Origin: a virus
DNA: 64,000 nt
Reading direction: 5' to 3' (one strand)
Virus record (IMG/VR): IMGVR_UViG_3300042402_002055
Location: 54,407 to 118,406 of that record
Part shown: positions 1 to 64,000 of the stretch, one piece after another
Position numbering within the stretch: the stretch's first letter is position 1
How the letters are laid out: each line of letters begins with the position of its first letter
Made by a program: the position numbers and the translations under genes
The notes under the pieces: generated by a model
Seen by the model: only the letters and a program-made list of their open reading frames with translations
Told to the model about the DNA's origin: nothing
The model's database searches: none

Positions 1-5
1 AGGAG

Positions 6-194
6 GTGCGTGTGAAGTTAAATAAAGATGATAAGGAATTATATTATTTGGAAAATGGTAAAGTGGTGTTCACTCCTGAGTATCACCTTCAACGAGGTGA
101 TTGCTGTGGGAGTGGGTGCCGCCATTGTCCATATATTCCAGTTGGTATAAAAGGAAATAAAAATACAAAACAAAAACAAAATGGTAACAGTTAA
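6..194 (+). CDS. DUF5522-like small cysteine-rich protein
   Basis: A 62-residue protein whose centre reads YHLQRGDCCGSGCRHCPY. This is the signature I associate with the DUF5522 family of very short bacterial proteins of unknown function. Four clustered cysteines and a histidine suggest metal binding (inference). The GTG at 6 is the first in-frame start, but the frame is open to the window edge, so a start upstream of the window is possible. The end overlaps the thioredoxin gene by 14 bases, which suggests co-transcription with it. Confidence 0.6.
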   Translation: MRVKLNKDDKELYYLENGKVVFTPEYHLQRGDCCGSGCRHCPYIPVGIKGNKNTKQKQNGNS

Positions 195-444
195 AAAATT
201 CTCAGCAGTATGGTGTGGCCCTTGTAGGGTGTTAGCACCGGTAATGAACGAAATCAAAGGAAATTTCTCAAATGTAAAGTTTGAAGAATATGATATTGAC
301 GAATATAGTGAAGTAACCGAACAATATGGAGTCCGTTCAGTTCCAACAGTAATTATCGAAAGAGATGGTGTTGAACTACAAAGGTTTACAGGACTTTCAT
401 CTAAAATGGCATATACAAACGCAATCAATGAGGCAGTAAAGTAA
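181..444 (+). CDS. Thioredoxin
   Basis: An 87-residue thioredoxin, slightly shorter than the usual 100-110. The active site WCGPC lies near residue 11 and the cis-proline loop is SVPT near residue 58, so it should be a functional cytoplasmic dithiol-disulfide reductase. T4-like phages often carry a thioredoxin or glutaredoxin that supplies electrons to a phage ribonucleotide reductase; no reductase is present in this window. The ATG at 181 starts inside the end of the preceding gene. The family call is secure; the in vivo substrate is unknown. Confidence 0.93.
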   Translation: MVTVKKFSAVWCGPCRVLAPVMNEIKGNFSNVKFEEYDIDEYSEVTEQYGVRSVPTVIIERDGVELQRFTGLSSKMAYTNAINEAVK

Positions 445-445
445 A

Positions 446-478
446 TTTGGTATTGTGAGAAAAATTAGTTATATTAGA
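446..478 (+). promoter_or_regulatory. Phage promoter (TTTGG / TATATTA class)
   Basis: TTTGGTA at 446 and TATATTA at 470 have starts 24 bases apart, as at most other sites of this class here. It sits before the ATG at 482, giving a nearly leaderless message, and argues against the upstream GTG at 455. Confidence 0.7.
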
Positions 479-481
479 CAT

Positions 482-685
482 ATGAAATTAGTAGGTGAAT
501 TACATCCAATGCATAAACTGACTGAAGAACAGGTATTGCAAATTAGGGAACTATATAAAATAGGTCATAGAAATATTAATGTAATAGCTAGGAACTATGG
601 AGTATCATCAGCTAATATAAAAAAAATAGTTACAAACGAAACATGGAAACACATGGTTAAGTGGCCATATGAAAGTACAAGATAA
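482..685 (+). CDS. Small helix-turn-helix protein
   Basis: A 67-residue protein with a single HTH: KLTEEQVLQIRELY, then NVIARNYGVSSANIKKIV and a terminal TWKHM. This module is common as the DNA-binding tail of phage HNH endonucleases, but no nuclease domain is attached. A GTG at 455 would add nine residues, yet that stretch is occupied by a good promoter, so ATG 482 is preferred. The last 17 bases overlap the first Mom-like gene, suggesting coupled translation and a possible regulatory role for that locus (inference). Confidence 0.7.
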   Translation: MKLVGELHPMHKLTEEQVLQIRELYKIGHRNINVIARNYGVSSANIKKIVTNETWKHMVKWPYESTR

Positions 686-1436
686 ACAATATTGTGATAC
701 TTCCAAGTTTAGTGTAAGGTTAATAGAAAAGTCGGTTGCAAAGAATATAATAGTAAAATATCATTATTCTAAACAATGGACAAAAGTTAGTTACGCATTG
801 GGATTGTTCTACGAAAACGACACCGAACATAAATTCTTTGGTGGAGTAAATCAGGAACTAATTGGAGTGATTTGTTATGGTGACCCGATTGGTAGACATT
901 GTGGAGCATCTATAAGTGAAACATTGGATAGAACGGAAGTGATGGAATTAGTAAGACTTTTTGTATTTGACGGTTATGGTTGTAACATTGAAAGTTGGTT
1001 TGTCGGAAAGTCTTTTGAATGGTTAAAAGAAAACGCAAAACAAATAAGAGCACTGATATCATACTCCGACCCTGTGCAAGGACATAAAGGTCAAATATAT
1101 CAGGCAACAAATTGGTTATATCAAGGAACAAGTATTAGACCTAATGACACATGGTCTTTTCGTTTTGAAGAAGGTGGTAAATGGATACATGGTAGAACTA
1201 TGGCACCTTATTGGGGAACAACCTCACCTTTCAAATTACAAGAACTTATTGATAAACCATTTTGGGTAAAGAGAGAACCAAAGAAACATAGGTATATCTA
1301 CATTTTGGGCAAGGATAAAAAAGATAAAAAGGAATTATCAAAAAACATAAAACATCCTTTATATCCATACCCAAAAACATTAGAGAAATATACCGAAGAA
1401 ATATTAAAATTAGAACCAATTGAAAGAGTTAAATAA
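669..1436 (+). CDS. Mom-like DNA-modification protein, copy 1
   Basis: A 255-residue protein resembling the phage Mom family. Mu Mom is a GNAT-fold enzyme that converts adenine to N6-carbamoylmethyl-adenine in phage DNA and protects it from restriction. Family-like blocks in order are IIVKYHYSKQW near residue 28, LIGVICYGDPIG near 64, EVMELVRLFVFDGYG near 90, ALISYSDPVQGHKGQIYQATNW near 128 (split here by the family's variable glycine) and WIHGRTM near 172. The end overlaps a paralogue by 17 bases. The family assignment is from memory of the pattern; the actual modification made is unknown. Confidence 0.68.
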   Translation: MKVQDKQYCDTSKFSVRLIEKSVAKNIIVKYHYSKQWTKVSYALGLFYENDTEHKFFGGVNQELIGVICYGDPIGRHCGASISETLDRTEVMELVRLFVFDGYGCNIESWFVGKSFEWLKENAKQIRALISYSDPVQGHKGQIYQATNWLYQGTSIRPNDTWSFRFEEGGKWIHGRTMAPYWGTTSPFKLQELIDKPFWVKREPKKHRYIYILGKDKKDKKELSKNIKHPLYPYPKTLEKYTEEILKLEPIERVK

Positions 1437-2223
1437 GTTATATTGTGATACAAGTAGAGTATCGGTTAGAGAAATAAGCAGTTCAGTTGCAAAAGAAATT
1501 ATAGTTAAGAAACACTATACACATGCATGGACTGCGTGTAGATATTCATTGGGTATCTTTTACAAAACTGATGAGTCAAATGCATTGGGTGATAATGATA
1601 AACTAATTGGATGTTTAGTGTATGGATTCCCAGTAGGTGCAAGAGCTGCAAATTCAGTTTCAGATTCAATTACAAAAGATAACATTTTAGAATTGACACG
1701 ATTGTATTGTGATGATGGATATGGTTCAAACATTGAGTCATATGCGTTAGGACAATCGTTTAAGTGGTTTAGAGAAAATGATAAAGCAATTAAAATCTTA
1801 ATCTCATACGCAGATAACGGACAAGAACATTTAGGAGGTATTTATCAGGCAACGAATTGGATTTATCAAGGAATGAATACCGATATTGCATTGATGCCAA
1901 ATTACGGAATATCACTTTCAAATGACCCTTACAAATGGATTCATAGCAGAACTGTGTTTTCAATGTGGGGTAGTGGTAATTTGGAACATCTTAGGAGAGA
2001 AATTGGTAAACAGGGATATAAAGAGTTTTGGAGAAGAGAAGAACCACCAAAACATAGATACATACAAGTATTGGGTGCAGACAAAAAAGAAAAAAGAGAA
2101 TTACTTAAAACTCTAAAACACGACCCAAAGTCATATCCAAAAGATACACGTGAATTTAATAAGGATATAGAAATCCATACTACAATTGCACCTGAAACCG
2201 AACTTGCAAGTAAGTTTTGGTAA
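1420..2223 (+). CDS. Mom-like DNA-modification protein, copy 2
   Basis: A 267-residue paralogue of the preceding gene. It shares YCDTSRVSV, IIVKKHYTHAW, LIGCLVYGFPVG, ELTRLYCDDGYG, ISYADNGQEHLG, QATNWIYQG and WIHSRTV in the same order. The start is TTG at 1420. It is chosen because it aligns the N-terminus exactly with copy 1 (MKELNKLYCDTS against MKVQDKQYCDTS) and no ATG lies nearby. Tandem duplication with divergence suggests either two substrates or a heteromeric enzyme (inference). Confidence 0.68.
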   Translation: MKELNKLYCDTSRVSVREISSSVAKEIIVKKHYTHAWTACRYSLGIFYKTDESNALGDNDKLIGCLVYGFPVGARAANSVSDSITKDNILELTRLYCDDGYGSNIESYALGQSFKWFRENDKAIKILISYADNGQEHLGGIYQATNWIYQGMNTDIALMPNYGISLSNDPYKWIHSRTVFSMWGSGNLEHLRREIGKQGYKEFWRREEPPKHRYIQVLGADKKEKRELLKTLKHDPKSYPKDTREFNKDIEIHTTIAPETELASKFW

Positions 2224-2247
2224 TTTGAATAATTTTTAGTATATTAC
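2216..2247 (+). promoter_or_regulatory. Phage promoter (TTTGG / TATATTA class)
   Basis: TTTGGTAA at 2216 and TATATTA at 2240, offset 24. The -33 box overlaps the stop codon of the second Mom-like gene. The next ATG at 2252 lies only a few bases after the -10, so the message would be nearly leaderless. Confidence 0.78.
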
Positions 2248-2251
2248 ATAT

Positions 2252-3427
2252 ATGAATAAATTTTGGGATACAGGCAATGAGCCTAAAAAATCAGACGGAT
2301 TTGATTTTGAAAAAAATAAAAGAGAGTTACTTGAAAATTTAGACTATCTAATGGGTATGTCAGTACAAGAACAAACCCTCTATAAGAAGTGGGTAGAATG
2401 GAATCAGGATTTACATGGTAGTATGAAATTACTTCCTGCATTACACCAACAATACGATAAGATTTGGGAACCCACAGACATATTGGATTATGATAAAACT
2501 GTAAAGGAAATACAAGAACTAGAACCATTTGTTGAATTGGTAGAAGATGGTGAAGCAACTCGTTGGACACATATGAGAAAGTTAATTTCCTCAATGGAAT
2601 TCAGTGCAAATCCAGGTCGTAATGTTAAAGCATTTGTGAAAGACAGAAAATCAAATAAAATATTAGGTGTTATTTCATTGGGTTCGGATATTACAAGTTT
2701 GGGTGTTAGAGATAATTTTATAGGTTGGAAAAAAGAAGATAAATTTCAAAATGGTAAATTAAATAACACCACAATCGGAACATCCATTATAGCAACACAA
2801 CCATTGGGTTATAATTTTTTAGGTGGTAAATTGGTCGCAGCATTAACTACATCTCCTGTTTTTAGAAAACAATGGAAAGAAAAATACAATAATATTTTAA
2901 TTGCAGTTGGAACTACTGCCTTATATGGTGCAAGTTCTCAATACAATGCAATTCCACATTTTAAAACATTAGGTGAAAGTAAAGGTTTAATTAACATTAA
3001 ACCAGATGATAAGTATTATGATATTTGGCATCAATATGTTAAAAATTTAGACCCAGTGTGGTATGATAAAGCGATAAACTCCACGGGCCCAAAACAAAAT
3101 GTTTTAATGAGAGTTTTTAAAGAAATCGATGTTAAGGCTTCTCTTTATAATCATGGTTTTAAGAGAGGTGTATATTTTGCACAAATGTATGAGAATGGTA
3201 ATGATTATCTATGTTCTAAAATTGATGAGGATAAATTGATAATGAAACCAAAGTTTGTACAAGGTGACGAATATACAATCAAATGGTGGAAAGATAAGGC
3301 AATAAAAAGATATACAACATTACATAGTGAAGGAAGATTAAAATCGGAAAAGTTATTTTATGCTGACATCATTGGAATGACATGGGAAGAATGTAAAGAA
3401 AAATATTTAAAAGAAGTGGGAAGATAA
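2252..3427 (+). CDS. DUF4338-like (DruA-related) protein
   Basis: A 391-residue protein. Its centre reads KILGVISLGSDITSLGVRDNFIGW near residues 130-155, followed by TTIGTSIIATQPLGYNFLGGK and later TTALYGASSQYNAIPHFKTLG. This order (LG..LG.RD.FIGW, then a ligand-pocket-like stretch) is what I recall from DUF4338, the domain of the Druantia protein DruA and of many phage proteins; its chemistry is unknown to me. Its overall arrangement is reminiscent of the neighbouring Mom-like proteins, so a shared role in DNA modification or counter-defence is possible (inference). Confidence 0.55.
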   Translation: MNKFWDTGNEPKKSDGFDFEKNKRELLENLDYLMGMSVQEQTLYKKWVEWNQDLHGSMKLLPALHQQYDKIWEPTDILDYDKTVKEIQELEPFVELVEDGEATRWTHMRKLISSMEFSANPGRNVKAFVKDRKSNKILGVISLGSDITSLGVRDNFIGWKKEDKFQNGKLNNTTIGTSIIATQPLGYNFLGGKLVAALTTSPVFRKQWKEKYNNILIAVGTTALYGASSQYNAIPHFKTLGESKGLINIKPDDKYYDIWHQYVKNLDPVWYDKAINSTGPKQNVLMRVFKEIDVKASLYNHGFKRGVYFAQMYENGNDYLCSKIDEDKLIMKPKFVQGDEYTIKWWKDKAIKRYTTLHSEGRLKSEKLFYADIIGMTWEECKEKYLKEVGR

Positions 3428-3428
3428 T

Positions 3429-5984
3429 ATGTATCAAAATATATTTTACGAAAGAGCAAAAAATCTCATGCACTTGTGGGATGACAAAAATGGATATCAA
3501 ACAATGCCATACCGAAAGTATGCGTATAAAAAAGACCCACAAGGACAGCATCTTTCAATGAATGGAGAAAGACTTACAAGAATTTCAAAATGGGAAAAAG
3601 AAGACAATGATGACTTATTTGAAAGTGATGTTCCAGAAACAACAAGAGTGTTAGTGGATATTTACGATAGTGATATTCCTTCGAATGGACATAGAGTATT
3701 GACTTTTGACATTGAGGTTGAAATGATATCAGGACTCCCAAACACAAAAGAAGCACAAAACGAACTGACAGCAATTGCAGCACATGATGGTGCAACTAAA
3801 TTGTATGATGTATTCGTATTAGACAAAGACAAAATAGTTAAAAATAATGCCAAAAACTTTAATAAAGATGGGAGAGAAGTTACTCTACACATTTTCGATA
3901 ACGAGAAAAATCTCTTACTTGCTTTCCTTAATTATTACGAGGAAATTGACCCGACTATTCTTACGGGATGGAATATAGATTTCTTTGATATTCCGTATTT
4001 GTATAATCGTATAAAAAATGTATGTGGAGAAGGCCATGCAAAAAGACTTTCTAGAATAGGACAATGTTTCTATTCACCATATAGAGAGAAATGGTCTTTT
4101 GGTGGTGTATCAATTTTGGATTACATCAGTTTATACAAACAATACAACTTTGGACTAGAAAGTTCATACACATTGAACCACATCGCAACAAAAGAATTGG
4201 GTAGAGGCAAAGTTGAGTATGAAGGAAGCTTGGATGATTTATTTGTAAATGATTTAGAAAAGTTTATTGAGTATAATATTGTCGATGTGGACTTAGTGGT
4301 ATCAATGGATGAGAAGTTAAAGTTTATTGATTTATGTCGAGCTATATGTCACGCCGGTTATGTTCCTTATGAAGATTATATGTTTTCGTCAAAATGGTTA
4401 GAAGGAGCTTGTTTAGCATATCTTAAAACTAAAAATATGGTTGCAACAAACAAACCGGCCGATAGGAGAGAGAGAATGCAAGCATTGAAAGATAATGACC
4501 AAGAAAAGTTTATTGGAGCATATGTAAAAGAACCCATCGTTGGTAAGTATGATTGGATTTATGATTTGGATTTGACATCACTATACCCATCAATCATTAT
4601 GACCCTAAATATCAGTCCTGAAACAAAGATTGGTAAGATTTCAAATTGGGATGCAGAACAATATATCAAAGGTGAGGAAATCACTTATAAGTTAAAGGGT
4701 AAGGATGGTGATGAATACGAATACAATCGTCAGGAATTAGCAGATGTTATTAAAGATAGTAATTTGGGTGTAGCAGCCAATGGAGTCCTTTATATGCAAG
4801 ATAAACCAGGTTTGATTGCGGATATCCTTAACACATGGTTTAACAAAAGGGTTGAATATCGTAAATTAGAAAAGAAATATGGTGAGGAAAAAAATACCGA
4901 ATTATATGAGTTCTATGGTAAGAGACAACACGTTCAAAAGATTCTATTGAACTCAATGTATGGTGTATTAGGATTACCTGCATTCCGTTTCTATGATGTG
5001 GATAACGCAGAGGCAGTAACCCTAACAGGACAAGTAGTAATTAAAAAGACGGCTGAAATGGCAAATAGAAAATATTGGAAAGAATTAGAAACAACTGACG
5101 ACTATAATGTTTATATTGATACCGACTCAATTTATATGATGGCAGAACCTTTGGTAAAACATAGATACCCAGAATATAAGACATTTGATGAAAAGAGGAT
5201 GGCAGTTGAAGTGGATAACATTGCAACCGAAACACAAACATTCTTAAACTCATTCTACGACTTATTGGCAGAGAGATTTTTCTTTATTCCAAAAGATAAA
5301 CATAGATTTGAGATTAAAAAGGAATATATCAGTAAAGCAGGATTTTGGGTAGCAAAGAAACGATATGCACAATGGATGATTTTGAAAAACGGAATACCTT
5401 GTGATAAGTTGGATGTTAAAGGTTTGGATGTAGTTAGAAGTTCATTTCCAAAAGCATTCCAAAAGTTTATGTCGACAATGTTGAAAGATATTCTAATGGG
5501 TAAAGACCATGAATATATAGATGATACTCTATTGACATTTAAGAAAAGTTTACCAACACTACCTGTAAATACAATAGCAAAAGGTGGAGCATTAAAAGAA
5601 TTGAGTAAATATGATAATGGTAGTTGGAAACCTGGAAATGCAGTAGCAAATTTTGAGAAAGGAACACCTGCACACGTTAAAGCCGGAATAACATATAATA
5701 GATTATTAAAATTCTTTAATTGTCCATATAAGCATGAACCAATTAGAGATGGTGATAAAGTAAAATGGGTATATCTTAAAGACAACCCATTAGGATTAGA
5801 AACAGTTGCATTCAAAGATTATAATGACCCAAAAGAAATTATGGATTTTGTGGAAACCTATGTGGATAGAAACAAAATATTTGAAGCAGAATTAGAAAAC
5901 AAATTAGATGACTTTTATAACGCATTAAAGTGGGATAAAGTTACCGCAGATACAAAAACAGCAAAAAAGTTTTTCGCATTTTAA
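3429..5984 (+). CDS. Family B DNA polymerase (T4 gp43-like)
   Basis: An 851-residue replicative polymerase with 3'-5' exonuclease. Exo I is LTFDIEVE near residue 93, Exo II GWNIDFFDIPYLYNR near 180 and Exo III YNIVDVDL near 283. Polymerase motif A is DLTSLYPSI near 379, motif B KILLNSMYGVLG near 503 and motif C YIDTDSIY near 560. Length is close to T4 gp43 (898). All catalytic acidic residues are present. It follows the DUF4338-like gene by one base and is followed after two bases by an SGNH gene that separates it from the clamp. Confidence 0.96.
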   Translation: MYQNIFYERAKNLMHLWDDKNGYQTMPYRKYAYKKDPQGQHLSMNGERLTRISKWEKEDNDDLFESDVPETTRVLVDIYDSDIPSNGHRVLTFDIEVEMISGLPNTKEAQNELTAIAAHDGATKLYDVFVLDKDKIVKNNAKNFNKDGREVTLHIFDNEKNLLLAFLNYYEEIDPTILTGWNIDFFDIPYLYNRIKNVCGEGHAKRLSRIGQCFYSPYREKWSFGGVSILDYISLYKQYNFGLESSYTLNHIATKELGRGKVEYEGSLDDLFVNDLEKFIEYNIVDVDLVVSMDEKLKFIDLCRAICHAGYVPYEDYMFSSKWLEGACLAYLKTKNMVATNKPADRRERMQALKDNDQEKFIGAYVKEPIVGKYDWIYDLDLTSLYPSIIMTLNISPETKIGKISNWDAEQYIKGEEITYKLKGKDGDEYEYNRQELADVIKDSNLGVAANGVLYMQDKPGLIADILNTWFNKRVEYRKLEKKYGEEKNTELYEFYGKRQHVQKILLNSMYGVLGLPAFRFYDVDNAEAVTLTGQVVIKKTAEMANRKYWKELETTDDYNVYIDTDSIYMMAEPLVKHRYPEYKTFDEKRMAVEVDNIATETQTFLNSFYDLLAERFFFIPKDKHRFEIKKEYISKAGFWVAKKRYAQWMILKNGIPCDKLDVKGLDVVRSSFPKAFQKFMSTMLKDILMGKDHEYIDDTLLTFKKSLPTLPVNTIAKGGALKELSKYDNGSWKPGNAVANFEKGTPAHVKAGITYNRLLKFFNCPYKHEPIRDGDKVKWVYLKDNPLGLETVAFKDYNDPKEIMDFVETYVDRNKIFEAELENKLDDFYNALKWDKVTADTKTAKKFFAF

Positions 5985-5986
5985 TT

Positions 5987-6733
5987 ATGAAAAGTTTAAA
6001 TTTTTGGAAACCAGAAGGATTTGACATTGCCAGTTATAAGTGGCACCTAAAGGAAAGAGTAGATAAAGAAATATTAGGAAATGGTTCCGATGTAGGGAGT
6101 TGTTATTACACTTTCAATGAATTGGGATTTAGAGGAGACTCACCAAAAAAGAAAGGAACTAGAGTAATGTCCGTTGGTTGTTCACACACCGAAGGAATTG
6201 GTGTCCACAATCATCAAACTTGGTCACATTATTTGACTAGGAGCATGAAGTCCGCAGTTGATTTAAACTTAGGAATAAGTGGAAGGAGTAATGATTATAT
6301 TTCCAGAACAATAATATCATGGACAGATTATCTTAATCCTGATTTGGTTTTAGTGATGTACACATACCCACATAGAAGAGAATTTTATAGAGAAACAGGT
6401 GAAGTTGAGCCATATCATCCAAATCCTTGGGGATACTTTGATGAGGATAAAGAAGGTAGAATGGTATGGGCAAATAAAATTGCCTCATCAAACGATTCGG
6501 AAGATTTTATCAATTGGTATAAAAATCACCAACTAATAACTTATTTTTTGAAATCAAAAGAAATTCCTTTTATTTGGAATGGAACATTTGTTGGAACCGA
6601 TTACACCGATGAAAATAGATTTGATGGTGATTACCCAAATTTACCAGACTCACATAGTCATGCATCCCCACAACAAAATGAGATATATTCCAAAAAACTT
6701 TTAAATCATATCAAACAAAATTTTGAAATTTAA
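5987..6733 (+). CDS. SGNH/GDSL hydrolase-like protein 1
   Basis: A 248-residue protein with the SGNH layout: nucleophile block VGCSHTEGIG near residue 62, glycine/asparagine block GISGRSNDY near 99 and a C-terminal His region DSHSHAS near 223. SGNH enzymes hydrolyse O-acyl, lipid or acetylated-sugar esters. One of seven diverged paralogues scattered through the window, here wedged between DNA polymerase and clamp. Substrate unknown; modification of host or virion glycans is a guess from the glycosyltransferase cluster nearby. Confidence 0.6.
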   Translation: MKSLNFWKPEGFDIASYKWHLKERVDKEILGNGSDVGSCYYTFNELGFRGDSPKKKGTRVMSVGCSHTEGIGVHNHQTWSHYLTRSMKSAVDLNLGISGRSNDYISRTIISWTDYLNPDLVLVMYTYPHRREFYRETGEVEPYHPNPWGYFDEDKEGRMVWANKIASSNDSEDFINWYKNHQLITYFLKSKEIPFIWNGTFVGTDYTDENRFDGDYPNLPDSHSHASPQQNEIYSKKLLNHIKQNFEI

Positions 6734-6752
6734 AAAATTATTCGTATATTAG
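6722..6752 (+). promoter_or_regulatory. Phage promoter upstream of the clamp
   Basis: TTTGAAA at 6722 and TCGTATATTA ending at 6751. The offset is 23 and the second G of TTTGG is replaced by A. It overlaps the end of the SGNH gene and leaves an A-rich leader of about 25 bases before ATG 6775. Confidence 0.6.
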
Positions 6753-6774
6753 TAAAATATAAAACATAAAACAA

Positions 6775-7488
6775 ATGAACAAAAACAATTTATTAAAATT
6801 TATTCAAAAGTATTCATTGGGTGGACTTATTGAATCAGTAGCATGGAATGCAGAAGGAACAAAGTTATCAGTTAGATTTATTTCAGATGACAAAACATTA
6901 TTAGGTGAAGTAGAGTTTAACGCTTACACATCAACATCAATGAATGTGGGTATTTACACAACATCATTATTGAAAAATATGATTGGTGTATTAGACAACG
7001 ATTTAACATTAAAAGTTGATAAAGCAGGTGATAAATCGGTATCATTAAAGTTATCGTCTGACGAAACTGAAACATCTTATCAATTAGCAGACTTAGGAGT
7101 TATTCCACCTGTACCAGATTTGAAAGCATTGCCTGATTTTGGTATTTCAATTGATATGGCATCTAATATGATTGACAAATTTATCAAAGCAAAAGGTGCA
7201 TTGAGTGATGTAGATACTTTCACAATCTTTACCGAAGCTGGTGATTTGAAGATGGCAATTGGTTATTCTTCTATCTCTACAAACCGAGTTACATTTACTG
7301 CACAAAAAGATTACGCAGAAACAGTAAAACCAATTTCCTTCTCAGCAAAGTATTTGAAAGAAATCTTAACTGCAAACAAAGAAGCAACATCAGCAAAGTT
7401 AAAAGTTTCAACCGATGGTTTATCGAATGTTGAATTCCAAATTGATGACTTTGTGTGTAAATATTATTTAGTAGAAATTTCAAACTAA
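6775..7488 (+). CDS. Sliding clamp (T4 gp45-like)
   Basis: A 237-residue protein, close to T4 gp45 (228), with the alternating short-strand composition of clamp folds and the opening NKNNLLKFIQKYSLGGLIESVAW typical of phage clamps (a stretch quoted only as its recognisable start). It tethers the polymerase to DNA and, in T4-like phages, also helps late transcription. Identity is supported by position between polymerase and clamp-loader genes. It has its own promoter, so its level may be set independently of the polymerase. Confidence 0.85.
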   Translation: MNKNNLLKFIQKYSLGGLIESVAWNAEGTKLSVRFISDDKTLLGEVEFNAYTSTSMNVGIYTTSLLKNMIGVLDNDLTLKVDKAGDKSVSLKLSSDETETSYQLADLGVIPPVPDLKALPDFGISIDMASNMIDKFIKAKGALSDVDTFTIFTEAGDLKMAIGYSSISTNRVTFTAQKDYAETVKPISFSAKYLKEILTANKEATSAKLKVSTDGLSNVEFQIDDFVCKYYLVEISN

Positions 7489-7493
7489 TAAAA

Positions 7494-7787
7494 ATGAGTG
7501 AACAATTAGAATTATTCCCACAAGAGGAAGTAAAATCAGAAATAGAACAATTACCAACAATTCAAGATGCAGAGTGGTGTTTTCAGTTTTTCAATAATGA
7601 ACCGGTAGTATTTGCATGGCAACAAGAAGGTGTAGAACCAAATCCATTGGTATTACAAATTGAACCAAAAGATGGTGATGGATTAAATTTTCAACAAAAT
7701 GGAATGTCATTTAGAATTTTTCCAAGACCAATTAGTGAAAAAACGAAACAACAAAGACAAGATGAAAGTAAAGATAAAGAAGCTTAG
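7494..7787 (+). CDS. Hypothetical protein with clamp-binding-like N-terminus
   Basis: A 97-residue acidic protein that I do not recognise. It starts five bases after the clamp gene. Its first residues, SEQLELFPQEE, contain QLELF, which matches the QL(S/D)LF pentapeptide by which many bacterial proteins dock on their sliding clamp; whether a gp45-type clamp would bind it is uncertain. The rest has an aromatic core (WCFQFF, FAWQQ) and a charged tail. The 3' end overlaps the dUTPase start. Confidence 0.75.
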   Translation: MSEQLELFPQEEVKSEIEQLPTIQDAEWCFQFFNNEPVVFAWQQEGVEPNPLVLQIEPKDGDGLNFQQNGMSFRIFPRPISEKTKQQRQDESKDKEA

Positions 7788-8196
7788 TCCGGAGGCAGTC
7801 ATCCCAACTTACGCAAAAGATGGTGATGCTGGTATGGATATGGTTGCAACGAAAATTATAAGTGACAATTTAGGTGCAGTTACATACGGAACTGATATTG
7901 CAATAGAAATTCCCAAAGGATTTGTAGGATTGATTTTCCCTCGTTCATCTATTAGAAAAACAAACTTACAATTGAGTAATTCGGTTGGTGTAGTAGATAG
8001 TGGATATAGAGGTGAAATTCAAGCCACTTTTAATAAAATTCAGGGTATTGATAATGTTGAAAGAGATAGTTATAAAATTGGTGATAGAATTTGTCAAATT
8101 ATGATTATACCACATCCACCTATCGAATTTGTAGAAGTAGAAGAATTAAATAACACCGAAAGAGGCGAAGGCGGATTCGGTTCAACTGGAAAATAA
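7762..8196 (+). CDS. dut: dUTP diphosphatase
   Basis: A 144-residue trimeric-type dUTPase that hydrolyses dUTP to dUMP and pyrophosphate. All five motifs are present: GDAGMDM, PRSSI, GVVDSGYRGEI, RICQIMIIP and the C-terminal RGEGGFGSTG arm that closes over the active site. The frame is open further upstream, but ATG 7762 gives the normal N-terminus MKVKIKKLSPEA and overlaps the preceding gene by 26 bases. Length is normal for the family. Confidence 0.96.
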   Translation: MKVKIKKLSPEAVIPTYAKDGDAGMDMVATKIISDNLGAVTYGTDIAIEIPKGFVGLIFPRSSIRKTNLQLSNSVGVVDSGYRGEIQATFNKIQGIDNVERDSYKIGDRICQIMIIPHPPIEFVEVEELNNTERGEGGFGSTGK

Positions 8197-8200
8197 TATT

Positions 8201-8905
8201 ATGAAAAAAATATATTTTGATGGGTGTTCTTACACATTCGGCCAAAGTTTAGAATTATATTGTAATTCACATGATATATTTCAACATGATAGATTGAGTA
8301 AATATAAATTTACAGAAAGTGATTTAAAATTTATAAAAGAAAACAGATATACTTCAATTGTATCAAAACATTTTGAATTTGATGAAGTAAATAAATCGAT
8401 ACCTGGAAAATCAAATGGAAAAATTTTATTTGATTTGAATAAACAAAATATAGATTTATACGAACATGTTATAATTCAATTAACACATTTTGGTAGATAT
8501 TTTACAAAAAATATGCACGAATGGCAAAGTCACGAAGCAACGATTGACTTTATGTTAAAAAATGGATATCTAACACAGGAAGAAATAGATTATACAATAG
8601 AAAATATAGAAAAAATTCAACTTGATTATTTTTTACAATTAGAAGAAAAATTTAAAAACTATCCAAATAAACTTAAAATCATATTTCATAGTGATGAGTG
8701 GGAAGAAATACTATCAAAAGAACAAATACAAAAATATGGTATAAATATTGAAGGTGAGTATATGATTAAGAAGTGGGCTGAAAAGAATAATATGTTTATA
8801 AATCAACAAGACGAATTTAAAAATAGTATCTTTGCAAACTACGATACACATTTAACACCTGCAGGACATAAAATATTAGCAGAATCAATAATAAAACAAT
8901 TATGA
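8201..8905 (+). CDS. SGNH/GDSL hydrolase-like protein 2
   Basis: A 234-residue member of the window's SGNH set. Block I is DGCSYTFGQ near residue 7, block III PGKSNGKI near 68, and the catalytic Asp/His pair is DTHLTPAGH near 217, the clearest block V of the seven. It is inserted between dUTPase and the clamp loader and ends in an ATGA overlap with it. Predicted esterase or deacetylase; substrate unknown. Confidence 0.65.
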   Translation: MKKIYFDGCSYTFGQSLELYCNSHDIFQHDRLSKYKFTESDLKFIKENRYTSIVSKHFEFDEVNKSIPGKSNGKILFDLNKQNIDLYEHVIIQLTHFGRYFTKNMHEWQSHEATIDFMLKNGYLTQEEIDYTIENIEKIQLDYFLQLEEKFKNYPNKLKIIFHSDEWEEILSKEQIQKYGINIEGEYMIKKWAEKNNMFINQQDEFKNSIFANYDTHLTPAGHKILAESIIKQL

Positions 8906-9849
8906 GTTTTTTCGCAAACGAAAACAATAAAAAAGAACATAGCTTGTGGGTGGAGAAATACCGTCCACAAACTCTTGCCGACTATGTTGGTAATGAAACC
9001 ATCAAAGAAACAATTCAGCAATATTTAGATGCAAATGATATACCACATTTATTGTTGTATGGAAAAGCGGGCACGGGTAAGACCACACTTGCTAAACTAA
9101 TCGTAAACACAATTAAATGTGACTTTATGATTATCAACGCATCGGATGAAAACAATGTGGATACCGTAAGAACAAAAGTAAAGAACTTCGCATCATCGGT
9201 TGGATTTGCAGGTTTCAAAGTAATCATCTTAGATGAGTTTGATTATATGACACCCGGAGCACAAGCGATTTTGAGAAACTTAATGGAAACATTCAGTAAG
9301 CATTGTAGATTTATCTTAACCTGTAATTACATTGAGAAAATCATTGACCCTATCCAAAGTAGATGTCAATCTTTCGCAATCACTCCTCCTACTAAAAAGG
9401 ATGTAGCAGTTCAGGTAGCAAAGATATTAGAAGCTGAAAAGATTAAGTTTGAACCAAAGAATATGGCTGATGTGATTAATTCATATTATCCAGACATTAG
9501 AAGGATACTTAATACTTGTCAATTACAATCTGCAAAAGGTGAATTGAAAGTAGACCATAGAGTAATGGTTGAAGCAAACTTTGCAAGTAAACTTATTGAG
9601 TTATTGAAATCAAATGATGAAAAACGAAATGTGTTTATGGCAACAAGACAAGCCGTAGCAGATAACAAATTAAATGACTACTCCGAAATGTATACAATGT
9701 TATATGACAAAGTTGATGAATATGCAACCGGAAATGTAGCAAATGTTATTTTGACAATTGCAGATGGTCTTTCAAAAGATGCATTGGTAGTAGATAAGGA
9801 AATCGTATTTATGTCTACAATTATACAAATATTAAACATTATAAAATAA
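8902..9849 (+). CDS. Clamp-loader ATPase (T4 gp44 / RFC-small-like)
   Basis: A 315-residue AAA+ ATPase that loads the sliding clamp. It opens with LWVEKYRPQTLADYVGN, the RFC/gp44 signature. The Walker A is GKAGTGKTT near residue 54, Walker B ILDEFD near 110, sensor 1 TCN near 142, and SRC near 155 supplies the trans arginine finger. Length matches T4 gp44 (319). It works with the gp62-like subunit encoded just downstream. Confidence 0.94.
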   Translation: MSFFANENNKKEHSLWVEKYRPQTLADYVGNETIKETIQQYLDANDIPHLLLYGKAGTGKTTLAKLIVNTIKCDFMIINASDENNVDTVRTKVKNFASSVGFAGFKVIILDEFDYMTPGAQAILRNLMETFSKHCRFILTCNYIEKIIDPIQSRCQSFAITPPTKKDVAVQVAKILEAEKIKFEPKNMADVINSYYPDIRRILNTCQLQSAKGELKVDHRVMVEANFASKLIELLKSNDEKRNVFMATRQAVADNKLNDYSEMYTMLYDKVDEYATGNVANVILTIADGLSKDALVVDKEIVFMSTIIQILNIIK

Positions 9850-9854
9850 ACAAA

Positions 9855-10094
9855 ATGGAACAAGGACAACAATTACCAACGAATTTTAACTTAAACGATG
9901 CAAGAGATATGGATTGTGAATGTGGTGGAAAGATATTTTTACCAGCATATAGATTTAAAAAGATATCTCGTTTATTAACAGGACAACCAAAGGATTCGGT
10001 TATGCCTATTGAATTGTATGTATGTGCAAGTTGTGGTAAAGCATTAAACGAATTATTACCACAAGAATTACAAGAAACAAAAATCACAGAATAA
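9855..10094 (+). CDS. Small zinc-ribbon protein
   Basis: A 79-residue protein with two cysteine pairs, DCECGGKI near residue 21 and VCASCGKAL near 56, arranged as a zinc ribbon. It sits between the two clamp-loader subunit genes and ends one base into the gp62-like gene (TAATG). I do not know a name for it. A role in the replisome or in transcription linked to the clamp is suggested only by position. Confidence 0.75.
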   Translation: MEQGQQLPTNFNLNDARDMDCECGGKIFLPAYRFKKISRLLTGQPKDSVMPIELYVCASCGKALNELLPQELQETKITE

Positions 10095-10543
10095 TGGCAG
10101 CAAAATTGTTTGACCATATCAATGCAATAACTACCATACAAGACCCTAAGTATTTTGACAAACTATCTGACGAAGATGTTAAGACTTGGAGTAATTTTAT
10201 GATAAATAGATTTCTATCAATGAAGCCTGAATGGGTTGAGTTGGTAGCATCTCTATTGCCTTTAACACAAACTCTACAACCAAAAGAAATGTATAAGTTG
10301 TATATTAGTGTTATTCCAAAAGGTAAATACTTTTTGAAATATATAAAAGGAAAATCAGAGGATAAATATGAACAATTCATAGTTGACTTATTAAAGAAAG
10401 AATATGATTGTTCAGAAAATCAAGCAATTGAATATTTGGAAGTTCTTTATTCTACAAGAGAGGGTAGGGAATATATGAAGTATGTTTCCGAAAAATATGG
10501 TATAGATAAAAAACAAATAACAAAACTAAAATTAAAAATATAG
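10094..10543 (+). CDS. Clamp-loader small subunit (T4 gp62-like)
   Basis: A 149-residue protein whose N-terminus FDHINAITTIQDPKYFDKLS and FMINRFLSMKPEWVEL fits the phage clamp-loader A domain (T4 gp62 is 187 residues). It lacks ATPase motifs, as expected for the non-catalytic subunit. In T4 one gp62 and four gp44 form the loader. Position directly behind the gp44-like gene supports the call. Confidence 0.8.
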   Translation: MAAKLFDHINAITTIQDPKYFDKLSDEDVKTWSNFMINRFLSMKPEWVELVASLLPLTQTLQPKEMYKLYISVIPKGKYFLKYIKGKSEDKYEQFIVDLLKKEYDCSENQAIEYLEVLYSTREGREYMKYVSEKYGIDKKQITKLKLKI

Positions 10544-11409
10544 TGTTAAATAAAAAATATTTAATAGCAAATGGCTGTTCTTTTACCGAAGGTCACCATT
10601 TGGGAAACGAAGGGTCGTGGGCAAAATTTTTAGGTAGTAAATTGAATTTAGAGGTAATAAATTTGGCAAAAGGTGGTAGTGGAAATGATACCATAGTATG
10701 GCGAACTATGGAATTTTGTGAAATGAATAAAGATATTGCAAACAATTCATTATATGTAATTCAATTGAGTGAATGTTTAAGATACCACTTATATTTTGAT
10801 AATGGTATGGATAAACCACAGGAATGGCAAGTCACCCCTTTATGTTTTTTAAAAGGAATGGAGTGGAATAAAGGTGGAAATGGAGTTCAAAGTTGGATTT
10901 ATAAAAACAAAGAAGAGTTGGTTTATATTTACAATAATATAACATTTGCATTATATAAAACTTTTCAAAATATTTTATCAATTGTTTCTTATTTTGAATC
11001 AAAAGGATACCCATATATTATTTTTGATGGAATAAATGACCACAATCCAATAAAAGTTAATAATTCATATTATTTAAAAGAATCTTGGAATGATGATGCA
11101 AACGAACAATTTAAAATATTAACATCATTGGATATACAATTCCCAAATGATTATAAAAAATCTTTAGTAGATAGAGATTATGGTTATTTTATACATGAAA
11201 CATTAATAAAAAATATATTTTCAAATAAGAAAGTATTTAAAGAAATTCCAACAATGATGAAATTTGTTATGGAAATTGGTTTAAAAAATCATAATGATAG
11301 TGAATACTATTTTAGAGAAAATGGTGGCCACCCAAATATGGAAGCGGCTGACCAATGGGCAAATGTACTCAAAAATTATATAGAAGAAATATTTGGTAAA
11401 TCGGAATAA
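10543..11409 (+). CDS. SGNH/GDSL hydrolase-like protein 3
   Basis: A 288-residue SGNH-type protein. Block I is NGCSFTEGHH near residue 11, block II/III AKGGSGNDTI near 44 and the C-terminal His block GGHPNMEAADQW near 267. The start is GTG at 10543, sharing one base with the stop of the gp62-like gene; no better start exists before block I. It is inserted between the clamp loader and the RecB-like nuclease. Confidence 0.62.
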   Translation: MLNKKYLIANGCSFTEGHHLGNEGSWAKFLGSKLNLEVINLAKGGSGNDTIVWRTMEFCEMNKDIANNSLYVIQLSECLRYHLYFDNGMDKPQEWQVTPLCFLKGMEWNKGGNGVQSWIYKNKEELVYIYNNITFALYKTFQNILSIVSYFESKGYPYIIFDGINDHNPIKVNNSYYLKESWNDDANEQFKILTSLDIQFPNDYKKSLVDRDYGYFIHETLIKNIFSNKKVFKEIPTMMKFVMEIGLKNHNDSEYYFRENGGHPNMEAADQWANVLKNYIEEIFGKSE

Positions 11410-11423
11410 ATTGTCTATATTAG
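11392..11423 (+). promoter_or_regulatory. Phage promoter (TTTGG / TATATTA class)
   Basis: TTTGGTAA at 11392 and TATATTA at 11416, offset 24, lying within the last codons of the upstream SGNH gene. Drives the nuclease gene, whose ATG at 11431 is very close. Confidence 0.72.
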
Positions 11424-11430
11424 ATATATT

Positions 11431-12315
11431 ATGGCAAGAGTATCATTTTCACAATATAGTATGTGGCATAGTTGTCCACAACAATACAAATTAGCATACA
11501 TAGATAAGTTAGGTGAATCATCATCTAACATTCATTCAATCTTTGGAACTGCAATGCACGAAACACTTCAAAACTATTTGGAGAAATGTTTAAGAATATC
11601 AAAGTCACAAGCTGACAAAATGATTGACTTGCAAGAGTATCTAAAAGAAAGAATGAGAGATGCATATCTTAAAGAAACCGAAGGGGAAATAGGAAATACT
11701 ACAATATGCACCAAAGAAGAAATGGTGGAGTTTTTAGAAGATGGAAATGTCTTATTAGATTGGTTTCAAAAACCCAAAAACTTTAACAAATTCTTTTCGT
11801 TAAAACACGATGAGTTGGTAGCAATTGAACAACCTATAAACACAAAGATTTCAGAGAATGTAAACTTTATGGGTTTCATAGATTTGATTATCAGAGACAC
11901 ATTTACAGGTAGATACAGAATTATTGACTTTAAAACTTCTACAAGAGGTTGGAGTAAGTATCAAAAATCAGACCCAGTTAAAAACGCACAAATCTTATTA
12001 TACAAAAAGTTCTATGCCGAATTGATTGGTATTTCGGAAGATGTGATTGATGTTGAATTTATTATTTTGAAAAGAAAAGTAGAAGTAAGAGAGGATATCC
12101 CAACACATAGAATTAGTAAACACATACCTGCAAATGGTAAGGTATCAGTCAACAAAGCCTGGAAGGGTTTTACGGAATTTGTCGAAAGTGTATTTGACAA
12201 AGATGGTAATTATAGAACCGATATAGAGTTCCCAAAGAATGCAACCAAACTATGTGAATGGTGTGAGTTTTTTGATAGAGGAATATGTGATAGAGGATTA
12301 AAAAATTTAAATTAA
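11431..12315 (+). CDS. PD-(D/E)XK nuclease, RecB/Cas4 type
   Basis: A 294-residue nuclease of the PDDEXK_1 group. The N-terminus SQYSMWHSCPQQYKL carries a first cysteine. The catalytic core is GFIDLI near residue 149, IIDFKTS near 167 and a QILLYKKFY helix near 189. The end, LCEWCEFFDRGIC, supplies three more cysteines. One N-terminal plus three C-terminal cysteines is the pattern of the [4Fe-4S] clamp in Cas4 and AddB, so a cluster-bearing exonuclease is likely. That would make it a client of the phage IscU/IscA pair (inference). Confidence 0.85.
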   Translation: MARVSFSQYSMWHSCPQQYKLAYIDKLGESSSNIHSIFGTAMHETLQNYLEKCLRISKSQADKMIDLQEYLKERMRDAYLKETEGEIGNTTICTKEEMVEFLEDGNVLLDWFQKPKNFNKFFSLKHDELVAIEQPINTKISENVNFMGFIDLIIRDTFTGRYRIIDFKTSTRGWSKYQKSDPVKNAQILLYKKFYAELIGISEDVIDVEFIILKRKVEVREDIPTHRISKHIPANGKVSVNKAWKGFTEFVESVFDKDGNYRTDIEFPKNATKLCEWCEFFDRGICDRGLKNLN

Positions 12316-12340
12316 ACAATATATATTTTAAAAATAAGTT

Positions 12341-13723
12341 ATGGCAAAAAAGAAGATTCTGTTATTATCAGATGATTTAAGAATGGCAAGTGGTATTGCC
12401 AATGTTTCCAAACAATTAGTATTAGGAACGGTTGATAAGTATGATTGGGTTCAATTGGGAGCAGCAATCAAACATCCAGAAGCTGGTAAGGTTTTAGACT
12501 TAAACGATAGTGTTAGAGAACAAACCGGTGTAAAAGATGCAAGTGTAAAAATTTACCCATCGGATGGTTATGGTAATCCGGATATTATCAGACAATTGTT
12601 GATGGTTGAAAAACCTGATGCAATCTTACACTTTACAGACCCGAGATATTGGATTTGGTTGTATGAAATGGAACATGAAGTTCGTCAATCAGTACCTTTA
12701 TTCTTTTATCATATTTGGGATGATTTACCAGACCCAAAATACAATAGAGATTACTACGAAAGTTGTGATTGGATTGGATGTATTTCTAAACAAACTTATG
12801 GTATTACCAAAAGAGTATATAGTTGGGATAAAGAAAAACATTGGACTAAGCCTGAAGATTGGCAAGTAAGTTATGTACCACATGGTATCAATTCGGACTT
12901 ATACAAACCGGTAGAAGTTCCAAAAGATTTTAAAGAAAGTATATTTGGTGATAAAGAATATGATTTCGTATTGTATTGGAGTAATAGAAACATTCGTAGA
13001 AAACAACCAATTGATGTAATTCTTGCGTTTGACAAATTCGTTGAAGCATTGGCACCTGAACATAGAGATAAAGTATGTTTATTAATGCATACCGAACCTG
13101 TACAAGAACATGGTACAGATTTACCTAGAACAATTGCAGAATGTTGTTCATCAGAAACAAATGTAGTATTTGCACCGAACCGATACAATGAAGAACAATT
13201 AAACTATCTTTACAATATGGGTGATGTGACAATCAATGTTGCATCTAACGAAGGATTTGGATTAGCAACCGCTGAATCGGTAATGGCCGGAACTCCAATC
13301 ATCGTAACGGTGACTGGTGGATTACAAGACCAATGTGGATTTAGAGAAAACGGAACGGGTAAATTACTTACGGCAGATGATTATGTAGAGATTGGTTCTT
13401 TACACGATAGACATAGAAAAGCAGGTGTAGTTTGGGGAGATTGGGTTAAACCAATTTGGCCAGTTCGTTCAACAACGGGTTCAGTTCCTACTCCATATAT
13501 CTTTGATGATAGAGTTGATTTTGAAGATATATCTCCATTGATTATGGATTGGTATAAAATGCCAAAAGAGGACAGAGAATCGGCCGGACTAAAAGGTAGA
13601 AAACACTTTTTAGGAGAAGGTGGATTGAGTAGAGAAAATATGTGTCAAACATTAGTAGATGGTATGGAAGGTGCATTTGCAAATTGGAAACCAAAACAAA
13701 AATTTAAGTTAATAGAGTTATAA
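12341..13723 (+). CDS. Glycosyltransferase, GT-B fold (GT4-like)
   Basis: A 460-residue cytoplasmic GT-B enzyme. The C-terminal donor site reads ASNEGFGLATAESVMAGTPII near residues 304-325, the usual EGFG...E motif of retaining GT4 enzymes; VPHGINSDLYKP near 184 is also typical. It is the first gene of the glycan cassette and ends one base before a second GT-B gene. Acceptor and donor sugar cannot be read from sequence. Confidence 0.82.
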   Translation: MAKKKILLLSDDLRMASGIANVSKQLVLGTVDKYDWVQLGAAIKHPEAGKVLDLNDSVREQTGVKDASVKIYPSDGYGNPDIIRQLLMVEKPDAILHFTDPRYWIWLYEMEHEVRQSVPLFFYHIWDDLPDPKYNRDYYESCDWIGCISKQTYGITKRVYSWDKEKHWTKPEDWQVSYVPHGINSDLYKPVEVPKDFKESIFGDKEYDFVLYWSNRNIRRKQPIDVILAFDKFVEALAPEHRDKVCLLMHTEPVQEHGTDLPRTIAECCSSETNVVFAPNRYNEEQLNYLYNMGDVTINVASNEGFGLATAESVMAGTPIIVTVTGGLQDQCGFRENGTGKLLTADDYVEIGSLHDRHRKAGVVWGDWVKPIWPVRSTTGSVPTPYIFDDRVDFEDISPLIMDWYKMPKEDRESAGLKGRKHFLGEGGLSRENMCQTLVDGMEGAFANWKPKQKFKLIEL

Positions 13724-13724
13724 T

Positions 13725-14993
13725 ATGAAACCAACATTAGTATTTCAGGCACCAGTAGCAACAAGAAGTGGGTATGGTGACCACGCGAGAGATTTATTAC
13801 ATTCTCTTTATAAATTAGATAAGTTTGAAATTAAAGTAATTAGCACTCGTTGGGGACAAACTCCAATGGATGCACTTAATTATGACAATCCATTTCATAA
13901 GTGGGTAGTAGACAGTATTATTCCAAAAATTGACCAAAAACCTGACATTTATATTCAGGTTACTGTACCAAATGAATTTCAACCATTGGGATTCTACAAT
14001 ATAGGAATCACTGCCGCAATTGAAACCACACATTGTGCATTAGATTGGATACATGGTTGTAATAGAATGGATTTAATATTAGTACCATCCGAACATTCTA
14101 AGAAAAGTTTAGTTGATACAATTTATAATGAGGCTGATAAAAATAGTGGCCAATTGATTGCACAACATAAAATTCAGAAACCAGTTGAGATTATTTTTGA
14201 AGGATTTGATGAGATGGATTTCGGAACAGATACAATTGAACACATTACTGAATTGGATTCAATCAAAGAAGATTTTGCATTTCTATTCGTAGGACATTGG
14301 TTAAGAGGTGATTTGGGTGAAGATAGAAAGAATGTTGGAATGATGATTAAAACATTTGCAATGGCTTTCAAAAATGAAAAAGTTAAACCGGCATTAGTAT
14401 TGAAGACAAGTTCGGCTGGATTTAGTGTAATGGACAGAGAAAACACCATTAAGAAAATTAGAGAAGTATTGGGTAGTGATTATAAAAAAGTTCCAATTTA
14501 TCTATTGCATGGTGATTTAACACCGGCACAAATGAATGGACTATATGAACATAAAAAAGTAAAGGCAATGTTAAACTTCACAAAGGGTGAGGGATTTGGT
14601 AGACCTTTATTAGAATTCAGTTTGACAGGTAAGCCGGTTATCGTATCTAATTGGTCTGGCCATTTGGATTTCCTAAAACAAGGTGCCGTATTATTAGAAG
14701 GTGAATTAAAAAATGTACATGAATCAGCTGCAGACCAATTCTTATTAAAAGAATCCAGTTGGTTTAATGTTAATATTTCAAAGGCATTGACTACAATCAA
14801 AGATGTTTATAAAAATTACGACAAATATAAAGTAGATTCATCTCAATTAGGTAAACAAAATAAACAAAATTTCAGTTTAGAGAAAATGACTAAATTGTTT
14901 GATGTAATTTTAAATCAGTATGGTATTTATACTAAGATACAACCAAAGTTTCAACAATTACAATTACCAAAATTGAAGATGTTAAATAAATAA
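13725..14993 (+). CDS. Glycosyltransferase, GT-B fold (GT4-like)
   Basis: A 422-residue GT-B enzyme. It has a glycine-rich acceptor-domain start, VATRSGYGDHAR near residue 11, and the donor motif GEGFGRPLLEFSLTGKPVIV near 288 followed by NWSGHLDFL. It is probably translationally coupled to the preceding glycosyltransferase and likely acts in the same pathway. Substrates unknown. Confidence 0.82.
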   Translation: MKPTLVFQAPVATRSGYGDHARDLLHSLYKLDKFEIKVISTRWGQTPMDALNYDNPFHKWVVDSIIPKIDQKPDIYIQVTVPNEFQPLGFYNIGITAAIETTHCALDWIHGCNRMDLILVPSEHSKKSLVDTIYNEADKNSGQLIAQHKIQKPVEIIFEGFDEMDFGTDTIEHITELDSIKEDFAFLFVGHWLRGDLGEDRKNVGMMIKTFAMAFKNEKVKPALVLKTSSAGFSVMDRENTIKKIREVLGSDYKKVPIYLLHGDLTPAQMNGLYEHKKVKAMLNFTKGEGFGRPLLEFSLTGKPVIVSNWSGHLDFLKQGAVLLEGELKNVHESAADQFLLKESSWFNVNISKALTTIKDVYKNYDKYKVDSSQLGKQNKQNFSLEKMTKLFDVILNQYGIYTKIQPKFQQLQLPKLKMLNK

Positions 14994-14994
14994 A

Positions 14995-15507
14995 ATGTAC
15001 ACAAAAATATACCAAAGATATGTAAAGTCCAAAAAGAGAGTGGCAGATGCTCTTAGAACAATGGAGAGAGGTAATTTCTATCAATTATTGGAATACGATT
15101 ACATAGATGTAGAAGATTCTAAAACTTGGTCAGCATCAACAGCACCGATAATATATGTTCTATATGTTTCAGCAAAAGATGATTTGGTACATGCTATAAA
15201 ATTATCCGATATTAATCCAGTCACTGTAAAAAGATTGTTTGGTAAATTGGTGGACGAAGCCGATGGTGAATTAGATTTAGGAAAGAAAGCTTCATCTGCT
15301 TATGAAAATAAAATAAAAAATATGAAGTTTTTTTCAAAAAACTTTTACAGAACATACAAACTTTCGGGTATTAGGAGAGTATCATCTTTGGATATGGATA
15401 TTGCCAATTTGGTTCCAAAAGCAAAACTAAAAAATATTAAAGATGGATACGCGGTATATAGTAGAACAAATAAAAAGAGAAATATAGACACAAATCCAAA
15501 CGATTAA
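14995..15507 (+). CDS. Conserved hypothetical phage protein
   Basis: A 170-residue basic protein starting MYTKIYQRYVKSKKRVADALR, with KDDLVHAIKLSDINPVTVKRLFGKL in the middle. I have an impression of similar proteins in other phages but no function. No membrane segment or signal peptide. It begins one base after the preceding glycosyltransferase. Confidence 0.75.
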   Translation: MYTKIYQRYVKSKKRVADALRTMERGNFYQLLEYDYIDVEDSKTWSASTAPIIYVLYVSAKDDLVHAIKLSDINPVTVKRLFGKLVDEADGELDLGKKASSAYENKIKNMKFFSKNFYRTYKLSGIRRVSSLDMDIANLVPKAKLKNIKDGYAVYSRTNKKRNIDTNPND

Positions 15508-15520
15508 AAAATAAATAGTT

Positions 15521-15901
15521 ATGACATCAAAAGAATTCGTTATTTGGTTAAAGGGTTTTACGGAAGGAGTCCATGAATTTGCAATTACTCCAAAACAATG
15601 GGATTACCTAAAAGAAAAATTAGCAGAGGTTAAGGATGAAGAACCAATAGGATTTCCATTTGGAGTTCCGAATACTGCACCAATACAAACACTACCACAT
15701 ATTACACCAGGTCCATTGACAGACCCATACAATCCATATAAAGTAACTTGTACACCAGGAACAACAATTACAACAACACCAGGTGTTGGTTCTATTACAA
15801 TATCTAATCCACCATTTGGATTTGGAAGTACATCAACTGCCTATGGATACCCAAGTGGTTCTGCATGGAGTTATACAACATCAAACGAAAAAGTATTTTA
15901 A
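15521..15901 (+). CDS. Hypothetical phage protein with Pro/Thr/Gly-rich tail
   Basis: A 126-residue protein in two parts. Residues 1-40 (SKEFVIWLKGFTEGVHEF, then LTPKQWDYLKEKL-like text) form a helical module common in small phage proteins. Residues 45-126 are rich in Pro, Thr, Gly and Tyr and look disordered. The stop codon shares a base with the next ATG. Function unknown. Confidence 0.75.
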   Translation: MTSKEFVIWLKGFTEGVHEFAITPKQWDYLKEKLAEVKDEEPIGFPFGVPNTAPIQTLPHITPGPLTDPYNPYKVTCTPGTTITTTPGVGSITISNPPFGFGSTSTAYGYPSGSAWSYTTSNEKVF

Positions 15902-16524
15902 TGAAATTAAGTTACGCGATAACGGCTTGTAATGAAGTCGAAGAAACAATTAGATTAGTAAGTCAGTTGTTAAACTACAAAGAAGAAAATTCAGAAATAG
16001 TAGTTCTGCTAGATACACCAAAAGCTCCTACGGAATTGATAGAATATTTGGAATTACAAGGTAATGCTGATAAGATTACTTTGATTGAATCCGAATTTAA
16101 TAATGACTTTGCACAATGGAAAAACTTACTAAATTCGGAATGTAAGGGTGAGTGGATATTCCAATTAGATGCGGATGAGTTTTTAGAACCAGATTTAATT
16201 TATAATTTAGAAGATATATTGGAGACGAATGTTGATAAAGATTTAATATTAGTTCCAAGAATAAATACCGTAGAAGGTTTAACCGAATCACATATTCAAA
16301 AGTGGGGTTGGAAAGTGGATGAAAAAGGTTGGGTAAACTTTCCTGATGTTCAAACTCGTATTTACAAAAACAAAGAAACCATTGGTTGGAGTGGTAAAGT
16401 ACATGAAAGAATTGGTGGATTTGAATCTTATACAAATTTTCCATTTGAAGAAATTTATTGTATCAAACATCCAAAGACAATAGAAAGACAAGAAAGACAG
16501 AATAACTACTACGATACTTTATAA
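15901..16524 (+). CDS. Glycosyltransferase family 2-like
   Basis: A 207-residue GT-A enzyme. The N-terminal LSYAITACNEVEETIRLV is the GT2 nucleotide-binding strand, and FQLDADEFLEPD near residue 85 is the DxD-type metal and donor site. The frame runs open upstream to 15865, but ATG 15901 gives the canonical start and a TAATG overlap with the preceding gene. Confidence 0.8.
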   Translation: MKLSYAITACNEVEETIRLVSQLLNYKEENSEIVVLLDTPKAPTELIEYLELQGNADKITLIESEFNNDFAQWKNLLNSECKGEWIFQLDADEFLEPDLIYNLEDILETNVDKDLILVPRINTVEGLTESHIQKWGWKVDEKGWVNFPDVQTRIYKNKETIGWSGKVHERIGGFESYTNFPFEEIYCIKHPKTIERQERQNNYYDTL

Positions 16525-17153
16525 TGGTTCACATATACTATCACATATACGCAATTGATGGTGTTGAATCTATAATAGATGAACAATTAAGTTTAATCAA
16601 AAAACACTTTGATTTTCCTTACAAATTAAATGTAGGGATTTCTATTGCAGACGATAATACCTCAATAGATTATATCATTAACAAATTTGAAAAAATTAGA
16701 GATGTAAGGTCTAAGGGTAATGAATTTGTTACATTGGATTTAATAGAAAAAGATAAAGAAAAATTTGGAGATTCCGATTATATTTTGTATATTCATACCA
16801 AAGGTGCTTCAAAACAAAACTTAGAAAATGTAGTAAGTTGGAGACATCTTATGAATTATTTTAATATTGAAAAATATAAAAATATATTTAAAATTTTTGA
16901 AAAAACAGATTATAATACATATGGAGTTTTATTGGGAAGTGCCGGAAAATGGAAATTATATTCAGGTAATTTTTGGTGGGCAAAGTCATCGTATGTAAAA
17001 ACAATAAAAATGGACGGAGTTAGGAAAAATAGATTTAATGCCGAAGTTGATTATATTCAAAACGGAGTAGATTGGAAACCATACTCATCATACAATAGAG
17101 AGGGAGAAAATCATTATTCAATTTTATTTAAAAGAGAAGAATATGCAAAATAA
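16524..17153 (+). CDS. Glycosyltransferase-like protein
   Basis: A 209-residue protein with DSDYILYIHTKGAS near residue 83 followed by WRHLMNYFN. This text is typical of capsule/rhamnan-synthesis glycosyltransferase-like families (DUF616-type) in polysaccharide clusters. No clear DxD motif, so catalysis is unproven. TAATG overlap upstream and 11-base overlap downstream place it in the glycan operon. Confidence 0.65.
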   Translation: MVHIYYHIYAIDGVESIIDEQLSLIKKHFDFPYKLNVGISIADDNTSIDYIINKFEKIRDVRSKGNEFVTLDLIEKDKEKFGDSDYILYIHTKGASKQNLENVVSWRHLMNYFNIEKYKNIFKIFEKTDYNTYGVLLGSAGKWKLYSGNFWWAKSSYVKTIKMDGVRKNRFNAEVDYIQNGVDWKPYSSYNREGENHYSILFKREEYAK

Positions 17154-18042
17154 AATAACATTTATATACGATTATAAAGACGGAGAAATTTGGTCAACTC
17201 CAATGGCTTTACTGAATGAGTTTAAAGAAAGAGGTTGGGAAACCGAAATAGTGCCAATACCAAATGGAGATGATTCTCAGTTACAATTATGGATTCAACA
17301 AGATACACCAACTGACATTGTATTATTTATGGATTGGGGTAGAATTGATTCTAAATGGTTGGACAAATCATTAAAACCCAATGCATTTTGGATTCAGGAA
17401 AGTGGTGATGACCCACAAAACTTTGAAAGAAATTATCCTAAAGCAAATCGTTTTCATTACACAATTACACCGGATAAACAATCTGCAATTGAATATAGAA
17501 ATAGAGGTATAAATGCAGAATGGGTAAATCACTTTGCAGATACCAAAGTTCAATTCCCAATGAATTTAGAACCCGAATATACTGCAGTCACTACAAGAGG
17601 ATTTGGTAATTCGGAATTTTTAGATTATATTACAAATTGGGCCGAAGGTGCAATAGGTAATAAAAATGGTTTAGGCCCAAAAGAACACACCGAATTTTTG
17701 AACAAAGGATTGGTAGTTATTCAAAATAGTAGATGGGGAGAAATTACTCGTAGAATTTTTGAAGGTATGGCTTGTGGTAAATTGGTTATCACAGATAGGT
17801 TACCGGAAAGTAGAGGATTGAATGAAGTATTTGTAGAAGGTGAAGAAATTATTTTATACAATGATATGTTTGATTGTATTGAAAAGATAAACTATTATGC
17901 AGAAAATGAAGAAGAACGAGAAAAAATTGCACATAATGGAATGATAAAAGTATTACACAATTATACACAAATTCAAGTAGTAGACAAATTAATAAAAGAA
18001 TATGAAAATTTTAATAACAGGAGTAGCAGGACTATTGGGTAG
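17143..18042 (+). CDS. Glycosyltransferase, GT-B (CgeB/GT1-like)
   Basis: A 299-residue protein with NAFWIQESGDDPQNF near residue 84 and a C-terminal donor site GEITRRIFEGMACGKLVITD near 198, the pattern of the spore-maturation CgeB / family 1 glycosyltransferases. Overlaps the next gene by 41 bases, the longest overlap in the cassette. Confidence 0.75.
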   Translation: MQNKITFIYDYKDGEIWSTPMALLNEFKERGWETEIVPIPNGDDSQLQLWIQQDTPTDIVLFMDWGRIDSKWLDKSLKPNAFWIQESGDDPQNFERNYPKANRFHYTITPDKQSAIEYRNRGINAEWVNHFADTKVQFPMNLEPEYTAVTTRGFGNSEFLDYITNWAEGAIGNKNGLGPKEHTEFLNKGLVVIQNSRWGEITRRIFEGMACGKLVITDRLPESRGLNEVFVEGEEIILYNDMFDCIEKINYYAENEEEREKIAHNGMIKVLHNYTQIQVVDKLIKEYENFNNRSSRTIG

Positions 18043-18994
18043 TCGATTGGCCGATTGGATTATTGAAAATGTACCAGATGCAGAAGTCGTTGGTATTGAT
18101 GATTTAAGTGGTGGGTATAGAGAAAATGTAAATCCTAAAGTAATATTTTGGCAACAAAATTTAGTAGAACATCCAATTGAAAATGCATTTGATGTACATA
18201 GATTTGATTATGTATTTCATTTAGCTGCATATGCTGCAGAAGGATTATCACCATTTATCAGACAATATAATTACGAAAATAATTTAGTTGCAACTGCAAG
18301 AATTATAAACAATTGTATAAAGTATAATGTAAAAAGATTAGTATTCACATCTACACTTGCCGTATATGGTTATGGTGATGGGGGTGTATTTGATGAAATA
18401 CAAATACCAAAACCAATTGACCCATATGGAGTTGCAAAGTATGCATGTGAGATGGATATTCAAATAGCAAATGAACAACATGGATTAGATTATTGTATCA
18501 TTAGACCACACAATGTATATGGTAGAAATCAAAACATTTGGGACAAATATCGTAATGTGTTAGGTATCTGGATGTATCAACATATGATTAATGAATCAAT
18601 GACTATCTTTGGTGATGGAAACCAAACAAGAGCATTTAGTTGTATAGATGATATTGTAGAACCATTATGGAAGTCGGCAATTTTACCAGAAGCATCTAAA
18701 CAAATTATCAATTTAGGTGGAATAGAAGAGTGGTCTATTAATAATGCTAATGTAGTATTAAGAGAGGTGTTAGGAGGTGGAGAGGTAAAATATTTTGAAG
18801 GAAGACACGAAGTAAAACATTCAATTCCTACATTCCAAAAGTCGATAGACATATTAGGATTTGAACATAAAACTTCTTTGAAGGATGGTTTAACTGATAT
18901 GTGGAATTGGTCACAAGAACAACCAAAAAGAGAAAGATTTGTATGGCCATCATATGAGTTAGATAATGGAATTTATTCATTTTGGAAAAAATAA
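18002..18994 (+). CDS. NAD-dependent sugar epimerase/dehydratase
   Basis: A 330-residue extended short-chain dehydrogenase. The Rossmann motif GVAGLLGSR (GxxGxxG) is near residue 7, FHLAAYAAEG near 71, the Ser of TSTLAVYG near 114 and the catalytic pair YGVAKYACE (YxxxK) near 141. Resembles UDP-glucose 4-epimerases, which make nucleotide-sugar donors. It is the only nucleotide-sugar enzyme seen, so the cassette probably relies on host UDP- or GDP-sugars and converts one of them. Confidence 0.85.
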   Translation: MKILITGVAGLLGSRLADWIIENVPDAEVVGIDDLSGGYRENVNPKVIFWQQNLVEHPIENAFDVHRFDYVFHLAAYAAEGLSPFIRQYNYENNLVATARIINNCIKYNVKRLVFTSTLAVYGYGDGGVFDEIQIPKPIDPYGVAKYACEMDIQIANEQHGLDYCIIRPHNVYGRNQNIWDKYRNVLGIWMYQHMINESMTIFGDGNQTRAFSCIDDIVEPLWKSAILPEASKQIINLGGIEEWSINNANVVLREVLGGGEVKYFEGRHEVKHSIPTFQKSIDILGFEHKTSLKDGLTDMWNWSQEQPKRERFVWPSYELDNGIYSFWKK

Positions 18995-18997
18995 AGT

Positions 18998-19570
18998 ATG
19001 ATAGAATTTATTATACCAACATACAATAGACCACATCAATTATTAACAATAATTGGTTCTATACTTTCTCAAAATAATCCAAATTGGAAAATTCATATAG
19101 TAGCAGATGCAAAATATAATGGATATGATGATATAAAAAGAATATTCTCAAATATAGATAAAATAAAGTTTAGTGAATTACAAGGGCCACATAATGATTG
19201 GGGCCACACACCGAGACAATATGGGTTGGATAATGCAACAACGGAATGGGTAGTGATGTCAGGTGATGATAATTATTATACACCAAATTTTGTAAATGAA
19301 TTTATTTCAAAAATAAATAATAATATAAATTTCATATATTGTGACATGATACATAATCATATCAATTATAAATATTTTAATTCAGAACCAATGATAAATA
19401 AAATTGACATAGGAAATTTTGCAGTTAGAACTGAATATGCTAAACTTATTAAATTTAATAAAGGAAGTTATGGAGCCGATGGTGAATTTGTTGAAGAATA
19501 TGTGGATAAATTTTGCAAAGAAAAAAATAACATTGAAAAAATAAATGCAGCATTATATGTCCACAACTAA
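18998..19570 (+). CDS. Glycosyltransferase family 2
   Basis: A 190-residue GT-A enzyme. It starts IEFIIPTYNRPHQLLT, the classic GT2 opening, and has VVMSGDDNYYTPNF near residue 84 as the metal-binding DD site. Compact relative to the family, lacking a long C-terminal acceptor domain. Overlaps the next GT2 gene by 14 bases. Confidence 0.8.
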   Translation: MIEFIIPTYNRPHQLLTIIGSILSQNNPNWKIHIVADAKYNGYDDIKRIFSNIDKIKFSELQGPHNDWGHTPRQYGLDNATTEWVVMSGDDNYYTPNFVNEFISKINNNINFIYCDMIHNHINYKYFNSEPMINKIDIGNFAVRTEYAKLIKFNKGSYGADGEFVEEYVDKFCKEKNNIEKINAALYVHN

Positions 19571-20207
19571 ATTCTCAGTAGTAATTCCTACACTTTGGAA
19601 ATCAGATAGAACAAAAAAACTACTTTCGGATTTAAACGAATGTGAGTATGTCGATGAAATAATCGTAATAGATAATGAATACGATGGTTATCAAGATACA
19701 AAAGTTGAAAAAATTAGATTTGTTTCATTGGGAGGAAACATTTATGTAAATCCTGCATGGAACAAAGGAATAGAATTGGCAAAGAATGAATGTATTGCAT
19801 TGATAAATGATGATATAAACTTTAATCCAAACATATTCGAAGTAATAAGTGAAGATATATTAAATCAGTTTGGTATTATTGGGATGGGTGAGGGTAATTA
19901 TAAATCTGTAAACATAGAGGGTGACCCAATATTAGAAGTATGGCAACCTGGTGTAAATGATTGGGGATGGGGTTGTTTTATTATGTTAAATAAAAAAGAT
20001 TGGATTGATATTCCTGATAATATTAAAATATGGTATGGTGATAATTTTATAAAAGATGTAAATCCATCACCAAAATCATGTTTAAGAAACTTTAAGGTAG
20101 AAACCGAAATGTCAACAACATCGGATGGTGATGAATGGAACGATAGAAAAAAAGAAGACCATATTAACTTTATAAATTATTTAAGAAATGGAAAAACTAC
20201 CAATTAG
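19557..20207 (+). CDS. Glycosyltransferase family 2
   Basis: A 216-residue GT-A enzyme with KFSVVIPTLWKSDRT at the start and CIALINDDINFNP near residue 78 as the metal site. ATG 19557 is preferred over the frame's earlier start at 19545 because the GT2 strand begins right after it. The end overlaps the next gene by 20 bases. Confidence 0.8.
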   Translation: MSTTKFSVVIPTLWKSDRTKKLLSDLNECEYVDEIIVIDNEYDGYQDTKVEKIRFVSLGGNIYVNPAWNKGIELAKNECIALINDDINFNPNIFEVISEDILNQFGIIGMGEGNYKSVNIEGDPILEVWQPGVNDWGWGCFIMLNKKDWIDIPDNIKIWYGDNFIKDVNPSPKSCLRNFKVETEMSTTSDGDEWNDRKKEDHINFINYLRNGKTTN

Positions 20208-20928
20208 TATAGGAATATTATCCTGGCATAGTGGACAAGTATTAGTAGATACATTAACCACATATCATAACAATGGATTATTTGATATGGTAAACGATGT
20301 CACTATCTTATTTCAGGAAGTAACTCCACAAGATATCCAAATTGCAACTCACTTTGGATTAGACTTTATAGGTTTACAAAAGAATATTGGAATAGGACAG
20401 GCATTTATTAGATTAACTGAAAATGCACAACAAGATTATGTTTTAGTATTAGAACATGATTGGAATTTGATTGAAGATAAACAAACTACATATGATAGAT
20501 TAAAAAGAAGTTATCAAGCAATCGAAATGGGATTGGATGTAGTTCGTTTAAGACATAGAGCAAATCCAGGTAATCCACATTTTTCATTTAGACATAAAGG
20601 TAAAGAACTTACCTATTATGATGATGAAATCGGATGTCAATCTCCACACTTATTAGATTCATTACATTGGTTAGACCCATCGGTTGAATTTCCAGAATAT
20701 ATAAAGAAAACCGAAGATATGTTTTGGACAACATCTCGTTATGGTAATTGGACAAATAACCCTTGCTTATACAAAAAACAATTTTACTTAGATACCGTTA
20801 AACCATTTGCAGGTGAGGGAATTGCATTGGAAGGGAATATTAGTAAATGGTGGGCCCAACAAGAATATAAAGTAGGACACAACGAAGGATTATTCATGCA
20901 TAACGATTGGCAAAAATATGGTAAATAA
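20188..20928 (+). CDS. Glycosyltransferase-like (GT-A)
   Basis: A 246-residue protein that starts PISIGILSWHSGQVLVDTL. It has LVLEHDWNLIED near residue 89 in the place of the DxD site and WAQQEYKVGHNEGLFMHND at the end. I read it as a GT2-like enzyme from the N-terminal strand pattern and operon. Overlaps both neighbours. Confidence 0.7.
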   Translation: MEKLPISIGILSWHSGQVLVDTLTTYHNNGLFDMVNDVTILFQEVTPQDIQIATHFGLDFIGLQKNIGIGQAFIRLTENAQQDYVLVLEHDWNLIEDKQTTYDRLKRSYQAIEMGLDVVRLRHRANPGNPHFSFRHKGKELTYYDDEIGCQSPHLLDSLHWLDPSVEFPEYIKKTEDMFWTTSRYGNWTNNPCLYKKQFYLDTVKPFAGEGIALEGNISKWWAQQEYKVGHNEGLFMHNDWQKYGK

Positions 20929-22336
20929 TATAACTGCACATATGCAAGTTCATAGAAATGAAATTGCAGTAGAGGAATGTCTTCGAAGATTTCGTATACA
21001 TTTTCCAATTACCCCCATCTATTTACATGGTGATAATGGGTATGATTTTTCCGATTTTGAAAATAAATTTAAATTAAAATATACACACTCAAATATAAAT
21101 GTTTCACCGAAGGGATTGGGAAACGGTAACTGGCCTAAATATTTGGCAAGAATACTATTGACATGTCAAACATTTCCAAACGATTGGTTATTGTTTTTAG
21201 AGGAAGATGTCAACACATTACATGGTGACATAATATTTCCAACAAAAGACTCTGGTGGTGGAAATATGCATCCATATAAACTTAAATTTTATGAAACATT
21301 ATTATCAAAATATCCTGATATGGATATAACTCATGTTGGGTACAATATGGGTGGTGGTAGTATTGTTAAAATGGATGCAATGGTTAAATCAATTGTATCG
21401 GTAATAACTAATCAGTATACGGATGAATATTTGAGTGAATTGGATGATAGAATAATAATACATGGTGATACTTTAATTTCTGCATTACTACATTTAAATG
21501 GATACTCCACTTCCGAATGGGAACAATTATCAGAAAAGGCAAGTAATATATTTAAACCGAATCCTGTATTTGACCATCAATGGAAGGAATTTTACAACCA
21601 AACCGATTATAAAAATTATTTAAATTATAAAAATATGAAAAACAATAGAGAACATTTTGACAAGTATTTAGAAACAATTCAATCCGAATTATCCCATCCG
21701 GAAAAAATGGATATTAACCATATACTAAATGAAATTTTAAACTTAAATGTTTATAATAATGATTTTATATCAGTTAATGAGGGTGATATTGTAATGGATA
21801 TTGGTGTAAATTTCGGACTATTTAGTTTAGATGCTTTACAATATAATCCAAAAAAAATAATTGGATTCGAACCAAATCCAAGATTAATTCAATATTTTAG
21901 TAAATTGAATCTACCCAATGTTGAATTATACCAAGCAGCTGTATCAAATAAAAATGGCAAAATTACCTTTTATGAGAATTCATTCCCTGGTAGGTCTTCA
22001 CTACATGCTGAAAAGAGTCCTGATACAATTAAATCTTCATATGAAGTTGAGGTATATAATATAAATGATGTATTAAAATCACATAATAAAATAAATTATT
22101 TAAAAGTAGATTGTGAGGGAGCGGAATATGAAATTTTTGAAGCAATGAATATGGATATTCTAAGTAAGAATATTGATAAAATTGCAATAGAATTTCATAA
22201 TATACCAACTGATTTGAAAGTAGTAAACTTAATATCAAAAATTCAATCTGCGGGATTTGAAACTAAATTAGATTATGTTGAGGGAAGTGGTGATACTGGT
22301 ATGTTGTATGCTAGAAAACAATACAAAATAGATTAA
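20918..22336 (+). CDS. Fusion: glycosyltransferase-like domain + FkbM methyltransferase
   Basis: A 472-residue two-domain protein. Residues 1-225 look like a GT-A domain (LLFLEEDVNTLHG near 90). Residues 285-470 are an FkbM-type SAM-dependent methyltransferase: IVMDIGVNFGLFSLDA, GFEPNPRLIQYF and YLKVDCEGAEYEIFEAM, in the right order. FkbM enzymes O-methylate sugars and related metabolites. The fusion suggests that a sugar is added and then capped by methylation in one polypeptide (inference). Confidence 0.8.
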   Translation: MVNNITAHMQVHRNEIAVEECLRRFRIHFPITPIYLHGDNGYDFSDFENKFKLKYTHSNINVSPKGLGNGNWPKYLARILLTCQTFPNDWLLFLEEDVNTLHGDIIFPTKDSGGGNMHPYKLKFYETLLSKYPDMDITHVGYNMGGGSIVKMDAMVKSIVSVITNQYTDEYLSELDDRIIIHGDTLISALLHLNGYSTSEWEQLSEKASNIFKPNPVFDHQWKEFYNQTDYKNYLNYKNMKNNREHFDKYLETIQSELSHPEKMDINHILNEILNLNVYNNDFISVNEGDIVMDIGVNFGLFSLDALQYNPKKIIGFEPNPRLIQYFSKLNLPNVELYQAAVSNKNGKITFYENSFPGRSSLHAEKSPDTIKSSYEVEVYNINDVLKSHNKINYLKVDCEGAEYEIFEAMNMDILSKNIDKIAIEFHNIPTDLKVVNLISKIQSAGFETKLDYVEGSGDTGMLYARKQYKID

Positions 22337-23092
22337 ATGAAAGATTTGGTTATATCGGCAATAGCAAACTATTTGCCAGAAAAGATTAAAATATATGTAG
22401 AATCACTAAACGATTGTGGATTTAGTGGTGATAAAATAATGATATGTTATAATATTCCAAATGAAACGATAGAATATCTTTCAGCAAAAGGTTGGGAATG
22501 TTATGGTGCAGAATTACAAGGACATCCTCATATGAAACGATTAGTTGATATGTGGTGGTTCTTACAAAATGATGAGAGAGAATGGAATCATATAATTACA
22601 ACCGATGTTAGAGATATAGTATGGCAAACAAATCCATCCAATTGGTTAGAACAAAATCTTAAAACGGAAATACTATGTGCTTCGGAGTGTGTGACTTATG
22701 AAAACGAACCATGGGGTTATAAAAATATACACGAAGGATACGGCCCGATGTTTTGGGAATGGATAAAACCAAATGTAATAGGTAATGTTGGGGTGATTGC
22801 CGGAAAACATAAATCAGTAAAAGATTTATTAATGTTAAATTGGTTAGTATCACAATCAGGAGATACAAGACATTTTACCGACCAAAGTTCTTTCAATTTT
22901 ATCATATCAAATAATTTAGTAAAAGATAAAGTTGATATTAATTCTGATTTTGCTTTACAAATTGGAACTACTACAAAGGATTTGAAAATAGAAAATGATA
23001 TAATTATGAATGGTGACATACCTTATGTATTAGTTCACCAATATGATAGAAACACAGAATTAAATAATTTAGTTATAAACAAATACAAATGA
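22337..23092 (+). CDS. Glycosyltransferase-like protein
   Basis: A 251-residue protein with HIITTDVRDIVWQTNPSNWL near residue 84. A TDVRD(V/I)xxQxxP motif is what I recall from a family of putative glycosyltransferases found in large viruses and environmental bacteria. DQSSFNFII near 196 is also typical. Starts one base after the FkbM fusion gene and ends in ATGA with the next. Confidence 0.65.
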   Translation: MKDLVISAIANYLPEKIKIYVESLNDCGFSGDKIMICYNIPNETIEYLSAKGWECYGAELQGHPHMKRLVDMWWFLQNDEREWNHIITTDVRDIVWQTNPSNWLEQNLKTEILCASECVTYENEPWGYKNIHEGYGPMFWEWIKPNVIGNVGVIAGKHKSVKDLLMLNWLVSQSGDTRHFTDQSSFNFIISNNLVKDKVDINSDFALQIGTTTKDLKIENDIIMNGDIPYVLVHQYDRNTELNNLVINKYK

Positions 23093-23988
23093 AAAAAATA
23101 GTTATTACAACATTTATAATGCCAAATGAAATAGATGATTTGGAAAGAACTTTGGCGGATTTAAATAAAGCATCTAAATATGTTAGAGGTGAAAATTATG
23201 AATTATATTTAGCTCTTACGGTATCTGACTTTTTGGTAGATTGGGAAAATTCAAAATTAGATAAACAATATTTTATTGATAGATTTAATTCACTAAAATC
23301 ATTAACAGAGTGGGCAGGTAAAACTTCATTTCATATAAGAGAGGATATAATGGGTTGTACCTCATTGAGAAGGATTGCACACAATGAATGTACTGATGCA
23401 ACTCATTTTATTTGGTTAGATACTGATATTGTATTTGATGATAAGATATTGTTTTATGTAGAAAATTCAATCGATGCAATAGAGTCCGAAAATATTACAA
23501 AAAAATATGTTATTAGTCCAGAGTGCGTAAAGATTTGGGATACAACTTGGGATTGTTTGGTTAATGAAAATTTCTTAAATAAAGAGGTTGGATATTGTAG
23601 AATCAACAACCCTTTCATAGATGCAGGACAACATGGTGAAATTGGTGTAGAAACTTTATTGAATGATGTCCCAGGACAACCTAGAATGAAATTTGGTGGA
23701 GGTTGGTTTAATTGTTTATCTAAAGAATTATTAGACAGAACACCACTTCCTGAATCAATGGGACACTATGGTCCAGATGATACATTTATTATGTGGGCAT
23801 CGGAAAAACTAAATCAAAATGGTGAACAAATACATCAGTTTAAATTAAAAAACTATGTAGTTTGTGAAAACTATATTTATAGAGATAGAACTCATTACGA
23901 TAAACTAATAAAAAGAATAGACAGAAAGGAAGAATTTAGAAATCAAGCCAATGAATCATTCTCAATTGAAATAAATAATATAAAATGA
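23089..23988 (+). CDS. Glycosyltransferase-like (GT-A)
   Basis: A 299-residue protein with THFIWLDTDIVFDD near residue 106 (DxD site) and FGGGWFNCLSKELL near 204 followed by GPDDTFIMW, a GT2-type acceptor-side pattern. ATGA overlaps on both sides. Donor unknown. Confidence 0.75.
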   Translation: MKKIVITTFIMPNEIDDLERTLADLNKASKYVRGENYELYLALTVSDFLVDWENSKLDKQYFIDRFNSLKSLTEWAGKTSFHIREDIMGCTSLRRIAHNECTDATHFIWLDTDIVFDDKILFYVENSIDAIESENITKKYVISPECVKIWDTTWDCLVNENFLNKEVGYCRINNPFIDAGQHGEIGVETLLNDVPGQPRMKFGGGWFNCLSKELLDRTPLPESMGHYGPDDTFIMWASEKLNQNGEQIHQFKLKNYVVCENYIYRDRTHYDKLIKRIDRKEEFRNQANESFSIEINNIK

Positions 23989-24692
23989 CAATAGAACAAT
24001 CTAAAGAAAAATTAAAAAAAGAAGGATATACTTGGTTTGAACTAAATGAATTTGATCCTGAATTTTATAATTGGTTATTACCTCTAAAATGCAATAAAGA
24101 AAATAACTTAAAAAATAAGATTAAGGAATTAAGAATGGATATGGCCCGTAATCCAAAAATTCCAAACCATCAGATAAAAGAAATGTTTGAAACACATGAT
24201 TTAGCCTCAGAAAAGAAGAATTGGATAGTAAATGAATATAAACATATAACTAACTTTTCACAAATCTGGTATTATGGTGATTTAAATACAATGTTTAATC
24301 CAAATACATCAGAAGATGATTATAAAAATTATAAAAAATATGTTAAAAATATAGTAAACCATTTTTTTGATTTTGAAAAAAACCAACAATATTCAGATTT
24401 ATCTTTTTGTACTTATTATGATGAAGATTGTCACTTACAAAACCATTCGGATGGAACCGGAACTGGTAGAGTATGTGCACTACTAATTTATTTAAATGAA
24501 ACATACGATGAGAAGGATGGTGGTGTATTAGTTTTAAACAATACTGAAAAAGTAATTCCGACCTTTGGTAAAGTTGCAATGATAGATTTACAAACATTTG
24601 ATATACCACATATGGTAACAAAGGTAACTGGTGGAATTGGGAGATATGCAATCCTATCCTTTGTTAAGAAAACCCAGAATGAATTCAAATAA
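23985..24692 (+). CDS. 2-oxoglutarate/Fe(II)-dependent dioxygenase
   Basis: A 235-residue prolyl-hydroxylase-like oxygenase. The iron ligands are HSD in QNHSDGTGTGR near residue 152 and a distal His in DIPHMVTKV near 208; the Arg that binds 2-oxoglutarate is in GIGRYAILSF near 219. It would hydroxylate a protein, sugar or base using O2 and Fe(II). It is the last gene of the glycan operon, so a sugar or glycosylated protein is a reasonable target. Confidence 0.8.
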   Translation: MTIEQSKEKLKKEGYTWFELNEFDPEFYNWLLPLKCNKENNLKNKIKELRMDMARNPKIPNHQIKEMFETHDLASEKKNWIVNEYKHITNFSQIWYYGDLNTMFNPNTSEDDYKNYKKYVKNIVNHFFDFEKNQQYSDLSFCTYYDEDCHLQNHSDGTGTGRVCALLIYLNETYDEKDGGVLVLNNTEKVIPTFGKVAMIDLQTFDIPHMVTKVTGGIGRYAILSFVKKTQNEFK

Positions 24693-25347
24693 AAAACTTT
24701 ATATTTTTGGTGACTCTTTTTCTACAAATTTTTCTACATGTCAAACGATAGAAAAAGAAAAAACATGGCCATATCTACTATCAAATAAATTAAATTTAAA
24801 AATAGAAGACCATGCACATTCTGGAATATCAAATCAAGGAATGTTACAAATGATATATAGAAATTTAAATATAGATGATTGCGGAATGATAATATTCGGA
24901 TTAACTTTTTTTCATAGAATATATGATTTTTACAAAAATAGTGGTATTGATTTAAAAATAAGTGATACTGAATTATTAAAAAATGGTATTAACGATTATG
25001 AAATTAATTATTACAGAAAAAAAATGTTAGATGAAGTTCAATATGATGAATCAATAAAACAACAACTTGAACAATTTCATTTTATATTTAGAACATTAAA
25101 ATCAACAAATAAGCCGTTTTTCTTTTGGTCATTGGATAGGTCTAATATTTATTTTTATGAAAAATTAACTAAAGATTTTAAAAAAGAATTAATAAAATCA
25201 CCAGTTGGTACGGATGACTGGTTTAAACCATTTATAGATGTAAATGTTGAATGGGGACAGATGAATAGTGATAAACATTTTGGAGAATATGGGCATAATC
25301 AATTTTTTCAATATTTATATCAGTATATACAACCAAAATTAATATGA
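24679..25347 (+). CDS. SGNH/GDSL hydrolase-like protein 4
   Basis: A 222-residue SGNH-type protein with block I IFGDSFSTNF near residue 9 (the only canonical GDS of the seven), block II/III HSGISNQGML near 49 and C-terminal SDKHFGEYGHNQF near 202. ATG 24679 is chosen over an in-frame start at 24631 because block I then sits at the usual distance. Overlaps the oxygenase gene by 14 bases. Confidence 0.65.
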   Translation: MNSNKKLYIFGDSFSTNFSTCQTIEKEKTWPYLLSNKLNLKIEDHAHSGISNQGMLQMIYRNLNIDDCGMIIFGLTFFHRIYDFYKNSGIDLKISDTELLKNGINDYEINYYRKKMLDEVQYDESIKQQLEQFHFIFRTLKSTNKPFFFWSLDRSNIYFYEKLTKDFKKELIKSPVGTDDWFKPFIDVNVEWGQMNSDKHFGEYGHNQFFQYLYQYIQPKLI

Positions 25348-25718
25348 AATTTCAAGTAACACATCCTAAAATTTGGAATAAATTGGCAGAAAAGAATATT
25401 CCAATGAAACACAAAATCCAAATCTACGAAAAATTAGGTGGAGCATATCGTTTAGGAGAAGATGGTGGAGAACAGGTATTTAATAAAATGACTGAATTAC
25501 TTAAATATAAAGTAAATGAAGGTCCAGAATCACAAGACCATGAAGTATCTATGGCAGGTGGTCAATTAGACGATATTATAAAAAACGCAACCGAACTTAA
25601 AGGTAAAATTGGAGAACAAGAAATGAATCTACCAGGTTGGATTTCAGACCACATTTCACAGGCAATGCAATTTATTAACCAGGCAAATACTGGTTTTCAC
25701 AAATTAGACGAAAAATAA
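25344..25718 (+). CDS. Conserved phage protein, possible virion-associated
   Basis: A 124-residue protein. Its C-terminal text NLPGWISDHISQAMQFINQA resembles a short module I recall at the ends of small structural proteins in marine phages. The N-terminus is basic with a helix-rich pattern. ATGA overlap upstream, TAATG overlap downstream. Function not known. Confidence 0.7.
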   Translation: MKFQVTHPKIWNKLAEKNIPMKHKIQIYEKLGGAYRLGEDGGEQVFNKMTELLKYKVNEGPESQDHEVSMAGGQLDDIIKNATELKGKIGEQEMNLPGWISDHISQAMQFINQANTGFHKLDEK

Positions 25719-26032
25719 TGGAAAATATTTATTCAGTATTAATTACGGCAATAACCGTATTAGGTGGAACAGGAGCTTGGAGATACTACGAAAAGAGAGC
25801 TTTAAATAAAGAAAGAGATGAGGAGTTTATCAGACACGATTGTAAAGATAGAATCTCTAAATTGGAAGGATTATTAGAAGCTGCATCAAAAGAGAAAGAT
25901 GAACTTCGTAATATGGTATTGGCACTTACAAAAGAAGTAGCAGCATTGACTGTTAAAGTAGAATTTCTTACAAAAGAAAACGATAAGTTAGAAAAGGCTC
26001 TACCAAAAACAAAGAGACAATTAAATGGGTAA
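25718..26032 (+). CDS. Membrane-anchored coiled-coil protein
   Basis: A 104-residue protein with one N-terminal hydrophobic segment (residues 5-22) followed by a long heptad-patterned helix (30-95, rich in Lys, Glu, Leu). A single membrane anchor with a periplasmic or cytoplasmic coiled coil is the layout of inner-membrane spanins, but no partner lipoprotein gene overlaps it. Function uncertain. Confidence 0.7.
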   Translation: MENIYSVLITAITVLGGTGAWRYYEKRALNKERDEEFIRHDCKDRISKLEGLLEAASKEKDELRNMVLALTKEVAALTVKVEFLTKENDKLEKALPKTKRQLNG

Positions 26033-26846
26033 AAACGGATTCATAGAAGGAATGTGGAATGGTTTAAAAGTTGAATTTGGAAAAGTATATTCAAATTTAA
26101 ATGCATTTGCATTCAATCCATTACATGAAGCTGGTGAACCTACTGGTAAAAAACTTAGAGTATTTGATTTTGACGATACATTGGTTCAAACAAAATCATT
26201 CATATACATTACACATAAAGACGGAAAGAAGTCAAAATTAAACCCAGGTGAATACGCAGTATATGAACCAAAAGAAGGTGACGAATTTGACTTTAGTGAT
26301 TTCCAAAAAGTAACAGACCCACAAGAAATTAAGGGAGTTACTAACTTACTTAAAAGAATAGTAAACGCATCAGGTGAAAGAACAGTTGCAATATTAACTG
26401 CAAGAAGTGCATACAAACCTGTTAAAGATTATTTACAAGATATTGGATTGGAGGGAATATATGTTGCTGCATTAGGTAGTTCTGACCCACAAGATAAAGC
26501 AGATTGGATTGAAGAAAAGATTAAAAAAGGATTTAATGATGTATTTTTTATAGATGACTCACACAAAAATGTAAGTGCAGTAAAAAAACTAAAAGAAAAA
26601 TATCCGAATATAAAGATGAGTGTTCAACATGTAAAACATGATGTTCCAAAACCACCTAAAAACTCAAAAATGAAAAAGGACGAAAAACCAAACGATATGA
26701 GTTTGAAATCGTTATTACCAAAGAATTTAAATCAAACAATCAAAAACCCAGATACAGGTAGAACGATTAAAGTTAAATCTGCATTAGGATATGATAAACA
26801 ATCTAAAGTATTTAAAGCAGCACAGAATTTAGTTAAAAAGAAATAG
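26025..26846 (+). CDS. HAD-superfamily phosphatase-like protein
   Basis: A 273-residue protein. HAD motif I is FDFDDTLVQT near residue 45, motif II is the Thr of AILTARSAY near 125 and motif IV is FFIDDSHKNV near 176. The text around these blocks (AVYEPKEGDEFDFSDF) matches a HAD family I associate with many phages. Residues 205-273 are a basic extension. It sits directly upstream of a P-loop kinase, so a joint role in nucleic-acid end processing is conceivable, although the kinase looks more like APS kinase. Confidence 0.82.
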   Translation: MGKNGFIEGMWNGLKVEFGKVYSNLNAFAFNPLHEAGEPTGKKLRVFDFDDTLVQTKSFIYITHKDGKKSKLNPGEYAVYEPKEGDEFDFSDFQKVTDPQEIKGVTNLLKRIVNASGERTVAILTARSAYKPVKDYLQDIGLEGIYVAALGSSDPQDKADWIEEKIKKGFNDVFFIDDSHKNVSAVKKLKEKYPNIKMSVQHVKHDVPKPPKNSKMKKDEKPNDMSLKSLLPKNLNQTIKNPDTGRTIKVKSALGYDKQSKVFKAAQNLVKKK

Positions 26847-26848
26847 TT

Positions 26849-27295
26849 ATGATATACCTTTTCACAGGTCAGCCGGGAAGTGGTAAAACTACTTTGGCTA
26901 AGAAGTTACAAATGTGGTTACAAACTGATAAAGCAAATTGGAGAAAATCCGTATTTCATATTGACGGAGACCAATTACGAGAATTATTCCCAAACAAAGA
27001 CTATTCAAAAGAAGGTAGAGAAAAGAATATCCAAAAAGCTTTCGATATTGCAAGGTTTTTAGACGATTCTGGGAACGATGTTGTAATATCCTTAGTTAGT
27101 CCTTATAAACATTTAAGAGACGAATTTAAGTCTCAATGCAAGGTACAAGAGATTTATTGTCATACTAAGAAAATTAGAGGTAGAGAGGATAAGTTTGCAT
27201 TAGATTATGAACCACCTACCGAATATTTTGTAGATTTAGACACATCGGAGCCATCGGACGAAACTTTTAAAAAGTTATTAAAAATTATTGTTTGA
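26849..27295 (+). CDS. APS-kinase-like P-loop kinase
   Basis: A 148-residue kinase with P-loop GQPGSGKTTLAKKL near residue 7, HIDGDQLRELF near 39 and VVISLVSPYKHLRDE near 73. The DGD..R and SPY..R motifs are those of adenylylsulfate kinase, which makes PAPS. The protein is shorter than cellular CysC (about 200). Phage members may phosphorylate other nucleotides. An alternative reading is the kinase half of a split polynucleotide kinase/phosphatase with the preceding HAD protein. Confidence 0.75.
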   Translation: MIYLFTGQPGSGKTTLAKKLQMWLQTDKANWRKSVFHIDGDQLRELFPNKDYSKEGREKNIQKAFDIARFLDDSGNDVVISLVSPYKHLRDEFKSQCKVQEIYCHTKKIRGREDKFALDYEPPTEYFVDLDTSEPSDETFKKLLKIIV

Positions 27296-27328
27296 TATAC
27301 TTATAGTTATAATTAAATAGTTATTAGT

Positions 27329-27937
27329 ATGGAAAACGAAGAAATTCAACAAGAAGATGGTTTCTTTCCAAATTTAGAAAAAAGAAGAACTCCAAAAAGA
27401 GGAATAGGTGCAAGACCACTATTAGAATCCGAAATCAAAGATGCACAATCCAAATCTCGTTCAGCATTTGAAGCTGCAAGATTATTAGAAGTATCTTATA
27501 ACACATATAAGAAATACGCTAAACTTTATGGTATTTTCGAAGACCTTAAAAACCCGTATGGTATTGGTATTGAGAAAGCAAAAGCAATCAAAAACAAAAA
27601 GTATAATATTGATGATATTATAAATGGTAAACATGTACATTATCCACTACATAAATTTAAAAATAAATTATTTTTAAGTGGATATGTTCCTAAAGTGTGT
27701 AGTAGTTGTGGATTTAGTGAGGAAAGAATAACGGATGGTAAGATGCCATTACTCATAGACTTTTTAGATGGTAATTTAAATAATCGTAAATTAGATAACA
27801 TTAGACCTTTATGTTATAATTGTTTCTTTTTATTAGTTGGTGACCGAAATGTTAAAAATTGGTATGCAGAAAATGGTGGACAAATTACAGAGGAAGAGGA
27901 AAAATTATTAGAACAACAAAATCAAAACAATCAATAG
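27329..27937 (+). CDS. HNH-fold protein with HTH, likely catalytically altered
   Basis: A 202-residue protein with an HTH-like stretch (AFEAARLLEVSYNTYKKYAK, residues 50-69) and a zinc-binding HNH-like fold: CSSCGFS near 122, LLIDFLDGNLNNRKLDNIRPL near 135-155 and CYNC near 156. In active HNH nucleases the position read here as IDF is DH, so the catalytic His seems lost. It may be a DNA-binding derivative rather than a homing endonuclease. Confidence 0.7.
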   Translation: MENEEIQQEDGFFPNLEKRRTPKRGIGARPLLESEIKDAQSKSRSAFEAARLLEVSYNTYKKYAKLYGIFEDLKNPYGIGIEKAKAIKNKKYNIDDIINGKHVHYPLHKFKNKLFLSGYVPKVCSSCGFSEERITDGKMPLLIDFLDGNLNNRKLDNIRPLCYNCFFLLVGDRNVKNWYAENGGQITEEEEKLLEQQNQNNQ

Positions 27938-27938
27938 T

Positions 27939-28340
27939 ATGGAAAGAAAGTATTTACCTACATTAGCAGAATTGGTAGACAGACTATCAATATCTCAATT
28001 AAAAGAAGTATTCATCACAGACCACAAAGAGGAATACGCAAAAGAAATCGATGAAATTGTACATGACATCGAATTGATTCTAAGTCAAACTGATGGTAGA
28101 ATTACCGGTGAACAAATTAGAGCAATTGTCGTATTATCTCAAATGAATTTACACATCTGGCACAATGAATCTGCAGTTAGAAAAGGAACAGCTGGCCCTG
28201 CAAACTTAGCATTGACACATGGTTTGAACGGAATCAGAAACACTGCAAAGAATAAAATACAAGAAGTTGCAGGTGGTAGAAAAGATTATAAAATTGATTG
28301 TCTAGCATCCGAATTTAAAGATTGGGAAATTAGTTGGTAA
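27939..28340 (+). CDS. Conserved hypothetical phage protein
   Basis: A 133-residue mostly helical protein (YLPTLAELVDRLSISQLKEVFI at the start, quoted as its landmark). No cysteine pairs, signal peptide or membrane segment. I recall the opening from other phage genomes without a function. It follows the HNH-like gene by one base and ends before the promoter of the IscU gene. Confidence 0.7.
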   Translation: MERKYLPTLAELVDRLSISQLKEVFITDHKEEYAKEIDEIVHDIELILSQTDGRITGEQIRAIVVLSQMNLHIWHNESAVRKGTAGPANLALTHGLNGIRNTAKNKIQEVAGGRKDYKIDCLASEFKDWEISW

Positions 28341-28364
28341 TTTCAAATATTTGTTGTATATTTA
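28333..28364 (+). promoter_or_regulatory. Phage promoter upstream of iscU-like gene
   Basis: GTTGGTAA at 28333 (one change from TTTGG) and TATATTTA at 28357, offset 24. Overlaps the end of the upstream gene. Would drive the IscU and IscA genes. Confidence 0.65.
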
Positions 28365-28380
28365 TAGTAAATGAAATAAT

Positions 28381-28791
28381 ATGGCATATAGTGATAAAGT
28401 CTTAGACCATTATTCCAACCCAAAAAATGTTGGAACTTTGGACAAATCTAAACAAAATGTAGGAACAGGATTAGTGGGTGCTCCAGAATGTGGTGATGTG
28501 ATGAGATTGCAATTGGAAATCAATGATGGTGTCATAACAGATGCAAAGTTTAAAACATTTGGATGTGGTTCTGCAATCGCAGCATCATCTTTGGCAACGG
28601 AATGGTTGAAAGGTAAGAGTGTGGAAGACGCTGCCAAATTAGATAATATGGATTTGGTTGAAGAATTAAATCTACCACCTGTTAAAATACATTGTTCAGT
28701 ATTGGCACAAGATGCAGTTCAAGCTGCAATCAATGATTATAGAGTAAAAAATGGTGAAACTCCATTAGTATTCGAAGAAAGTCATATATAA
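28381..28791 (+). CDS. iscU: Fe-S cluster scaffold IscU
   Basis: A 136-residue complete IscU. The three cluster-binding cysteines are in APECGD near residue 37, FGCGSAIA near 63 and KIHCSVLA near 104. LPPVK at 99-103 is the recognition motif for the chaperone HscA, so the phage protein should dock with the host HscA/HscB cycle. No phage cysteine desulfurase is visible, so sulfur must come from the host. Paired with an A-type carrier just downstream. Confidence 0.94.
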   Translation: MAYSDKVLDHYSNPKNVGTLDKSKQNVGTGLVGAPECGDVMRLQLEINDGVITDAKFKTFGCGSAIAASSLATEWLKGKSVEDAAKLDNMDLVEELNLPPVKIHCSVLAQDAVQAAINDYRVKNGETPLVFEESHI

Positions 28792-28792
28792 A

Positions 28793-29116
28793 ATGGTAAG
28801 TGTAACCGAATCAGCAGCAAAAAAATTAAACTCACTCATCGAAGAAAGTGGATTCCAAACACCATATGTAAGAGTAGCAGTTAAAGGTGGTGGTTGTAGT
28901 GGATTATCATATGACCTTTCATTTGATACTGAGAGACAACCCGCAGATACCCTTGCAGAAGACAAAGGTGTAAAAATCCTCATAGACAACAAATCTCTAC
29001 TTTACTTATTTGGAACCGAACTACAATTTGAGGATGGGTTGAATGGTAAAGGATTTCAATTTGTAAATCCAAATGCAAGTAGAACTTGTGGATGTGGAGA
29101 ATCTTTCGCACTATAA
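28793..29116 (+). CDS. iscA: A-type Fe-S carrier (IscA/ErpA/SufA family)
   Basis: A 107-residue carrier with the invariant cysteines GGCSGLSY near residue 36 and RTCGCGESF near 101. It receives clusters from IscU and passes them to target apoproteins. Starts one base after iscU. Possible phage targets in this window are the ferredoxin, the Cas4-like nuclease and, indirectly, the bilin reductase reaction. Which A-type subfamily it belongs to cannot be decided by eye. Confidence 0.93.
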   Translation: MVSVTESAAKKLNSLIEESGFQTPYVRVAVKGGGCSGLSYDLSFDTERQPADTLAEDKGVKILIDNKSLLYLFGTELQFEDGLNGKGFQFVNPNASRTCGCGESFAL

Positions 29117-29137
29117 TGTGGATAAAAATAATAAGTT

Positions 29138-29338
29138 ATGTCTCTAAAATCATCTAAAGAAAACTTAAGTAAAACGGAAAAACCACAAAAATTCGAATAC
29201 ATATTTGAAGATGACGAATCAAAATCTATCTGGAAGTATGATTTGAAGAAATTCCCGAATGGGCCCGTTTCGGTTGAATATCATTGGAAACCACACTACC
29301 TAAAAGAATTGGCAATTCGTCAAAAAAGAGGAAGATAA
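29138..29338 (+). CDS. Hypothetical protein
   Basis: A 66-residue charged protein (EYIFEDDESKSIWKYDL, then VEYHWKPHYLKELA). Not recognised. No membrane segment. Lies at the end of the isc transcript just before another promoter. Confidence 0.65.
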   Translation: MSLKSSKENLSKTEKPQKFEYIFEDDESKSIWKYDLKKFPNGPVSVEYHWKPHYLKELAIRQKRGR

Positions 29339-29370
29339 TTTGGTAATATCAAAAATCTTTCGTATATTTA
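29339..29370 (+). promoter_or_regulatory. Phage promoter (TTTGG / TATATTT class)
   Basis: TTTGGTAA at 29339 and CGTATATTTA with TATATTT at 29363, offset 24. Followed by a 25-base A-rich leader to the histone-H1-like gene. Confidence 0.8.
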
Positions 29371-29394
29371 GTTAACAAACAAAAAAACAGAATT

Positions 29395-29577
29395 ATGGGA
29401 AGTAAGAAACAACAAATCTTTGAAACAATGAAAGCATTGTTCGTAAAGTTTGAAGAAGAACACAACAAGACAACAAAAGTATCTCAAAAGAATGCACGAA
29501 CGCATATCGGTGACCTAAAGAAATTGGTTACAGACTATCGCCAGGCCTCAGTAGAAGAAACTAAAAATAGTAATTAA
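29395..29577 (+). CDS. Histone H1-like small DNA-binding protein
   Basis: A 60-residue protein: helix, KTTKVSQKNARTHIGDLKKLVTDYR, then a short tail. The pattern (an N-terminal helix, then a basic stretch before xLKKLxxxxR) resembles the Hc1/histone H1-like proteins of Bacteroidota, which are about this size and bind DNA. It is monocistronic, with its own promoter and a strong terminator, which suggests high expression. The family call is moderate. Confidence 0.6.
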   Translation: MGSKKQQIFETMKALFVKFEEEHNKTTKVSQKNARTHIGDLKKLVTDYRQASVEETKNSN

Positions 29578-29584
29578 ACCCAAC

Positions 29585-29619
29585 GGGGTGGAAAGTAATA
29601 TCTCCACCCCTTATTTTTT
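29585..29619 (+). terminator. Intrinsic terminator
   Basis: GGGGTGGA (585-592) pairs perfectly with TCCACCCC (603-610) around a 10-base loop, followed by a T-rich tract. Ends the H1-like transcript before the TonB receptor gene. Confidence 0.92.
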
Positions 29620-29637
29620 AACAAAAAACAAACAAAC

Positions 29638-32600
29638 ATGAAGAAGGCGATTTTATCGTTGTTCCTTTCGGTATCAGTTTTAATGGGATTTGGTCAAGTA
29701 ACCACTTCCACTATTTCTGGTGTTGTTAAGAACGAAAAACAAGAGGTGTTAGTAGGTGCAACAATTCACGCAACCCACACACCAACAGGTACTCAGTACA
29801 AATCAGTTACAAACAAGAATGGTGTTTATGTATTACCTGCAGTAAGAGTAGGTGGCCCATACACAATCCACGCTTCGTATGTAGGTTTTAGAAAAGGTGA
29901 AGAGAAAGATGTAAACACTCAATTAGGTGTGACATCAAATGTGGACTTTAAATTAGTAGGTGAAAGCACTTCATTAAAAGAAGTAGTTGTAACGGGTACT
30001 AAATCTGGTCTATTCTCAAAAGAGAAAACAGGAGCAGCACAACAATTCACTCGTAGAGAATTACAAACTATTCCAATTACGGGTGCAAGAACTATCGATG
30101 GGATTACAAAGTATAACCCATTCGGTAATGGTAATTCATTCGGAGCACAAGACTCTCGTATGAATAACTTTACAATTGATGGTTCTCAATTCAATAACAA
30201 TTTCGGTTTAGGTTCATCTGCACAAGCGGGTGGTAGAACCGGAGCAAGTGCAATTTCATTGGATGCGATTGACCAATTACAGGTTAACGTAGCTCCATTT
30301 GATATTCGTCAGTCTGGGTTTACTGGTGCAGGTATCAATGCGGTAACAAGAAGTGGTACAAATGAAATTGAAGGTTCGGCATATCAAACACAAAGAGATA
30401 ATAGTTCTCGTTATGTTGGTGATAATGCAAGAGGAACAAAAGTAACTGCATCTAAATTTGATGAGAAGGTACAAGGTTTCCGTTTAGGAGCACCAATCAT
30501 TAAGAACAAATTATTTATCTTTGGTAACTACGAATCAATTGAGAAAACTGAACCAGGTACAACTTGGATTTCATCAGGTTCTCCTTTAACCGGTTCACAA
30601 GTAAGTAGACCAACTTTCCAACAATTAACTGACCTTTCTAAATTTATGAAAGATAAGTTTAATTACGAAACAGGTCCATTTGAAGGATATTCTAATACCA
30701 ACACATCTAATAAATTTTTAGTTCGTGTTGATTGGAATATTAACGATAAGAACAAATTAACTGCTCGTTATGTATACCATAATTCAGAAGCACAAATTGG
30801 TATTTCAAATTCACAATCTGCAGGTTTTGGTAATAGAACGCAAAACATCAACGCAATGTCTTTCCAAAATAGTGGATATACTATTCAGGATAACACTCGT
30901 TCGGCAGTATTAGAATTAAACTCTAAGATTTCAAATACATTATACAATAACTTAATTGTATCGTATGATAAACAAATTGAGAACAGAGGTTATTTATCTC
31001 AAATGTTCCCAACGATTGACATTAAAGAAGGTTCTACTACATTAACATCAGTAGGATTTGACCCATTCACTCCAGGAAACAAATTAGACTACTCTACAAT
31101 CAATGTTACTAATAACTTAACAAAGTATTTAGGTAAACATACAATCGTAAGTGGTTTCAATTTCCAAAGTTATGAATCTAATAACTTATTCTTCCCAGCA
31201 TCAAATGGTGTTTATATTTTCAATAGCTTAGCTGATTTCTATACTGCAGCTAATCAATCATTAGCAAATGGTGGTAAACCATCTGCGTTTGCACCAGCTC
31301 GTTTCCAATTCCGTTATTCGGCGTTGCCAGGAGCAATTGAACCAATGCAAACTTTAAAATCTTATAGAACTGATTTATATTTACAAGACGAATATAACGC
31401 AACTAAAGATTTAAAATTGACTTTTGGTATTAGAGCAAACATTATTGATTTTGAAAACAGCGCATTAGAAAATCCAGCAATCACTGCGATGACTTTTGCG
31501 AATGGTGAAAAATGGAATACAGGTGTAATGCCTAAGACTCAAGTTCTATTTGAACCAAGATTAGGTTTCAACTATGATTTAAAAGGTGAAAAGAAAACTC
31601 AATTTAGAGGTGGAACAGGCGTATTCACAGGTCGTCCTCCTTATGTATTTTTATCGAATCAAATCGGTAACAATGGAGTGTTAACTGGATTTATCGATGT
31701 AAGTGGTACTGCAGCTGCACCTTATGGTTTCACTGCTGACCCTAACAAATACTTCATTCCTTCAACTCCAACATTACCTTCAACATTTGATTTAGCATTA
31801 ACAGACCCTAACTACAAATTCCCACAAGTTTGGAAAACCAATTTGGCAGTAGACCAAAAGTTACCATTCTTCGGATTAGTAGCAACGGCAGAATACTTAT
31901 ACAACAAAACAATAAACGCAGTTCATTACTATGAAGCTAACCTAAGAAATCCAGTAGGAACTTTGGGTGGTGTAGATAACAGACCTCGTTTCGGTGGAAG
32001 TGATGCAACTGTAAGAGTAAATAACAATGTGAGTAGAGCAGCAGTTCTTACGAGTAAGAATGGTGCATACCACGAATCATTGACATTGAAATTAGAGAAA
32101 CCATATCAAAAAGGTTTCTGGGGTTCATTCGCTTGGACAACTGCTAACTCAAAAGACTTTATGAGTGCAGGTTCAATCGCTAGTGGTAGTTGGCAATCAG
32201 CATTATCAGTTAATGGTAATAACGATTTAGGATTATCATTTGCAGACGCATTTGTTAAAAATAGATTCGTAGGTTTATTAGGATATAGAATTGAATATGG
32301 TTCTAAATATGGTGGAGCAACTACATTTACATTAGGATATGTGGGACAACAAGGTAATCCATATTCTTATATCGCAGCAGGTGACTTGAATGGTGATAGA
32401 GTAAACAACAACGATTTAATTTTCGTTCCAATGAAAGGCTCTGACATCAAATTTGCAAGTTTAACTGCAGGTGGTAAAACATTTACTGAAGCTGACCAAC
32501 AAGCTGCATTTGATAAGTTTATCGGACAAGATAAATACTTATCAACTCGTAGAGGTCAATACGCTGAAAGAAATGGTGGTTTATTACCTTACTTACATAG

Positions 32601-32916
32601 ATTTGATTTATCAGTAGCACAAGATGTATTTGTTAAGATTGGTGGAAAGAGAAATGCTTTCCAAATCAGAGCAGATATCTTAAACTTTGGTAATATGGTT
32701 GATAATAAGTTTGGTATTTCACAAAGAGCTACGGCACCTCAAATTTTGAACTTTGTAAGCAGAGATGCAGTTACAAATGTTCCAACATTTAGATTGGCAA
32801 CACAAAGATTAACAGATGGTTCTACTATTTTAGCTAGAGATAGTTATCAGTATAACTCATCGGTATTCGATGTATGGTCTGCACAATTAGGTATCCGTTA
32901 CATCTTCGGTAAATAA
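29638..32916 (+). CDS. TonB-dependent outer-membrane receptor (Oar-like)
   Basis: A 1092-residue outer-membrane receptor. Residues 1-19 are a signal peptide (KKAILSLFLSVSVLMGFGQ), 22-110 a carboxypeptidase-regulatory-like beta domain (GVVKNEKQEVLVGATI), then a TonB-box-like LKEVVVTGT and a plug (ELQTIPITGARTIDG). The rest is a beta-barrel ending SAQLGIRYIFGK. This matches Oar-type TonB-dependent transporters of Bacteroidota, full length. Such a gene is highly unusual in a phage. Expression would alter the host surface (nutrient uptake or superinfection exclusion). No promoter of the TTTGG class is evident between the upstream terminator and the start. Confidence 0.88.
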   Translation: MKKAILSLFLSVSVLMGFGQVTTSTISGVVKNEKQEVLVGATIHATHTPTGTQYKSVTNKNGVYVLPAVRVGGPYTIHASYVGFRKGEEKDVNTQLGVTSNVDFKLVGESTSLKEVVVTGTKSGLFSKEKTGAAQQFTRRELQTIPITGARTIDGITKYNPFGNGNSFGAQDSRMNNFTIDGSQFNNNFGLGSSAQAGGRTGASAISLDAIDQLQVNVAPFDIRQSGFTGAGINAVTRSGTNEIEGSAYQTQRDNSSRYVGDNARGTKVTASKFDEKVQGFRLGAPIIKNKLFIFGNYESIEKTEPGTTWISSGSPLTGSQVSRPTFQQLTDLSKFMKDKFNYETGPFEGYSNTNTSNKFLVRVDWNINDKNKLTARYVYHNSEAQIGISNSQSAGFGNRTQNINAMSFQNSGYTIQDNTRSAVLELNSKISNTLYNNLIVSYDKQIENRGYLSQMFPTIDIKEGSTTLTSVGFDPFTPGNKLDYSTINVTNNLTKYLGKHTIVSGFNFQSYESNNLFFPASNGVYIFNSLADFYTAANQSLANGGKPSAFAPARFQFRYSALPGAIEPMQTLKSYRTDLYLQDEYNATKDLKLTFGIRANIIDFENSALENPAITAMTFANGEKWNTGVMPKTQVLFEPRLGFNYDLKGEKKTQFRGGTGVFTGRPPYVFLSNQIGNNGVLTGFIDVSGTAAAPYGFTADPNKYFIPSTPTLPSTFDLALTDPNYKFPQVWKTNLAVDQKLPFFGLVATAEYLYNKTINAVHYYEANLRNPVGTLGGVDNRPRFGGSDATVRVNNNVSRAAVLTSKNGAYHESLTLKLEKPYQKGFWGSFAWTTANSKDFMSAGSIASGSWQSALSVNGNNDLGLSFADAFVKNRFVGLLGYRIEYGSKYGGATTFTLGYVGQQGNPYSYIAAGDLNGDRVNNNDLIFVPMKGSDIKFASLTAGGKTFTEADQQAAFDKFIGQDKYLSTRRGQYAERNGGLLPYLHRFDLSVAQDVFVKIGGKRNAFQIRADILNFGNMVDNKFGISQRATAPQILNFVSRDAVTNVPTFRLATQRLTDGSTILARDSYQYNSSVFDVWSAQLGIRYIFGK

Positions 32917-32939
32917 GATTACGCAGTCAAAATATACTC

Positions 32940-32972
32940 AAATCCCTCACCCTAAAAAGTGGGGGATTTTTT
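32940..32972 (+). terminator. Intrinsic terminator
   Basis: AAATCCC (940-946) and CAC (948-950) pair with GTG (959-961) and GGGATTT (963-969), followed by T residues. Ends the TonB receptor transcript. Its T tract abuts the -33 box of the groEL promoter. Confidence 0.9.
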
Positions 32973-32973
32973 A

Positions 32974-33005
32974 TTTGGTAAATTAAAATATTTTTCGTAT
33001 ATTAG
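32974..33005 (+). promoter_or_regulatory. Phage promoter upstream of groEL
   Basis: TTTGGTAA at 32974 and TCGTATATTA with TATATTA at 32998, offset 24. Placed immediately after the receptor terminator, giving groEL independent control. Confidence 0.85.
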
Positions 33006-33028
33006 AGTATAAACAAAAAACAAAATAG

Positions 33029-34651
<1,623 letters not shown>

Positions 34652-34676
34652 TAAATAAAACAATAAAACAAAACAA

Positions 34677-34883
34677 ATGGCAAAGTATTATTCAGTACAA
34701 GTGGCAATCGAAGTAGAAGATGCTAAGGGTAAGATTAAAAAACAAAAAGAAAACTATTTAGTAGACGCAATGTCGGTGACAGAAGCAGAAGCTAAGTTAG
34801 TAAACAAATTCATTGAAGAAGCAGTTAAGCTTGAATATGAAGTAGTAAAAGTATCAGAAACAAACATTATTGAAGTATTCTAA
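34677..34883 (+). CDS. DUF4494-like protein
   Basis: A 68-residue protein: YSVQVAIEVEDAKGKIKKQKENYLVDAMSVTEAEAKLVNKF. The KKxxExYLVDAxSxTEAEA pattern is that of DUF4494, short proteins found in Bacteroidota genomes and phages, function unknown. Follows groEL by 25 bases. Confidence 0.6.
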   Translation: MAKYYSVQVAIEVEDAKGKIKKQKENYLVDAMSVTEAEAKLVNKFIEEAVKLEYEVVKVSETNIIEVF

Positions 34884-34884
34884 T

Positions 34885-35133
34885 ATGGAAAAAGAACTCA
34901 AAGAACAAAAGGAATTAGTCCTTAAAAGAGTTCCACCCGGAGATAGATGGATATTTGCTGACCTAAAAAATAGTGCAGTATATCCATCTCTCACCGATGC
35001 TTTGGAAGCTTGGTATCAAACAAATGGTGATACTAACTTTTACATTGAAGCAAGAAAAGGAACAGTTGAAATTATTAAACAAGAAGAAGTGGAAATACCT
35101 GTAAAAAGATTTTCACTATACGGAGAAGATTAA
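34885..35133 (+). CDS. Hypothetical protein
   Basis: An 82-residue protein with DRWIFADLKNSAVYPSLTDALEAWYQ in its first half. Not recognised. An in-frame TTG at 34870 exists, but ATG 34885 lies just after the preceding stop and is preferred. Two bases separate it from the ferredoxin gene. Confidence 0.7.
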   Translation: MEKELKEQKELVLKRVPPGDRWIFADLKNSAVYPSLTDALEAWYQTNGDTNFYIEARKGTVEIIKQEEVEIPVKRFSLYGED

Positions 35134-35135
35134 TT

Positions 35136-35456
35136 ATGAGTCATATCATCGGTAGAAAATGTGTTAGTTTTTGTGATACAGGATGTGTAAAGGTATGTCC
35201 TGTCGATTGTATTAACGGCCCTATTAAAATAGATGGAGTTGGTGCAGAAGTAGAAGAACTAAAAAACACAGGAGAGTTTTATAATTTAGTCAATCCACAG
35301 ATGTATATAAATCCAGATGTTTGTATAGATTGTGGTGCATGTATATCCGAATGTCCAGTTGATGCAATTTTTAGTAATGAAAATGAAGCAATTAGAGAAG
35401 GAGACGAAGAATATATTCACAAAAATTATGAATTCTACGGAATGAAATTTAACTAA
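35136..35456 (+). CDS. Ferredoxin, bacterial 7Fe/8Fe type
   Basis: A 106-residue ferredoxin. The first cluster site is CVSFCDTGCVKVCPVDC (residues 9-25) and the second VCIDCGACISECPVDAI (63-79), with the long insert seen in FdxA-like proteins. It is a soluble electron carrier. In this phage it is a candidate reductant for the heme oxygenase-like and bilin reductase-like enzymes at 56.6-57.8 kb, and a client for IscU/IscA. That link is inference. Confidence 0.93.
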   Translation: MSHIIGRKCVSFCDTGCVKVCPVDCINGPIKIDGVGAEVEELKNTGEFYNLVNPQMYINPDVCIDCGACISECPVDAIFSNENEAIREGDEEYIHKNYEFYGMKFN

Positions 35457-35464
35457 AAATTTTT

Positions 35465-35476
35465 TATATTTATATT
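35465..35476 (+). promoter_or_regulatory. Candidate late-type promoter motif TATATTTATATT
   Basis: Exact TATATTTATATT about 26 bases before ATG 35503, with no TTTGG at the expected position. The same 12-mer recurs before 36882 and 38814. Confidence 0.5.
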
Positions 35477-35502
35477 TAATTCTAAACAAAAAACAAAAAA
35501 CA

Positions 35503-35766
35503 ATGAGTACATTAGTATTAGTAGTAGTTACATTAGCAGTAGCAGGTGCAATTACTTACATCCTTATGAAAAAAGGTACAATTGCTGACGCAAACAACAA
35601 CAACATTCCAGATGCAATCGAAGAGAAAGTAGAGGAAGTTAAAGTTGTAGTTAAGAAAGCAAAAGCTAAAGCAGAAAAAGTAAAGACTGCAGTAGCTGAA
35701 GTTGCAAAAGTAGTTAAGGAAGTAAAAAAGCCAGCAACTAAGAAAGCAACTAAAAAAACAAAGTAA
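35503..35766 (+). CDS. Small membrane protein with Lys/Ala-rich tail
   Basis: An 87-residue protein: hydrophobic segment at residues 3-22, then DANNNNIPDAIEE, a calcium-loop-like motif, and a Lys/Ala/Val-rich tail ending in KKPATKKATKKTK. The tail resembles histone-like or AlgP-like repeats. Membrane anchoring with a cytoplasmic basic tail that might touch DNA is an inference. Confidence 0.7.
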   Translation: MSTLVLVVVTLAVAGAITYILMKKGTIADANNNNIPDAIEEKVEEVKVVVKKAKAKAEKVKTAVAEVAKVVKEVKKPATKKATKKTK

Positions 35767-35794
35767 GTAAAGTAAATCGGAAAATAACTAAATA

Positions 35795-35917
35795 ATGGCA
35801 AAAGCAATTGGTTCCTCAAACAAACAAAGCTTCGGCAAAAGAAAAACAGGTAGAGCAAAAAAAAGTTATAATAAACATTCACCAAAGCCAAAAGACTACA
35901 AAGGTCAAGGTAGATAA
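35795..35917 (+). CDS. Very small basic phage protein
   Basis: A 40-residue protein beginning MAKAIGSSNKQSFGKRK and ending KPKDYKGQGR, with 14 Lys/Arg. The end pattern (KSYNKH...YKGQGR) is one I recall from tiny conserved proteins of large marine phages. It explains why the overlapping frame open from 35808 should not be used as the start of the next gene. Confidence 0.65.
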   Translation: MAKAIGSSNKQSFGKRKTGRAKKSYNKHSPKPKDYKGQGR

Positions 35918-35918
35918 A

Positions 35919-36857
35919 ATGATAAAATTAACGGACATTTTTAAAGAAGATGACATTGTAAAAAACAAAAAGTCAAACAATGTCTATCTCGTAAAAAAGA
36001 TGGACCCGGCTAAACATATCAAACCCGACTCTAATTTACCATCTACACAAAAATTAAGTTCATCTGATTTTGAAAAACAATCGGAAAAACTTAAAGGAAA
36101 AACATCTGGTAAAGATATACAAACGGCGGATATCGGTGGAGGTAAGATATATGGTACTATTCATGGAAATACCAAAATGGTTGATGATATAGTTGACCAT
36201 GTAAAATCTACTATACCACAAGAAAAATGGAAAGATGTTGTATTTGTAGGAGAAGGTGGTGCAACGAATGATATAGGTGAATTAGAATTCCACGATGAAA
36301 TGGAATATGCAGTACCTAAATTCTTAGAAATGGGTGCTGGGATAGATACATTTGATGGTGATGAATTGGATGTTCATAAGCCTAAATCTTTTTTGTATAA
36401 AACCCAAATGAAAAAAACAGGCCTTCCACATAATCTTATAAAAGCAGGTAATTGGGCTAGTATGGTTGGACAAGGTGAAGGAACGGATACTATGAATCCT
36501 TCTATATACTTAGATGATACTGGTAAACAATTCTTACAAAACTCAGCTAAAGAAGCAGGATTTCCACCAATAAGTGATTTTGACAATCCATCTAAAAAAG
36601 ATAAAAAAATATTATATCGTTTATCATTCCCCGAAGATTACAATGATACAGAAACAAAAGTAAATGATATTCAGGTTGCATTCAATCAAATTAGAGATGA
36701 AAATATCATAAAGAAATCGAATGAATTGGAAAAGAAAGGTAAAATTCCAATTGTAGTTGCCGGTGAAGGTCATGTTGAATTGGTTAGAAAATCAATGACT
36801 AAAAAATCTAAATTAAGTGAATTTTCTTTAAGAGGTATTCTTAAATCAATTAAATAA
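35919..36857 (+). CDS. Hypothetical protein with VGEG/AGEGH motifs
   Basis: A 312-residue protein, not recognised. Landmarks are GGGKIYGTIHGN near residue 72, DVVFVGEGGATND near 104, EMEYAVPKFLEMGAG near 126 and IPIVVAGEGHVELVRK near 280. A GT.HG start with an internal E-rich VGEG and a final GEGHV is loosely reminiscent of TraB/TIKI-type hydrolases, but this is weak. ATG 35919 chosen because the upstream extension overlaps a better small gene. Confidence 0.7.
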   Translation: MIKLTDIFKEDDIVKNKKSNNVYLVKKMDPAKHIKPDSNLPSTQKLSSSDFEKQSEKLKGKTSGKDIQTADIGGGKIYGTIHGNTKMVDDIVDHVKSTIPQEKWKDVVFVGEGGATNDIGELEFHDEMEYAVPKFLEMGAGIDTFDGDELDVHKPKSFLYKTQMKKTGLPHNLIKAGNWASMVGQGEGTDTMNPSIYLDDTGKQFLQNSAKEAGFPPISDFDNPSKKDKKILYRLSFPEDYNDTETKVNDIQVAFNQIRDENIIKKSNELEKKGKIPIVVAGEGHVELVRKSMTKKSKLSEFSLRGILKSIK

Positions 36858-36869
36858 TATATTTATATT
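36858..36869 (+). promoter_or_regulatory. Candidate late-type promoter motif TATATTTATATT
   Basis: Exact copy of the 12-mer, 12 bases before ATG 36882 of the endolysin gene. No TTTGG box at offset 24. Confidence 0.5.
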
Positions 36870-36881
36870 AAACTATAAATT

Positions 36882-37721
36882 ATGTTGTTAAAGAAAGGTG
36901 ATAATAATGAGAATGTAAAGTTAATGCAACAAAAGTTGGGCATTGAACCAGCTGTTACTAACTTTGGCCCAAAAACAGAAGCTGCAGTAAAAGCTTGGCA
37001 AGCTGCACATGGTTTAGATGCTGACGGAATAGTTGGTGATAAAACTTGGGCAATGATTATGGCAGAAGGCCAATCGGTTCCTGCTCCAGTAGAAACCCCA
37101 ATACCACAATCAACAGGTGGATTAAAATTAGAAAAATTAAAAGGACATATTCCAGATGCAGTAATCGCAATGATTCCTGATACTGCTGCTAAATTCCAAA
37201 TCAATACTCCATTAAGATTGGCACACTTCTTAGCACAATGTGGACATGAGAGTGGTGGATTTAGACTTACAAAAGAAAACTTAAACTATTCAGCTAAAGG
37301 TCTAATGGGTATATTCAAAAAGTATTTCCCAACTGAAGCTTTGGCAAAACAATACGAAAGACAACCTGCAAAAATTGCAAACAAAGTATATGGTGGTCGC
37401 ATGGGCAATGGTCCAGAAAGTAGTGGTGAAGGTGCAAAATATTGTGGTAGAGGATATATCCAATTGACAGGTAAAGATAACTACATTGCATTTGGTAAAT
37501 CAATCGGTGTAGATATGACATTTAATCCTGATTTAGTATCATCACAATACTCTTTATTATCAGCAGCATGGTTCTTTTCTAAAAACGGATTACATAAGAT
37601 GGCAGATGAAGGTGCAACCGATGCAGTAGTTACTAAGATTACTAAAAGAGTAAATGGTGGAACTATTGGATTGGCAGATAGAATCAAACACTTCAAAGAG
37701 TATTATCATTTATTGTCATAA
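36882..37721 (+). CDS. Endolysin: peptidoglycan-binding + GH19 lysozyme/chitinase
   Basis: A 279-residue lysis enzyme. Residues 1-62 are a PG_binding_1 domain (GPKTEAAVKAWQAAHGLDADGIVG). Residues 85-279 are a GH19-type domain with AQCGHESGGF near 120 (catalytic Glu) and YCGRGYIQLTGKDNY near 187. It cleaves peptidoglycan glycan strands. It has no signal peptide, so it needs a holin; a candidate is at 46434. TAATG overlap with the next gene. Confidence 0.93.
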   Translation: MLLKKGDNNENVKLMQQKLGIEPAVTNFGPKTEAAVKAWQAAHGLDADGIVGDKTWAMIMAEGQSVPAPVETPIPQSTGGLKLEKLKGHIPDAVIAMIPDTAAKFQINTPLRLAHFLAQCGHESGGFRLTKENLNYSAKGLMGIFKKYFPTEALAKQYERQPAKIANKVYGGRMGNGPESSGEGAKYCGRGYIQLTGKDNYIAFGKSIGVDMTFNPDLVSSQYSLLSAAWFFSKNGLHKMADEGATDAVVTKITKRVNGGTIGLADRIKHFKEYYHLLS

Positions 37722-38542
37722 TGGATAATAAAAAAAAGTTATATTGGAATAGTTGTTCGTTTCTGTATGCAGATATTATGTTTGGTAGTGATTATATCTT
37801 ATCAAAAGAAAGTCCATTATCTAAGCTATTTTATAATTTTGGTGAAGAAGGTAGTTTTATTGCATCTGGTATGGGGTCTAACAATGAGTCTATTTTTTTT
37901 AGAACTCTGATTGATTGTTCAAAAAATGATTTTGATTTTGTAATTATTGGTTGGTCACATCCTGAGAGAGCTTTGATTTTAGATAACCACATTGAGTTGG
38001 ATTTCGAAAAACTAAAAGAAGATTCAGAAAAAAAGTTTTTAGGTAATAGTAGACATGCAGATTTATATGGATATCAAAATTTAATACCAACTGGTGCATC
38101 TTACAATAATCACTTATTGAAATTTGAACCAAAAGGTACTGACGATACTATTTTGTATACAATATCATTACACAATTTTTTTAAGCAAAAAGGTATTCCA
38201 CATTTATTTTTAAATATGGGTAAATTGGATACAAATGTTTTATCTGCAAGAGAAAGTTGGTTGAATGGAATTGACTCTAAAAATTATTTGTCAATAAATG
38301 ATAATGATAGTATTTTAGAAAAAATGAGTTTTTGTTTTACGGAATATTATGGTAAAAAGGCAGAAAAAATAGTAGTAAAAGATGGTGACATTCACAAGTA
38401 TAATACATTGGTTGGTAATAGTGATAAAGAATATGCAAAAACTGGTTGGATAATGGATATCGGCGGCCACCTCGGAAAATTGGCATACAATGATTTATTT
38501 AATTTAATTTCGAATCATATACAAAAAAATAATTTGGTGTAG
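37721..38542 (+). CDS. SGNH-like protein 5 (most diverged)
   Basis: A 273-residue protein whose landmarks align with the SGNH set: WNSCSFLYAD near residue 9, ASGMGSNNESIFFRT near 49 and DIGGHLGKLAYNDLF near 245. Block I lacks the Gly before Cys-Ser. Catalytic competence is therefore less certain than in the others. It is inserted right after the endolysin. Confidence 0.5.
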   Translation: MDNKKKLYWNSCSFLYADIMFGSDYILSKESPLSKLFYNFGEEGSFIASGMGSNNESIFFRTLIDCSKNDFDFVIIGWSHPERALILDNHIELDFEKLKEDSEKKFLGNSRHADLYGYQNLIPTGASYNNHLLKFEPKGTDDTILYTISLHNFFKQKGIPHLFLNMGKLDTNVLSARESWLNGIDSKNYLSINDNDSILEKMSFCFTEYYGKKAEKIVVKDGDIHKYNTLVGNSDKEYAKTGWIMDIGGHLGKLAYNDLFNLISNHIQKNNLV

Positions 38543-38564
38543 TTAAATTATTTTCGTATATTAG
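38533..38564 (+). promoter_or_regulatory. Phage promoter giving a likely leaderless mRNA
   Basis: TTTGGTGT at 38533 and TCGTATATTA with TATATTA at 38557, offset 24. ATG 38569 is only five bases past the -10, so transcription should start at or next to the start codon. Confidence 0.78.
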
Positions 38565-38568
38565 AAAT

Positions 38569-38760
38569 ATGGAAAAATTTAAAATTACATTTAATGTTAT
38601 AATTGTGACTTGTGTCATAGGATTGGCAATATCATACTTAACTCAATTAATAGAAGTAATACCAAATGTATCTTTTTTAGAAGGTGTCGGTATTTATTGT
38701 CTTTGGACTCCAATTCATCATTATTTGAATACTTTAGGCAAAGATAACACAGATTACTAA
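38569..38760 (+). CDS. Small two-helix membrane protein
   Basis: A 63-residue protein with hydrophobic stretches at residues 7-24 and about 35-48. Not recognised. It has a dedicated promoter and little or no leader. Its size fits a holin- or antiholin-like protein, but nothing specific proves this. Confidence 0.65.
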   Translation: MEKFKITFNVIIVTCVIGLAISYLTQLIEVIPNVSFLEGVGIYCLWTPIHHYLNTLGKDNTDY

Positions 38761-38778
38761 TGATTTAGGGGATTGTTT

Positions 38779-38790
38779 TATATTTATATT
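38779..38790 (+). promoter_or_regulatory. Candidate late-type promoter motif TATATTTATATT
   Basis: Exact copy of the 12-mer 23 bases before ATG 38814. Confidence 0.5.
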
Positions 38791-38813
38791 CGTAAAGTTA
38801 AAATCGTTTATAA

Positions 38814-39464
38814 ATGAAGGCAAAATTATTAGAATTTAAAGAAAATTGGAATGATATATTGATATCATTTCTTGCATACATTGGAGTAGCATGGGTAATA
38901 GTTGCATTACTATTCCAACTTACAATGGTTGGTATGCATTATAGTGGAAGTGATATTCCTACTCAAGTTGGAAATTGGTTTGACCACAAATTTAATGGAA
39001 CATTCAAAAATAGTCCAGAAAATATTATGTATGTAGCCGAAGACCATATTTGGGTTGAGAGTGTTACAAATCAAGTTAAAATAGGAAAATTAGCTGGAAA
39101 TAGAAAATTAGAATTCGGTGTAAAGAATATATTAGAAGAATATTTGCAAGATAAAGGTTATGACATCACCCCATCTGCAACTTACAAATTGAAAGTGGAT
39201 ATTATATTTTTAGATGTATTAACGACTAAAAAGAATGTGTCGGTATTTCATAGTAACGAACAAGAAGTTGTTATCCGTTTAAGAGGAACACTTTACAAAG
39301 ATGGTAAAAAAGAAAAAGAGGTTATGGTTGAAGAAAGTTCATCAGAAATCTCTATGTCAACTCTCATAGTAGATGAAGGTGGAAAGTTCAATCAAACTTC
39401 GTTAAGTAATGCACTTAAAAAAGGTTCCGGTCAACTTATCACCAAACTATTAGGAGAAAAATAA
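38814..39464 (+). CDS. Membrane-anchored protein of unknown function
   Basis: A 216-residue protein with one strong transmembrane segment (residues 16-38, FLAYIGVAWVIVALLFQL). The following domain contains NILEEYLQDKGYDITPSATYKL and a strand-rich second half. A domain that pairs a variable-degenerate helix with a long beta-sheet resembles small envelope lipoprotein domains that work beside CsgG-type channels. This is a weak structural guess. It precedes the two large exported proteins. Confidence 0.7.
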   Translation: MKAKLLEFKENWNDILISFLAYIGVAWVIVALLFQLTMVGMHYSGSDIPTQVGNWFDHKFNGTFKNSPENIMYVAEDHIWVESVTNQVKIGKLAGNRKLEFGVKNILEEYLQDKGYDITPSATYKLKVDIIFLDVLTTKKNVSVFHSNEQEVVIRLRGTLYKDGKKEKEVMVEESSSEISMSTLIVDEGGKFNQTSLSNALKKGSGQLITKLLGEK

Positions 39465-41110
39465 TGAAAAAAATCATATTATTTATTGGGGTATTTTTAT
39501 TAGTATCCCTATCGGCATTTAGTCAATTAACAATCAGTCAGTCATTATCACCAACAACCGGATTAAAGGTAGGTGACACTATAAGTGTTAAATATACTTT
39601 GACAAAAGGAGATACTATTGTTAATCCTCGTTATCTTTGGTTTAGATACCAATATAACAATAAGGCATTGACATATCTTTCAACTGAATTTAATCAGGGT
39701 ACATCAACTCAAACATTCTACACCGGTTGGACTAGTTATAAGTTCACTCCAAATGTGGGTGCAAGTGATAACGCTTTGAATTTACAATATACACTGAGTC
39801 CTTGGAATTATGCAGTAAATGCAGATTGGAATATTGGTCAATTGACAATTCAAAGAGCAGACCGTTCTATCACCGGATTGTTGGCAACACAAAAATATAT
39901 CTTAAAAGACCAAAATACTTATAACAACATTTTCAAAATAGACTTAGCAACTGGTACTGATACAACTGGTGCAAATGTTGGAACTATTACTGGTGGTGGG
40001 TTTTCATCTATATCAAATGTAACGGGTAATACATCACAATTCAAAGTTAGAGTTTTGTTTCCATCGGGATATTCAATTACTGACCACAATGTTCAATTGA
40101 TGAGATTGAAATCAGATGGTAGTGGTGATATAGACTGGTCACAACAACCAATTACACAAGCTGCATTGGATGCAAGTGGTGAGGTAATATTCACATCAGG
40201 TATTAAAGTTGGTGATAGTGTTGGTGTATTTGTATCACCTGCTTCTCAAAAGACTTGGATGAATAATGTAATCACGGTTTCAGATGCATATAAAGCATTC
40301 TTAGGACACTCTCAAACTGATATTAGTGGAACTGCAAACTTCTTTACAAGACCTGTTTTAGAAAGAAAAATAGGTAATGTAACAAAGAACGATATGACAT
40401 TCAACGAAGCTGACTCATACAATCTATTTGCATATGTAATCGGACAAGATGTATCTACAAATGCATTTATTCCAACATCAACTTCAACTTCGTGGAGATG
40501 GCATAGTGGTTTATTAAATCAAAGTTGGTTGGATGGTGTTACTAAGAATAGAGTATATGTTACAACTCCATCACAAACCGTTGATGTGGTATTTGCATGG
40601 GGTGGTGACTTAAACTGGTCACACTCATCTCATCCTGACACAATTGCAACTAGAATTACACAAGGTAATTTTACAAACTCAATAAACGATAGAAACTTCC
40701 AATCATTTTCAGTAAAATCAATGTCATATACTCAACCTACATTTGAAAAGGCAACATTGGGTATTAACTCTACTTTGGAAAATGGTAAAGTTGTATTAAC
40801 TGCAACATTGACAAAAGAAGGGTTAGCAGGTTTACAAGTTATTATGAATTATGACGAAAGTAAATTAACTTTGGATAATGTTTCATTTGATGCAGGTTCT
40901 ACAATTACAAACTTTTCAACTCGTGATGGTAATAGATTAACATTTGGTTCAATAGACCAATTAAAGACGGCAAGAATCAAAGTGGGAACACCATATAGAT
41001 TAGTATTCACACCAAAAGAAACTTTAACAAATACTGCAGGTTTATTCTTTTTCATATTAGCAGATGCAGTAGATGGTTTGGGTAAAAAAGTTGATTTGAC
41101 AATAGAATAA
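39464..41110 (+). CDS. Exported protein with dockerin-like and cohesin-like regions
   Basis: A 548-residue protein with signal peptide KKIILFIGVFLLVSLSAFSQ. The N-terminal half is beta-rich. Around residues 270-330, VSDAYKAFLGHSQ and MTFNEADSYNLFAYVIG resemble the paired calcium loops of dockerins. Residues 440-545 (LEGxVVLTATL-like text, GLAGLQVIMNYDESKLTLDNV) resemble a cohesin fold. The next gene has the same layout. Predicted to be secreted to or beyond the outer membrane; function unknown. Confidence 0.75.
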   Translation: MKKIILFIGVFLLVSLSAFSQLTISQSLSPTTGLKVGDTISVKYTLTKGDTIVNPRYLWFRYQYNNKALTYLSTEFNQGTSTQTFYTGWTSYKFTPNVGASDNALNLQYTLSPWNYAVNADWNIGQLTIQRADRSITGLLATQKYILKDQNTYNNIFKIDLATGTDTTGANVGTITGGGFSSISNVTGNTSQFKVRVLFPSGYSITDHNVQLMRLKSDGSGDIDWSQQPITQAALDASGEVIFTSGIKVGDSVGVFVSPASQKTWMNNVITVSDAYKAFLGHSQTDISGTANFFTRPVLERKIGNVTKNDMTFNEADSYNLFAYVIGQDVSTNAFIPTSTSTSWRWHSGLLNQSWLDGVTKNRVYVTTPSQTVDVVFAWGGDLNWSHSSHPDTIATRITQGNFTNSINDRNFQSFSVKSMSYTQPTFEKATLGINSTLENGKVVLTATLTKEGLAGLQVIMNYDESKLTLDNVSFDAGSTITNFSTRDGNRLTFGSIDQLKTARIKVGTPYRLVFTPKETLTNTAGLFFFILADAVDGLGKKVDLTIE

Positions 41111-41111
41111 T

Positions 41112-43430
41112 ATGAAACACTTATTAGTTACATTATTTTTACTTATATCATTTTTAGGGTTCGGACAGAGTGTATCTGCTCCGGACTCTAAATCATTTAT
41201 ACCATCTACAAATGGACAAGATGCAAGTGGATTTGTATTGAGTGGGTTTGGTGCAACATCTACTTTACTTGCTTCAATCAGTTTAGTTAATCCACCAACC
41301 GGTACAACATTTGTATTAAACACAACAACAGGCCTAACCGCAGCAAGTGGATTTACTTTAAGTGGTAATAAGACTCGTTTAGTAGTAACGGGAACAATGG
41401 TAGATATTAACACCGCATTGGCATCACTTAAAGTAAACACAGGTTCTATAAAAGGAAATGTTTTATTATCTGTGGCAGCAACAATCAATCCAACGGGATA
41501 TTTCTACAATGGTGTAAACGGACATTTTTATAGACCAATATCAACCGGAGCAACTTATACAAACGCAAGAATTTTATCCGAAGCAACAACATTCAAAGGA
41601 CAAAAAGGATATTTAGTAACAATCACTTCCGCAGATGAAGATTTGTTTATTTTTAATAATGTTCCACAAAGTAGTATTTGGTTTGCACTAACGGATGAAG
41701 AAACGGAAGGTCAATGGAAAATTGATGCCGGTCCTGAAAAAGGAACTCTAATCAAAACATCAAACGGGCAAACTGAAGGAAACATACAAGGACAATACAA
41801 TAACTGGGCAGGTGGTGAACCAAACAATAGTGGTAACGAAGATTATGCAGTAACTAAATGGGGTGGTGGTTCTCAATGGAATGATTTACCAAATGGGTTT
41901 AGTTGTGCTTATGTAATTGAATTTGGAACTTGGACTAATCCAGATGATGCAACATTTACAGAGTTTTATACTAATTCAGTAACTCACTCAAACGGAGAAG
42001 TCCTAACTGCACGATTCAATTTTGACTTTGGTAGTAATGTGGATGAAACTAAATTTTCAGCAAAAGCAAACACATATAAAAATAATATATGGGATGTAAC
42101 AACCAACGCATCAAGAACATTAAGTGGATTAGGTAAAGCAGATATTACAAATGATTTAGATACTACCAAATACCCAACAGGAACTAAATATGTAAACTTA
42201 ACACCTGGTGAAATTGAATTTTGTGTTATATACGAATACGATGTAACCAATAAAAGATATAGAGTTGGTTTAGATAGTAGATTATGGGAATACACACAAA
42301 ACGCTCCGGTATGGAATGATGTAAAAAACTTAAAACTTTTTGATTTATACAACGGACCAGTAATACCAAATTCAACTGGAAGTGGTGATGTTTGGTGGAA
42401 TGAATATTACATTTATACTGATACTCAATTTAATTATGCAAATTCAACATATCAATCAAATTTAAGAAATGGTGGTGGTTATTATGCATTAAAATTGGCA
42501 TCAACTTTTACATTTGGTGATAATACATCATTGGTACAACATGGTATTGATGTGATACCAAACTCACAAACGGAATTAAACACTTTGTATAGTAGTATTG
42601 TTAGTGTAGCTGATGTGTATTTGGCATTTAAGGAATTGTCAAATGGTGGGTTGTTTGGTAATGAAACTGGTAATGAGTTTGGATATGGTATTCAATATAT
42701 GAACGCCGATGTAAATGGTGATGGTTTATTTAATGAAGCAGATACATATAAATTACTGCAACATTTAACGGGTGTAGAATCACTTACACAATATTCAACA
42801 TTAACATATTTGATGAAACTATATGGTAAATCGGAATATGATGGTATTACAAAATCAAATTGGAATACACAATTCAATTCAACGAGAAGTTTATACCCAT
42901 TCAGTTTAAATACCGGAACACTTAATAACACATATAATGTTAGTGTAAGTTGGAGAGGTGATGTAAATCTTTCACATTCAGCAATACCTGTGGTTAATAC
43001 AACCGCAAGCAATTCGGTTAGAAGTAGTATGAGTGTTAAAACAATGAGTTCACCAATATCAAACGAAATCAACGCATCAATCATAACTGAAATAATAGGT
43101 GATAGTGTTTATGCATATATTACAATAGACCCACTACAACAAGAATTAGTAGGAACTCAATTACATTTAAATTATGATAATAGTTTGTTAAAGTTTGGTA
43201 GTGTATCTTATAAAACAATAGGTTCACCAACCAATTACGGAACGGACAAAAGTGATTATGTGAATTTTGGTTCATTGATTACCGATGGTGGTGTTTTGAA
43301 TAACACAACGGAATATAAAATTACATTTACAACTAAAACAAAATTGGATAATATATTGGGATTGGTTTCGGTTGGATTTATGGATGCAGTTAACAAAAGT
43401 GGGAAAACATTAAAAATAATAATGAAATAA
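41112..43430 (+). CDS. Exported C-type-lectin protein with dockerin- and cohesin-like regions
   Basis: A 772-residue protein with signal peptide KHLLVTLFLLISFLGFGQ. A C-type lectin domain lies at about residues 145-275: SIWFALTDEETEGQW, NNWAGGEPNNSGNEDY with the sugar-binding EPN motif, and QWNDLPNGFSCAYVIEF. A dockerin-like NADVNGDGLFNEADTYKLLQHLTG is near 535-558, followed by a cohesin-like C-terminus (VGTQLHLNYDNSLLKFGSVS). It probably binds carbohydrate at the cell surface or on the virion. Paralogous in its last third to the preceding gene. Confidence 0.82.
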   Translation: MKHLLVTLFLLISFLGFGQSVSAPDSKSFIPSTNGQDASGFVLSGFGATSTLLASISLVNPPTGTTFVLNTTTGLTAASGFTLSGNKTRLVVTGTMVDINTALASLKVNTGSIKGNVLLSVAATINPTGYFYNGVNGHFYRPISTGATYTNARILSEATTFKGQKGYLVTITSADEDLFIFNNVPQSSIWFALTDEETEGQWKIDAGPEKGTLIKTSNGQTEGNIQGQYNNWAGGEPNNSGNEDYAVTKWGGGSQWNDLPNGFSCAYVIEFGTWTNPDDATFTEFYTNSVTHSNGEVLTARFNFDFGSNVDETKFSAKANTYKNNIWDVTTNASRTLSGLGKADITNDLDTTKYPTGTKYVNLTPGEIEFCVIYEYDVTNKRYRVGLDSRLWEYTQNAPVWNDVKNLKLFDLYNGPVIPNSTGSGDVWWNEYYIYTDTQFNYANSTYQSNLRNGGGYYALKLASTFTFGDNTSLVQHGIDVIPNSQTELNTLYSSIVSVADVYLAFKELSNGGLFGNETGNEFGYGIQYMNADVNGDGLFNEADTYKLLQHLTGVESLTQYSTLTYLMKLYGKSEYDGITKSNWNTQFNSTRSLYPFSLNTGTLNNTYNVSVSWRGDVNLSHSAIPVVNTTASNSVRSSMSVKTMSSPISNEINASIITEIIGDSVYAYITIDPLQQELVGTQLHLNYDNSLLKFGSVSYKTIGSPTNYGTDKSDYVNFGSLITDGGVLNNTTEYKITFTTKTKLDNILGLVSVGFMDAVNKSGKTLKIIMK

Positions 43431-43443
43431 AAAACTAAAAATT

Positions 43444-43740
43444 ATGAATGTATCGTTTGATTATAATGAAATGAAGAATTTTATATCACACACAGGTAAA
43501 TATAAAATTGTAAATGTTAAGTGTTTTATTCAAGTTCCTAGTAGTTGGTATAATCAATTTAGAAGAGAAGAAGAAGAAGTAGAGATGGAAGTGGCTTACC
43601 TAATAGATGATATTGAGACTGAAAAATGGATATTTGACGAAAGATATAGAAAAAGAAAAGACGAACTTATGAGATGGAGTATCGAATCAGTTTTTTACAG
43701 AGAATTCAAAAGTAAAATATTAGATTTATTATATAAATGA
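43444..43740 (+). CDS. Hypothetical protein
   Basis: A 98-residue charged protein (RREEEEVEMEVAYLIDDIETE in the middle). No signal peptide although all neighbours are exported. ATGA overlap with the beta-barrel gene. Not recognised. Confidence 0.65.
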   Translation: MNVSFDYNEMKNFISHTGKYKIVNVKCFIQVPSSWYNQFRREEEEVEMEVAYLIDDIETEKWIFDERYRKRKDELMRWSIESVFYREFKSKILDLLYK

Positions 43741-44630
43741 AAAAACTATTATTAATCATATCGTTAGTTTTAATTGGGTTTGTTGCAAACTCACAAATCC
43801 AAAAACCTGATACATTACAACTATCTGCAAAGGAACTATTTGGAGAAAGTGATGATTGGAACGATGTGGGTATATTACAATCATATGTTAATTTTTCAAA
43901 AGATGTACTTTCATCATCAAATCTTTCAATTGGTGTAATTGGTAGACAAGTATCAACTACTCTTAATTTTGGATACCATAAATCATCTTTAAATGGACAA
44001 TGGGGACATTCATTTGCAGCATCAATAAATCCTATATGGAACTATTATGGTGTGGGATATGGACTTAGTAGAAATACAGAAAAAAGAACAACAACAATAC
44101 AAACATTTTATTCTACGGACTTTGATTTCCAAAAAGATATTAACCTATCTTTTATAGATGTTTTTAGAACTAAAAAATGGGGAACATTCGGTTATAGTTT
44201 AACGGCATCAAAATCATTTTGGGGAACTTATCAGGGTGAGTGGGAAGGGAAATACACGGTAGATGAAAATGGTGATTTTAAAGATTTAATATATCCACAA
44301 ATGCCCGCATCATCCGAACTTACTTATAGAGGTATGGTGATGTACACTTACACATTGAAAACAAAGAGGGTAGATATTTCACCGCAAGTATTTGCAATGA
44401 GTGATGTATATAAAGTATTTAAAGATGGAACTGAATCGGATTTAACATATGTAGATGATTTTAATTTGGACTTATATTATGGTGTATCTATGGATTGGAA
44501 AATAACTAAAAGATTTGTATTAAATACCAATATCAGATATAACACAACTTGGGATAAATTAAGTGAATCGGTTGGATATAAAAAGAGTAACCCAATCCTA
44601 TTTATGATAGGAACAAACTTTCAATTTTAA
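43737..44630 (+). CDS. Outer-membrane beta-barrel protein
   Basis: A 297-residue protein with signal peptide KKLLLIISLVLIGFVANSQ, alternating aromatic/polar strands and a C-terminal phenylalanine (IGTNFQF), the signature recognised by the outer-membrane insertion machinery. The C-terminal strands (ISPQVFAMS..., WKITKRFVLNTNIRYN) align with the end of the 47794 protein, so the two barrels are paralogues. Channel or adhesin role unknown. Confidence 0.8.
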   Translation: MKKLLLIISLVLIGFVANSQIQKPDTLQLSAKELFGESDDWNDVGILQSYVNFSKDVLSSSNLSIGVIGRQVSTTLNFGYHKSSLNGQWGHSFAASINPIWNYYGVGYGLSRNTEKRTTTIQTFYSTDFDFQKDINLSFIDVFRTKKWGTFGYSLTASKSFWGTYQGEWEGKYTVDENGDFKDLIYPQMPASSELTYRGMVMYTYTLKTKRVDISPQVFAMSDVYKVFKDGTESDLTYVDDFNLDLYYGVSMDWKITKRFVLNTNIRYNTTWDKLSESVGYKKSNPILFMIGTNFQF

Positions 44631-45001
44631 TGAGTAAAAAAGATTTAATATCATTCATAGTAATTTATTTCTTAACCACATTTGTAATATTATTTAGTGG
44701 TTGTAGAAAAACACAAGTTATGCCTACACCACAACCTGTTATAAACATATTTAGTGTTAAAGAAAGTAGTGTTGAAAACGGACAAGAAATACAATTTGAA
44801 TTAATTAAAAATGGTGTCTATACATTGACTTTGGGTGATAGTGTGAATAACCAAGTTTTGACAAGAGAAAGATTTATCGGACAAATTGGACAAAATAAAA
44901 AGAAAATATACACTAAATCACTTTCAGTTAAATATTTATATCTGTTATTGGAGGATGAGAACAAAAGTAAAGTAGGAAAAACAATAATAATAGTAAAGTA
45001 A
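44630..45001 (+). CDS. Lipoprotein
   Basis: A 123-residue protein with an N-terminal hydrophobic segment ending in the lipobox LFSGC at residues 23-27 and a mature part of beta strands. Acylated at Cys and probably anchored in the outer membrane. TAATG overlap with the barrel gene suggests that the two are made together. Confidence 0.75.
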   Translation: MSKKDLISFIVIYFLTTFVILFSGCRKTQVMPTPQPVINIFSVKESSVENGQEIQFELIKNGVYTLTLGDSVNNQVLTRERFIGQIGQNKKKIYTKSLSVKYLYLLLEDENKSKVGKTIIIVK

Positions 45002-45002
45002 A

Positions 45003-45386
45003 ATGAGAAAAATCGACAAAATTTTAGGATTGGGATTTTTGGTAACCCTTTTGGCATTGAGTTGTAGAAAGATAGACTTACCTGCACCAGTTGCACAAGA
45101 ATTACCAACGGAATTAAAAATATCAAATTCAGTAGGTATTAAATTACAAACCGCATTCGTAACATCAGAAGTTGCAATGAATGTAAAAAGTGATGTAGCA
45201 CAAACTGTGACTATTAGAATATTTGATATTGCAAACAAAGTTGTATCAAAATCTACAAGTGATGTAAATGTGGGTGACAATGTATTAAAAGTATATACAA
45301 ATGCACTACCATCATCTGCTTATAGAATTGGAATATATGATATGAGTGGTAAACAATTAGGAATAACAGATTTTAACAAATTATAA
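45003..45386 (+). CDS. Lipoprotein with sorting-domain-like C-terminus
   Basis: A 127-residue lipoprotein (lipobox LALSC, residues 17-21). The mature part reads VTIRIFDIANKVVSKS and YRIGIYDMSGKQLG. This is the text of the type-A C-terminal domains that direct Bacteroidota proteins to the type IX secretion system, here present as nearly the whole protein. T9SS involvement is inference. Confidence 0.72.
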   Translation: MRKIDKILGLGFLVTLLALSCRKIDLPAPVAQELPTELKISNSVGIKLQTAFVTSEVAMNVKSDVAQTVTIRIFDIANKVVSKSTSDVNVGDNVLKVYTNALPSSAYRIGIYDMSGKQLGITDFNKL

Positions 45387-45398
45387 AAACAACAATTT

Positions 45399-45710
45399 AT
45401 GTCAGAAGAAGTAGAAAAATCAGAAACAACCGGTGGTTCAATTAAGAATATACTTATCGGTTTAGTATCAACAATCACATTAGGTGTGGGTGGTTGGTTC
45501 ACAACAAAGTTAACAGGTGGTGACGAAAAAGAAGCTCCAGTTCAACAAGCAGCTCCAGTAATTAACATTACAAATTCTAACCAACAAGCACAATCTGCAG
45601 GTGGAACAACTAAAGTTATCGAAAGAGAAAGAGTAGTTGAAAAAGAAAAACCAGCTCCAAAACCTAAAAAGGAAGCAGACGAGTTCAAAGAGAAACCAGC
45701 AGCTTGGTAA
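45399..45710 (+). CDS. Small membrane protein with charged tail
   Basis: A 103-residue protein with one hydrophobic segment (SIKNILIGLVSTITLGVGGWF, residues 14-34), then a Gln/Ala/Asn linker and a Lys/Glu/Pro-rich tail. No lipobox. Its place before two further membrane proteins suggests a lysis or envelope complex. Confidence 0.68.
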   Translation: MSEEVEKSETTGGSIKNILIGLVSTITLGVGGWFTTKLTGGDEKEAPVQQAAPVINITNSNQQAQSAGGTTKVIERERVVEKEKPAPKPKKEADEFKEKPAAW

Positions 45711-45736
45711 TTTAGAAAATTAAAAATTTATATAAA

Positions 45737-46396
45737 ATGGCAGAACAACAACCAAGTGGTTTTAAAGACCTATTGAGTAATATGATGAAACGCAGATGGT
45801 ACATTACTGCGTTAGTATTGGGAGGATTTATGTTTATTATAGGAGGAATGTTCTTTGCTATATTTTCTAAATCAGAAATAGCAGGAGAGTGGAAAGAACT
45901 TCTATTATTGTTATTGGGAGCATTCATTGGTAGTTATGGTAAAATCATTGACTATTGGTTTAGTGATACTGATAAGGACAAAATGTTAGTTCAAAAGATG
46001 GATGAGGAAGATGGTACATCATTAAGCAACACCGCTGATATGCCAGTAACTCCACCAAACAACACTCCATTAATTCCAGATGCATTTGTACAAGCTGCAA
46101 AAAACGCACATGAAATCAATTTAATCGAAGCAAACAAAGTAGATGTAAAATCGGAACCAAATAATCCACAACATATCGAAACCCCTTTCAAACCACAACC
46201 AAGAACAGGCGTAGAGGTAGACGAAGATGGTGATGGTGTAATGGATGGTATTGATTTTGATGGTGATGGTAAGATTGATATGTATTTTGCACATAGACAA
46301 TGTGAACATATTTGGGGTGATGTGGATGGAGATGGTGATGAAGAATGTTTGAAGTGTGGAAAGATTAAAGATGAAGATGCTGAAATGGCAGGATAA
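45737..46396 (+). CDS. Two-TM protein with calcium-loop and zinc-like motifs
   Basis: A 219-residue protein. Hydrophobic helices lie at about residues 20-44 and 53-70. A linker rich in Pro/Asn follows, and the C-terminus has repeated DxDGDG loops (DEDGDGVMDGIDFDGDGKID, then DVDGDGDEEC). Interleaved CEHIW...CLKCG could bind zinc. DxDGDG repeats are thrombospondin-3/dockerin-type calcium sites, rare next to a phage holin candidate. Confidence 0.72.
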   Translation: MAEQQPSGFKDLLSNMMKRRWYITALVLGGFMFIIGGMFFAIFSKSEIAGEWKELLLLLLGAFIGSYGKIIDYWFSDTDKDKMLVQKMDEEDGTSLSNTADMPVTPPNNTPLIPDAFVQAAKNAHEINLIEANKVDVKSEPNNPQHIETPFKPQPRTGVEVDEDGDGVMDGIDFDGDGKIDMYFAHRQCEHIWGDVDGDGDEECLKCGKIKDEDAEMAG

Positions 46397-46433
46397 ATCG
46401 GTTACATAGTATTAACAATTTAAATTAAAAACT

Positions 46434-46706
46434 ATGGGATTTTTTAGAGAATTATTTAGTGATAGCAACGACATTAATGAGAAATCAGTTGTAGGGTTTG
46501 CATCTTTCGGTTGTATGGTCTTAGCTTTGGTAGTTGACCTTGTAACTGGATATATGGGTAAACCATTATTGATTAACGAATACATCTTTAACGGATTTTT
46601 GGTAATCACTTTGGGTTCATTTGGTATCGCTTCAGTTGATAAGTTTATCAATAAGAAAGCAGAACACGATGCAGCTAAATTGGAAGCCGAATCGGAAGAA
46701 GGATAA
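46434..46706 (+). CDS. Holin-like membrane protein
   Basis: A 90-residue protein with two transmembrane helices (about 21-42 and 50-68) between a short charged N-terminus and a charged C-terminal tail. This is the class II holin topology. GSFGIASVDKF near the second helix resembles small holin-like proteins I recall from marine Bacteroidota phages. It is 9 kb from the endolysin but in the same exported/lysis region. Confidence 0.65.
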   Translation: MGFFRELFSDSNDINEKSVVGFASFGCMVLALVVDLVTGYMGKPLLINEYIFNGFLVITLGSFGIASVDKFINKKAEHDAAKLEAESEEG

Positions 46707-46713
46707 AATTTAG

Positions 46714-46740
46714 AAAGGGAGTTAAATACTCCCTTTTTTT
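46714..46740 (+). terminator. Intrinsic terminator
   Basis: AAAGGGAGT (714-722) pairs perfectly with ACTCCCTTT (728-736) around a 5-base loop and runs into seven T residues. The T tract flows directly into the next promoter-like motif. Confidence 0.93.
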
Positions 46741-46750
46741 ATATTTATAT
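46740..46750 (+). promoter_or_regulatory. Candidate late-type promoter motif TATATTTATAT
   Basis: Same motif as at 35465, 36858 and 38779, 14 bases before ATG 46765 and fused to the preceding terminator. Confidence 0.5.
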
Positions 46751-46764
46751 CAAAACATTTATGT

Positions 46765-47484
46765 ATGAAAAACTTATTGGTATTATTAAGTTTCTTTTTG
46801 TTAAGCAATGTTGCCATTGCCCAAACTGTCGGAGTAACAAAAACAGAACAATTTAAAGCATCGTTTGAAACAAAAATTGATATTAGTCAATTTATGGATT
46901 ATGACGGCCCTCAAATTCCTATTCAAATCCTAAAGGCGGGTATATCGGATGAGATGTATGAAATGTATCCTGAGTTAAAAGAAAAGAGAGTTGGATTGGG
47001 TGTTGCTAATATCTCAATGGAGTATTTGGAAAATCTTAATCGTTTCAAATTCACAGAGGACAAAACGGAAATTAAGAATAGAATGGTTAAACAATTCCAA
47101 GCATCTCAAGCTGGCATTTCCGAAAACAAATTAGATGGTAGAGGAAAGATTAGTTTAGCAGAATACTTTGTAACAATTGAATGTTATGATTACTCAGTTA
47201 GTGAAGATGAGACTATAAACTTAAAAGATGGTATCAAAGATAACATGGTGACAAGAATAGGTTTACAAGTTAGATTTACAAATGCAGAAACAGGAGTAGT
47301 ATTTGGTGCAAGTGGATTAGGAGAAGCAACTACCAATAGACAATTAACACTATTATCGGATGCATCAGTAGACCCAATTAAATTCAATCAGTCAACTATA
47401 TCAATTGCAACTAAGAAGGCATTAGATATCGCTTGTGCAAGAATTTTGGATAGAATGATTAAAAAGGGAATATTTACAAAATAG
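46765..47484 (+). CDS. CsgG-like exported protein
   Basis: A 239-residue protein with signal peptide KNLLVLLSFFLLSNVAIAQ. The middle reads YLENLNRFKFTEDKTEIKNRMVKQFQAS, then YFVTIECYDYSV and TRIGLQVRFTNAETGVV, the order seen in CsgG/HfaB-type curli-secretion proteins. No lipobox Cys at the cleavage site, unlike typical CsgG. It could form or assist an export channel in the outer membrane (inference). First gene after a strong terminator. Confidence 0.6.
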   Translation: MKNLLVLLSFFLLSNVAIAQTVGVTKTEQFKASFETKIDISQFMDYDGPQIPIQILKAGISDEMYEMYPELKEKRVGLGVANISMEYLENLNRFKFTEDKTEIKNRMVKQFQASQAGISENKLDGRGKISLAEYFVTIECYDYSVSEDETINLKDGIKDNMVTRIGLQVRFTNAETGVVFGASGLGEATTNRQLTLLSDASVDPIKFNQSTISIATKKALDIACARILDRMIKKGIFTK

Positions 47485-47491
47485 AATTATT

Positions 47492-47794
47492 ATGAGAAAG
47501 TTATTGTTAGTATTATTATTAGGATTATTTAGTTGCACACCTGTAAGATATGTGTATGTAGACCAAAAGGACTCAGTTGTAAAAAAACAAAGAGTAGTGT
47601 ATGATAACTTATATGTTCCATCACCATTCTTTTTTAATTATGGATGGGGTGTTCCTTATTACAATCCAATTATTATACAAAGACAAAGACCTATTGTAAT
47701 TCCACGTAGACCAACAGTACAACCAAATAGATGGATTAGGCCTAATACTCCACAAAGAACTTTACCACCGAGAGTACCTAGAGTAAGAAGATAA
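47492..47794 (+). CDS. Small proline/arginine-rich lipoprotein
   Basis: A 100-residue lipoprotein (lipobox LFSC, residues 12-15). The tail is rich in Pro, Arg, Tyr and Asn (RRPTVQPNRW, then PRVPRVRR) and probably unstructured. TAATG overlap with the following barrel gene. Confidence 0.7.
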   Translation: MRKLLLVLLLGLFSCTPVRYVYVDQKDSVVKKQRVVYDNLYVPSPFFFNYGWGVPYYNPIIIQRQRPIVIPRRPTVQPNRWIRPNTPQRTLPPRVPRVRR

Positions 47795-49296
47795 TGAAAA
47801 AATGGATATCAACATTACTAATAATTGTTATATCCCTAACGGCATTTAAAGCCGAAGGACAAACTTATACCCAATCATTTATAGATAAGTGCACCGGTGA
47901 AAGAAAGATTGCAACTACAACAATGATAAATGGTAGTGCAACAGTTTCTTTTTACAATGAGGTAAGAACATTTTCACCAATAGAAGTTCAAACAGGACAA
48001 TTACAAATTTGGATAAACCAAGTCTATCTTAGATATTCAACATTGGCATGTCCTACAAATGTAGTAGTTCAACAAACGGTAACCAATGCAGTAGCACAAA
48101 CGGCATCAAACGCCGCAAGTAGTGCAGCAAGTAATGCAGCATCCGCTGCAGCAAGTACGGCAGCATCTAACGCAGCAAAACCACCTACTATAAATGTACC
48201 ACCTCCACCTCCGGCAGCATCGGCACCTCCACCACCGGCACCAACGGCATCGGCACCACCTCCGGCAAGTAGTAGTTCATCGAATCCTCCACCTGCAAGT
48301 GGTGGTTCTACACAAAGTGGGGGTAGTTCTTCATCATCTTCATCACAAAATTCGGGTAGTTCTTCTTCATCATCTGGAGAGAGTTCATCATCTAGCAGTA
48401 GTTCTTCATCATCATCTGAAACAAAATCGGAGACCAAAACGGAAACAAAGAGTGAATCGAAATCAGAAAGCAAATCCGAAAGTAAAAGTGAAGAAAAGAA
48501 ATCAGAAAGTAAGAGTGAAGAAAAGAAAGAGGAAAAAAAATCTGAAGAGAAGAAGGAGGAAAAGAAAGAGGAAAAAAAGGAAGAAAAGAAAGAAGAAAAG
48601 AAGGAGGAAAAGAAAAAAGAAGAAAAGAAAAAAAGTGGTAACTTAAATCCAATGTTAGTATCATCGGATTACTCGGTTGTAGAAAGTGCAGATAGAAAGT
48701 TTGGTTCTATATTGGGATTGGGTTGGAGTAGAGCAAGTATGGCGGGAGATGAGATGTTCTCTACAAATGCAATGATATGGTCAAATTTGAAACAATTTGC
48801 ATTAGGTGGTGGTTATACTAAAATGGAATTTAATGAGGGTAAATTGGATGCCATACACTCTTACGGTGTAACTGGGGCATACTTAGACGGAAACTATATG
48901 GGTTTATTAGGATATACATGGATTAAACCACATCCTAAATATGGAACATATGGTTATAATGTTGGTATGGTAAACTTATTCTTAAAAAATGCAGACAATA
49001 AATTTGATTATTCTATCATAACATCAGCAGTTGCATTTTGGACTAAACCTTATCAGTATTCAAAGAAACTTACAATATCACCACAGATATTCGTAATGTC
49101 ATCTCCTTTATCTTATAATTCAACAACGGGTGGAACAACGGTAAATAGACATGCAGGATTCTTAATGGGTTCATCTTTTGACTATAAATTGAGTAAAAGA
49201 TTTGGATTTAGTTTTAACTACAAATTTAATGGTTCTACACAACCAGGAACACCACTATTACATATGTTTTTAGTAGGTAGTAGAATGATGTTATAA
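47794..49296 (+). CDS. Outer-membrane protein with long low-complexity linker
   Basis: A 500-residue protein with four parts: signal peptide (1-22), a short cysteine-bearing domain (to 90), a low-complexity region (about 95-285) and a C-terminal beta-barrel-like domain (290-500). The low-complexity part runs Ala/Ser, then Pro, then poly-Ser, then Lys/Glu/Ser. The barrel end (LTISPQIFVMSSPL, YKLSKRFGFSFNYKF) matches the 43737 protein. The linker could span the periplasm and peptidoglycan or project outward. Repeats of AASNAAS and KKEEKKEE imply slippage-prone DNA. Confidence 0.78.
   Translation: MKKWISTLLIIVISLTAFKAEGQTYTQSFIDKCTGERKIATTTMINGSATVSFYNEVRTFSPIEVQTGQLQIWINQVYLRYSTLACPTNVVVQQTVTNAVAQTASNAASSAASNAASAAASTAASNAAKPPTINVPPPPPAASAPPPPAPTASAPPPASSSSSNPPPASGGSTQSGGSSSSSSSQNSGSSSSSSGESSSSSSSSSSSSETKSETKTETKSESKSESKSESKSEEKKSESKSEEKKEEKKSEEKKEEKKEEKKEEKKEEKKEEKKKEEKKKSGNLNPMLVSSDYSVVESADRKFGSILGLGWSRASMAGDEMFSTNAMIWSNLKQFALGGGYTKMEFNEGKLDAIHSYGVTGAYLDGNYMGLLGYTWIKPHPKYGTYGYNVGMVNLFLKNADNKFDYSIITSAVAFWTKPYQYSKKLTISPQIFVMSSPLSYNSTTGGTTVNRHAGFLMGSSFDYKLSKRFGFSFNYKFNGSTQPGTPLLHMFLVGSRMML
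48080..48635 (+). repeat. Low-complexity coding repeat region
   Basis: Codes successively for an Ala/Ser/Asn block, poly-Pro runs, Ser runs of up to about twelve and a Lys/Glu block built from AAAGA(G/A)GAA-type units. Likely to vary in length by replication slippage. Confidence 0.8.
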
Positions 49297-49307
49297 TTGA
49301 AAAATGT

Positions 49308-49316
49308 TATATTTAT
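49308..49316 (+). promoter_or_regulatory. Candidate late-type promoter motif
   Basis: TATATTTAT 17 bases before ATG 49333, a shorter match to the late-type motif. Confidence 0.35.
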
Positions 49317-49332
49317 CCTAAAGTAAAATAGG

Positions 49333-49968
49333 ATGAAAAAAGTATTATTGTTAGTTACACTATTGGTTATTAGTGTTACATTATTTGCACAAGATGTTGT
49401 AGTATTGAAACATACAAATTACACATCACACTTCAGTAAATCAAAGAAATATCCAGTAATGGTAGAGTGGTGGGAAACTAAAGCAAAAGTAGGTTGCCCA
49501 ACTCCACTACCTCGTAAAGACAATTTCAAACCAGACCCATTGTTACCAGTTGAAACTAATATTGGAAATGACTATGTTGGTAGTGGTTTGGATAGAGGAC
49601 ATTTGATGCCAGCAAAATCAAATCAATGTCAAACTCAAGCAGTGCAAGATGAGTGTTTCTATTATTCTAATATGGCTGCACAAACACATAGATTGAATGC
49701 AGGAGATTGGAAATCATTGGAAACTTTGACAAGAGAAATTGCAGTTAAACAAGACTCAGTTCATATATGGGCAGGAAATGTTGGTGAGATTAGAAGAATA
49801 GGTAAAGTAGCAGTTCCAAAACAATGTTGGAAAGTTGTTTACACCAAAAAATCAAATGAATGGATGGCTTTCTTATTTGAAAATGACCAATCTAATCCAG
49901 ACGGAATCAATAATAACAAAGTAGACTTATCAGACATAGAAAAATTAACAGGCCTAAAATTTAAATAA
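49333..49968 (+). CDS. Exported DNA/RNA non-specific endonuclease (NucA-type)
   Basis: A 211-residue nuclease with signal peptide KKVLLLVTLLVISVTLFAQ. The catalytic beta-beta-alpha-metal motif is LDRGHLMPA near residue 92, with the metal-binding Asn region CFYYSNMAAQTHRLNAGDW near 113-131. Belongs to the Endonuclease_NS family. Being exported, it would act in the periplasm or outside the cell, for example on competing phage DNA or extracellular DNA. Confidence 0.9.
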   Translation: MKKVLLLVTLLVISVTLFAQDVVVLKHTNYTSHFSKSKKYPVMVEWWETKAKVGCPTPLPRKDNFKPDPLLPVETNIGNDYVGSGLDRGHLMPAKSNQCQTQAVQDECFYYSNMAAQTHRLNAGDWKSLETLTREIAVKQDSVHIWAGNVGEIRRIGKVAVPKQCWKVVYTKKSNEWMAFLFENDQSNPDGINNNKVDLSDIEKLTGLKFK

Positions 49969-49970
49969 AG

Positions 49971-50411
49971 ATGTTCGTACCAAACCACTTACACCTATTA
50001 GTAAAAGGATATATTAAAACTCCACCAAAAACAGAAAAAGTGTTAAACATATGGTTTACACAGTTAGTACAAAATGTAGGAATGAAAGTGGTTGCAGGGC
50101 CCACATCGGTATATGTCAATGAACCTGGAAATGAAGGATTGACCGGTACTGTTACACTTGCAACATCACATGCATCAATTCATATTTGGGATAACATAAA
50201 TCCTGCTATGTTTCAATTTGACTTATATAGTTGTTCAAACTTTACACCACAACAGGTTTTAAACCACATTGACGATTGGTTTGGTTTACAAGAAGCACAT
50301 TGGCAATTCATTGATAGAAATGGTATTGAGTTTTACACATTAGATAGTGGAAATTTCAAAAAAGGATTGAGTTCTAAATTTGTAGATGTATTTAAAAAGA
50401 AAAAATTCTAA
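49971..50411 (+). CDS. S-adenosylmethionine decarboxylase-like (SpeD)
   Basis: A 146-residue protein with LATSHASIHIWDN near residue 63 and FQFDLYSCSNFTPQQVLNHI near 81, matching the (E)SHxSIHTWPE and D(I/L)xSCG blocks of prokaryotic SpeD proenzymes. The Ser that becomes the pyruvoyl group is present, but the residue before it is Thr rather than Glu. It would supply decarboxylated AdoMet for spermidine. Polyamines compact phage DNA, and speD occurs in several marine phages. TAATG overlap downstream. Confidence 0.78.
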   Translation: MFVPNHLHLLVKGYIKTPPKTEKVLNIWFTQLVQNVGMKVVAGPTSVYVNEPGNEGLTGTVTLATSHASIHIWDNINPAMFQFDLYSCSNFTPQQVLNHIDDWFGLQEAHWQFIDRNGIEFYTLDSGNFKKGLSSKFVDVFKKKKF

Positions 50412-51070
50412 TGAGTTATTTGGTTGCCAATATACCACCAATTGAAGTTTTAGTAGATAAGAAATTTTTATACGATTTTCAAAAAGATTACAAGGGTAAT
50501 TATTTGGGTGATGGTGAGTGGGAAAAAGGACATTGGGTAAGTGTTAAATCAATTGCAAATCGTGCATTACTATTTGAAACTTATATTGATACATTTGGAG
50601 CAGTATATGACAAACTACCTATACATGCATTCCGTTGGAGACCATTAGAAACGACAGATAAGACCTTTCCTTTGGACTTCTTACAACTTTGGGATTGTCT
50701 ATCATACAATATATCAGTCATAGAAAAGAGGGTATTAAGGGGTGTTAAGACCTATACTACAATGAAAGACCAAACGGTTGTTGAGGGTGATTATCTTTTT
50801 ACAATTGATACGGCTCATTCTGACCCAAATGAAATAGATTGTGGATGGAGTGAAACACCAAACGAACATAAATGTTATAATATATCTAAATTGGAAAATG
50901 GACAAATATGTGCACAACCAAATAATAGAACTAGATTTTACCAACCAAGTAGAACCAATGATATTACACAATCACCTTATTTTAGATATTCTACAAAAAT
51001 ATGGTCATGTGAAGATTTTGGAAAGTGGAGACCATCCGATACAAATTGGGACTATACGGAAACTAAATAA
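50411..51070 (+). CDS. Conserved hypothetical phage protein
   Basis: A 219-residue protein opening SYLVANIPPIEVLVDKKFL with YDKLPIHAFRWRPLE and LQLWDCLSYNISVIEK later. I recall near-identical landmarks in proteins of marine T4-like phages, always unannotated. Cytosolic, no known motif. Probably a conserved structural or host-takeover protein. Confidence 0.78.
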   Translation: MSYLVANIPPIEVLVDKKFLYDFQKDYKGNYLGDGEWEKGHWVSVKSIANRALLFETYIDTFGAVYDKLPIHAFRWRPLETTDKTFPLDFLQLWDCLSYNISVIEKRVLRGVKTYTTMKDQTVVEGDYLFTIDTAHSDPNEIDCGWSETPNEHKCYNISKLENGQICAQPNNRTRFYQPSRTNDITQSPYFRYSTKIWSCEDFGKWRPSDTNWDYTETK

Positions 51071-51078
51071 TATTTAAT

Positions 51079-51408
51079 ATGGGAAATTTAACTAAAAAAT
51101 ATTATATGGATGTAATTCAATATTACAGGCCTGATTATAGAGAAAGAATTTTAAATGGTGAATATCCAATGCATCTTGTAAAAGGTAATGGATATGAAAT
51201 ACAATGGGTTAATGAATCGGAAATAACGGAGTATTCAATATTTAATTGTCCTGATGAACATTTTTTTGAAAGAAAAAGTGGTCAATACTTTGGATGGCCT
51301 ATTACTTGGCACCCAAATGTTTCACATAATATACCTACAAAACCAGATTATGGTAGACCAAAAGAAGTGGAATCACCTATTCCTGATTGGTCAAATTGGA
51401 AAGGTTAA
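51079..51408 (+). CDS. Hypothetical protein
   Basis: A 109-residue protein rich in Tyr, Trp and Pro (YYRPDYRERILNGEYPMHLV, WPITWHPNVSHNIPTKPDYG). Not recognised. No signal peptide. Confidence 0.65.
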   Translation: MGNLTKKYYMDVIQYYRPDYRERILNGEYPMHLVKGNGYEIQWVNESEITEYSIFNCPDEHFFERKSGQYFGWPITWHPNVSHNIPTKPDYGRPKEVESPIPDWSNWKG

Positions 51409-51417
51409 TAATAAAAA

Positions 51418-52119
51418 ATGATAGATACACCCACTTTACAATTTTTTGGTTGTTCATTTACTAGTTTAGAAACTAGTGATACTGGATATGTAGTTAATAA
51501 TTTTAAAAGTATTGTTTCTGAAAAATTACAATATTCATTTATAAACCACTCTAATACTGGATATTCAAATGAAAAAATAATAGATGATGTTTATAACTTT
51601 TGTAATAACAATTTAACTCAAAATAACATATATGTAATTCAATTTAGTTTTAATGATAGATTTGGTATGTATTCCGATTTAGTAGATAAATTTATTTCAA
51701 TGTGCAAAAGAAAAAATCCGGATGATTATACCGAATCAATATTTATTAATTTTTATAACGATTGGTTAAAATATTTTTATTCAAGAAAGGGTAGAATACG
51801 AGAATTTAGAAAACAAATAGATTTTCTTTGTGCATGGTTAAGGTCAAACAATGTAAAATTTGTTTGTTTTGGGATGGATGAGGATATGGATGCAGAATAT
51901 TATACAGATGTATTTTATGAAAGAAATAATTTTATAAAATTTGAAAATACATATTCTTTATATGACCATATGTGTTTGAATAAATTAAGAATATCAGACA
52001 TTCCAGAATACCAAAAAGAAGGCCTTGTATTGGATTTTCACTTAAACAACGATGGACACATTTATATATCTAATAAAATTATAGAAAAAATAATACATTA
52101 CAATTTTTTATCTATATAG
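51418..52119 (+). CDS. SGNH/GDSL hydrolase-like protein 6
   Basis: A 233-residue SGNH-type protein: block I FFGCSFTSLE near residue 8, block II/III SNTGYSNEKII near 42 and C-terminal VLDFHLNNDGHIYI near 205. It is the last gene before the RNA island. Shares with the others a phenylalanine or tyrosine after the nucleophile Ser. Confidence 0.6.
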   Translation: MIDTPTLQFFGCSFTSLETSDTGYVVNNFKSIVSEKLQYSFINHSNTGYSNEKIIDDVYNFCNNNLTQNNIYVIQFSFNDRFGMYSDLVDKFISMCKRKNPDDYTESIFINFYNDWLKYFYSRKGRIREFRKQIDFLCAWLRSNNVKFVCFGMDEDMDAEYYTDVFYERNNFIKFENTYSLYDHMCLNKLRISDIPEYQKEGLVLDFHLNNDGHIYISNKIIEKIIHYNFLSI

Positions 52120-52132
52120 ATACTTATAATAC

Positions 52133-52159
52133 ATAACTCATTGATAATCAATAAGTTAT
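52133..52159. repeat. 27-bp dyad, operator- or terminator-like
   Basis: ATAACTCATTGAT (133-145), one central base, then ATCAATAAGTTAT (147-159): 13-base arms with a single mismatch. A 20-base core (52132-52151) recurs exactly at 63333-63352 and in variant form at 63382-63401. It lacks a T tract, so a protein-binding operator is as likely as a terminator. Confidence 0.7.
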
Positions 52160-52177
52160 AAAATACTTTGAAAAATA

Positions 52178-52209
52178 TTTGGAAATACCAAATATTTGTC
52201 CTATCTTTA
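52178..52209 (+). promoter_or_regulatory. Promoter of the tmRNA gene
   Basis: TTTGGAAA at 52178 and TATCTTTA at 52202, offset 24. Start of transcription would fall near 52214, about 15 bases before the mature tmRNA end. Confidence 0.75.
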
Positions 52210-52229
52210 GGTCTGTTCATTGAAATATT

Positions 52230-52615
52230 GGGGATGCTTTGGAATTGATTGCAATGCAAATAGTAGTACCACACGTAGAGGTAAGTGATAGAAACTCTTT
52301 AAAACTGCACAAAACAATAACTGACGAAAAGTCAACTATGACTTACAACGACTTAATGGCGTTTGTAGGTATGGATTACGCTGTAGCAGCCTAACCAATC
52401 CCGTACACATCATGGGACTTTAAATAGAATGTGAAATACGGGCCACAGGTCGGAGCCCATTTAAAATAATTTCGAGACCAGGTTCTTTGGAAGTTTGTTT
52501 CCCACACACATCAAACTTTATATTTTGTCAATTAAGAAAAATTGAATAAACGTGTGAAATGCTGGTATTATTAGTTCTTTGTAAGACACGGGTTCGATTC
52601 CCGTCATCTCCACCA
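52230..52615 (+). ncRNA. ssrA: Transfer-messenger RNA (tmRNA)
   Basis: A 386-nt RNA. The acceptor stem GGGGATG (230-236) pairs with CATCTCC (605-611) and includes the G3-U70 wobble that marks alanine charging. The T arm is 588-604 with loop TTCGATT, and CCA is encoded (613-615). An internal reading frame ends GATTACGCTGTAGCAGCC then TAA at 392-394. If the resume codon is GCG at 359 (preceded by TAATG, with A at -4) the tag is AFVGMDYAVAA; an ATG at 371 is the alternative. It rescues stalled ribosomes and tags products for degradation. The tag end YAVAA differs from the usual YALAA. Confidence 0.95.
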
Positions 52616-52625
52616 AAAAAATATA

Positions 52626-52657
52626 TTTGGTAATTTGAAAAAGTTATCGTATATTAC
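52626..52657 (+). promoter_or_regulatory. Phage promoter of first tRNA
   Basis: TTTGGTAA at 52626 and TCGTATATTA with TATATTA at 52650, offset 24. The tRNA begins at 52667. Confidence 0.85.
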
Positions 52658-52666
52658 ATTTAATAT

Positions 52667-52738
52667 CGCGGGATAGAGCAGAGGTAGCTCACGTGGCTCA
52701 TAACCACAAGGTCGGAGGTTCGAATCCTTCTCCCGCAA
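52667..52738 (+). tRNA. tRNA-Met (CAT), initiator-like
   Basis: Complete cloverleaf, CCA not encoded. Acceptor CGCGGGA against TCCCGCA leaves a C1-A72 mismatch, the hallmark of initiator tRNA. The anticodon stem has GTGG/CCAC rather than the full three G-C pairs, so the initiator call is likely but not certain. Confidence 0.85.
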
Positions 52739-52740
52739 CA

Positions 52741-52830
52741 AACTTGGAGCACGAGGAACTAACATAAACGGAGTGCTTAACCCATAAGTTGATTAAATTC
52801 AATTATAAGGTTTCCAGTGAGTTAGTTTAA
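52741..52830 (+). ncRNA. Small structured RNA A
   Basis: ORF-free stretch after tRNA-Met with nested stems AACTT (741-745)/AAGTT (786-790) and AGCAC (748-752)/GTGCT (773-777). A loop segment AACTAAC (757-763) is complementary to GTTAGTT (821-827), which would make a pseudoknot. A further hairpin AGTTGA/TCAATT (787-804) competes. Class unknown. Confidence 0.45.
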
Positions 52831-52837
52831 AAAAAGA

Positions 52838-52869
52838 TTTGGTAGTTTGAAAAAATTATCGTATCTTAC
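52838..52869 (+). promoter_or_regulatory. Phage promoter of structured RNA B
   Basis: TTTGGTAG at 52838 and TCGTATCTTA with TATCTTA at 52862, offset 24. Confidence 0.82.
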
Positions 52870-52873
52870 ATTT

Positions 52874-52957
52874 AAGATGATTGGTTGAAGCCATCAAATA
52901 ATAAAACCGATTGAGTGACCTGTCCAACAGGGAAGAAAGCCGGACACTAATTATCTT
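52874..52957 (+). ncRNA. Small structured RNA B (three-way junction)
   Basis: An 84-nt element starting right at the predicted transcription start. Closing stem AAGATG (874-879)/TATCTT-type end (952-957), P2 ATTGGTT (880-886)/AACCGAT (905-911) with one G-U, P3 TGTCC (921-925)/GGACA (942-946), alternative hairpin CCTGT/ACAGG (919-931). No coding capacity. Not a class I recognise. Confidence 0.6.
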
Positions 52958-52976
52958 AAAAAAAGTTTTAAATAAA

Positions 52977-53008
52977 TTTGGTAGAATAAAAAATTATTCG
53001 TATATTTA
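52977..53008 (+). promoter_or_regulatory. Promoter of the giant structured RNA
   Basis: TTTGGTAG at 52977 and TCGTATATTTA with TATATTT at 53001, offset 24. Next terminator in this direction is at 54470. Confidence 0.83.
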
Positions 53009-53922
53009 TTAAAACGACAATAGTTCTTTAAAAGATTAAAATATTTTACATAGTGAGTTCGTCTCACATAGTAAACAACCGCCGCCTATGGTGGTTAAAT
53101 AAACTACGAAAGTAGGATAAAGTGGGTGTATTAAGTGATACATCTGCGGCTACTCTCCCCGTAAGGAGAGATTAGCTTGAGTAGGCAAGTGGGATATTAT
53201 TTGAGCTTTGTACGAAAGGGTAACACTATATCGGAAGAGTTTGAATAGTTGGGGTAGTATAGATACTCCGACTGAGTTGGGAACAACAATAAGAATAACC
53301 CATAGAATATCAGTAAGAAGTGTAGACTTAATCCCTCTACATCATTGCGGTATTCAGTTTCAAAGTTATCTTAACATCAAGCCATCCGAAAGGACGCAAG
53401 ATAAGATAGTGTACAAGTGGTGTTGTTACCATCCTTATATAGAGTTTACCAAAACCTATATTTGAAGATGACTTAAAAAACGGCAGTAGGGATATTGCAT
53501 CGGGTAGTTTAGTATTCTCTCGTTCAAAAGATGAGGGAGCTAGTGGTAAACCACTACCTGAATGATTCTATAAACTAAAACTCAATTTTTACTAAGGTGT
53601 AAAAACTACAATTTAAAAATTAAGCATGAGTGTTTACCAGTTGCAGATGAAAGGTGTGTACATAGTTAAGAGATGTTCTTAGCCACGATACCTCCGCAAG
53701 AGGTCTGTGATTCTATCGAAAGGTTTCTAATTCCGCAAGAACTAATCAGGCTGCGAGGCTTGAAGAAAATAATTAAGTAGAGAGTAATCGGCAACTTAAA
53801 GACTGATAGTCTTAAATCATCCACATTGAATTGGTACTACTCAAAAGGTAGTGGAAACGGAAGGAAACAAATAATCTTTCTAAAGTCGGTTCACCAAATA
53901 GAGTATTCTCATCTATTTATAA

Positions 53923-54018
53923 GCGGAGTTGGTGTAATGGTTCCACACGGGTTTACCCGCGGGATAGCACACTTACCGATCCAGGTGAGAGGATGTAGTT
54001 CGATTCTATGGCCCCGCT
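53923..54018 (+). ncRNA. tRNA-like domain with D-loop insertion
   Basis: Acceptor GCGGAGT/GCCCCGC (one A-C mismatch), T arm with loop TTCGATT (53999-54005) and D-stem GTG/CAC are tRNA-like. Between the D-loop and CAC (968-970) lies an extra segment holding the hairpin CGGG-TTTA-CCCG (948-959). The arm in the anticodon position, CTTACC-GATCCA-GGTGAG, has a 6-base loop, so no isotype can be read. A T3-end CCA is not encoded. Probably a structural domain of the giant RNA. Confidence 0.55.
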
Positions 54019-54469
54019 CAAAACGAAAATATTCGTGGTCTACATTTCCGGCTGTTTCTTATTCAACAGTCAAATCGTTTAAACTTAGACCTAAAAGATA
54101 GAACGAAAAAATAAAATTGGAAGTAAGTGTTTTAGGGAGGATTTTGGACATTAAAAATGCAATCAGAAACGATACACGATTGCCGGTTTCGTAGTCGTAC
54201 ACTACAAGAGTTACCGCCTCCTATAAACTCTATTCATGTGCTAAGTAATTTAATGAGGCTTGTATTAACCAGAGCATGACTTGGATGGCGTATTTTGAAA
54301 TTAAATTACTTTTTAAATATTAAAATAAAAGAATTAGATATATATTAACGATGAGAACTCTAACACATACACTTTGTAGTCAACCGAATCAGATTTGGAT
54401 TGGCAATTTTGTGCAGTTAGAGGATACGGATGTAGGATAAAATGTAATAATTTTTGAATAATATTGAGA

Positions 54470-54500
54470 AACCTCTGACTGAAAAGTTAGGGGTTTTTTT
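54470..54500 (+). terminator. Intrinsic terminator
   Basis: AACCTCTGAC (470-479) pairs with GTTAGGGGTT (486-495) through G-U-tolerant 10-bp stem, then a run of seven T. Ends the giant RNA transcript just before tRNA-Asn. Confidence 0.9.
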
Positions 54501-54509
54501 GTTATATAC

Positions 54510-54583
54510 TCTCACTTGGCTCAGTTGGTTAGAGCGTCGCACTGTTAATGCGAAAGTCCTAAGTTCAAGTCTTAGAGTGAGAG
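54510..54583 (+). tRNA. tRNA-Asn (GTT)
   Basis: Full cloverleaf, acceptor TCTCACT/AGTGAGA, anticodon loop CTGTTAA. CCA not encoded. It starts 10 bases after the terminator T tract, so its promoter is not obvious. Confidence 0.95.
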
Positions 54584-54592
54584 CAAACAAAA

Positions 54593-54665
54593 GCGGGTGT
54601 AGCTCAATTGGTAGAGTGCGTTCCTTCCAAGTACGAAGTTGCTGGTTCGAACCCAGTCACCCGCT
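54593..54665 (+). tRNA. tRNA-Gly (TCC)
   Basis: Full cloverleaf, acceptor GCGGGTG/CACCCGC, anticodon loop CTTCCAA with one T-T mismatch in the anticodon stem. Confidence 0.95.
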
Positions 54666-54745
54666 CAAACGGTTACCAATCCGGAACACGCCTGGAAGTT
54701 TAGTGTATTAGCACACCGGGAAATGGTGATAACAAAATTGGAAAT
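54666..54745 (+). other. Unassigned spacer with hairpins (possible decayed tRNA)
   Basis: Contains GTG...CAC like a D arm and a CACC-GGGAAAT-GGTG arm whose loop centre reads GAA, as in tRNA-Phe. It lacks U33 and any proper T arm or acceptor stem. Could be a tRNA remnant or another small RNA. Confidence 0.3.
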
Positions 54746-54816
54746 TGTCGGATGGTGTAATGGTAGCACAAATGTTTTTGGTACATTTAGTTTTGGTTCG
54801 AGTCCAGGTCCGATAA
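54746..54816 (+). tRNA. tRNA-Gln (TTG)
   Basis: Acceptor TGTCGGA/TCCGATA with one G-U, anticodon loop TTTTGGT, T loop TTCGAGT. CCA not encoded. Confidence 0.9.
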
Positions 54817-54821
54817 CAAAA

Positions 54822-54895
54822 TGGGAATTAGCGTAGTCAGGTATCGCGCTAGCTTTGGGAGCTAGAGGCCGTAGGTTCGAATCCTGCATTCCCAA
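54822..54895 (+). tRNA. tRNA-Pro (TGG)
   Basis: Acceptor TGGGAAT/ATTCCCA, anticodon stem CTAGC/GCTAG with loop TTTGGGA. CCA not encoded. Confidence 0.95.
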
Positions 54896-54900
54896 CACTT

Positions 54901-54974
54901 TGGAATATAGCTCAATTGGTTAGAGCATTCGCCTGATACGTGAAAGGTTGAAAGTTCGAGTCTTTCTATTCCAA
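54901..54974 (+). tRNA. tRNA-Ile (GAT)
   Basis: Acceptor TGGAATA/TATTCCA, anticodon loop CTGATAC. Confidence 0.95.
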
Positions 54975-54980
54975 CACACA

Positions 54981-55051
54981 TCCGGTTTGGTGCAATGGCA
55001 GCATGTAGGTCTCCAAAACCTTTGATTACAGTTCGAGTCTGTAAACCGGTG
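54981..55051 (+). tRNA. tRNA-Trp (CCA)
   Basis: Acceptor TCCGGTT/AACCGGT with a T1-T72 mismatch, discriminator G, anticodon loop CTCCAAA. The short D arm resembles the neighbours Gln and Arg. Confidence 0.9.
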
Positions 55052-55056
55052 CAATT

Positions 55057-55129
55057 AGTTCTATGGTGTAATTGGATAGCACGAAACACTACGGATGTTT
55101 TAGTTTGGGTTCGATTCCTAATAGGACTA
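55057..55129 (+). tRNA. tRNA-Arg (ACG)
   Basis: Acceptor AGTTCTA/TAGGACT, anticodon loop CTACGGA. A34 would be converted to inosine by host TadA to read CGN codons. Confidence 0.93.
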
Positions 55130-55135
55130 CAATAT

Positions 55136-55205
55136 GGTCAGTTTGGTCGTGGAGGCCGGTGGGACTGCAAATCTTACGGAGTTGGTTCGATTCCAACATT
55201 GACCT
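55136..55205 (+). tRNA. tRNA-Cys (GCA)
   Basis: Acceptor GGTCAGT/ATTGACC, anticodon loop CTGCAAA. Short (70 nt) with a compact D arm. Confidence 0.92.
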
Positions 55206-55210
55206 CAAAT

Positions 55211-55282
55211 GGTGTTTGAAGCATTAAGGTGATGCGTCGGTTTGTGGAGCCGGATAAGACGGGTCGGTACCGTCCTTACACC
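55211..55282 (+). tRNA. tRNA-His (GTG), slightly degenerate
   Basis: G-1 (55211) and discriminator C73 (55282), the identity pair of tRNA-His, are both present. The anticodon loop is TTGTGGA and CCA (55283-55285) is encoded. Two T-T mismatches in the acceptor and a T loop GTCGGTA in place of TTCGANT are unusual. Confidence 0.78.
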
Positions 55283-55287
55283 CCAAA

Positions 55288-55371
55288 GGAAAGATGGGTG
55301 AGTGGTTTAAACCAGCAGTTTACTAAACTGCCGGCTCAAAAGGTCCGTGAGTTCGAATCTCACTCTTTCCG
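55288..55371 (+). tRNA. tRNA-Ser (ACT)
   Basis: Type II cloverleaf with a long variable arm (CGG...CCG), acceptor GGAAAGA/TCTTTCC and anticodon stem GCAGT/ACTGC around TTACTAA. Anticodon ACT is rare, as bacteria normally use GCT for AGY codons. Confidence 0.85.
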
Positions 55372-55376
55372 CAAAT

Positions 55377-55451
55377 GCCCGTATGGCGGAATTGGCATAC
55401 GCAGTGGTCTTAGAAGCCATACAATTATAGGTTCGACTCCTATTACGGGTA
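55377..55451 (+). tRNA. tRNA-Leu (TAG) with short variable region
   Basis: Acceptor GCCCGTA/TACGGGT, Leu-like D arm, anticodon loop CTTAGAA. The variable region is only about six bases (ACAATT), whereas bacterial tRNA-Leu normally carries a long arm. Confidence 0.85.
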
Positions 55452-55456
55452 CATTA

Positions 55457-55488
55457 TTTGGTAAAGTAAATTATTTATCGTATATTTA
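55457..55488 (+). promoter_or_regulatory. Phage promoter of structured RNA C
   Basis: TTTGGTAA at 55457 and TCGTATATTTA with TATATTT at 55481, offset 24. Confidence 0.83.
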
Positions 55489-55494
55489 ATTTAT

Positions 55495-55615
55495 AAGGTT
55501 GATTGGGAATAAAGATAGTCCGCTAAATCGAGTTAGTGCAAATCTAATAAACTGTCATTCGGTTAGTAAAGCCAATCATAAAAGTAAATGTCCACGCACC
55601 CATCTTTTACTTTCC
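55495..55615 (+). ncRNA. Small structured RNA C
   Basis: Begins just after its promoter. Closing stem TGATTGG (500-506)/CCAATCA (572-578), inner hairpin TTAG/CTAA near 533-546, then a separate strong hairpin AAAGTAAA (581-588)/TTTACTTT (606-613). No ORF. Organisation echoes structured RNA B (promoter directly followed by a closed junction). Confidence 0.55.
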
Positions 55616-55621
55616 TTAAAT

Positions 55622-55693
55622 GCTCAGTTCGACTAAGGGTTAGGTCACATCCCTTTCACGGATGTAATACGGGTTCGAATCCCGTACTGAGTA
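55622..55693 (+). tRNA. tRNA-Glu (TTC)
   Basis: Acceptor GCTCAGT/ACTGAGT with G1-U72, anticodon loop CTTTCAC, T loop TTCGAAT. Confidence 0.94.
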
Positions 55694-55698
55694 CAATA

Positions 55699-55771
55699 GC
55701 CCGAGTAGCTCAGCTGGTAGAGCAACTGATTTGTAATCAGTAGGTCGTAAGTTCGATTCTTATCTTGGGCT
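55699..55771 (+). tRNA. tRNA-Thr (TGT)
   Basis: Acceptor GCCCGAG/CTTGGGC, anticodon loop TTTGTAA. Confidence 0.95.
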
Positions 55772-55775
55772 CAAT

Positions 55776-55849
55776 GGATGGGTAGTTCAGTTGGTTAGAA
55801 TGTCGGCTTGTCACGCCGAAGGTCGCGGGTTCGAGTCCCGTCCCGTCCG
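55776..55849 (+). tRNA. tRNA-Asp (GTC)
   Basis: Acceptor GGATGGG/CCCGTCC with wobble, anticodon loop TTGTCAC, discriminator G. Confidence 0.95.
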
Positions 55850-55854
55850 CAACG

Positions 55855-55926
55855 GGTCTGTTAGTTAAATGGATATAACTTCTCACTTCTAATGAGATGT
55901 TCGTGGTTCGATTCCACGACGGACTA
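55855..55926 (+). tRNA. tRNA-Arg (TCT)
   Basis: Acceptor GGTCTGT/ACGGACT with wobbles, anticodon loop CTTCTAA. Reads AGA, a codon used heavily in this AT-rich phage. Confidence 0.93.
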
Positions 55927-55932
55927 CAATAT

Positions 55933-56040
55933 GCCGGTGTGGCGGAATGATAATTGTACAGTTATTAGACGTCCCGTAATTCTAGAAAGGTGATGTATCC
56001 GAAATGGACATCGTGTGGGTAATCAGTCCCTCCACCGGCA
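55933..56040 (+). ncRNA. tRNA-like RNA with two extra hairpins
   Basis: A 108-nt element closed by a perfect 7-bp acceptor GCCGGTG/CACCGGC followed by ACC. D-stem GCG/CGT encloses an inserted ATAA/TTAT hairpin (950-965), and a variable-arm-like hairpin GATG..TCC/GGA..CATC spans 992-1012 past 55000. The T arm has an 8-base loop TAATCAGT without TTC. No anticodon arm can be assigned. Second case of a D-loop insertion in the island. Confidence 0.5.
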
Positions 56041-56097
56041 CCTTATGGGCTTTGATGATACAGCCATAAAGAGAGACAGATGTTTCTCATTCATCAT

Positions 56098-56131
56098 AAA
56101 ATAGGTAGGTGACTCCACACCTGCTTATTTT
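56098..56131 (+). terminator. Terminator-like hairpin in tRNA array
   Basis: AAAATA-GGT-AGGTG pairs with CACCT-GCT-TATTTT (14 bp with two G-U) around ACTCCA, ending in T residues. The preceding stretch (56041-56097) has ATGG/CCAT, TGATGA/TCATCA and GAGA/TCTC hairpins. Confidence 0.65.
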
Positions 56132-56135
56132 TAAA

Positions 56136-56209
56136 GGGAATGTAGCTCAGTTGGTTAGAGCAAAAAACTCATAATTTTGAGGTCACAGGTTCGAGCCCTG
56201 TCTTTCCCA
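56136..56209 (+). tRNA. tRNA-Met (CAT), elongator type
   Basis: Acceptor GGGAATG/CTTTCCC, anticodon loop CTCATAA with a weak A/T-only anticodon stem. Could also be the lysidine-modified Ile (CAT) isoacceptor; sequence alone does not settle it. Confidence 0.88.
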
Positions 56210-56217
56210 CAAAAAGA

Positions 56218-56249
56218 TTTGGTAATATGAAAATATTATCGTATATTTA
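56218..56249 (+). promoter_or_regulatory. Phage promoter (TTTGG / TATATTT class)
   Basis: TTTGGTAA at 56218 and TCGTATATTTA with TATATTT at 56242, offset 24. Drives the membrane protein gene, tRNA-Ser and probably the bilin genes. Confidence 0.85.
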
Positions 56250-56265
56250 TTAAAATTAGAAAATT

Positions 56266-56535
56266 ATGAATTGGTTTGTTATTTATTATGTTATCAGTAT
56301 TGTTTATTGTTTTTATCAGTTGAATGTTAAATACAAAGAAAGAGGAGTTGAATATAGTTCTCCTGAATTGGATGCAATTATGGTATTAGTTATGGCATGG
56401 GTATTAGCCCCTGTCGATGTATCTATCACTTGGATTAGAATGGTCAAAAAAGCAGAGGAAGCTAGAATAAGACAATCATCTACTACCTTTTTAGATGCAG
56501 ATACTTTCAGAAATGAAGAAACACATATCTATTAG
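56266..56535 (+). CDS. Small membrane protein
   Basis: An 89-residue protein with hydrophobic segments at 3-18 and about 38-58 and a charged C-terminus. Embedded within the RNA island between two tRNAs. Not recognised. Confidence 0.7.
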   Translation: MNWFVIYYVISIVYCFYQLNVKYKERGVEYSSPELDAIMVLVMAWVLAPVDVSITWIRMVKKAEEARIRQSSTTFLDADTFRNEETHIY

Positions 56536-56546
56536 TAGAATATAAT

Positions 56547-56631
56547 AGAGAGTTGGCCGAGCGGTTGATGGCACCAGTCTTGAAAACTGGCAAGTGTAAA
56601 AGCTTCTGGGGTTCGAATCCCTAACTCTCTG
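56547..56631 (+). tRNA. tRNA-Ser (TGA)
   Basis: Type II cloverleaf, acceptor AGAGAGT/ACTCTCT, anticodon stem CCAGT/ACTGG around CTTGAAA, long variable arm. Located after a protein gene on the same transcript. Confidence 0.95.
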
Positions 56632-56645
56632 CAAAAACAAAAGTT

Positions 56646-57164
56646 ATGACACTAAAAGAAGCAACTGCCGAATTACATAGTAAGGCAGAAAAGATGGATT
56701 TTAATCAAAGAATGTTTGCGGGTAAATTGAGTAATGATGAATACTTAAATTATCTAATTCAACAATCTTACATTTTCCAAGAAATAGAAAATAGAAATTT
56801 ACCGCATCCAAATTTACAAAGATTAAGTTCAATCAATGAAGATATAAATGAATTGGGTGGATATAAATTTAAGATAAGCAAACCAACAACCGATTATGTT
56901 GTTTATTTGGGTGACTTAAATCAGTCAAACTTAAATGCACACATCTATCTTAATTACTTAGCTATTATGTTTGGTGGACAAATGATGAAATCAAAAGTTC
57001 CAGGTAGTGGTAAGATGTATGACTTTGAAGGTGACATGAGAGAATTGATTGGTAGTGTTAGAGCAATTCAAAATGATGGAATGGCCGACGAAGTAAATAA
57101 AGGTTTTATATTTATCATAAACATATTAGATGAATTACAAAGAAACTCTGGACAAACTATCTAA
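56646..57164 (+). CDS. Heme oxygenase-like protein
   Basis: A 172-residue all-helical protein. It opens LKEATAELHSKAEKMDFNQRM, where His 11 matches the proximal heme ligand of heme oxygenases. AHIYLNYLAIMFGGQMM near 104-120 matches the distal helix (HxYxRYLGxLxGGQ). It would open heme to biliverdin, CO and Fe2+ using ferredoxin electrons. Shorter than cyanobacterial HO1 (about 240) but similar to compact phage versions. Its end overlaps the bilin reductase-like gene by 35 bases. Confidence 0.8.
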   Translation: MTLKEATAELHSKAEKMDFNQRMFAGKLSNDEYLNYLIQQSYIFQEIENRNLPHPNLQRLSSINEDINELGGYKFKISKPTTDYVVYLGDLNQSNLNAHIYLNYLAIMFGGQMMKSKVPGSGKMYDFEGDMRELIGSVRAIQNDGMADEVNKGFIFIINILDELQRNSGQTI

Positions 57165-57762
57165 TGATATCCAATGGTTGATTTATCAGTTAGCAGATGG
57201 TGTTAAAATCGAAACGGAAGATTTTGGTTGGGACAATCGTAGATACGCATCAAATCGATTTAGAATGGCACACATTGAAAGATATTCCGATTCAAATTTA
57301 GAAGTATTACACTTTACTTGTTTTCCTACAAAATACTCACAATTGCCAATATTTGGATGTGATATAATTACAACCGATAAAAAACCATTGGCAGCATTTA
57401 TGGATTGGTCACCTGTTGATTCTGCATTAGAAATGACTATGACACATCAATTTGAAAAACCATATCCATTACCTGATTGGGCTAAGATTATATTTTCACC
57501 AACAGCATTGGCAATTGTCCCATCGGATAATGAAATGGAAAAATTAACGGAAGTAATATTACAAAGTTTTAAAACATATATTTCTTTATTGGGTAGTAGT
57601 AAAGATAAAAGTGAAAGAGTTGATTATATAATAGCAGCACAAAATCGATATTGTGAAAATCAACAAAAGAACGAAAGAACTTATAATGTATTGAAAGCAA
57701 AATTAGGAAAAGAAAGAGCTAAATACTTTATGGAAACAATCCTATTCCCGAAGATAGATTAA
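57130..57762 (+). CDS. Ferredoxin-dependent bilin reductase-like protein
   Basis: A 210-residue protein with RFRMAHIERYSDSNLEVLHFTCFP near residues 43-66 and SQLPIFGCDIITTDKKPLAAFMDWSPV near 70-96. The RxxHxE, FP...LPIFGxD and xDxxPV blocks are those of FDBRs (PcyA, PebS, PcyX), which reduce biliverdin to phycobilins. Immediately downstream of the heme oxygenase-like gene, as in phage ho-pebS and ho-pcyX pairs. Which bilin is made cannot be read from sequence. Confidence 0.82.
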   Translation: MNYKETLDKLSNDIQWLIYQLADGVKIETEDFGWDNRRYASNRFRMAHIERYSDSNLEVLHFTCFPTKYSQLPIFGCDIITTDKKPLAAFMDWSPVDSALEMTMTHQFEKPYPLPDWAKIIFSPTALAIVPSDNEMEKLTEVILQSFKTYISLLGSSKDKSERVDYIIAAQNRYCENQQKNERTYNVLKAKLGKERAKYFMETILFPKID

Positions 57763-57796
57763 CATATATAAAAAAATAATATATATAACACATTGA

Positions 57797-57840
57797 CCCC
57801 AATGTTACTAAAAATAGTTTTGGTAATTTGGGGTTTTTTT
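57797..57840 (+). terminator. Intrinsic terminator overlapping a promoter
   Basis: CCCCAA (797-802) pairs with TTGGGG (828-833) and TTACTAAAA (805-813) with TTTTGGTAA (818-826), then seven T. The 3' arm contains the TTTGGTAA -33 box of the next promoter. Confidence 0.88.
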
Positions 57841-57850
57841 CGTATCTTAC
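57819..57850 (+). promoter_or_regulatory. Phage promoter embedded in terminator
   Basis: TTTGGTAA at 57819 and TCGTATCTTA with TATCTTA at 57843, offset 24. The terminator T tract fills the spacer. Confidence 0.8.
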
Positions 57851-57872
57851 ATATCTAATAGAAAACAACTAT

Positions 57873-58043
57873 ATGGGTAAGTTCTACGAAGATTTAGATA
57901 CTCTTAATGAGTTAATTAAAAAATTGGATAAGAAAAATCAATTGGGTGAGTTTATTATAAAAGCACTTAGATTGATGAAAGAAAATCCAAACAAATCAAT
58001 ATCAGATGTCATCAAAGAAACAAAAAAAGAACATTATAAATAA
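57873..58043 (+). CDS. Hypothetical protein
   Basis: A 56-residue helical protein (FYEDLDTLNELIKKLDKKNQ at the start). The open frame extends to 57828, but that part overlaps terminator and promoter, so ATG 57873 is used. Overlaps the next gene. Confidence 0.65.
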   Translation: MGKFYEDLDTLNELIKKLDKKNQLGEFIIKALRLMKENPNKSISDVIKETKKEHYK

Positions 58044-58248
58044 AGGACATTATTTGGAGTTAATGGATAGGATTCATATCGTAATGATGAATATTCAGGA
58101 CCATCTAATAGACCATCCATTAGCAGAAAACGAAAAGGATATACAAGAGAAAGTAGGAAAAGCATTCAGACATTTGTGGGATGCTTATCAATTGGTAGGA
58201 CAAAAAGAAGATAGTTATGAAAAACTGGAGAATAACGCACATAAGTGA
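58006..58248 (+). CDS. Conserved hypothetical helical protein
   Basis: An 80-residue protein with LMDRIHIVMMNIQDHLIDHPLAEN, a pattern I recall in small proteins of T4-like phages, function unknown. ATG 58063 (starting MDRIHIV) is an alternative start that would avoid the 38-base overlap with the preceding gene. Overlaps the phosphoesterase gene by 32 bases. Confidence 0.65.
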   Translation: MSSKKQKKNIINKGHYLELMDRIHIVMMNIQDHLIDHPLAENEKDIQEKVGKAFRHLWDAYQLVGQKEDSYEKLENNAHK

Positions 58249-58981
58249 CACACATAATAAACACAATAGGGTAAATTTACCAGGTGGAGATATTTTAATA
58301 CATAGTGGAGACATAAGTTCAATTGGTAGGAAACACGAAGTATTAGATTTTATAAAATGGTTTAGTAAGCAACCATATAAGTTTAAGATTTTTATTGCAG
58401 GTAATCACGATTTAACATTTGATAGTGAGGTATTGTTTAGAGATAAATCCGTTCACTTTGATAGGATTCAATACTTTGAACTACCTACTAATGGTAAACC
58501 CGATTGGTTAGTAGATGCAATATCGGAATTGGATGATGATGTATTTTATTTAGAAAACTCATCTATTGAATTTGACAACATTAAGATATGGGGTAGTCCT
58601 ATCAGTCCTAGTTTTGGATATGGTTGGGCATTCAATAAAGATAGAGGTCAAGAAATAAATGAAGTATGGAATACTATACCTAATGATACTGACATTGTTA
58701 TTACACATAGTCCAATTTACGGATATTGTGATAAGACTCAAAACAATTATCAAAATGTAGGTTGTGAAGATTTATATCATAGATTGCAAGAGGTTAAACC
58801 ACACTTACACTTTGCAGGTCATATACATGAGGCATATGGTTATGGTGTAATTCCATATAAAGATGAGTGGGGTGATATTTATACCTTTAATGGTTGTAGT
58901 TGTAATTTAAGATATGAAGTGGATAATAATCCAATCACATTTGATTATAATTTCATAACAAGAGAAATAAATTTCATTTAA
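58217..58981 (+). CDS. Calcineurin-like metallophosphoesterase
   Basis: A 254-residue two-metal phosphoesterase with all motifs: ISDTHNKH near residue 9, IHSGDIS near 28, AGNHDLTFD near 60, VITHSPIYGY near 157 and FAGHIHEAYG near 195. It hydrolyses phosphate esters; the substrate in phages is unknown. Neighbouring cREC protein may make this part of an RNA or nucleotide repair set (inference). Confidence 0.9.
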   Translation: MKNWRITHISDTHNKHNRVNLPGGDILIHSGDISSIGRKHEVLDFIKWFSKQPYKFKIFIAGNHDLTFDSEVLFRDKSVHFDRIQYFELPTNGKPDWLVDAISELDDDVFYLENSSIEFDNIKIWGSPISPSFGYGWAFNKDRGQEINEVWNTIPNDTDIVITHSPIYGYCDKTQNNYQNVGCEDLYHRLQEVKPHLHFAGHIHEAYGYGVIPYKDEWGDIYTFNGCSCNLRYEVDNNPITFDYNFITREINFI

Positions 58982-59817
58982 TGGAAAGAAATACTATAAT
59001 ATTTACAGGTGCATCACATACATTTGGATTGGGATTAGAATGGGAATTAGACCCAATATTAAATAGTGAAGAATATTTACAAAAAGGTGTTAATATTCCC
59101 ATTCCAAGACCGGATGTATATCAAAAATATTGGAGAGAAAATAGATGGCCTACTTTGGTATGTAATGAATTAGGATATACTCAATATAATGTTCATGATT
59201 CCGAAAATAAAATATTAATTGGAGGAAACGCAGTTGAAACATTGTGGATGATGGTTAAAAAAGAAAATGAACTTAAAGATTTATTTTCTAAAACAAAATA
59301 TATTGTATTAGAAACGGGTGGTAATGTTAGATGGTATGACGAAGAATTACATGGTGGAATAGATGGTGACAAATATCCAAATACAGTTATAGAAATGATT
59401 AATCTAATTAACAATCCCAATAGTGATGCATTGGTTGTTGCTAAAACTTTAGAATGGATTGATAATATAGACCCGGTTATTTATTCAAAAGAACTAACTG
59501 ATAAAATTTTATATCTTACAAAAAAATATCCAGAAATTAAATTTATAATATTACCATGGCATCAATTAGAACCAATAAAAAATGTTTCGAAACTTTTAAG
59601 AGATAGTATAGTAGAAATTAAAGAAAATGATAAAAGTTATAAAGATGTAAATAATTTTTTAGAAAAAGAAAAAATACAAGTTTGGAATAAAGCCAAAGCA
59701 TTTAATGGTAATTACAAATACAATATGATAGAACAACATGCATCAATTGAAGGACATAAGAGAGTTGCGGATATTGTCATAAATCACATTAAAAAATTAG
59801 AAAATGAAAAAAAATAA
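58981..59817 (+). CDS. SGNH/GDSL hydrolase-like protein 7
   Basis: A 278-residue SGNH-like protein: block I FTGASHTFGLGLE near residue 8, LIGGNAVETLWMM near 80 and C-terminal IEQHASIEGHKRVAD near 251. TAATG overlap with the phosphoesterase gene and 14-base overlap with the cREC gene. Confidence 0.58.
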   Translation: MERNTIIFTGASHTFGLGLEWELDPILNSEEYLQKGVNIPIPRPDVYQKYWRENRWPTLVCNELGYTQYNVHDSENKILIGGNAVETLWMMVKKENELKDLFSKTKYIVLETGGNVRWYDEELHGGIDGDKYPNTVIEMINLINNPNSDALVVAKTLEWIDNIDPVIYSKELTDKILYLTKKYPEIKFIILPWHQLEPIKNVSKLLRDSIVEIKENDKSYKDVNNFLEKEKIQVWNKAKAFNGNYKYNMIEQHASIEGHKRVADIVINHIKKLENEKK

Positions 59818-60295
59818 GATATGGTTGTATTTGGATGATGTCCGAATACCAACTGAGGGTGATTGGCAAGTCGTAAGAAACTATGATGAATTGGTTGCAC
59901 ATATCAAAATGAATGGTTTGGAAAATTATGAAGTAATTAGTTTAGACCATGATTTAGGTGAAGGTGCAATGATTGAATATTATACAAATGTAAAACCTAA
60001 TTATGAATTGGACTACAATCGTATACCTGAAAAAACAGGAATGGATTGTGCAAGATACTTGGTAGCCGAATCAATGAATACAAAGATTCCTTTACCAACT
60101 ATTTATGTTCACTCAGCAAATCCAATTGGAGCAGCAAATATTATAGGATATGTAAACAACTATTTTAGAAATAATAAATTACCAGAAGTATGTGTAAAAG
60201 TAAATATTGAACATACATATGCACCTGATACAATTATGACGGAAGAGGAAAGAAACAATAGATACAAAATACTACAAAAATATAAAAACAAATAA
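59804..60295 (+). CDS. Cyclic-phosphate-processing receiver (cREC) domain protein
   Basis: A 163-residue protein resembling the cREC family: KIWLYLDDVRIP at residues 5-16, WQVVRNYDELVAHI near 21, ISLDHDLGEG near 45 and PTIYVHSANPIGAANI near 98. cREC domains are receiver-like proteins predicted to process 2',3'-cyclic phosphates in RNA repair. A role in restoring tRNAs cleaved by host anticodon nucleases would fit a phage with a large tRNA array (inference). Confidence 0.75.
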   Translation: MKKNKIWLYLDDVRIPTEGDWQVVRNYDELVAHIKMNGLENYEVISLDHDLGEGAMIEYYTNVKPNYELDYNRIPEKTGMDCARYLVAESMNTKIPLPTIYVHSANPIGAANIIGYVNNYFRNNKLPEVCVKVNIEHTYAPDTIMTEEERNNRYKILQKYKNK

Positions 60296-60296
60296 T

Positions 60297-60779
60297 ATGA
60301 AACAAAAAGAAAACTTAATAATACTTTTTATTTTAATTGCGGTTTGGTTTAGATTGATACCACATTTACCTAATTTTACACCTGTGACTGCATTGGCTTT
60401 ATTTTCAGGTTTAATGTTGAAAAGAAAATGGTTGAGTATTGGTATTCCATTAGTTGCAATGATGGTATCGGACTTAGTTTTAGGATTTAGTGCAATATCA
60501 ATTTGGGTATATTTGGGATTTGCATCAATTACAATTATTGGATGGTTTTTAGATAAAATGAATGCAAAGTCAATTTTATTGTCATCTTTAATATTTTTTA
60601 TAGTTTCAAATTTTGGAGCATGGTTAATTGGATATCCACACACAATTGAAGGTTTAATGATGTGTTATACATTAGCAATACCATTTTTTGGATATTCTAT
60701 TTTAGGTGATTTATTTTGGGGATATACATTTAAACATTCTTATAAGTTTATAGAAAGTAAATTTTTAAAAGTAGCATAA
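60297..60779 (+). CDS. DUF6580-like integral membrane protein
   Basis: A 160-residue protein with five or six hydrophobic helices. WFRLIPHLPNFTPVTALALFSG near residue 17 and MMVSDLVLGFS near 56 match what I recall of DUF6580, which is related to ECF-transporter-like membrane proteins of Bacteroidota. Substrate unknown. Unusual as a phage gene. Confidence 0.7.
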   Translation: MKQKENLIILFILIAVWFRLIPHLPNFTPVTALALFSGLMLKRKWLSIGIPLVAMMVSDLVLGFSAISIWVYLGFASITIIGWFLDKMNAKSILLSSLIFFIVSNFGAWLIGYPHTIEGLMMCYTLAIPFFGYSILGDLFWGYTFKHSYKFIESKFLKVA

Positions 60780-60782
60780 GTT

Positions 60783-60944
60783 ATGGAATGTATTGCAATT
60801 TTAATAATCGGAAGTATTTTATGGATGGCATTTGAGATGTGGAAAGCACCACTTTTAAGAGAAAATCCAGATGGTTCGTGGACTACGATAAGAAAAGAAA
60901 AGAAAATAATGGACTTTTTTAAGAAAAAAAATAAAAACAAATAG
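60783..60944 (+). CDS. Small single-pass membrane protein
   Basis: A 53-residue protein: hydrophobic helix ECIAILIIGSILWMAFEMW, a short linker and a very basic end (FFKKKNKNK). Starts three bases after the DUF6580 gene and ends three before the next. Not recognised. Confidence 0.6.
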   Translation: MECIAILIIGSILWMAFEMWKAPLLRENPDGSWTTIRKEKKIMDFFKKKNKNK

Positions 60945-60946
60945 TT

Positions 60947-61525
60947 ATGGGTGTTGAATTAAAAGATACCTTTTTTGAAAGTGTAGAAAAATTGGTTTGG
61001 TATGATACTAAACTATGGAAAGTATGGTCAGCTATACGATATGATATTCCATTGTTCTTTAAGAATGTATGGAGATTTAGAAAGGAGTTGTATAATCACC
61101 AGTGGTGGGATTATCGTTACACTTTGGAAATGATGTATCGTTCTTTGAGTATTATGGTAGTTAGGTTGGAGAAGGATGGAATAGAGGAAGATGTGAGTAG
61201 AGGTAAGAAGGTTGCTAAGATTAAAAGAGCATTGGAATTACTTAAACACAAATTGGATGATGATTATGTGAGTAGAGCCGAAATTCAATTAGGTGAGTTA
61301 TCACATAAACCATTTGAGTTTGAGAAAATGGAAGATGGAAATTATCTATTAGTGGATAACGACACTCCTGCAGAAAGAGAACATGCAAAGAGTGTATATA
61401 AAAAAGCACAGGAAATTGAGAAAGTGGAGTGGAAAGAATTGTGGGAGATTTTCAAAGGAACTAAATTTTCAAAGAAGTTTGGTTGGGCATATGATGGGAG
61501 TGATATGCGACATTGGTGGGATTAA
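60947..61525 (+). CDS. Conserved hypothetical phage protein
   Basis: A 192-residue protein rich in Trp and Tyr with WDYRYTLEMMYRSLSIMV near residue 54 and a charged helical second half. Resembles unannotated proteins of T4-like phages in my memory, no function. Its codons use GAG and TTG more than its neighbours. Confidence 0.7.
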   Translation: MGVELKDTFFESVEKLVWYDTKLWKVWSAIRYDIPLFFKNVWRFRKELYNHQWWDYRYTLEMMYRSLSIMVVRLEKDGIEEDVSRGKKVAKIKRALELLKHKLDDDYVSRAEIQLGELSHKPFEFEKMEDGNYLLVDNDTPAEREHAKSVYKKAQEIEKVEWKELWEIFKGTKFSKKFGWAYDGSDMRHWWD

Positions 61526-61556
61526 AGGGATTATTAATTGTTAAAGTATATATTTT

Positions 61557-61760
61557 ATGTTTGTTGTTGTTTTGGTTATGGTCATTGTAACCGTTCTTAT
61601 TTCTTGGTCGTGGGTCAATGGTATTGATTATATGAAAGAAAACCATCCCGATTATAAAGGAGAAGATTTTTTAGATTGTGGTGAAGATGAGTGTATAACT
61701 AAAATGGCAGGCAGAGATGGTTGGGATGACAATAACATACATTCGGAAGGAGACTTTTAA
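61557..61760 (+). CDS. Small membrane protein with acidic tail
   Basis: A 67-residue protein with an N-terminal hydrophobic helix (residues 2-19) and an acidic C-terminus containing two Cys (FLDCGEDECITKM). Not recognised. Confidence 0.6.
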   Translation: MFVVVLVMVIVTVLISWSWVNGIDYMKENHPDYKGEDFLDCGEDECITKMAGRDGWDDNNIHSEGDF

Positions 61761-61771
61761 ATAAAAACATT

Positions 61772-62071
61772 ATGAAAGAATTTATACAAAAATATCAGAA
61801 AGCAATTGTTGGAACAGGTGCAGTATCAGTATTATTGATATGTTATTTCCAACAAAAAGAATTAAGTAAACTAAGAAGTGAACAAGTTAAGGTATACAAT
61901 GTTCCTGCAGCTGCAGATAGTTTACAAAAAATAGTAGATAGTTTAGAAACCGAATTATTTATGGCTAAAACTATGAATGGAAGATATGAATTGGCATTGG
62001 AACATTTACACGAAGTGAACCAACCTGCAGGATTAGTCTTTCAAAGATATATGGAAACTGAAACCGAATAA
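61772..62071 (+). CDS. Membrane-anchored coiled-coil protein
   Basis: A 99-residue protein with one transmembrane helix (residues 11-27) followed by a predicted coiled coil (LQKIVDSLETELFMAK). Not recognised. Could be a spanin-like or structural protein. Confidence 0.62.
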   Translation: MKEFIQKYQKAIVGTGAVSVLLICYFQQKELSKLRSEQVKVYNVPAAADSLQKIVDSLETELFMAKTMNGRYELALEHLHEVNQPAGLVFQRYMETETE

Positions 62072-62074
62072 ATA

Positions 62075-63145
62075 ATGAAAAGTGTTATAGTTTTTGTAGG
62101 AAGTTACAAGTCCCATATTCCATTTATTTTGGGATTTTTTGGAAAAGAAAATTTAGAATATAAATCGGAGTTTAACCCAACTATTTTTGATGAAAGTAAA
62201 ACACAAATATATTATCATCCAAAATTGAATTGTGATATTTTGATTTATGCAGATACTTCTTATTTTTTACAAGAATCAAATGAAGTATTTGATGAATATG
62301 ATGTTAAGATTTTTTCTATGGATTTAATTGATGGAAAGGAATTTTTATTCGATGAAAAAATATCAAAAATACCAAATTCAAAGAAAATATTCATATGGTA
62401 TTTTGGTGAAGTATTTAGTAAAGAATTTTTGAAATCATTTGAAAAAACAAAATACGATAAAATTTTATTAGGTTCAAATAGACGAGAATTGAAATGTGAT
62501 GTAGATTACATGTTACCCTTTAGGTATTTTAGATATTATATAGGTTATTATTGGATTGAAGATTTAATGAATAATTTTATTTATACAAAATACAATAAAA
62601 ATTCTCCAAGATTATTTAGTTATACCAGAGCATATAATTCCAGTACTTGGAGAAATGAATATATTATTGAACTTGGGGAGGATTTAACATCCAAAAATTC
62701 TGCAAACGATGCATATGATTTAACATATCCAAAGTATAAACATTTTGAAACAATATTTGATTATACGAATTGTAATATCAATTTAATATTTGAAACAATC
62801 AATTGTAACAATACAGATGAGGCCTTTTTAACAGAAAAAACATATAAGGGATTATTTTTTGGAAAACCTTTTTATTTGATTGCACCTGTAAATATAATAT
62901 CTTATTTAAAATCCAAAGGATTTTATTTATTAAATTTTGAATTTGGAAGTAATTTTGATTCTATTATAGATTTAAATCACAATTTTAATAATTTTAAAAA
63001 TTGGATAAAAATGACTGCTGAGGAAGAGATTGAAAAAATGTATAATATTTGGTTAGAAAAATCACAAAAAAACAGAAAAATGTTATTTCACTATTTAAAC
63101 GATTATTCTCAAAGTGAAGAAATCATTAAAAAGTTATTAAATTAG
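62075..63145 (+). CDS. Glycosyltransferase-like protein (GT10/fucosyltransferase-like end)
   Basis: A 356-residue protein. The C-terminal part D-AFLTEKTYKGLFFGKPFYLI near residue 247 with SYLKSKGFYLLNF resembles the donor region of fucosyltransferase-like enzymes (xLTEKTxKPIxxGxPF). The first half is unfamiliar. It lies far from the main glycan cassette. Confidence 0.62.
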   Translation: MKSVIVFVGSYKSHIPFILGFFGKENLEYKSEFNPTIFDESKTQIYYHPKLNCDILIYADTSYFLQESNEVFDEYDVKIFSMDLIDGKEFLFDEKISKIPNSKKIFIWYFGEVFSKEFLKSFEKTKYDKILLGSNRRELKCDVDYMLPFRYFRYYIGYYWIEDLMNNFIYTKYNKNSPRLFSYTRAYNSSTWRNEYIIELGEDLTSKNSANDAYDLTYPKYKHFETIFDYTNCNINLIFETINCNNTDEAFLTEKTYKGLFFGKPFYLIAPVNIISYLKSKGFYLLNFEFGSNFDSIIDLNHNFNNFKNWIKMTAEEEIEKMYNIWLEKSQKNRKMLFHYLNDYSQSEEIIKKLLN

Positions 63146-63153
63146 AAAAAAAT

Positions 63154-63321
63154 ATGGAAGTAGAACAATTTACAATTATAGTAGACTTATTAACTGAAAT
63201 AAGAGATTTACTAAAAGAGGACAAACAACCACAAACGAAAATTACGGTTGTTGGTAACAAACCACAAAATAACACAAAAAGCCCAAAAGGACTACAAACT
63301 AACGAGGATTTTACCCTATAA
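63154..63321 (+). CDS. Very small hypothetical protein
   Basis: A 55-residue protein: helix VEQFTIIVDLLTEIRDLL, then a Lys/Gln/Asn/Pro tail. Followed by a terminator. Not recognised. Confidence 0.55.
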   Translation: MEVEQFTIIVDLLTEIRDLLKEDKQPQTKITVVGNKPQNNTKSPKGLQTNEDFTL

Positions 63322-63332
63322 AGGGGTATTTT

Positions 63333-63401
63333 CATAACTCATTGATAATCAAAGACTTATACATATAGGTCTTTTTTTATGCATAACTGGTTGACTATCA
63401 A
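63333..63401. repeat. Two copies of the dyad-element core
   Basis: 63333-63352 repeats 52132-52151 exactly (20 bases). 63382-63401 is a variant with four changes that keep the TTGA...TCAA dyad. The two copies flank the terminator. Confidence 0.7.
63351..63378 (+). terminator. Intrinsic terminator
   Basis: AAAGACTTAT (351-360) pairs with ATAGGTCTTT (365-374) with one T-G, loop ACAT, then T run to 378. Confidence 0.88.
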
Positions 63402-63427
63402 CATATTAAAAAAAAGTTTAATAAATA

Positions 63428-63459
63428 TTTGGTAATGTCAATTATTTGTCGTATATTGA
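63428..63459 (+). promoter_or_regulatory. Phage promoter (TTTGG / TATATTG class)
   Basis: TTTGGTAA at 63428 and TCGTATATTG with TATATTG at 63452, offset 24. Followed by a leader of about 45 bases. Confidence 0.8.
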
Positions 63460-63507
63460 GGTATATTCAAACAATTATTTAACAAAAACACATAAAATTT
63501 CCGAGCT

Positions 63508-64000
63508 ATGAGTTGGTATGACAATTTCAAGACAGGTACGAAAGACTACCTAACAAAAGGTAAAAGTTACGCATCATCATTTTGGTATGATGGCTATGAC
63601 ACTTCGTATGATGTATTAGAAACCTATGGTGGTTTCAAGAAACAAGATTTAGACTTGTATAAAAAGACTAATAACCTATATAAGTTAGCATCAGTAAGAC
63701 GAGCTATTTCTAACTTCGTACAAATCGTTACACAAAAAAACATACCCGTTACATTCGCTACAAAAAGTGATAGTAAGACGGATGGTAAGAGAGTAATACT
63801 TTCTGCCGATGTTGATGACAAATTTGATGTGTCAGTTGGTTTAGCATTACACGAAGGTTCACACATTATATTATCCGACTTTAAGTTGTTGTCTAATATG
63901 AACGATATGTTATCTAACTACGAAAGAGTACAAAGACAAATCAATAGTGATACTCAAAATGAAATTGAGAACAATCTACCAATCAGTTGGACTATTGACA
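63508..64000 (+). CDS. HExxH-motif protein, partial at window end
   Basis: The first 164 residues of a protein that runs off the window. LALHEGSHIILSDF near residue 112 is an HExxH zinc-metallopeptidase motif. RRAISNFVQIVTQKNIPVTFA and KRVILSADVDDKFD precede it. In T4-like phages of marine bacteria such proteins often occur as large VWA/peptidase-like proteins; the rest is needed for a call. It has its own promoter. Confidence 0.75.
   Translation, partial: MSWYDNFKTGTKDYLTKGKSYASSFWYDGYDTSYDVLETYGGFKKQDLDLYKKTNNLYKLASVRRAISNFVQIVTQKNIPVTFATKSDSKTDGKRVILSADVDDKFDVSVGLALHEGSHIILSDFKLLSNMNDMLSNYERVQRQINSDTQNEIENNLPISWTID

Follow-up and report, generated by a model that had tools for sequence, protein, structure and literature searches.

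A predicted heme oxygenase and bilin reductase cassette in a T4-like phage of Bacteroidota type

Why would a phage of a non-photosynthetic bacterium carry adjacent genes resembling a heme oxygenase (HO) and a ferredoxin-dependent bilin reductase (FDBR)? The question arises from two genes in the window, the whole 64,000-nucleotide stretch of DNA analysed here, which is one part of a virus record of 118,406 bases. Phage HO-FDBR cassettes are already known, both with PcyX and, in phage CB_2, with PcyA (PMC11480375), and the purpose of such pairs in phages of heterotrophs has been called enigmatic (PMC11480375). We consider it probable that the present pair serves as an auxiliary metabolic cassette, borne by a T4-like myovirus that infects Bacteroidota (probably Chitinophagales), and would convert heme to biliverdin IX-alpha and then to phycocyanobilin.

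Table 1. Features of the cassette and other genes of the window discussed in the text (window coordinates)
Feature	Position	Strand	Description
HO ORF	56646-57164	+	172 aa; short predicted heme oxygenase
FDBR ORF	57130-57762	+	210 aa; predicted ferredoxin-dependent bilin reductase
HO/FDBR frame overlap	57130-57164	+	35 nt
tRNA-Ser(TGA)	56547-56632	+	ARAGORN; ends 13 nt upstream of HO start, last in tRNA cluster
Intrinsic terminator candidate	57795-57841	+	18-bp hairpin then T run, 32 nt 3' of FDBR stop
IscU/NifU_N scaffold protein	28381-28791		
Outer-membrane receptor-like protein	29638-32916		1092 aa; CarboxypepD_reg + OMP_b-brl_4
GroEL	33032-34651		
tmRNA	52230-52615		long unusual tag peptide
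DUF6580 membrane protein	60297-60779		E=4e-45

The overlapping frames of the two genes (Table 1) are probably coupled in translation, and the pair may share a transcript with the tRNA-Ser gene that precedes it. The downstream hairpin is the probable intrinsic terminator of the pair: its folding energy is -19.5 kcal/mol (z -4.55), equal stability was reached in 0 of 200 shuffles, and a simple scan did not pick it up. In the surrounding region, 17 tRNAs occupy the stretch between the tmRNA gene and the HO gene, and the DUF6580 membrane protein is phage-borne. GroEL is encoded elsewhere in the window; in the relatives L014-L017, GroES/GroEL lie downstream of the HO-FDBR pair.

Relatives of the cassette were collected by IMG/VR scans for close FDBR relatives and for HO relatives, 71 loci coming from the alignment query. 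Of 81 window-type loci, among which some contigs are counted more than once, 79 have both HO and FDBR; in the two exceptions, L253 and L264, the pair lies at or near a contig end, so that 79 of 79 untruncated loci carry it. The pairing described in the initial annotation is supported. The frames overlap in 78 of these 79 loci, by 1-68 nt, while the remaining locus has a 253-nt gap. The most frequent other neighbour of the pair is found in only 16 of 56 loci, and nothing else nearby is widely conserved. Both genes are under purifying selection, with dN/dS values of 0.13-0.32 for HO and 0.21-0.41 for FDBR. Identity to L003 reaches 91% for HO and 67% for FDBR, compared with 60% and 70%, respectively, to L002; these differing histories make recombination near the HO/FDBR junction likely, the pair nonetheless being kept together.

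Profile searches place both proteins inside their families, in line with what had been proposed from their sequence patterns. The first exceeds the curated cut-off of Pfam Heme_oxygenase (PF01126; 55.3 bits against 23, E=1e-14), and its sequence matches in the PDB are heme oxygenases. Its AlphaFold (AF2) model (pLDDT 92.7) has the all-helical HO fold, and the best 50 Foldseek matches are all heme oxygenases (TMq about 0.8). The proximal His and GGQ patterns noted earlier correspond to His11 and residues 110-112, accompanied by the conserved Arg139, and His11, Glu15, G110 and G111 are invariant in 56 of 56 HO sequences of the group. By family and fold the protein is thus a heme oxygenase, with predicted activity.

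The second protein matches Pfam Fe_bilin_red (PF05996) at 99.7 bits against a cut-off of 31 (E=2.6e-28), and its sequence matches in the PDB are PcyA and PcyX. The AF2 model (pLDDT 93.6) forms an alpha/beta/alpha sandwich whose best Foldseek match is Nostoc PcyA 2g18 (TMq 0.86-0.87). The HIER, LPIFGxD and DWSPV blocks reported in the initial annotation are real: the first holds H48 and E50, the second D78 and the third D92. His48, Glu50, His61, Asp92 and Asn181 correspond to PcyA His74, Glu76, His88, Asp105 and Asn219, and Glu76, His88 and Asp105 are critical in PcyA (PMC10151467). Across the group, His48, His61, Asp92 and Asn181 are present in 56 of 56 FDBRs and Glu50 in 55 of 56. A pre-PcyA identity was ruled out, since those enzymes have neither Glu76 nor His88 (Asn/Thr replacing His88 in pre-2/pre-3) and Glu50 and His61 are present here. 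The model and residues identify a predicted ferredoxin-dependent bilin reductase with a PcyA-type active site, and because the PcyA catalytic set is present and PcyX Asp55 absent, the predicted product is phycocyanobilin.

The predicted host phylum, Bacteroidota, is well supported, and the host order is probably Chitinophagales. The phage carries a family-B DNA polymerase, a clamp loader and a tail sheath, on which grounds we regard it as a T4-like myovirus. Its IscU protein is 82% identical to Chitinophagaceae sequences, and the receptor-like protein shows at most 40% identity to Chitinophagales. Leaders in this phage are A-rich with no Shine-Dalgarno signal: the rate of Shine-Dalgarno-like motifs is 0.06 versus 0.07 expected from shuffling, and 0.09 versus 0.07 in the clade, while the basal, L019 and PcyX groups have more of such motifs than expected. 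Bacteroidota are naturally without Shine-Dalgarno sequences (PMC6847099). The Bacteroidota promoter motif TAnnTTTG was not significantly enriched (35 of 300 simulations were as high). The earlier description of a Bacteroidota-type phage is upheld by the missing Shine-Dalgarno excess together with the Chitinophagaceae-like IscU and the Chitinophagales-like receptor.

In the proposed mechanism, HO would open heme to yield biliverdin IX-alpha, CO and iron, and FDBR would then carry out a four-electron reduction of biliverdin to phycocyanobilin. Host ferredoxin is the presumed electron donor, because the 43 FDBR phage records, many of them fragments, contain no 2Fe-2S ferredoxin gene. A Flavodoxin_2 / NAD(P)H reductase-like gene lies near the pair in several relatives (L010, 7227-7793; L252, 2592-3173), and the Flavodoxin_2 protein is a possible donor in L010 and a few others. 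FDBR was found in 0 of 396 Bacteroidota genomes, so the phage would bring a reaction that its hosts lack. No cellular FDBR relative was confirmed in genome contigs by a 15-sequence alignment query, a weak search with one usable peptide pattern, and the plasmid search returned only a cyanobacterial PebB. Since FDBR is retained in every locus that keeps HO, selection must act on an outcome that involves either the reduced bilin or the clearance of biliverdin. The best-supported chemistry runs from heme through biliverdin to phycocyanobilin; as to its use, we see about equal odds for heme turnover, in which biliverdin would be drawn off HO and disposed of, and for a chromophore role, in which a host phytochrome would be loaded or overridden.

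An exclusive role in iron and heme turnover, in which HO would free iron for phage-directed metabolism and FDBR would just clear biliverdin, is a tentative but serious possibility. It agrees with the presence of IscU and of a 2OG-Fe(II) oxygenase-like gene in the phage, and an iron role has been suggested for other phages too (PMC11480375). The product-setting residue also varies between phage clades (Glu or Asp), which suggests that no single receptor dictates which bilin is made. HO alone, however, suffices to free iron, and the strict retention of FDBR with it therefore argues against iron release alone. The association with IscU is likewise unspecific. IscU occurs in 10 of 43 FDBR phages versus 17 of 50,697 phage records, and a wider scan of IMG/VR found at least 585 viral stretches encoding close IscU relatives; of 38 IscU contigs tested, just 6 carry FDBR, and a specific IscU-FDBR link was therefore dropped.

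We think it slightly less likely that phage phycocyanobilin loads host bacteriophytochromes and thereby alters the light response during infection. The candidate order was sampled by 199 genomes, of which 25 (~12%) have a phytochrome domain and 26 an HO, the two lying within 3 kb of each other in 17 genomes by manual position comparison. Nevertheless, about 87% of the sampled genomes of the order are without phytochrome, most are without both HO and phytochrome, and none of the 43 FDBR phage records, many of them fragments, contains a phytochrome. Bacteriophytochromes normally use biliverdin, which also speaks against this role. In its favor, the CB_2 HO and FDBR gave functional Cph1 in E. coli (PMC11480375). 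A more far-reaching version, in which this Bacteroidota phage branch makes host-foreign phycocyanobilin and loads bacteriophytochromes with a non-native chromophore, overriding light signalling, seems rather unlikely to us.

The identity of the product was weighed against the history of the enzyme. The FDBR phylogeny that the initial annotation had proposed was built by a quick search with three references present only as PDB fragments, and left out alphaproteobacterial PcyA, CB_2 and pre-PcyA. In this tree, PcyX, the L019 group and the window FDBR share a phage clade that is separate from the PcyA of cyanobacteria and cyanophages (SH-aLRT 99), and grouping the FDBR with that PcyA is rejected (AU p 0.014). 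The FDBR lies outside the PcyX subclade though in the same larger clade (SH-aLRT 99), and PebS, PebA and PebB form an outgroup (SH-aLRT 100) with which it does not group. Monophyly of the window group minus L280 is not rejected (p 0.366). The window clade is a separate, widespread phage branch with its own active-site features.

This placement, together with PcyX being the top scorer for the clade profile, would favor a PcyX-like enzyme that makes phycoerythrobilin by descent. PcyX is known to make phycoerythrobilin; because the tree puts the FDBR with this enzyme, our product assignment is taken from the catalytic residues alone. At the Glu50 column, equated with PcyX Asp55 by alignment counting and an assumed 8-residue tag in the crystallised construct, Asp is found in 58 of 58 PcyX-group sequences and likewise in the L019 group, whereas 55 of 56 window-group sequences have Glu; a PcyX identity by active site was ruled out on this basis. 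L280, the sole sequence of the group without Glu50, sits near PcyX in the tree. Moreover, the CB_2 FDBR, placed between PcyA and PcyX and without Asp55, shows true PcyA activity and makes phycocyanobilin (PMC11480375). A phycoerythrobilin product is for these reasons unlikely, and phycocyanobilin remains our prediction.

Two further groups were seen in the same data. The basal FDBR clade (L270, L271, L274, L276-L278) has the PcyA-type Glu, N, W or P at the HO distal residue and a Shine-Dalgarno signal, and probably represents phages of other phyla. A second divergent PcyX-related group, L109-L135, mostly has an Asp-type FDBR together with an HO in which the distal Asp is missing. A rule coupling HO-Asp to FDBR-Asp was rejected: the L019 group breaks it by pairing non-Asp HO with Asp FDBR, so the coupling is lineage-linked.

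The catalytic Asp and His residues whose loss the initial annotation had flagged as a concern are all kept in the FDBR; in the HO the proximal His stands, whereas the distal Asp is lost. Alignment of the 56 group sequences places Ile107 at the position of HO-1 Asp140 and Asn103 at that of Arg136, so the distal Asp140/Arg136 network, canonical but non-defining for HO, is absent here, and the Asp140 equivalent is present in only 1 of 56. Human and corynebacterial HOs depend on this network, and its absence counts against the predicted activity. The protein could accordingly be a heme-binding or altered-specificity relative and no classical oxygenase, as the loss of the network in nearly the whole group would allow, but we judge this improbable: the proximal His and distal GG are invariant, and the constant partner is an FDBR, which needs biliverdin. 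The loss is also compatible with activity, because plant HOs, which have neither the distal Asp nor the distal Arg, are active by means of a different hydrogen-bond network (PMC7948506). In plant GmHO-1, which likewise has neither residue, His150 and Ala149 are found in contrast to Ile107 here, and the sequences are distant (PMC7948506).

The closest cultured relative is Microcystis phage Mel-JY01 (PP395634.1, L286; DNA polymerase 48%, tail sheath 46%), the tail sheath being also 43% identical to that of Flavobacterium phage immuto. Microcystis uses phycocyanobilin, and this relationship would fit a cyanobacterial, Microcystis-like host in which the pair serves phycobilisomes as in cyanophages, but such a host is very improbable given that Mel-JY01 has a Shine-Dalgarno-like rate of 0.39 versus 0.06 in this phage and no FDBR match, that the IscU and receptor genes are Bacteroidota-like, and that the FDBR lies outside the cyanobacterial/cyanophage clade.

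Among known systems, the marine phage hemO-pcyX cassette (PcyX_EBK42635; Pelagibacter phage Mosig EXVC030M, MT647606) is similar in having HO directly before FDBR with touching or overlapping frames, in the larger clade to which its FDBR belongs and in the non-photosynthetic host of Mosig. It differs in having PcyX Asp55 instead of Glu, an HO of Mosig type that retains the distal GDLSGGQ Asp, Shine-Dalgarno signals, and only 34% (FDBR) and 27% (HO) identity to this pair. The freshwater phage CB_2, compared by its published description only, shares an HO (vHemO) with a PcyA-type FDBR (vPcyA), a proposed non-photosynthetic host and the absence of Asp55; its enzymes were shown to make biliverdin and phycocyanobilin, whereas its proposed host is Methylocystis and its cassette is broken, with alaS (PMC11480375). 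Cyanobacterial PcyA (2g18, 2d1e) and cyanophage pcyA share the fold and the catalytic Glu/His/Asp/Asn set, but form a separate clade with about 28% identity and light-harvesting hosts. Similarly, pre-PcyA of heterotrophic bacteria (PMC10151467) is an FDBR outside photosynthesis with HO often nearby; unlike the present enzyme, it is without PcyA His88/Glu76, and no globin or V4R neighbours were noticed here. Full-text searches of the open-access literature turned up no paper describing an HO-FDBR pair in a Bacteroidota phage.

If its enzymes act as predicted, this cassette would show phages making bilins in a phylum that does not photosynthesise and whose sampled genomes contain no FDBR. It also presents a PcyA-type active site within what may be the PcyX lineage, where the switch between phycocyanobilin and phycoerythrobilin may be tested at a single residue (Glu/Asp).
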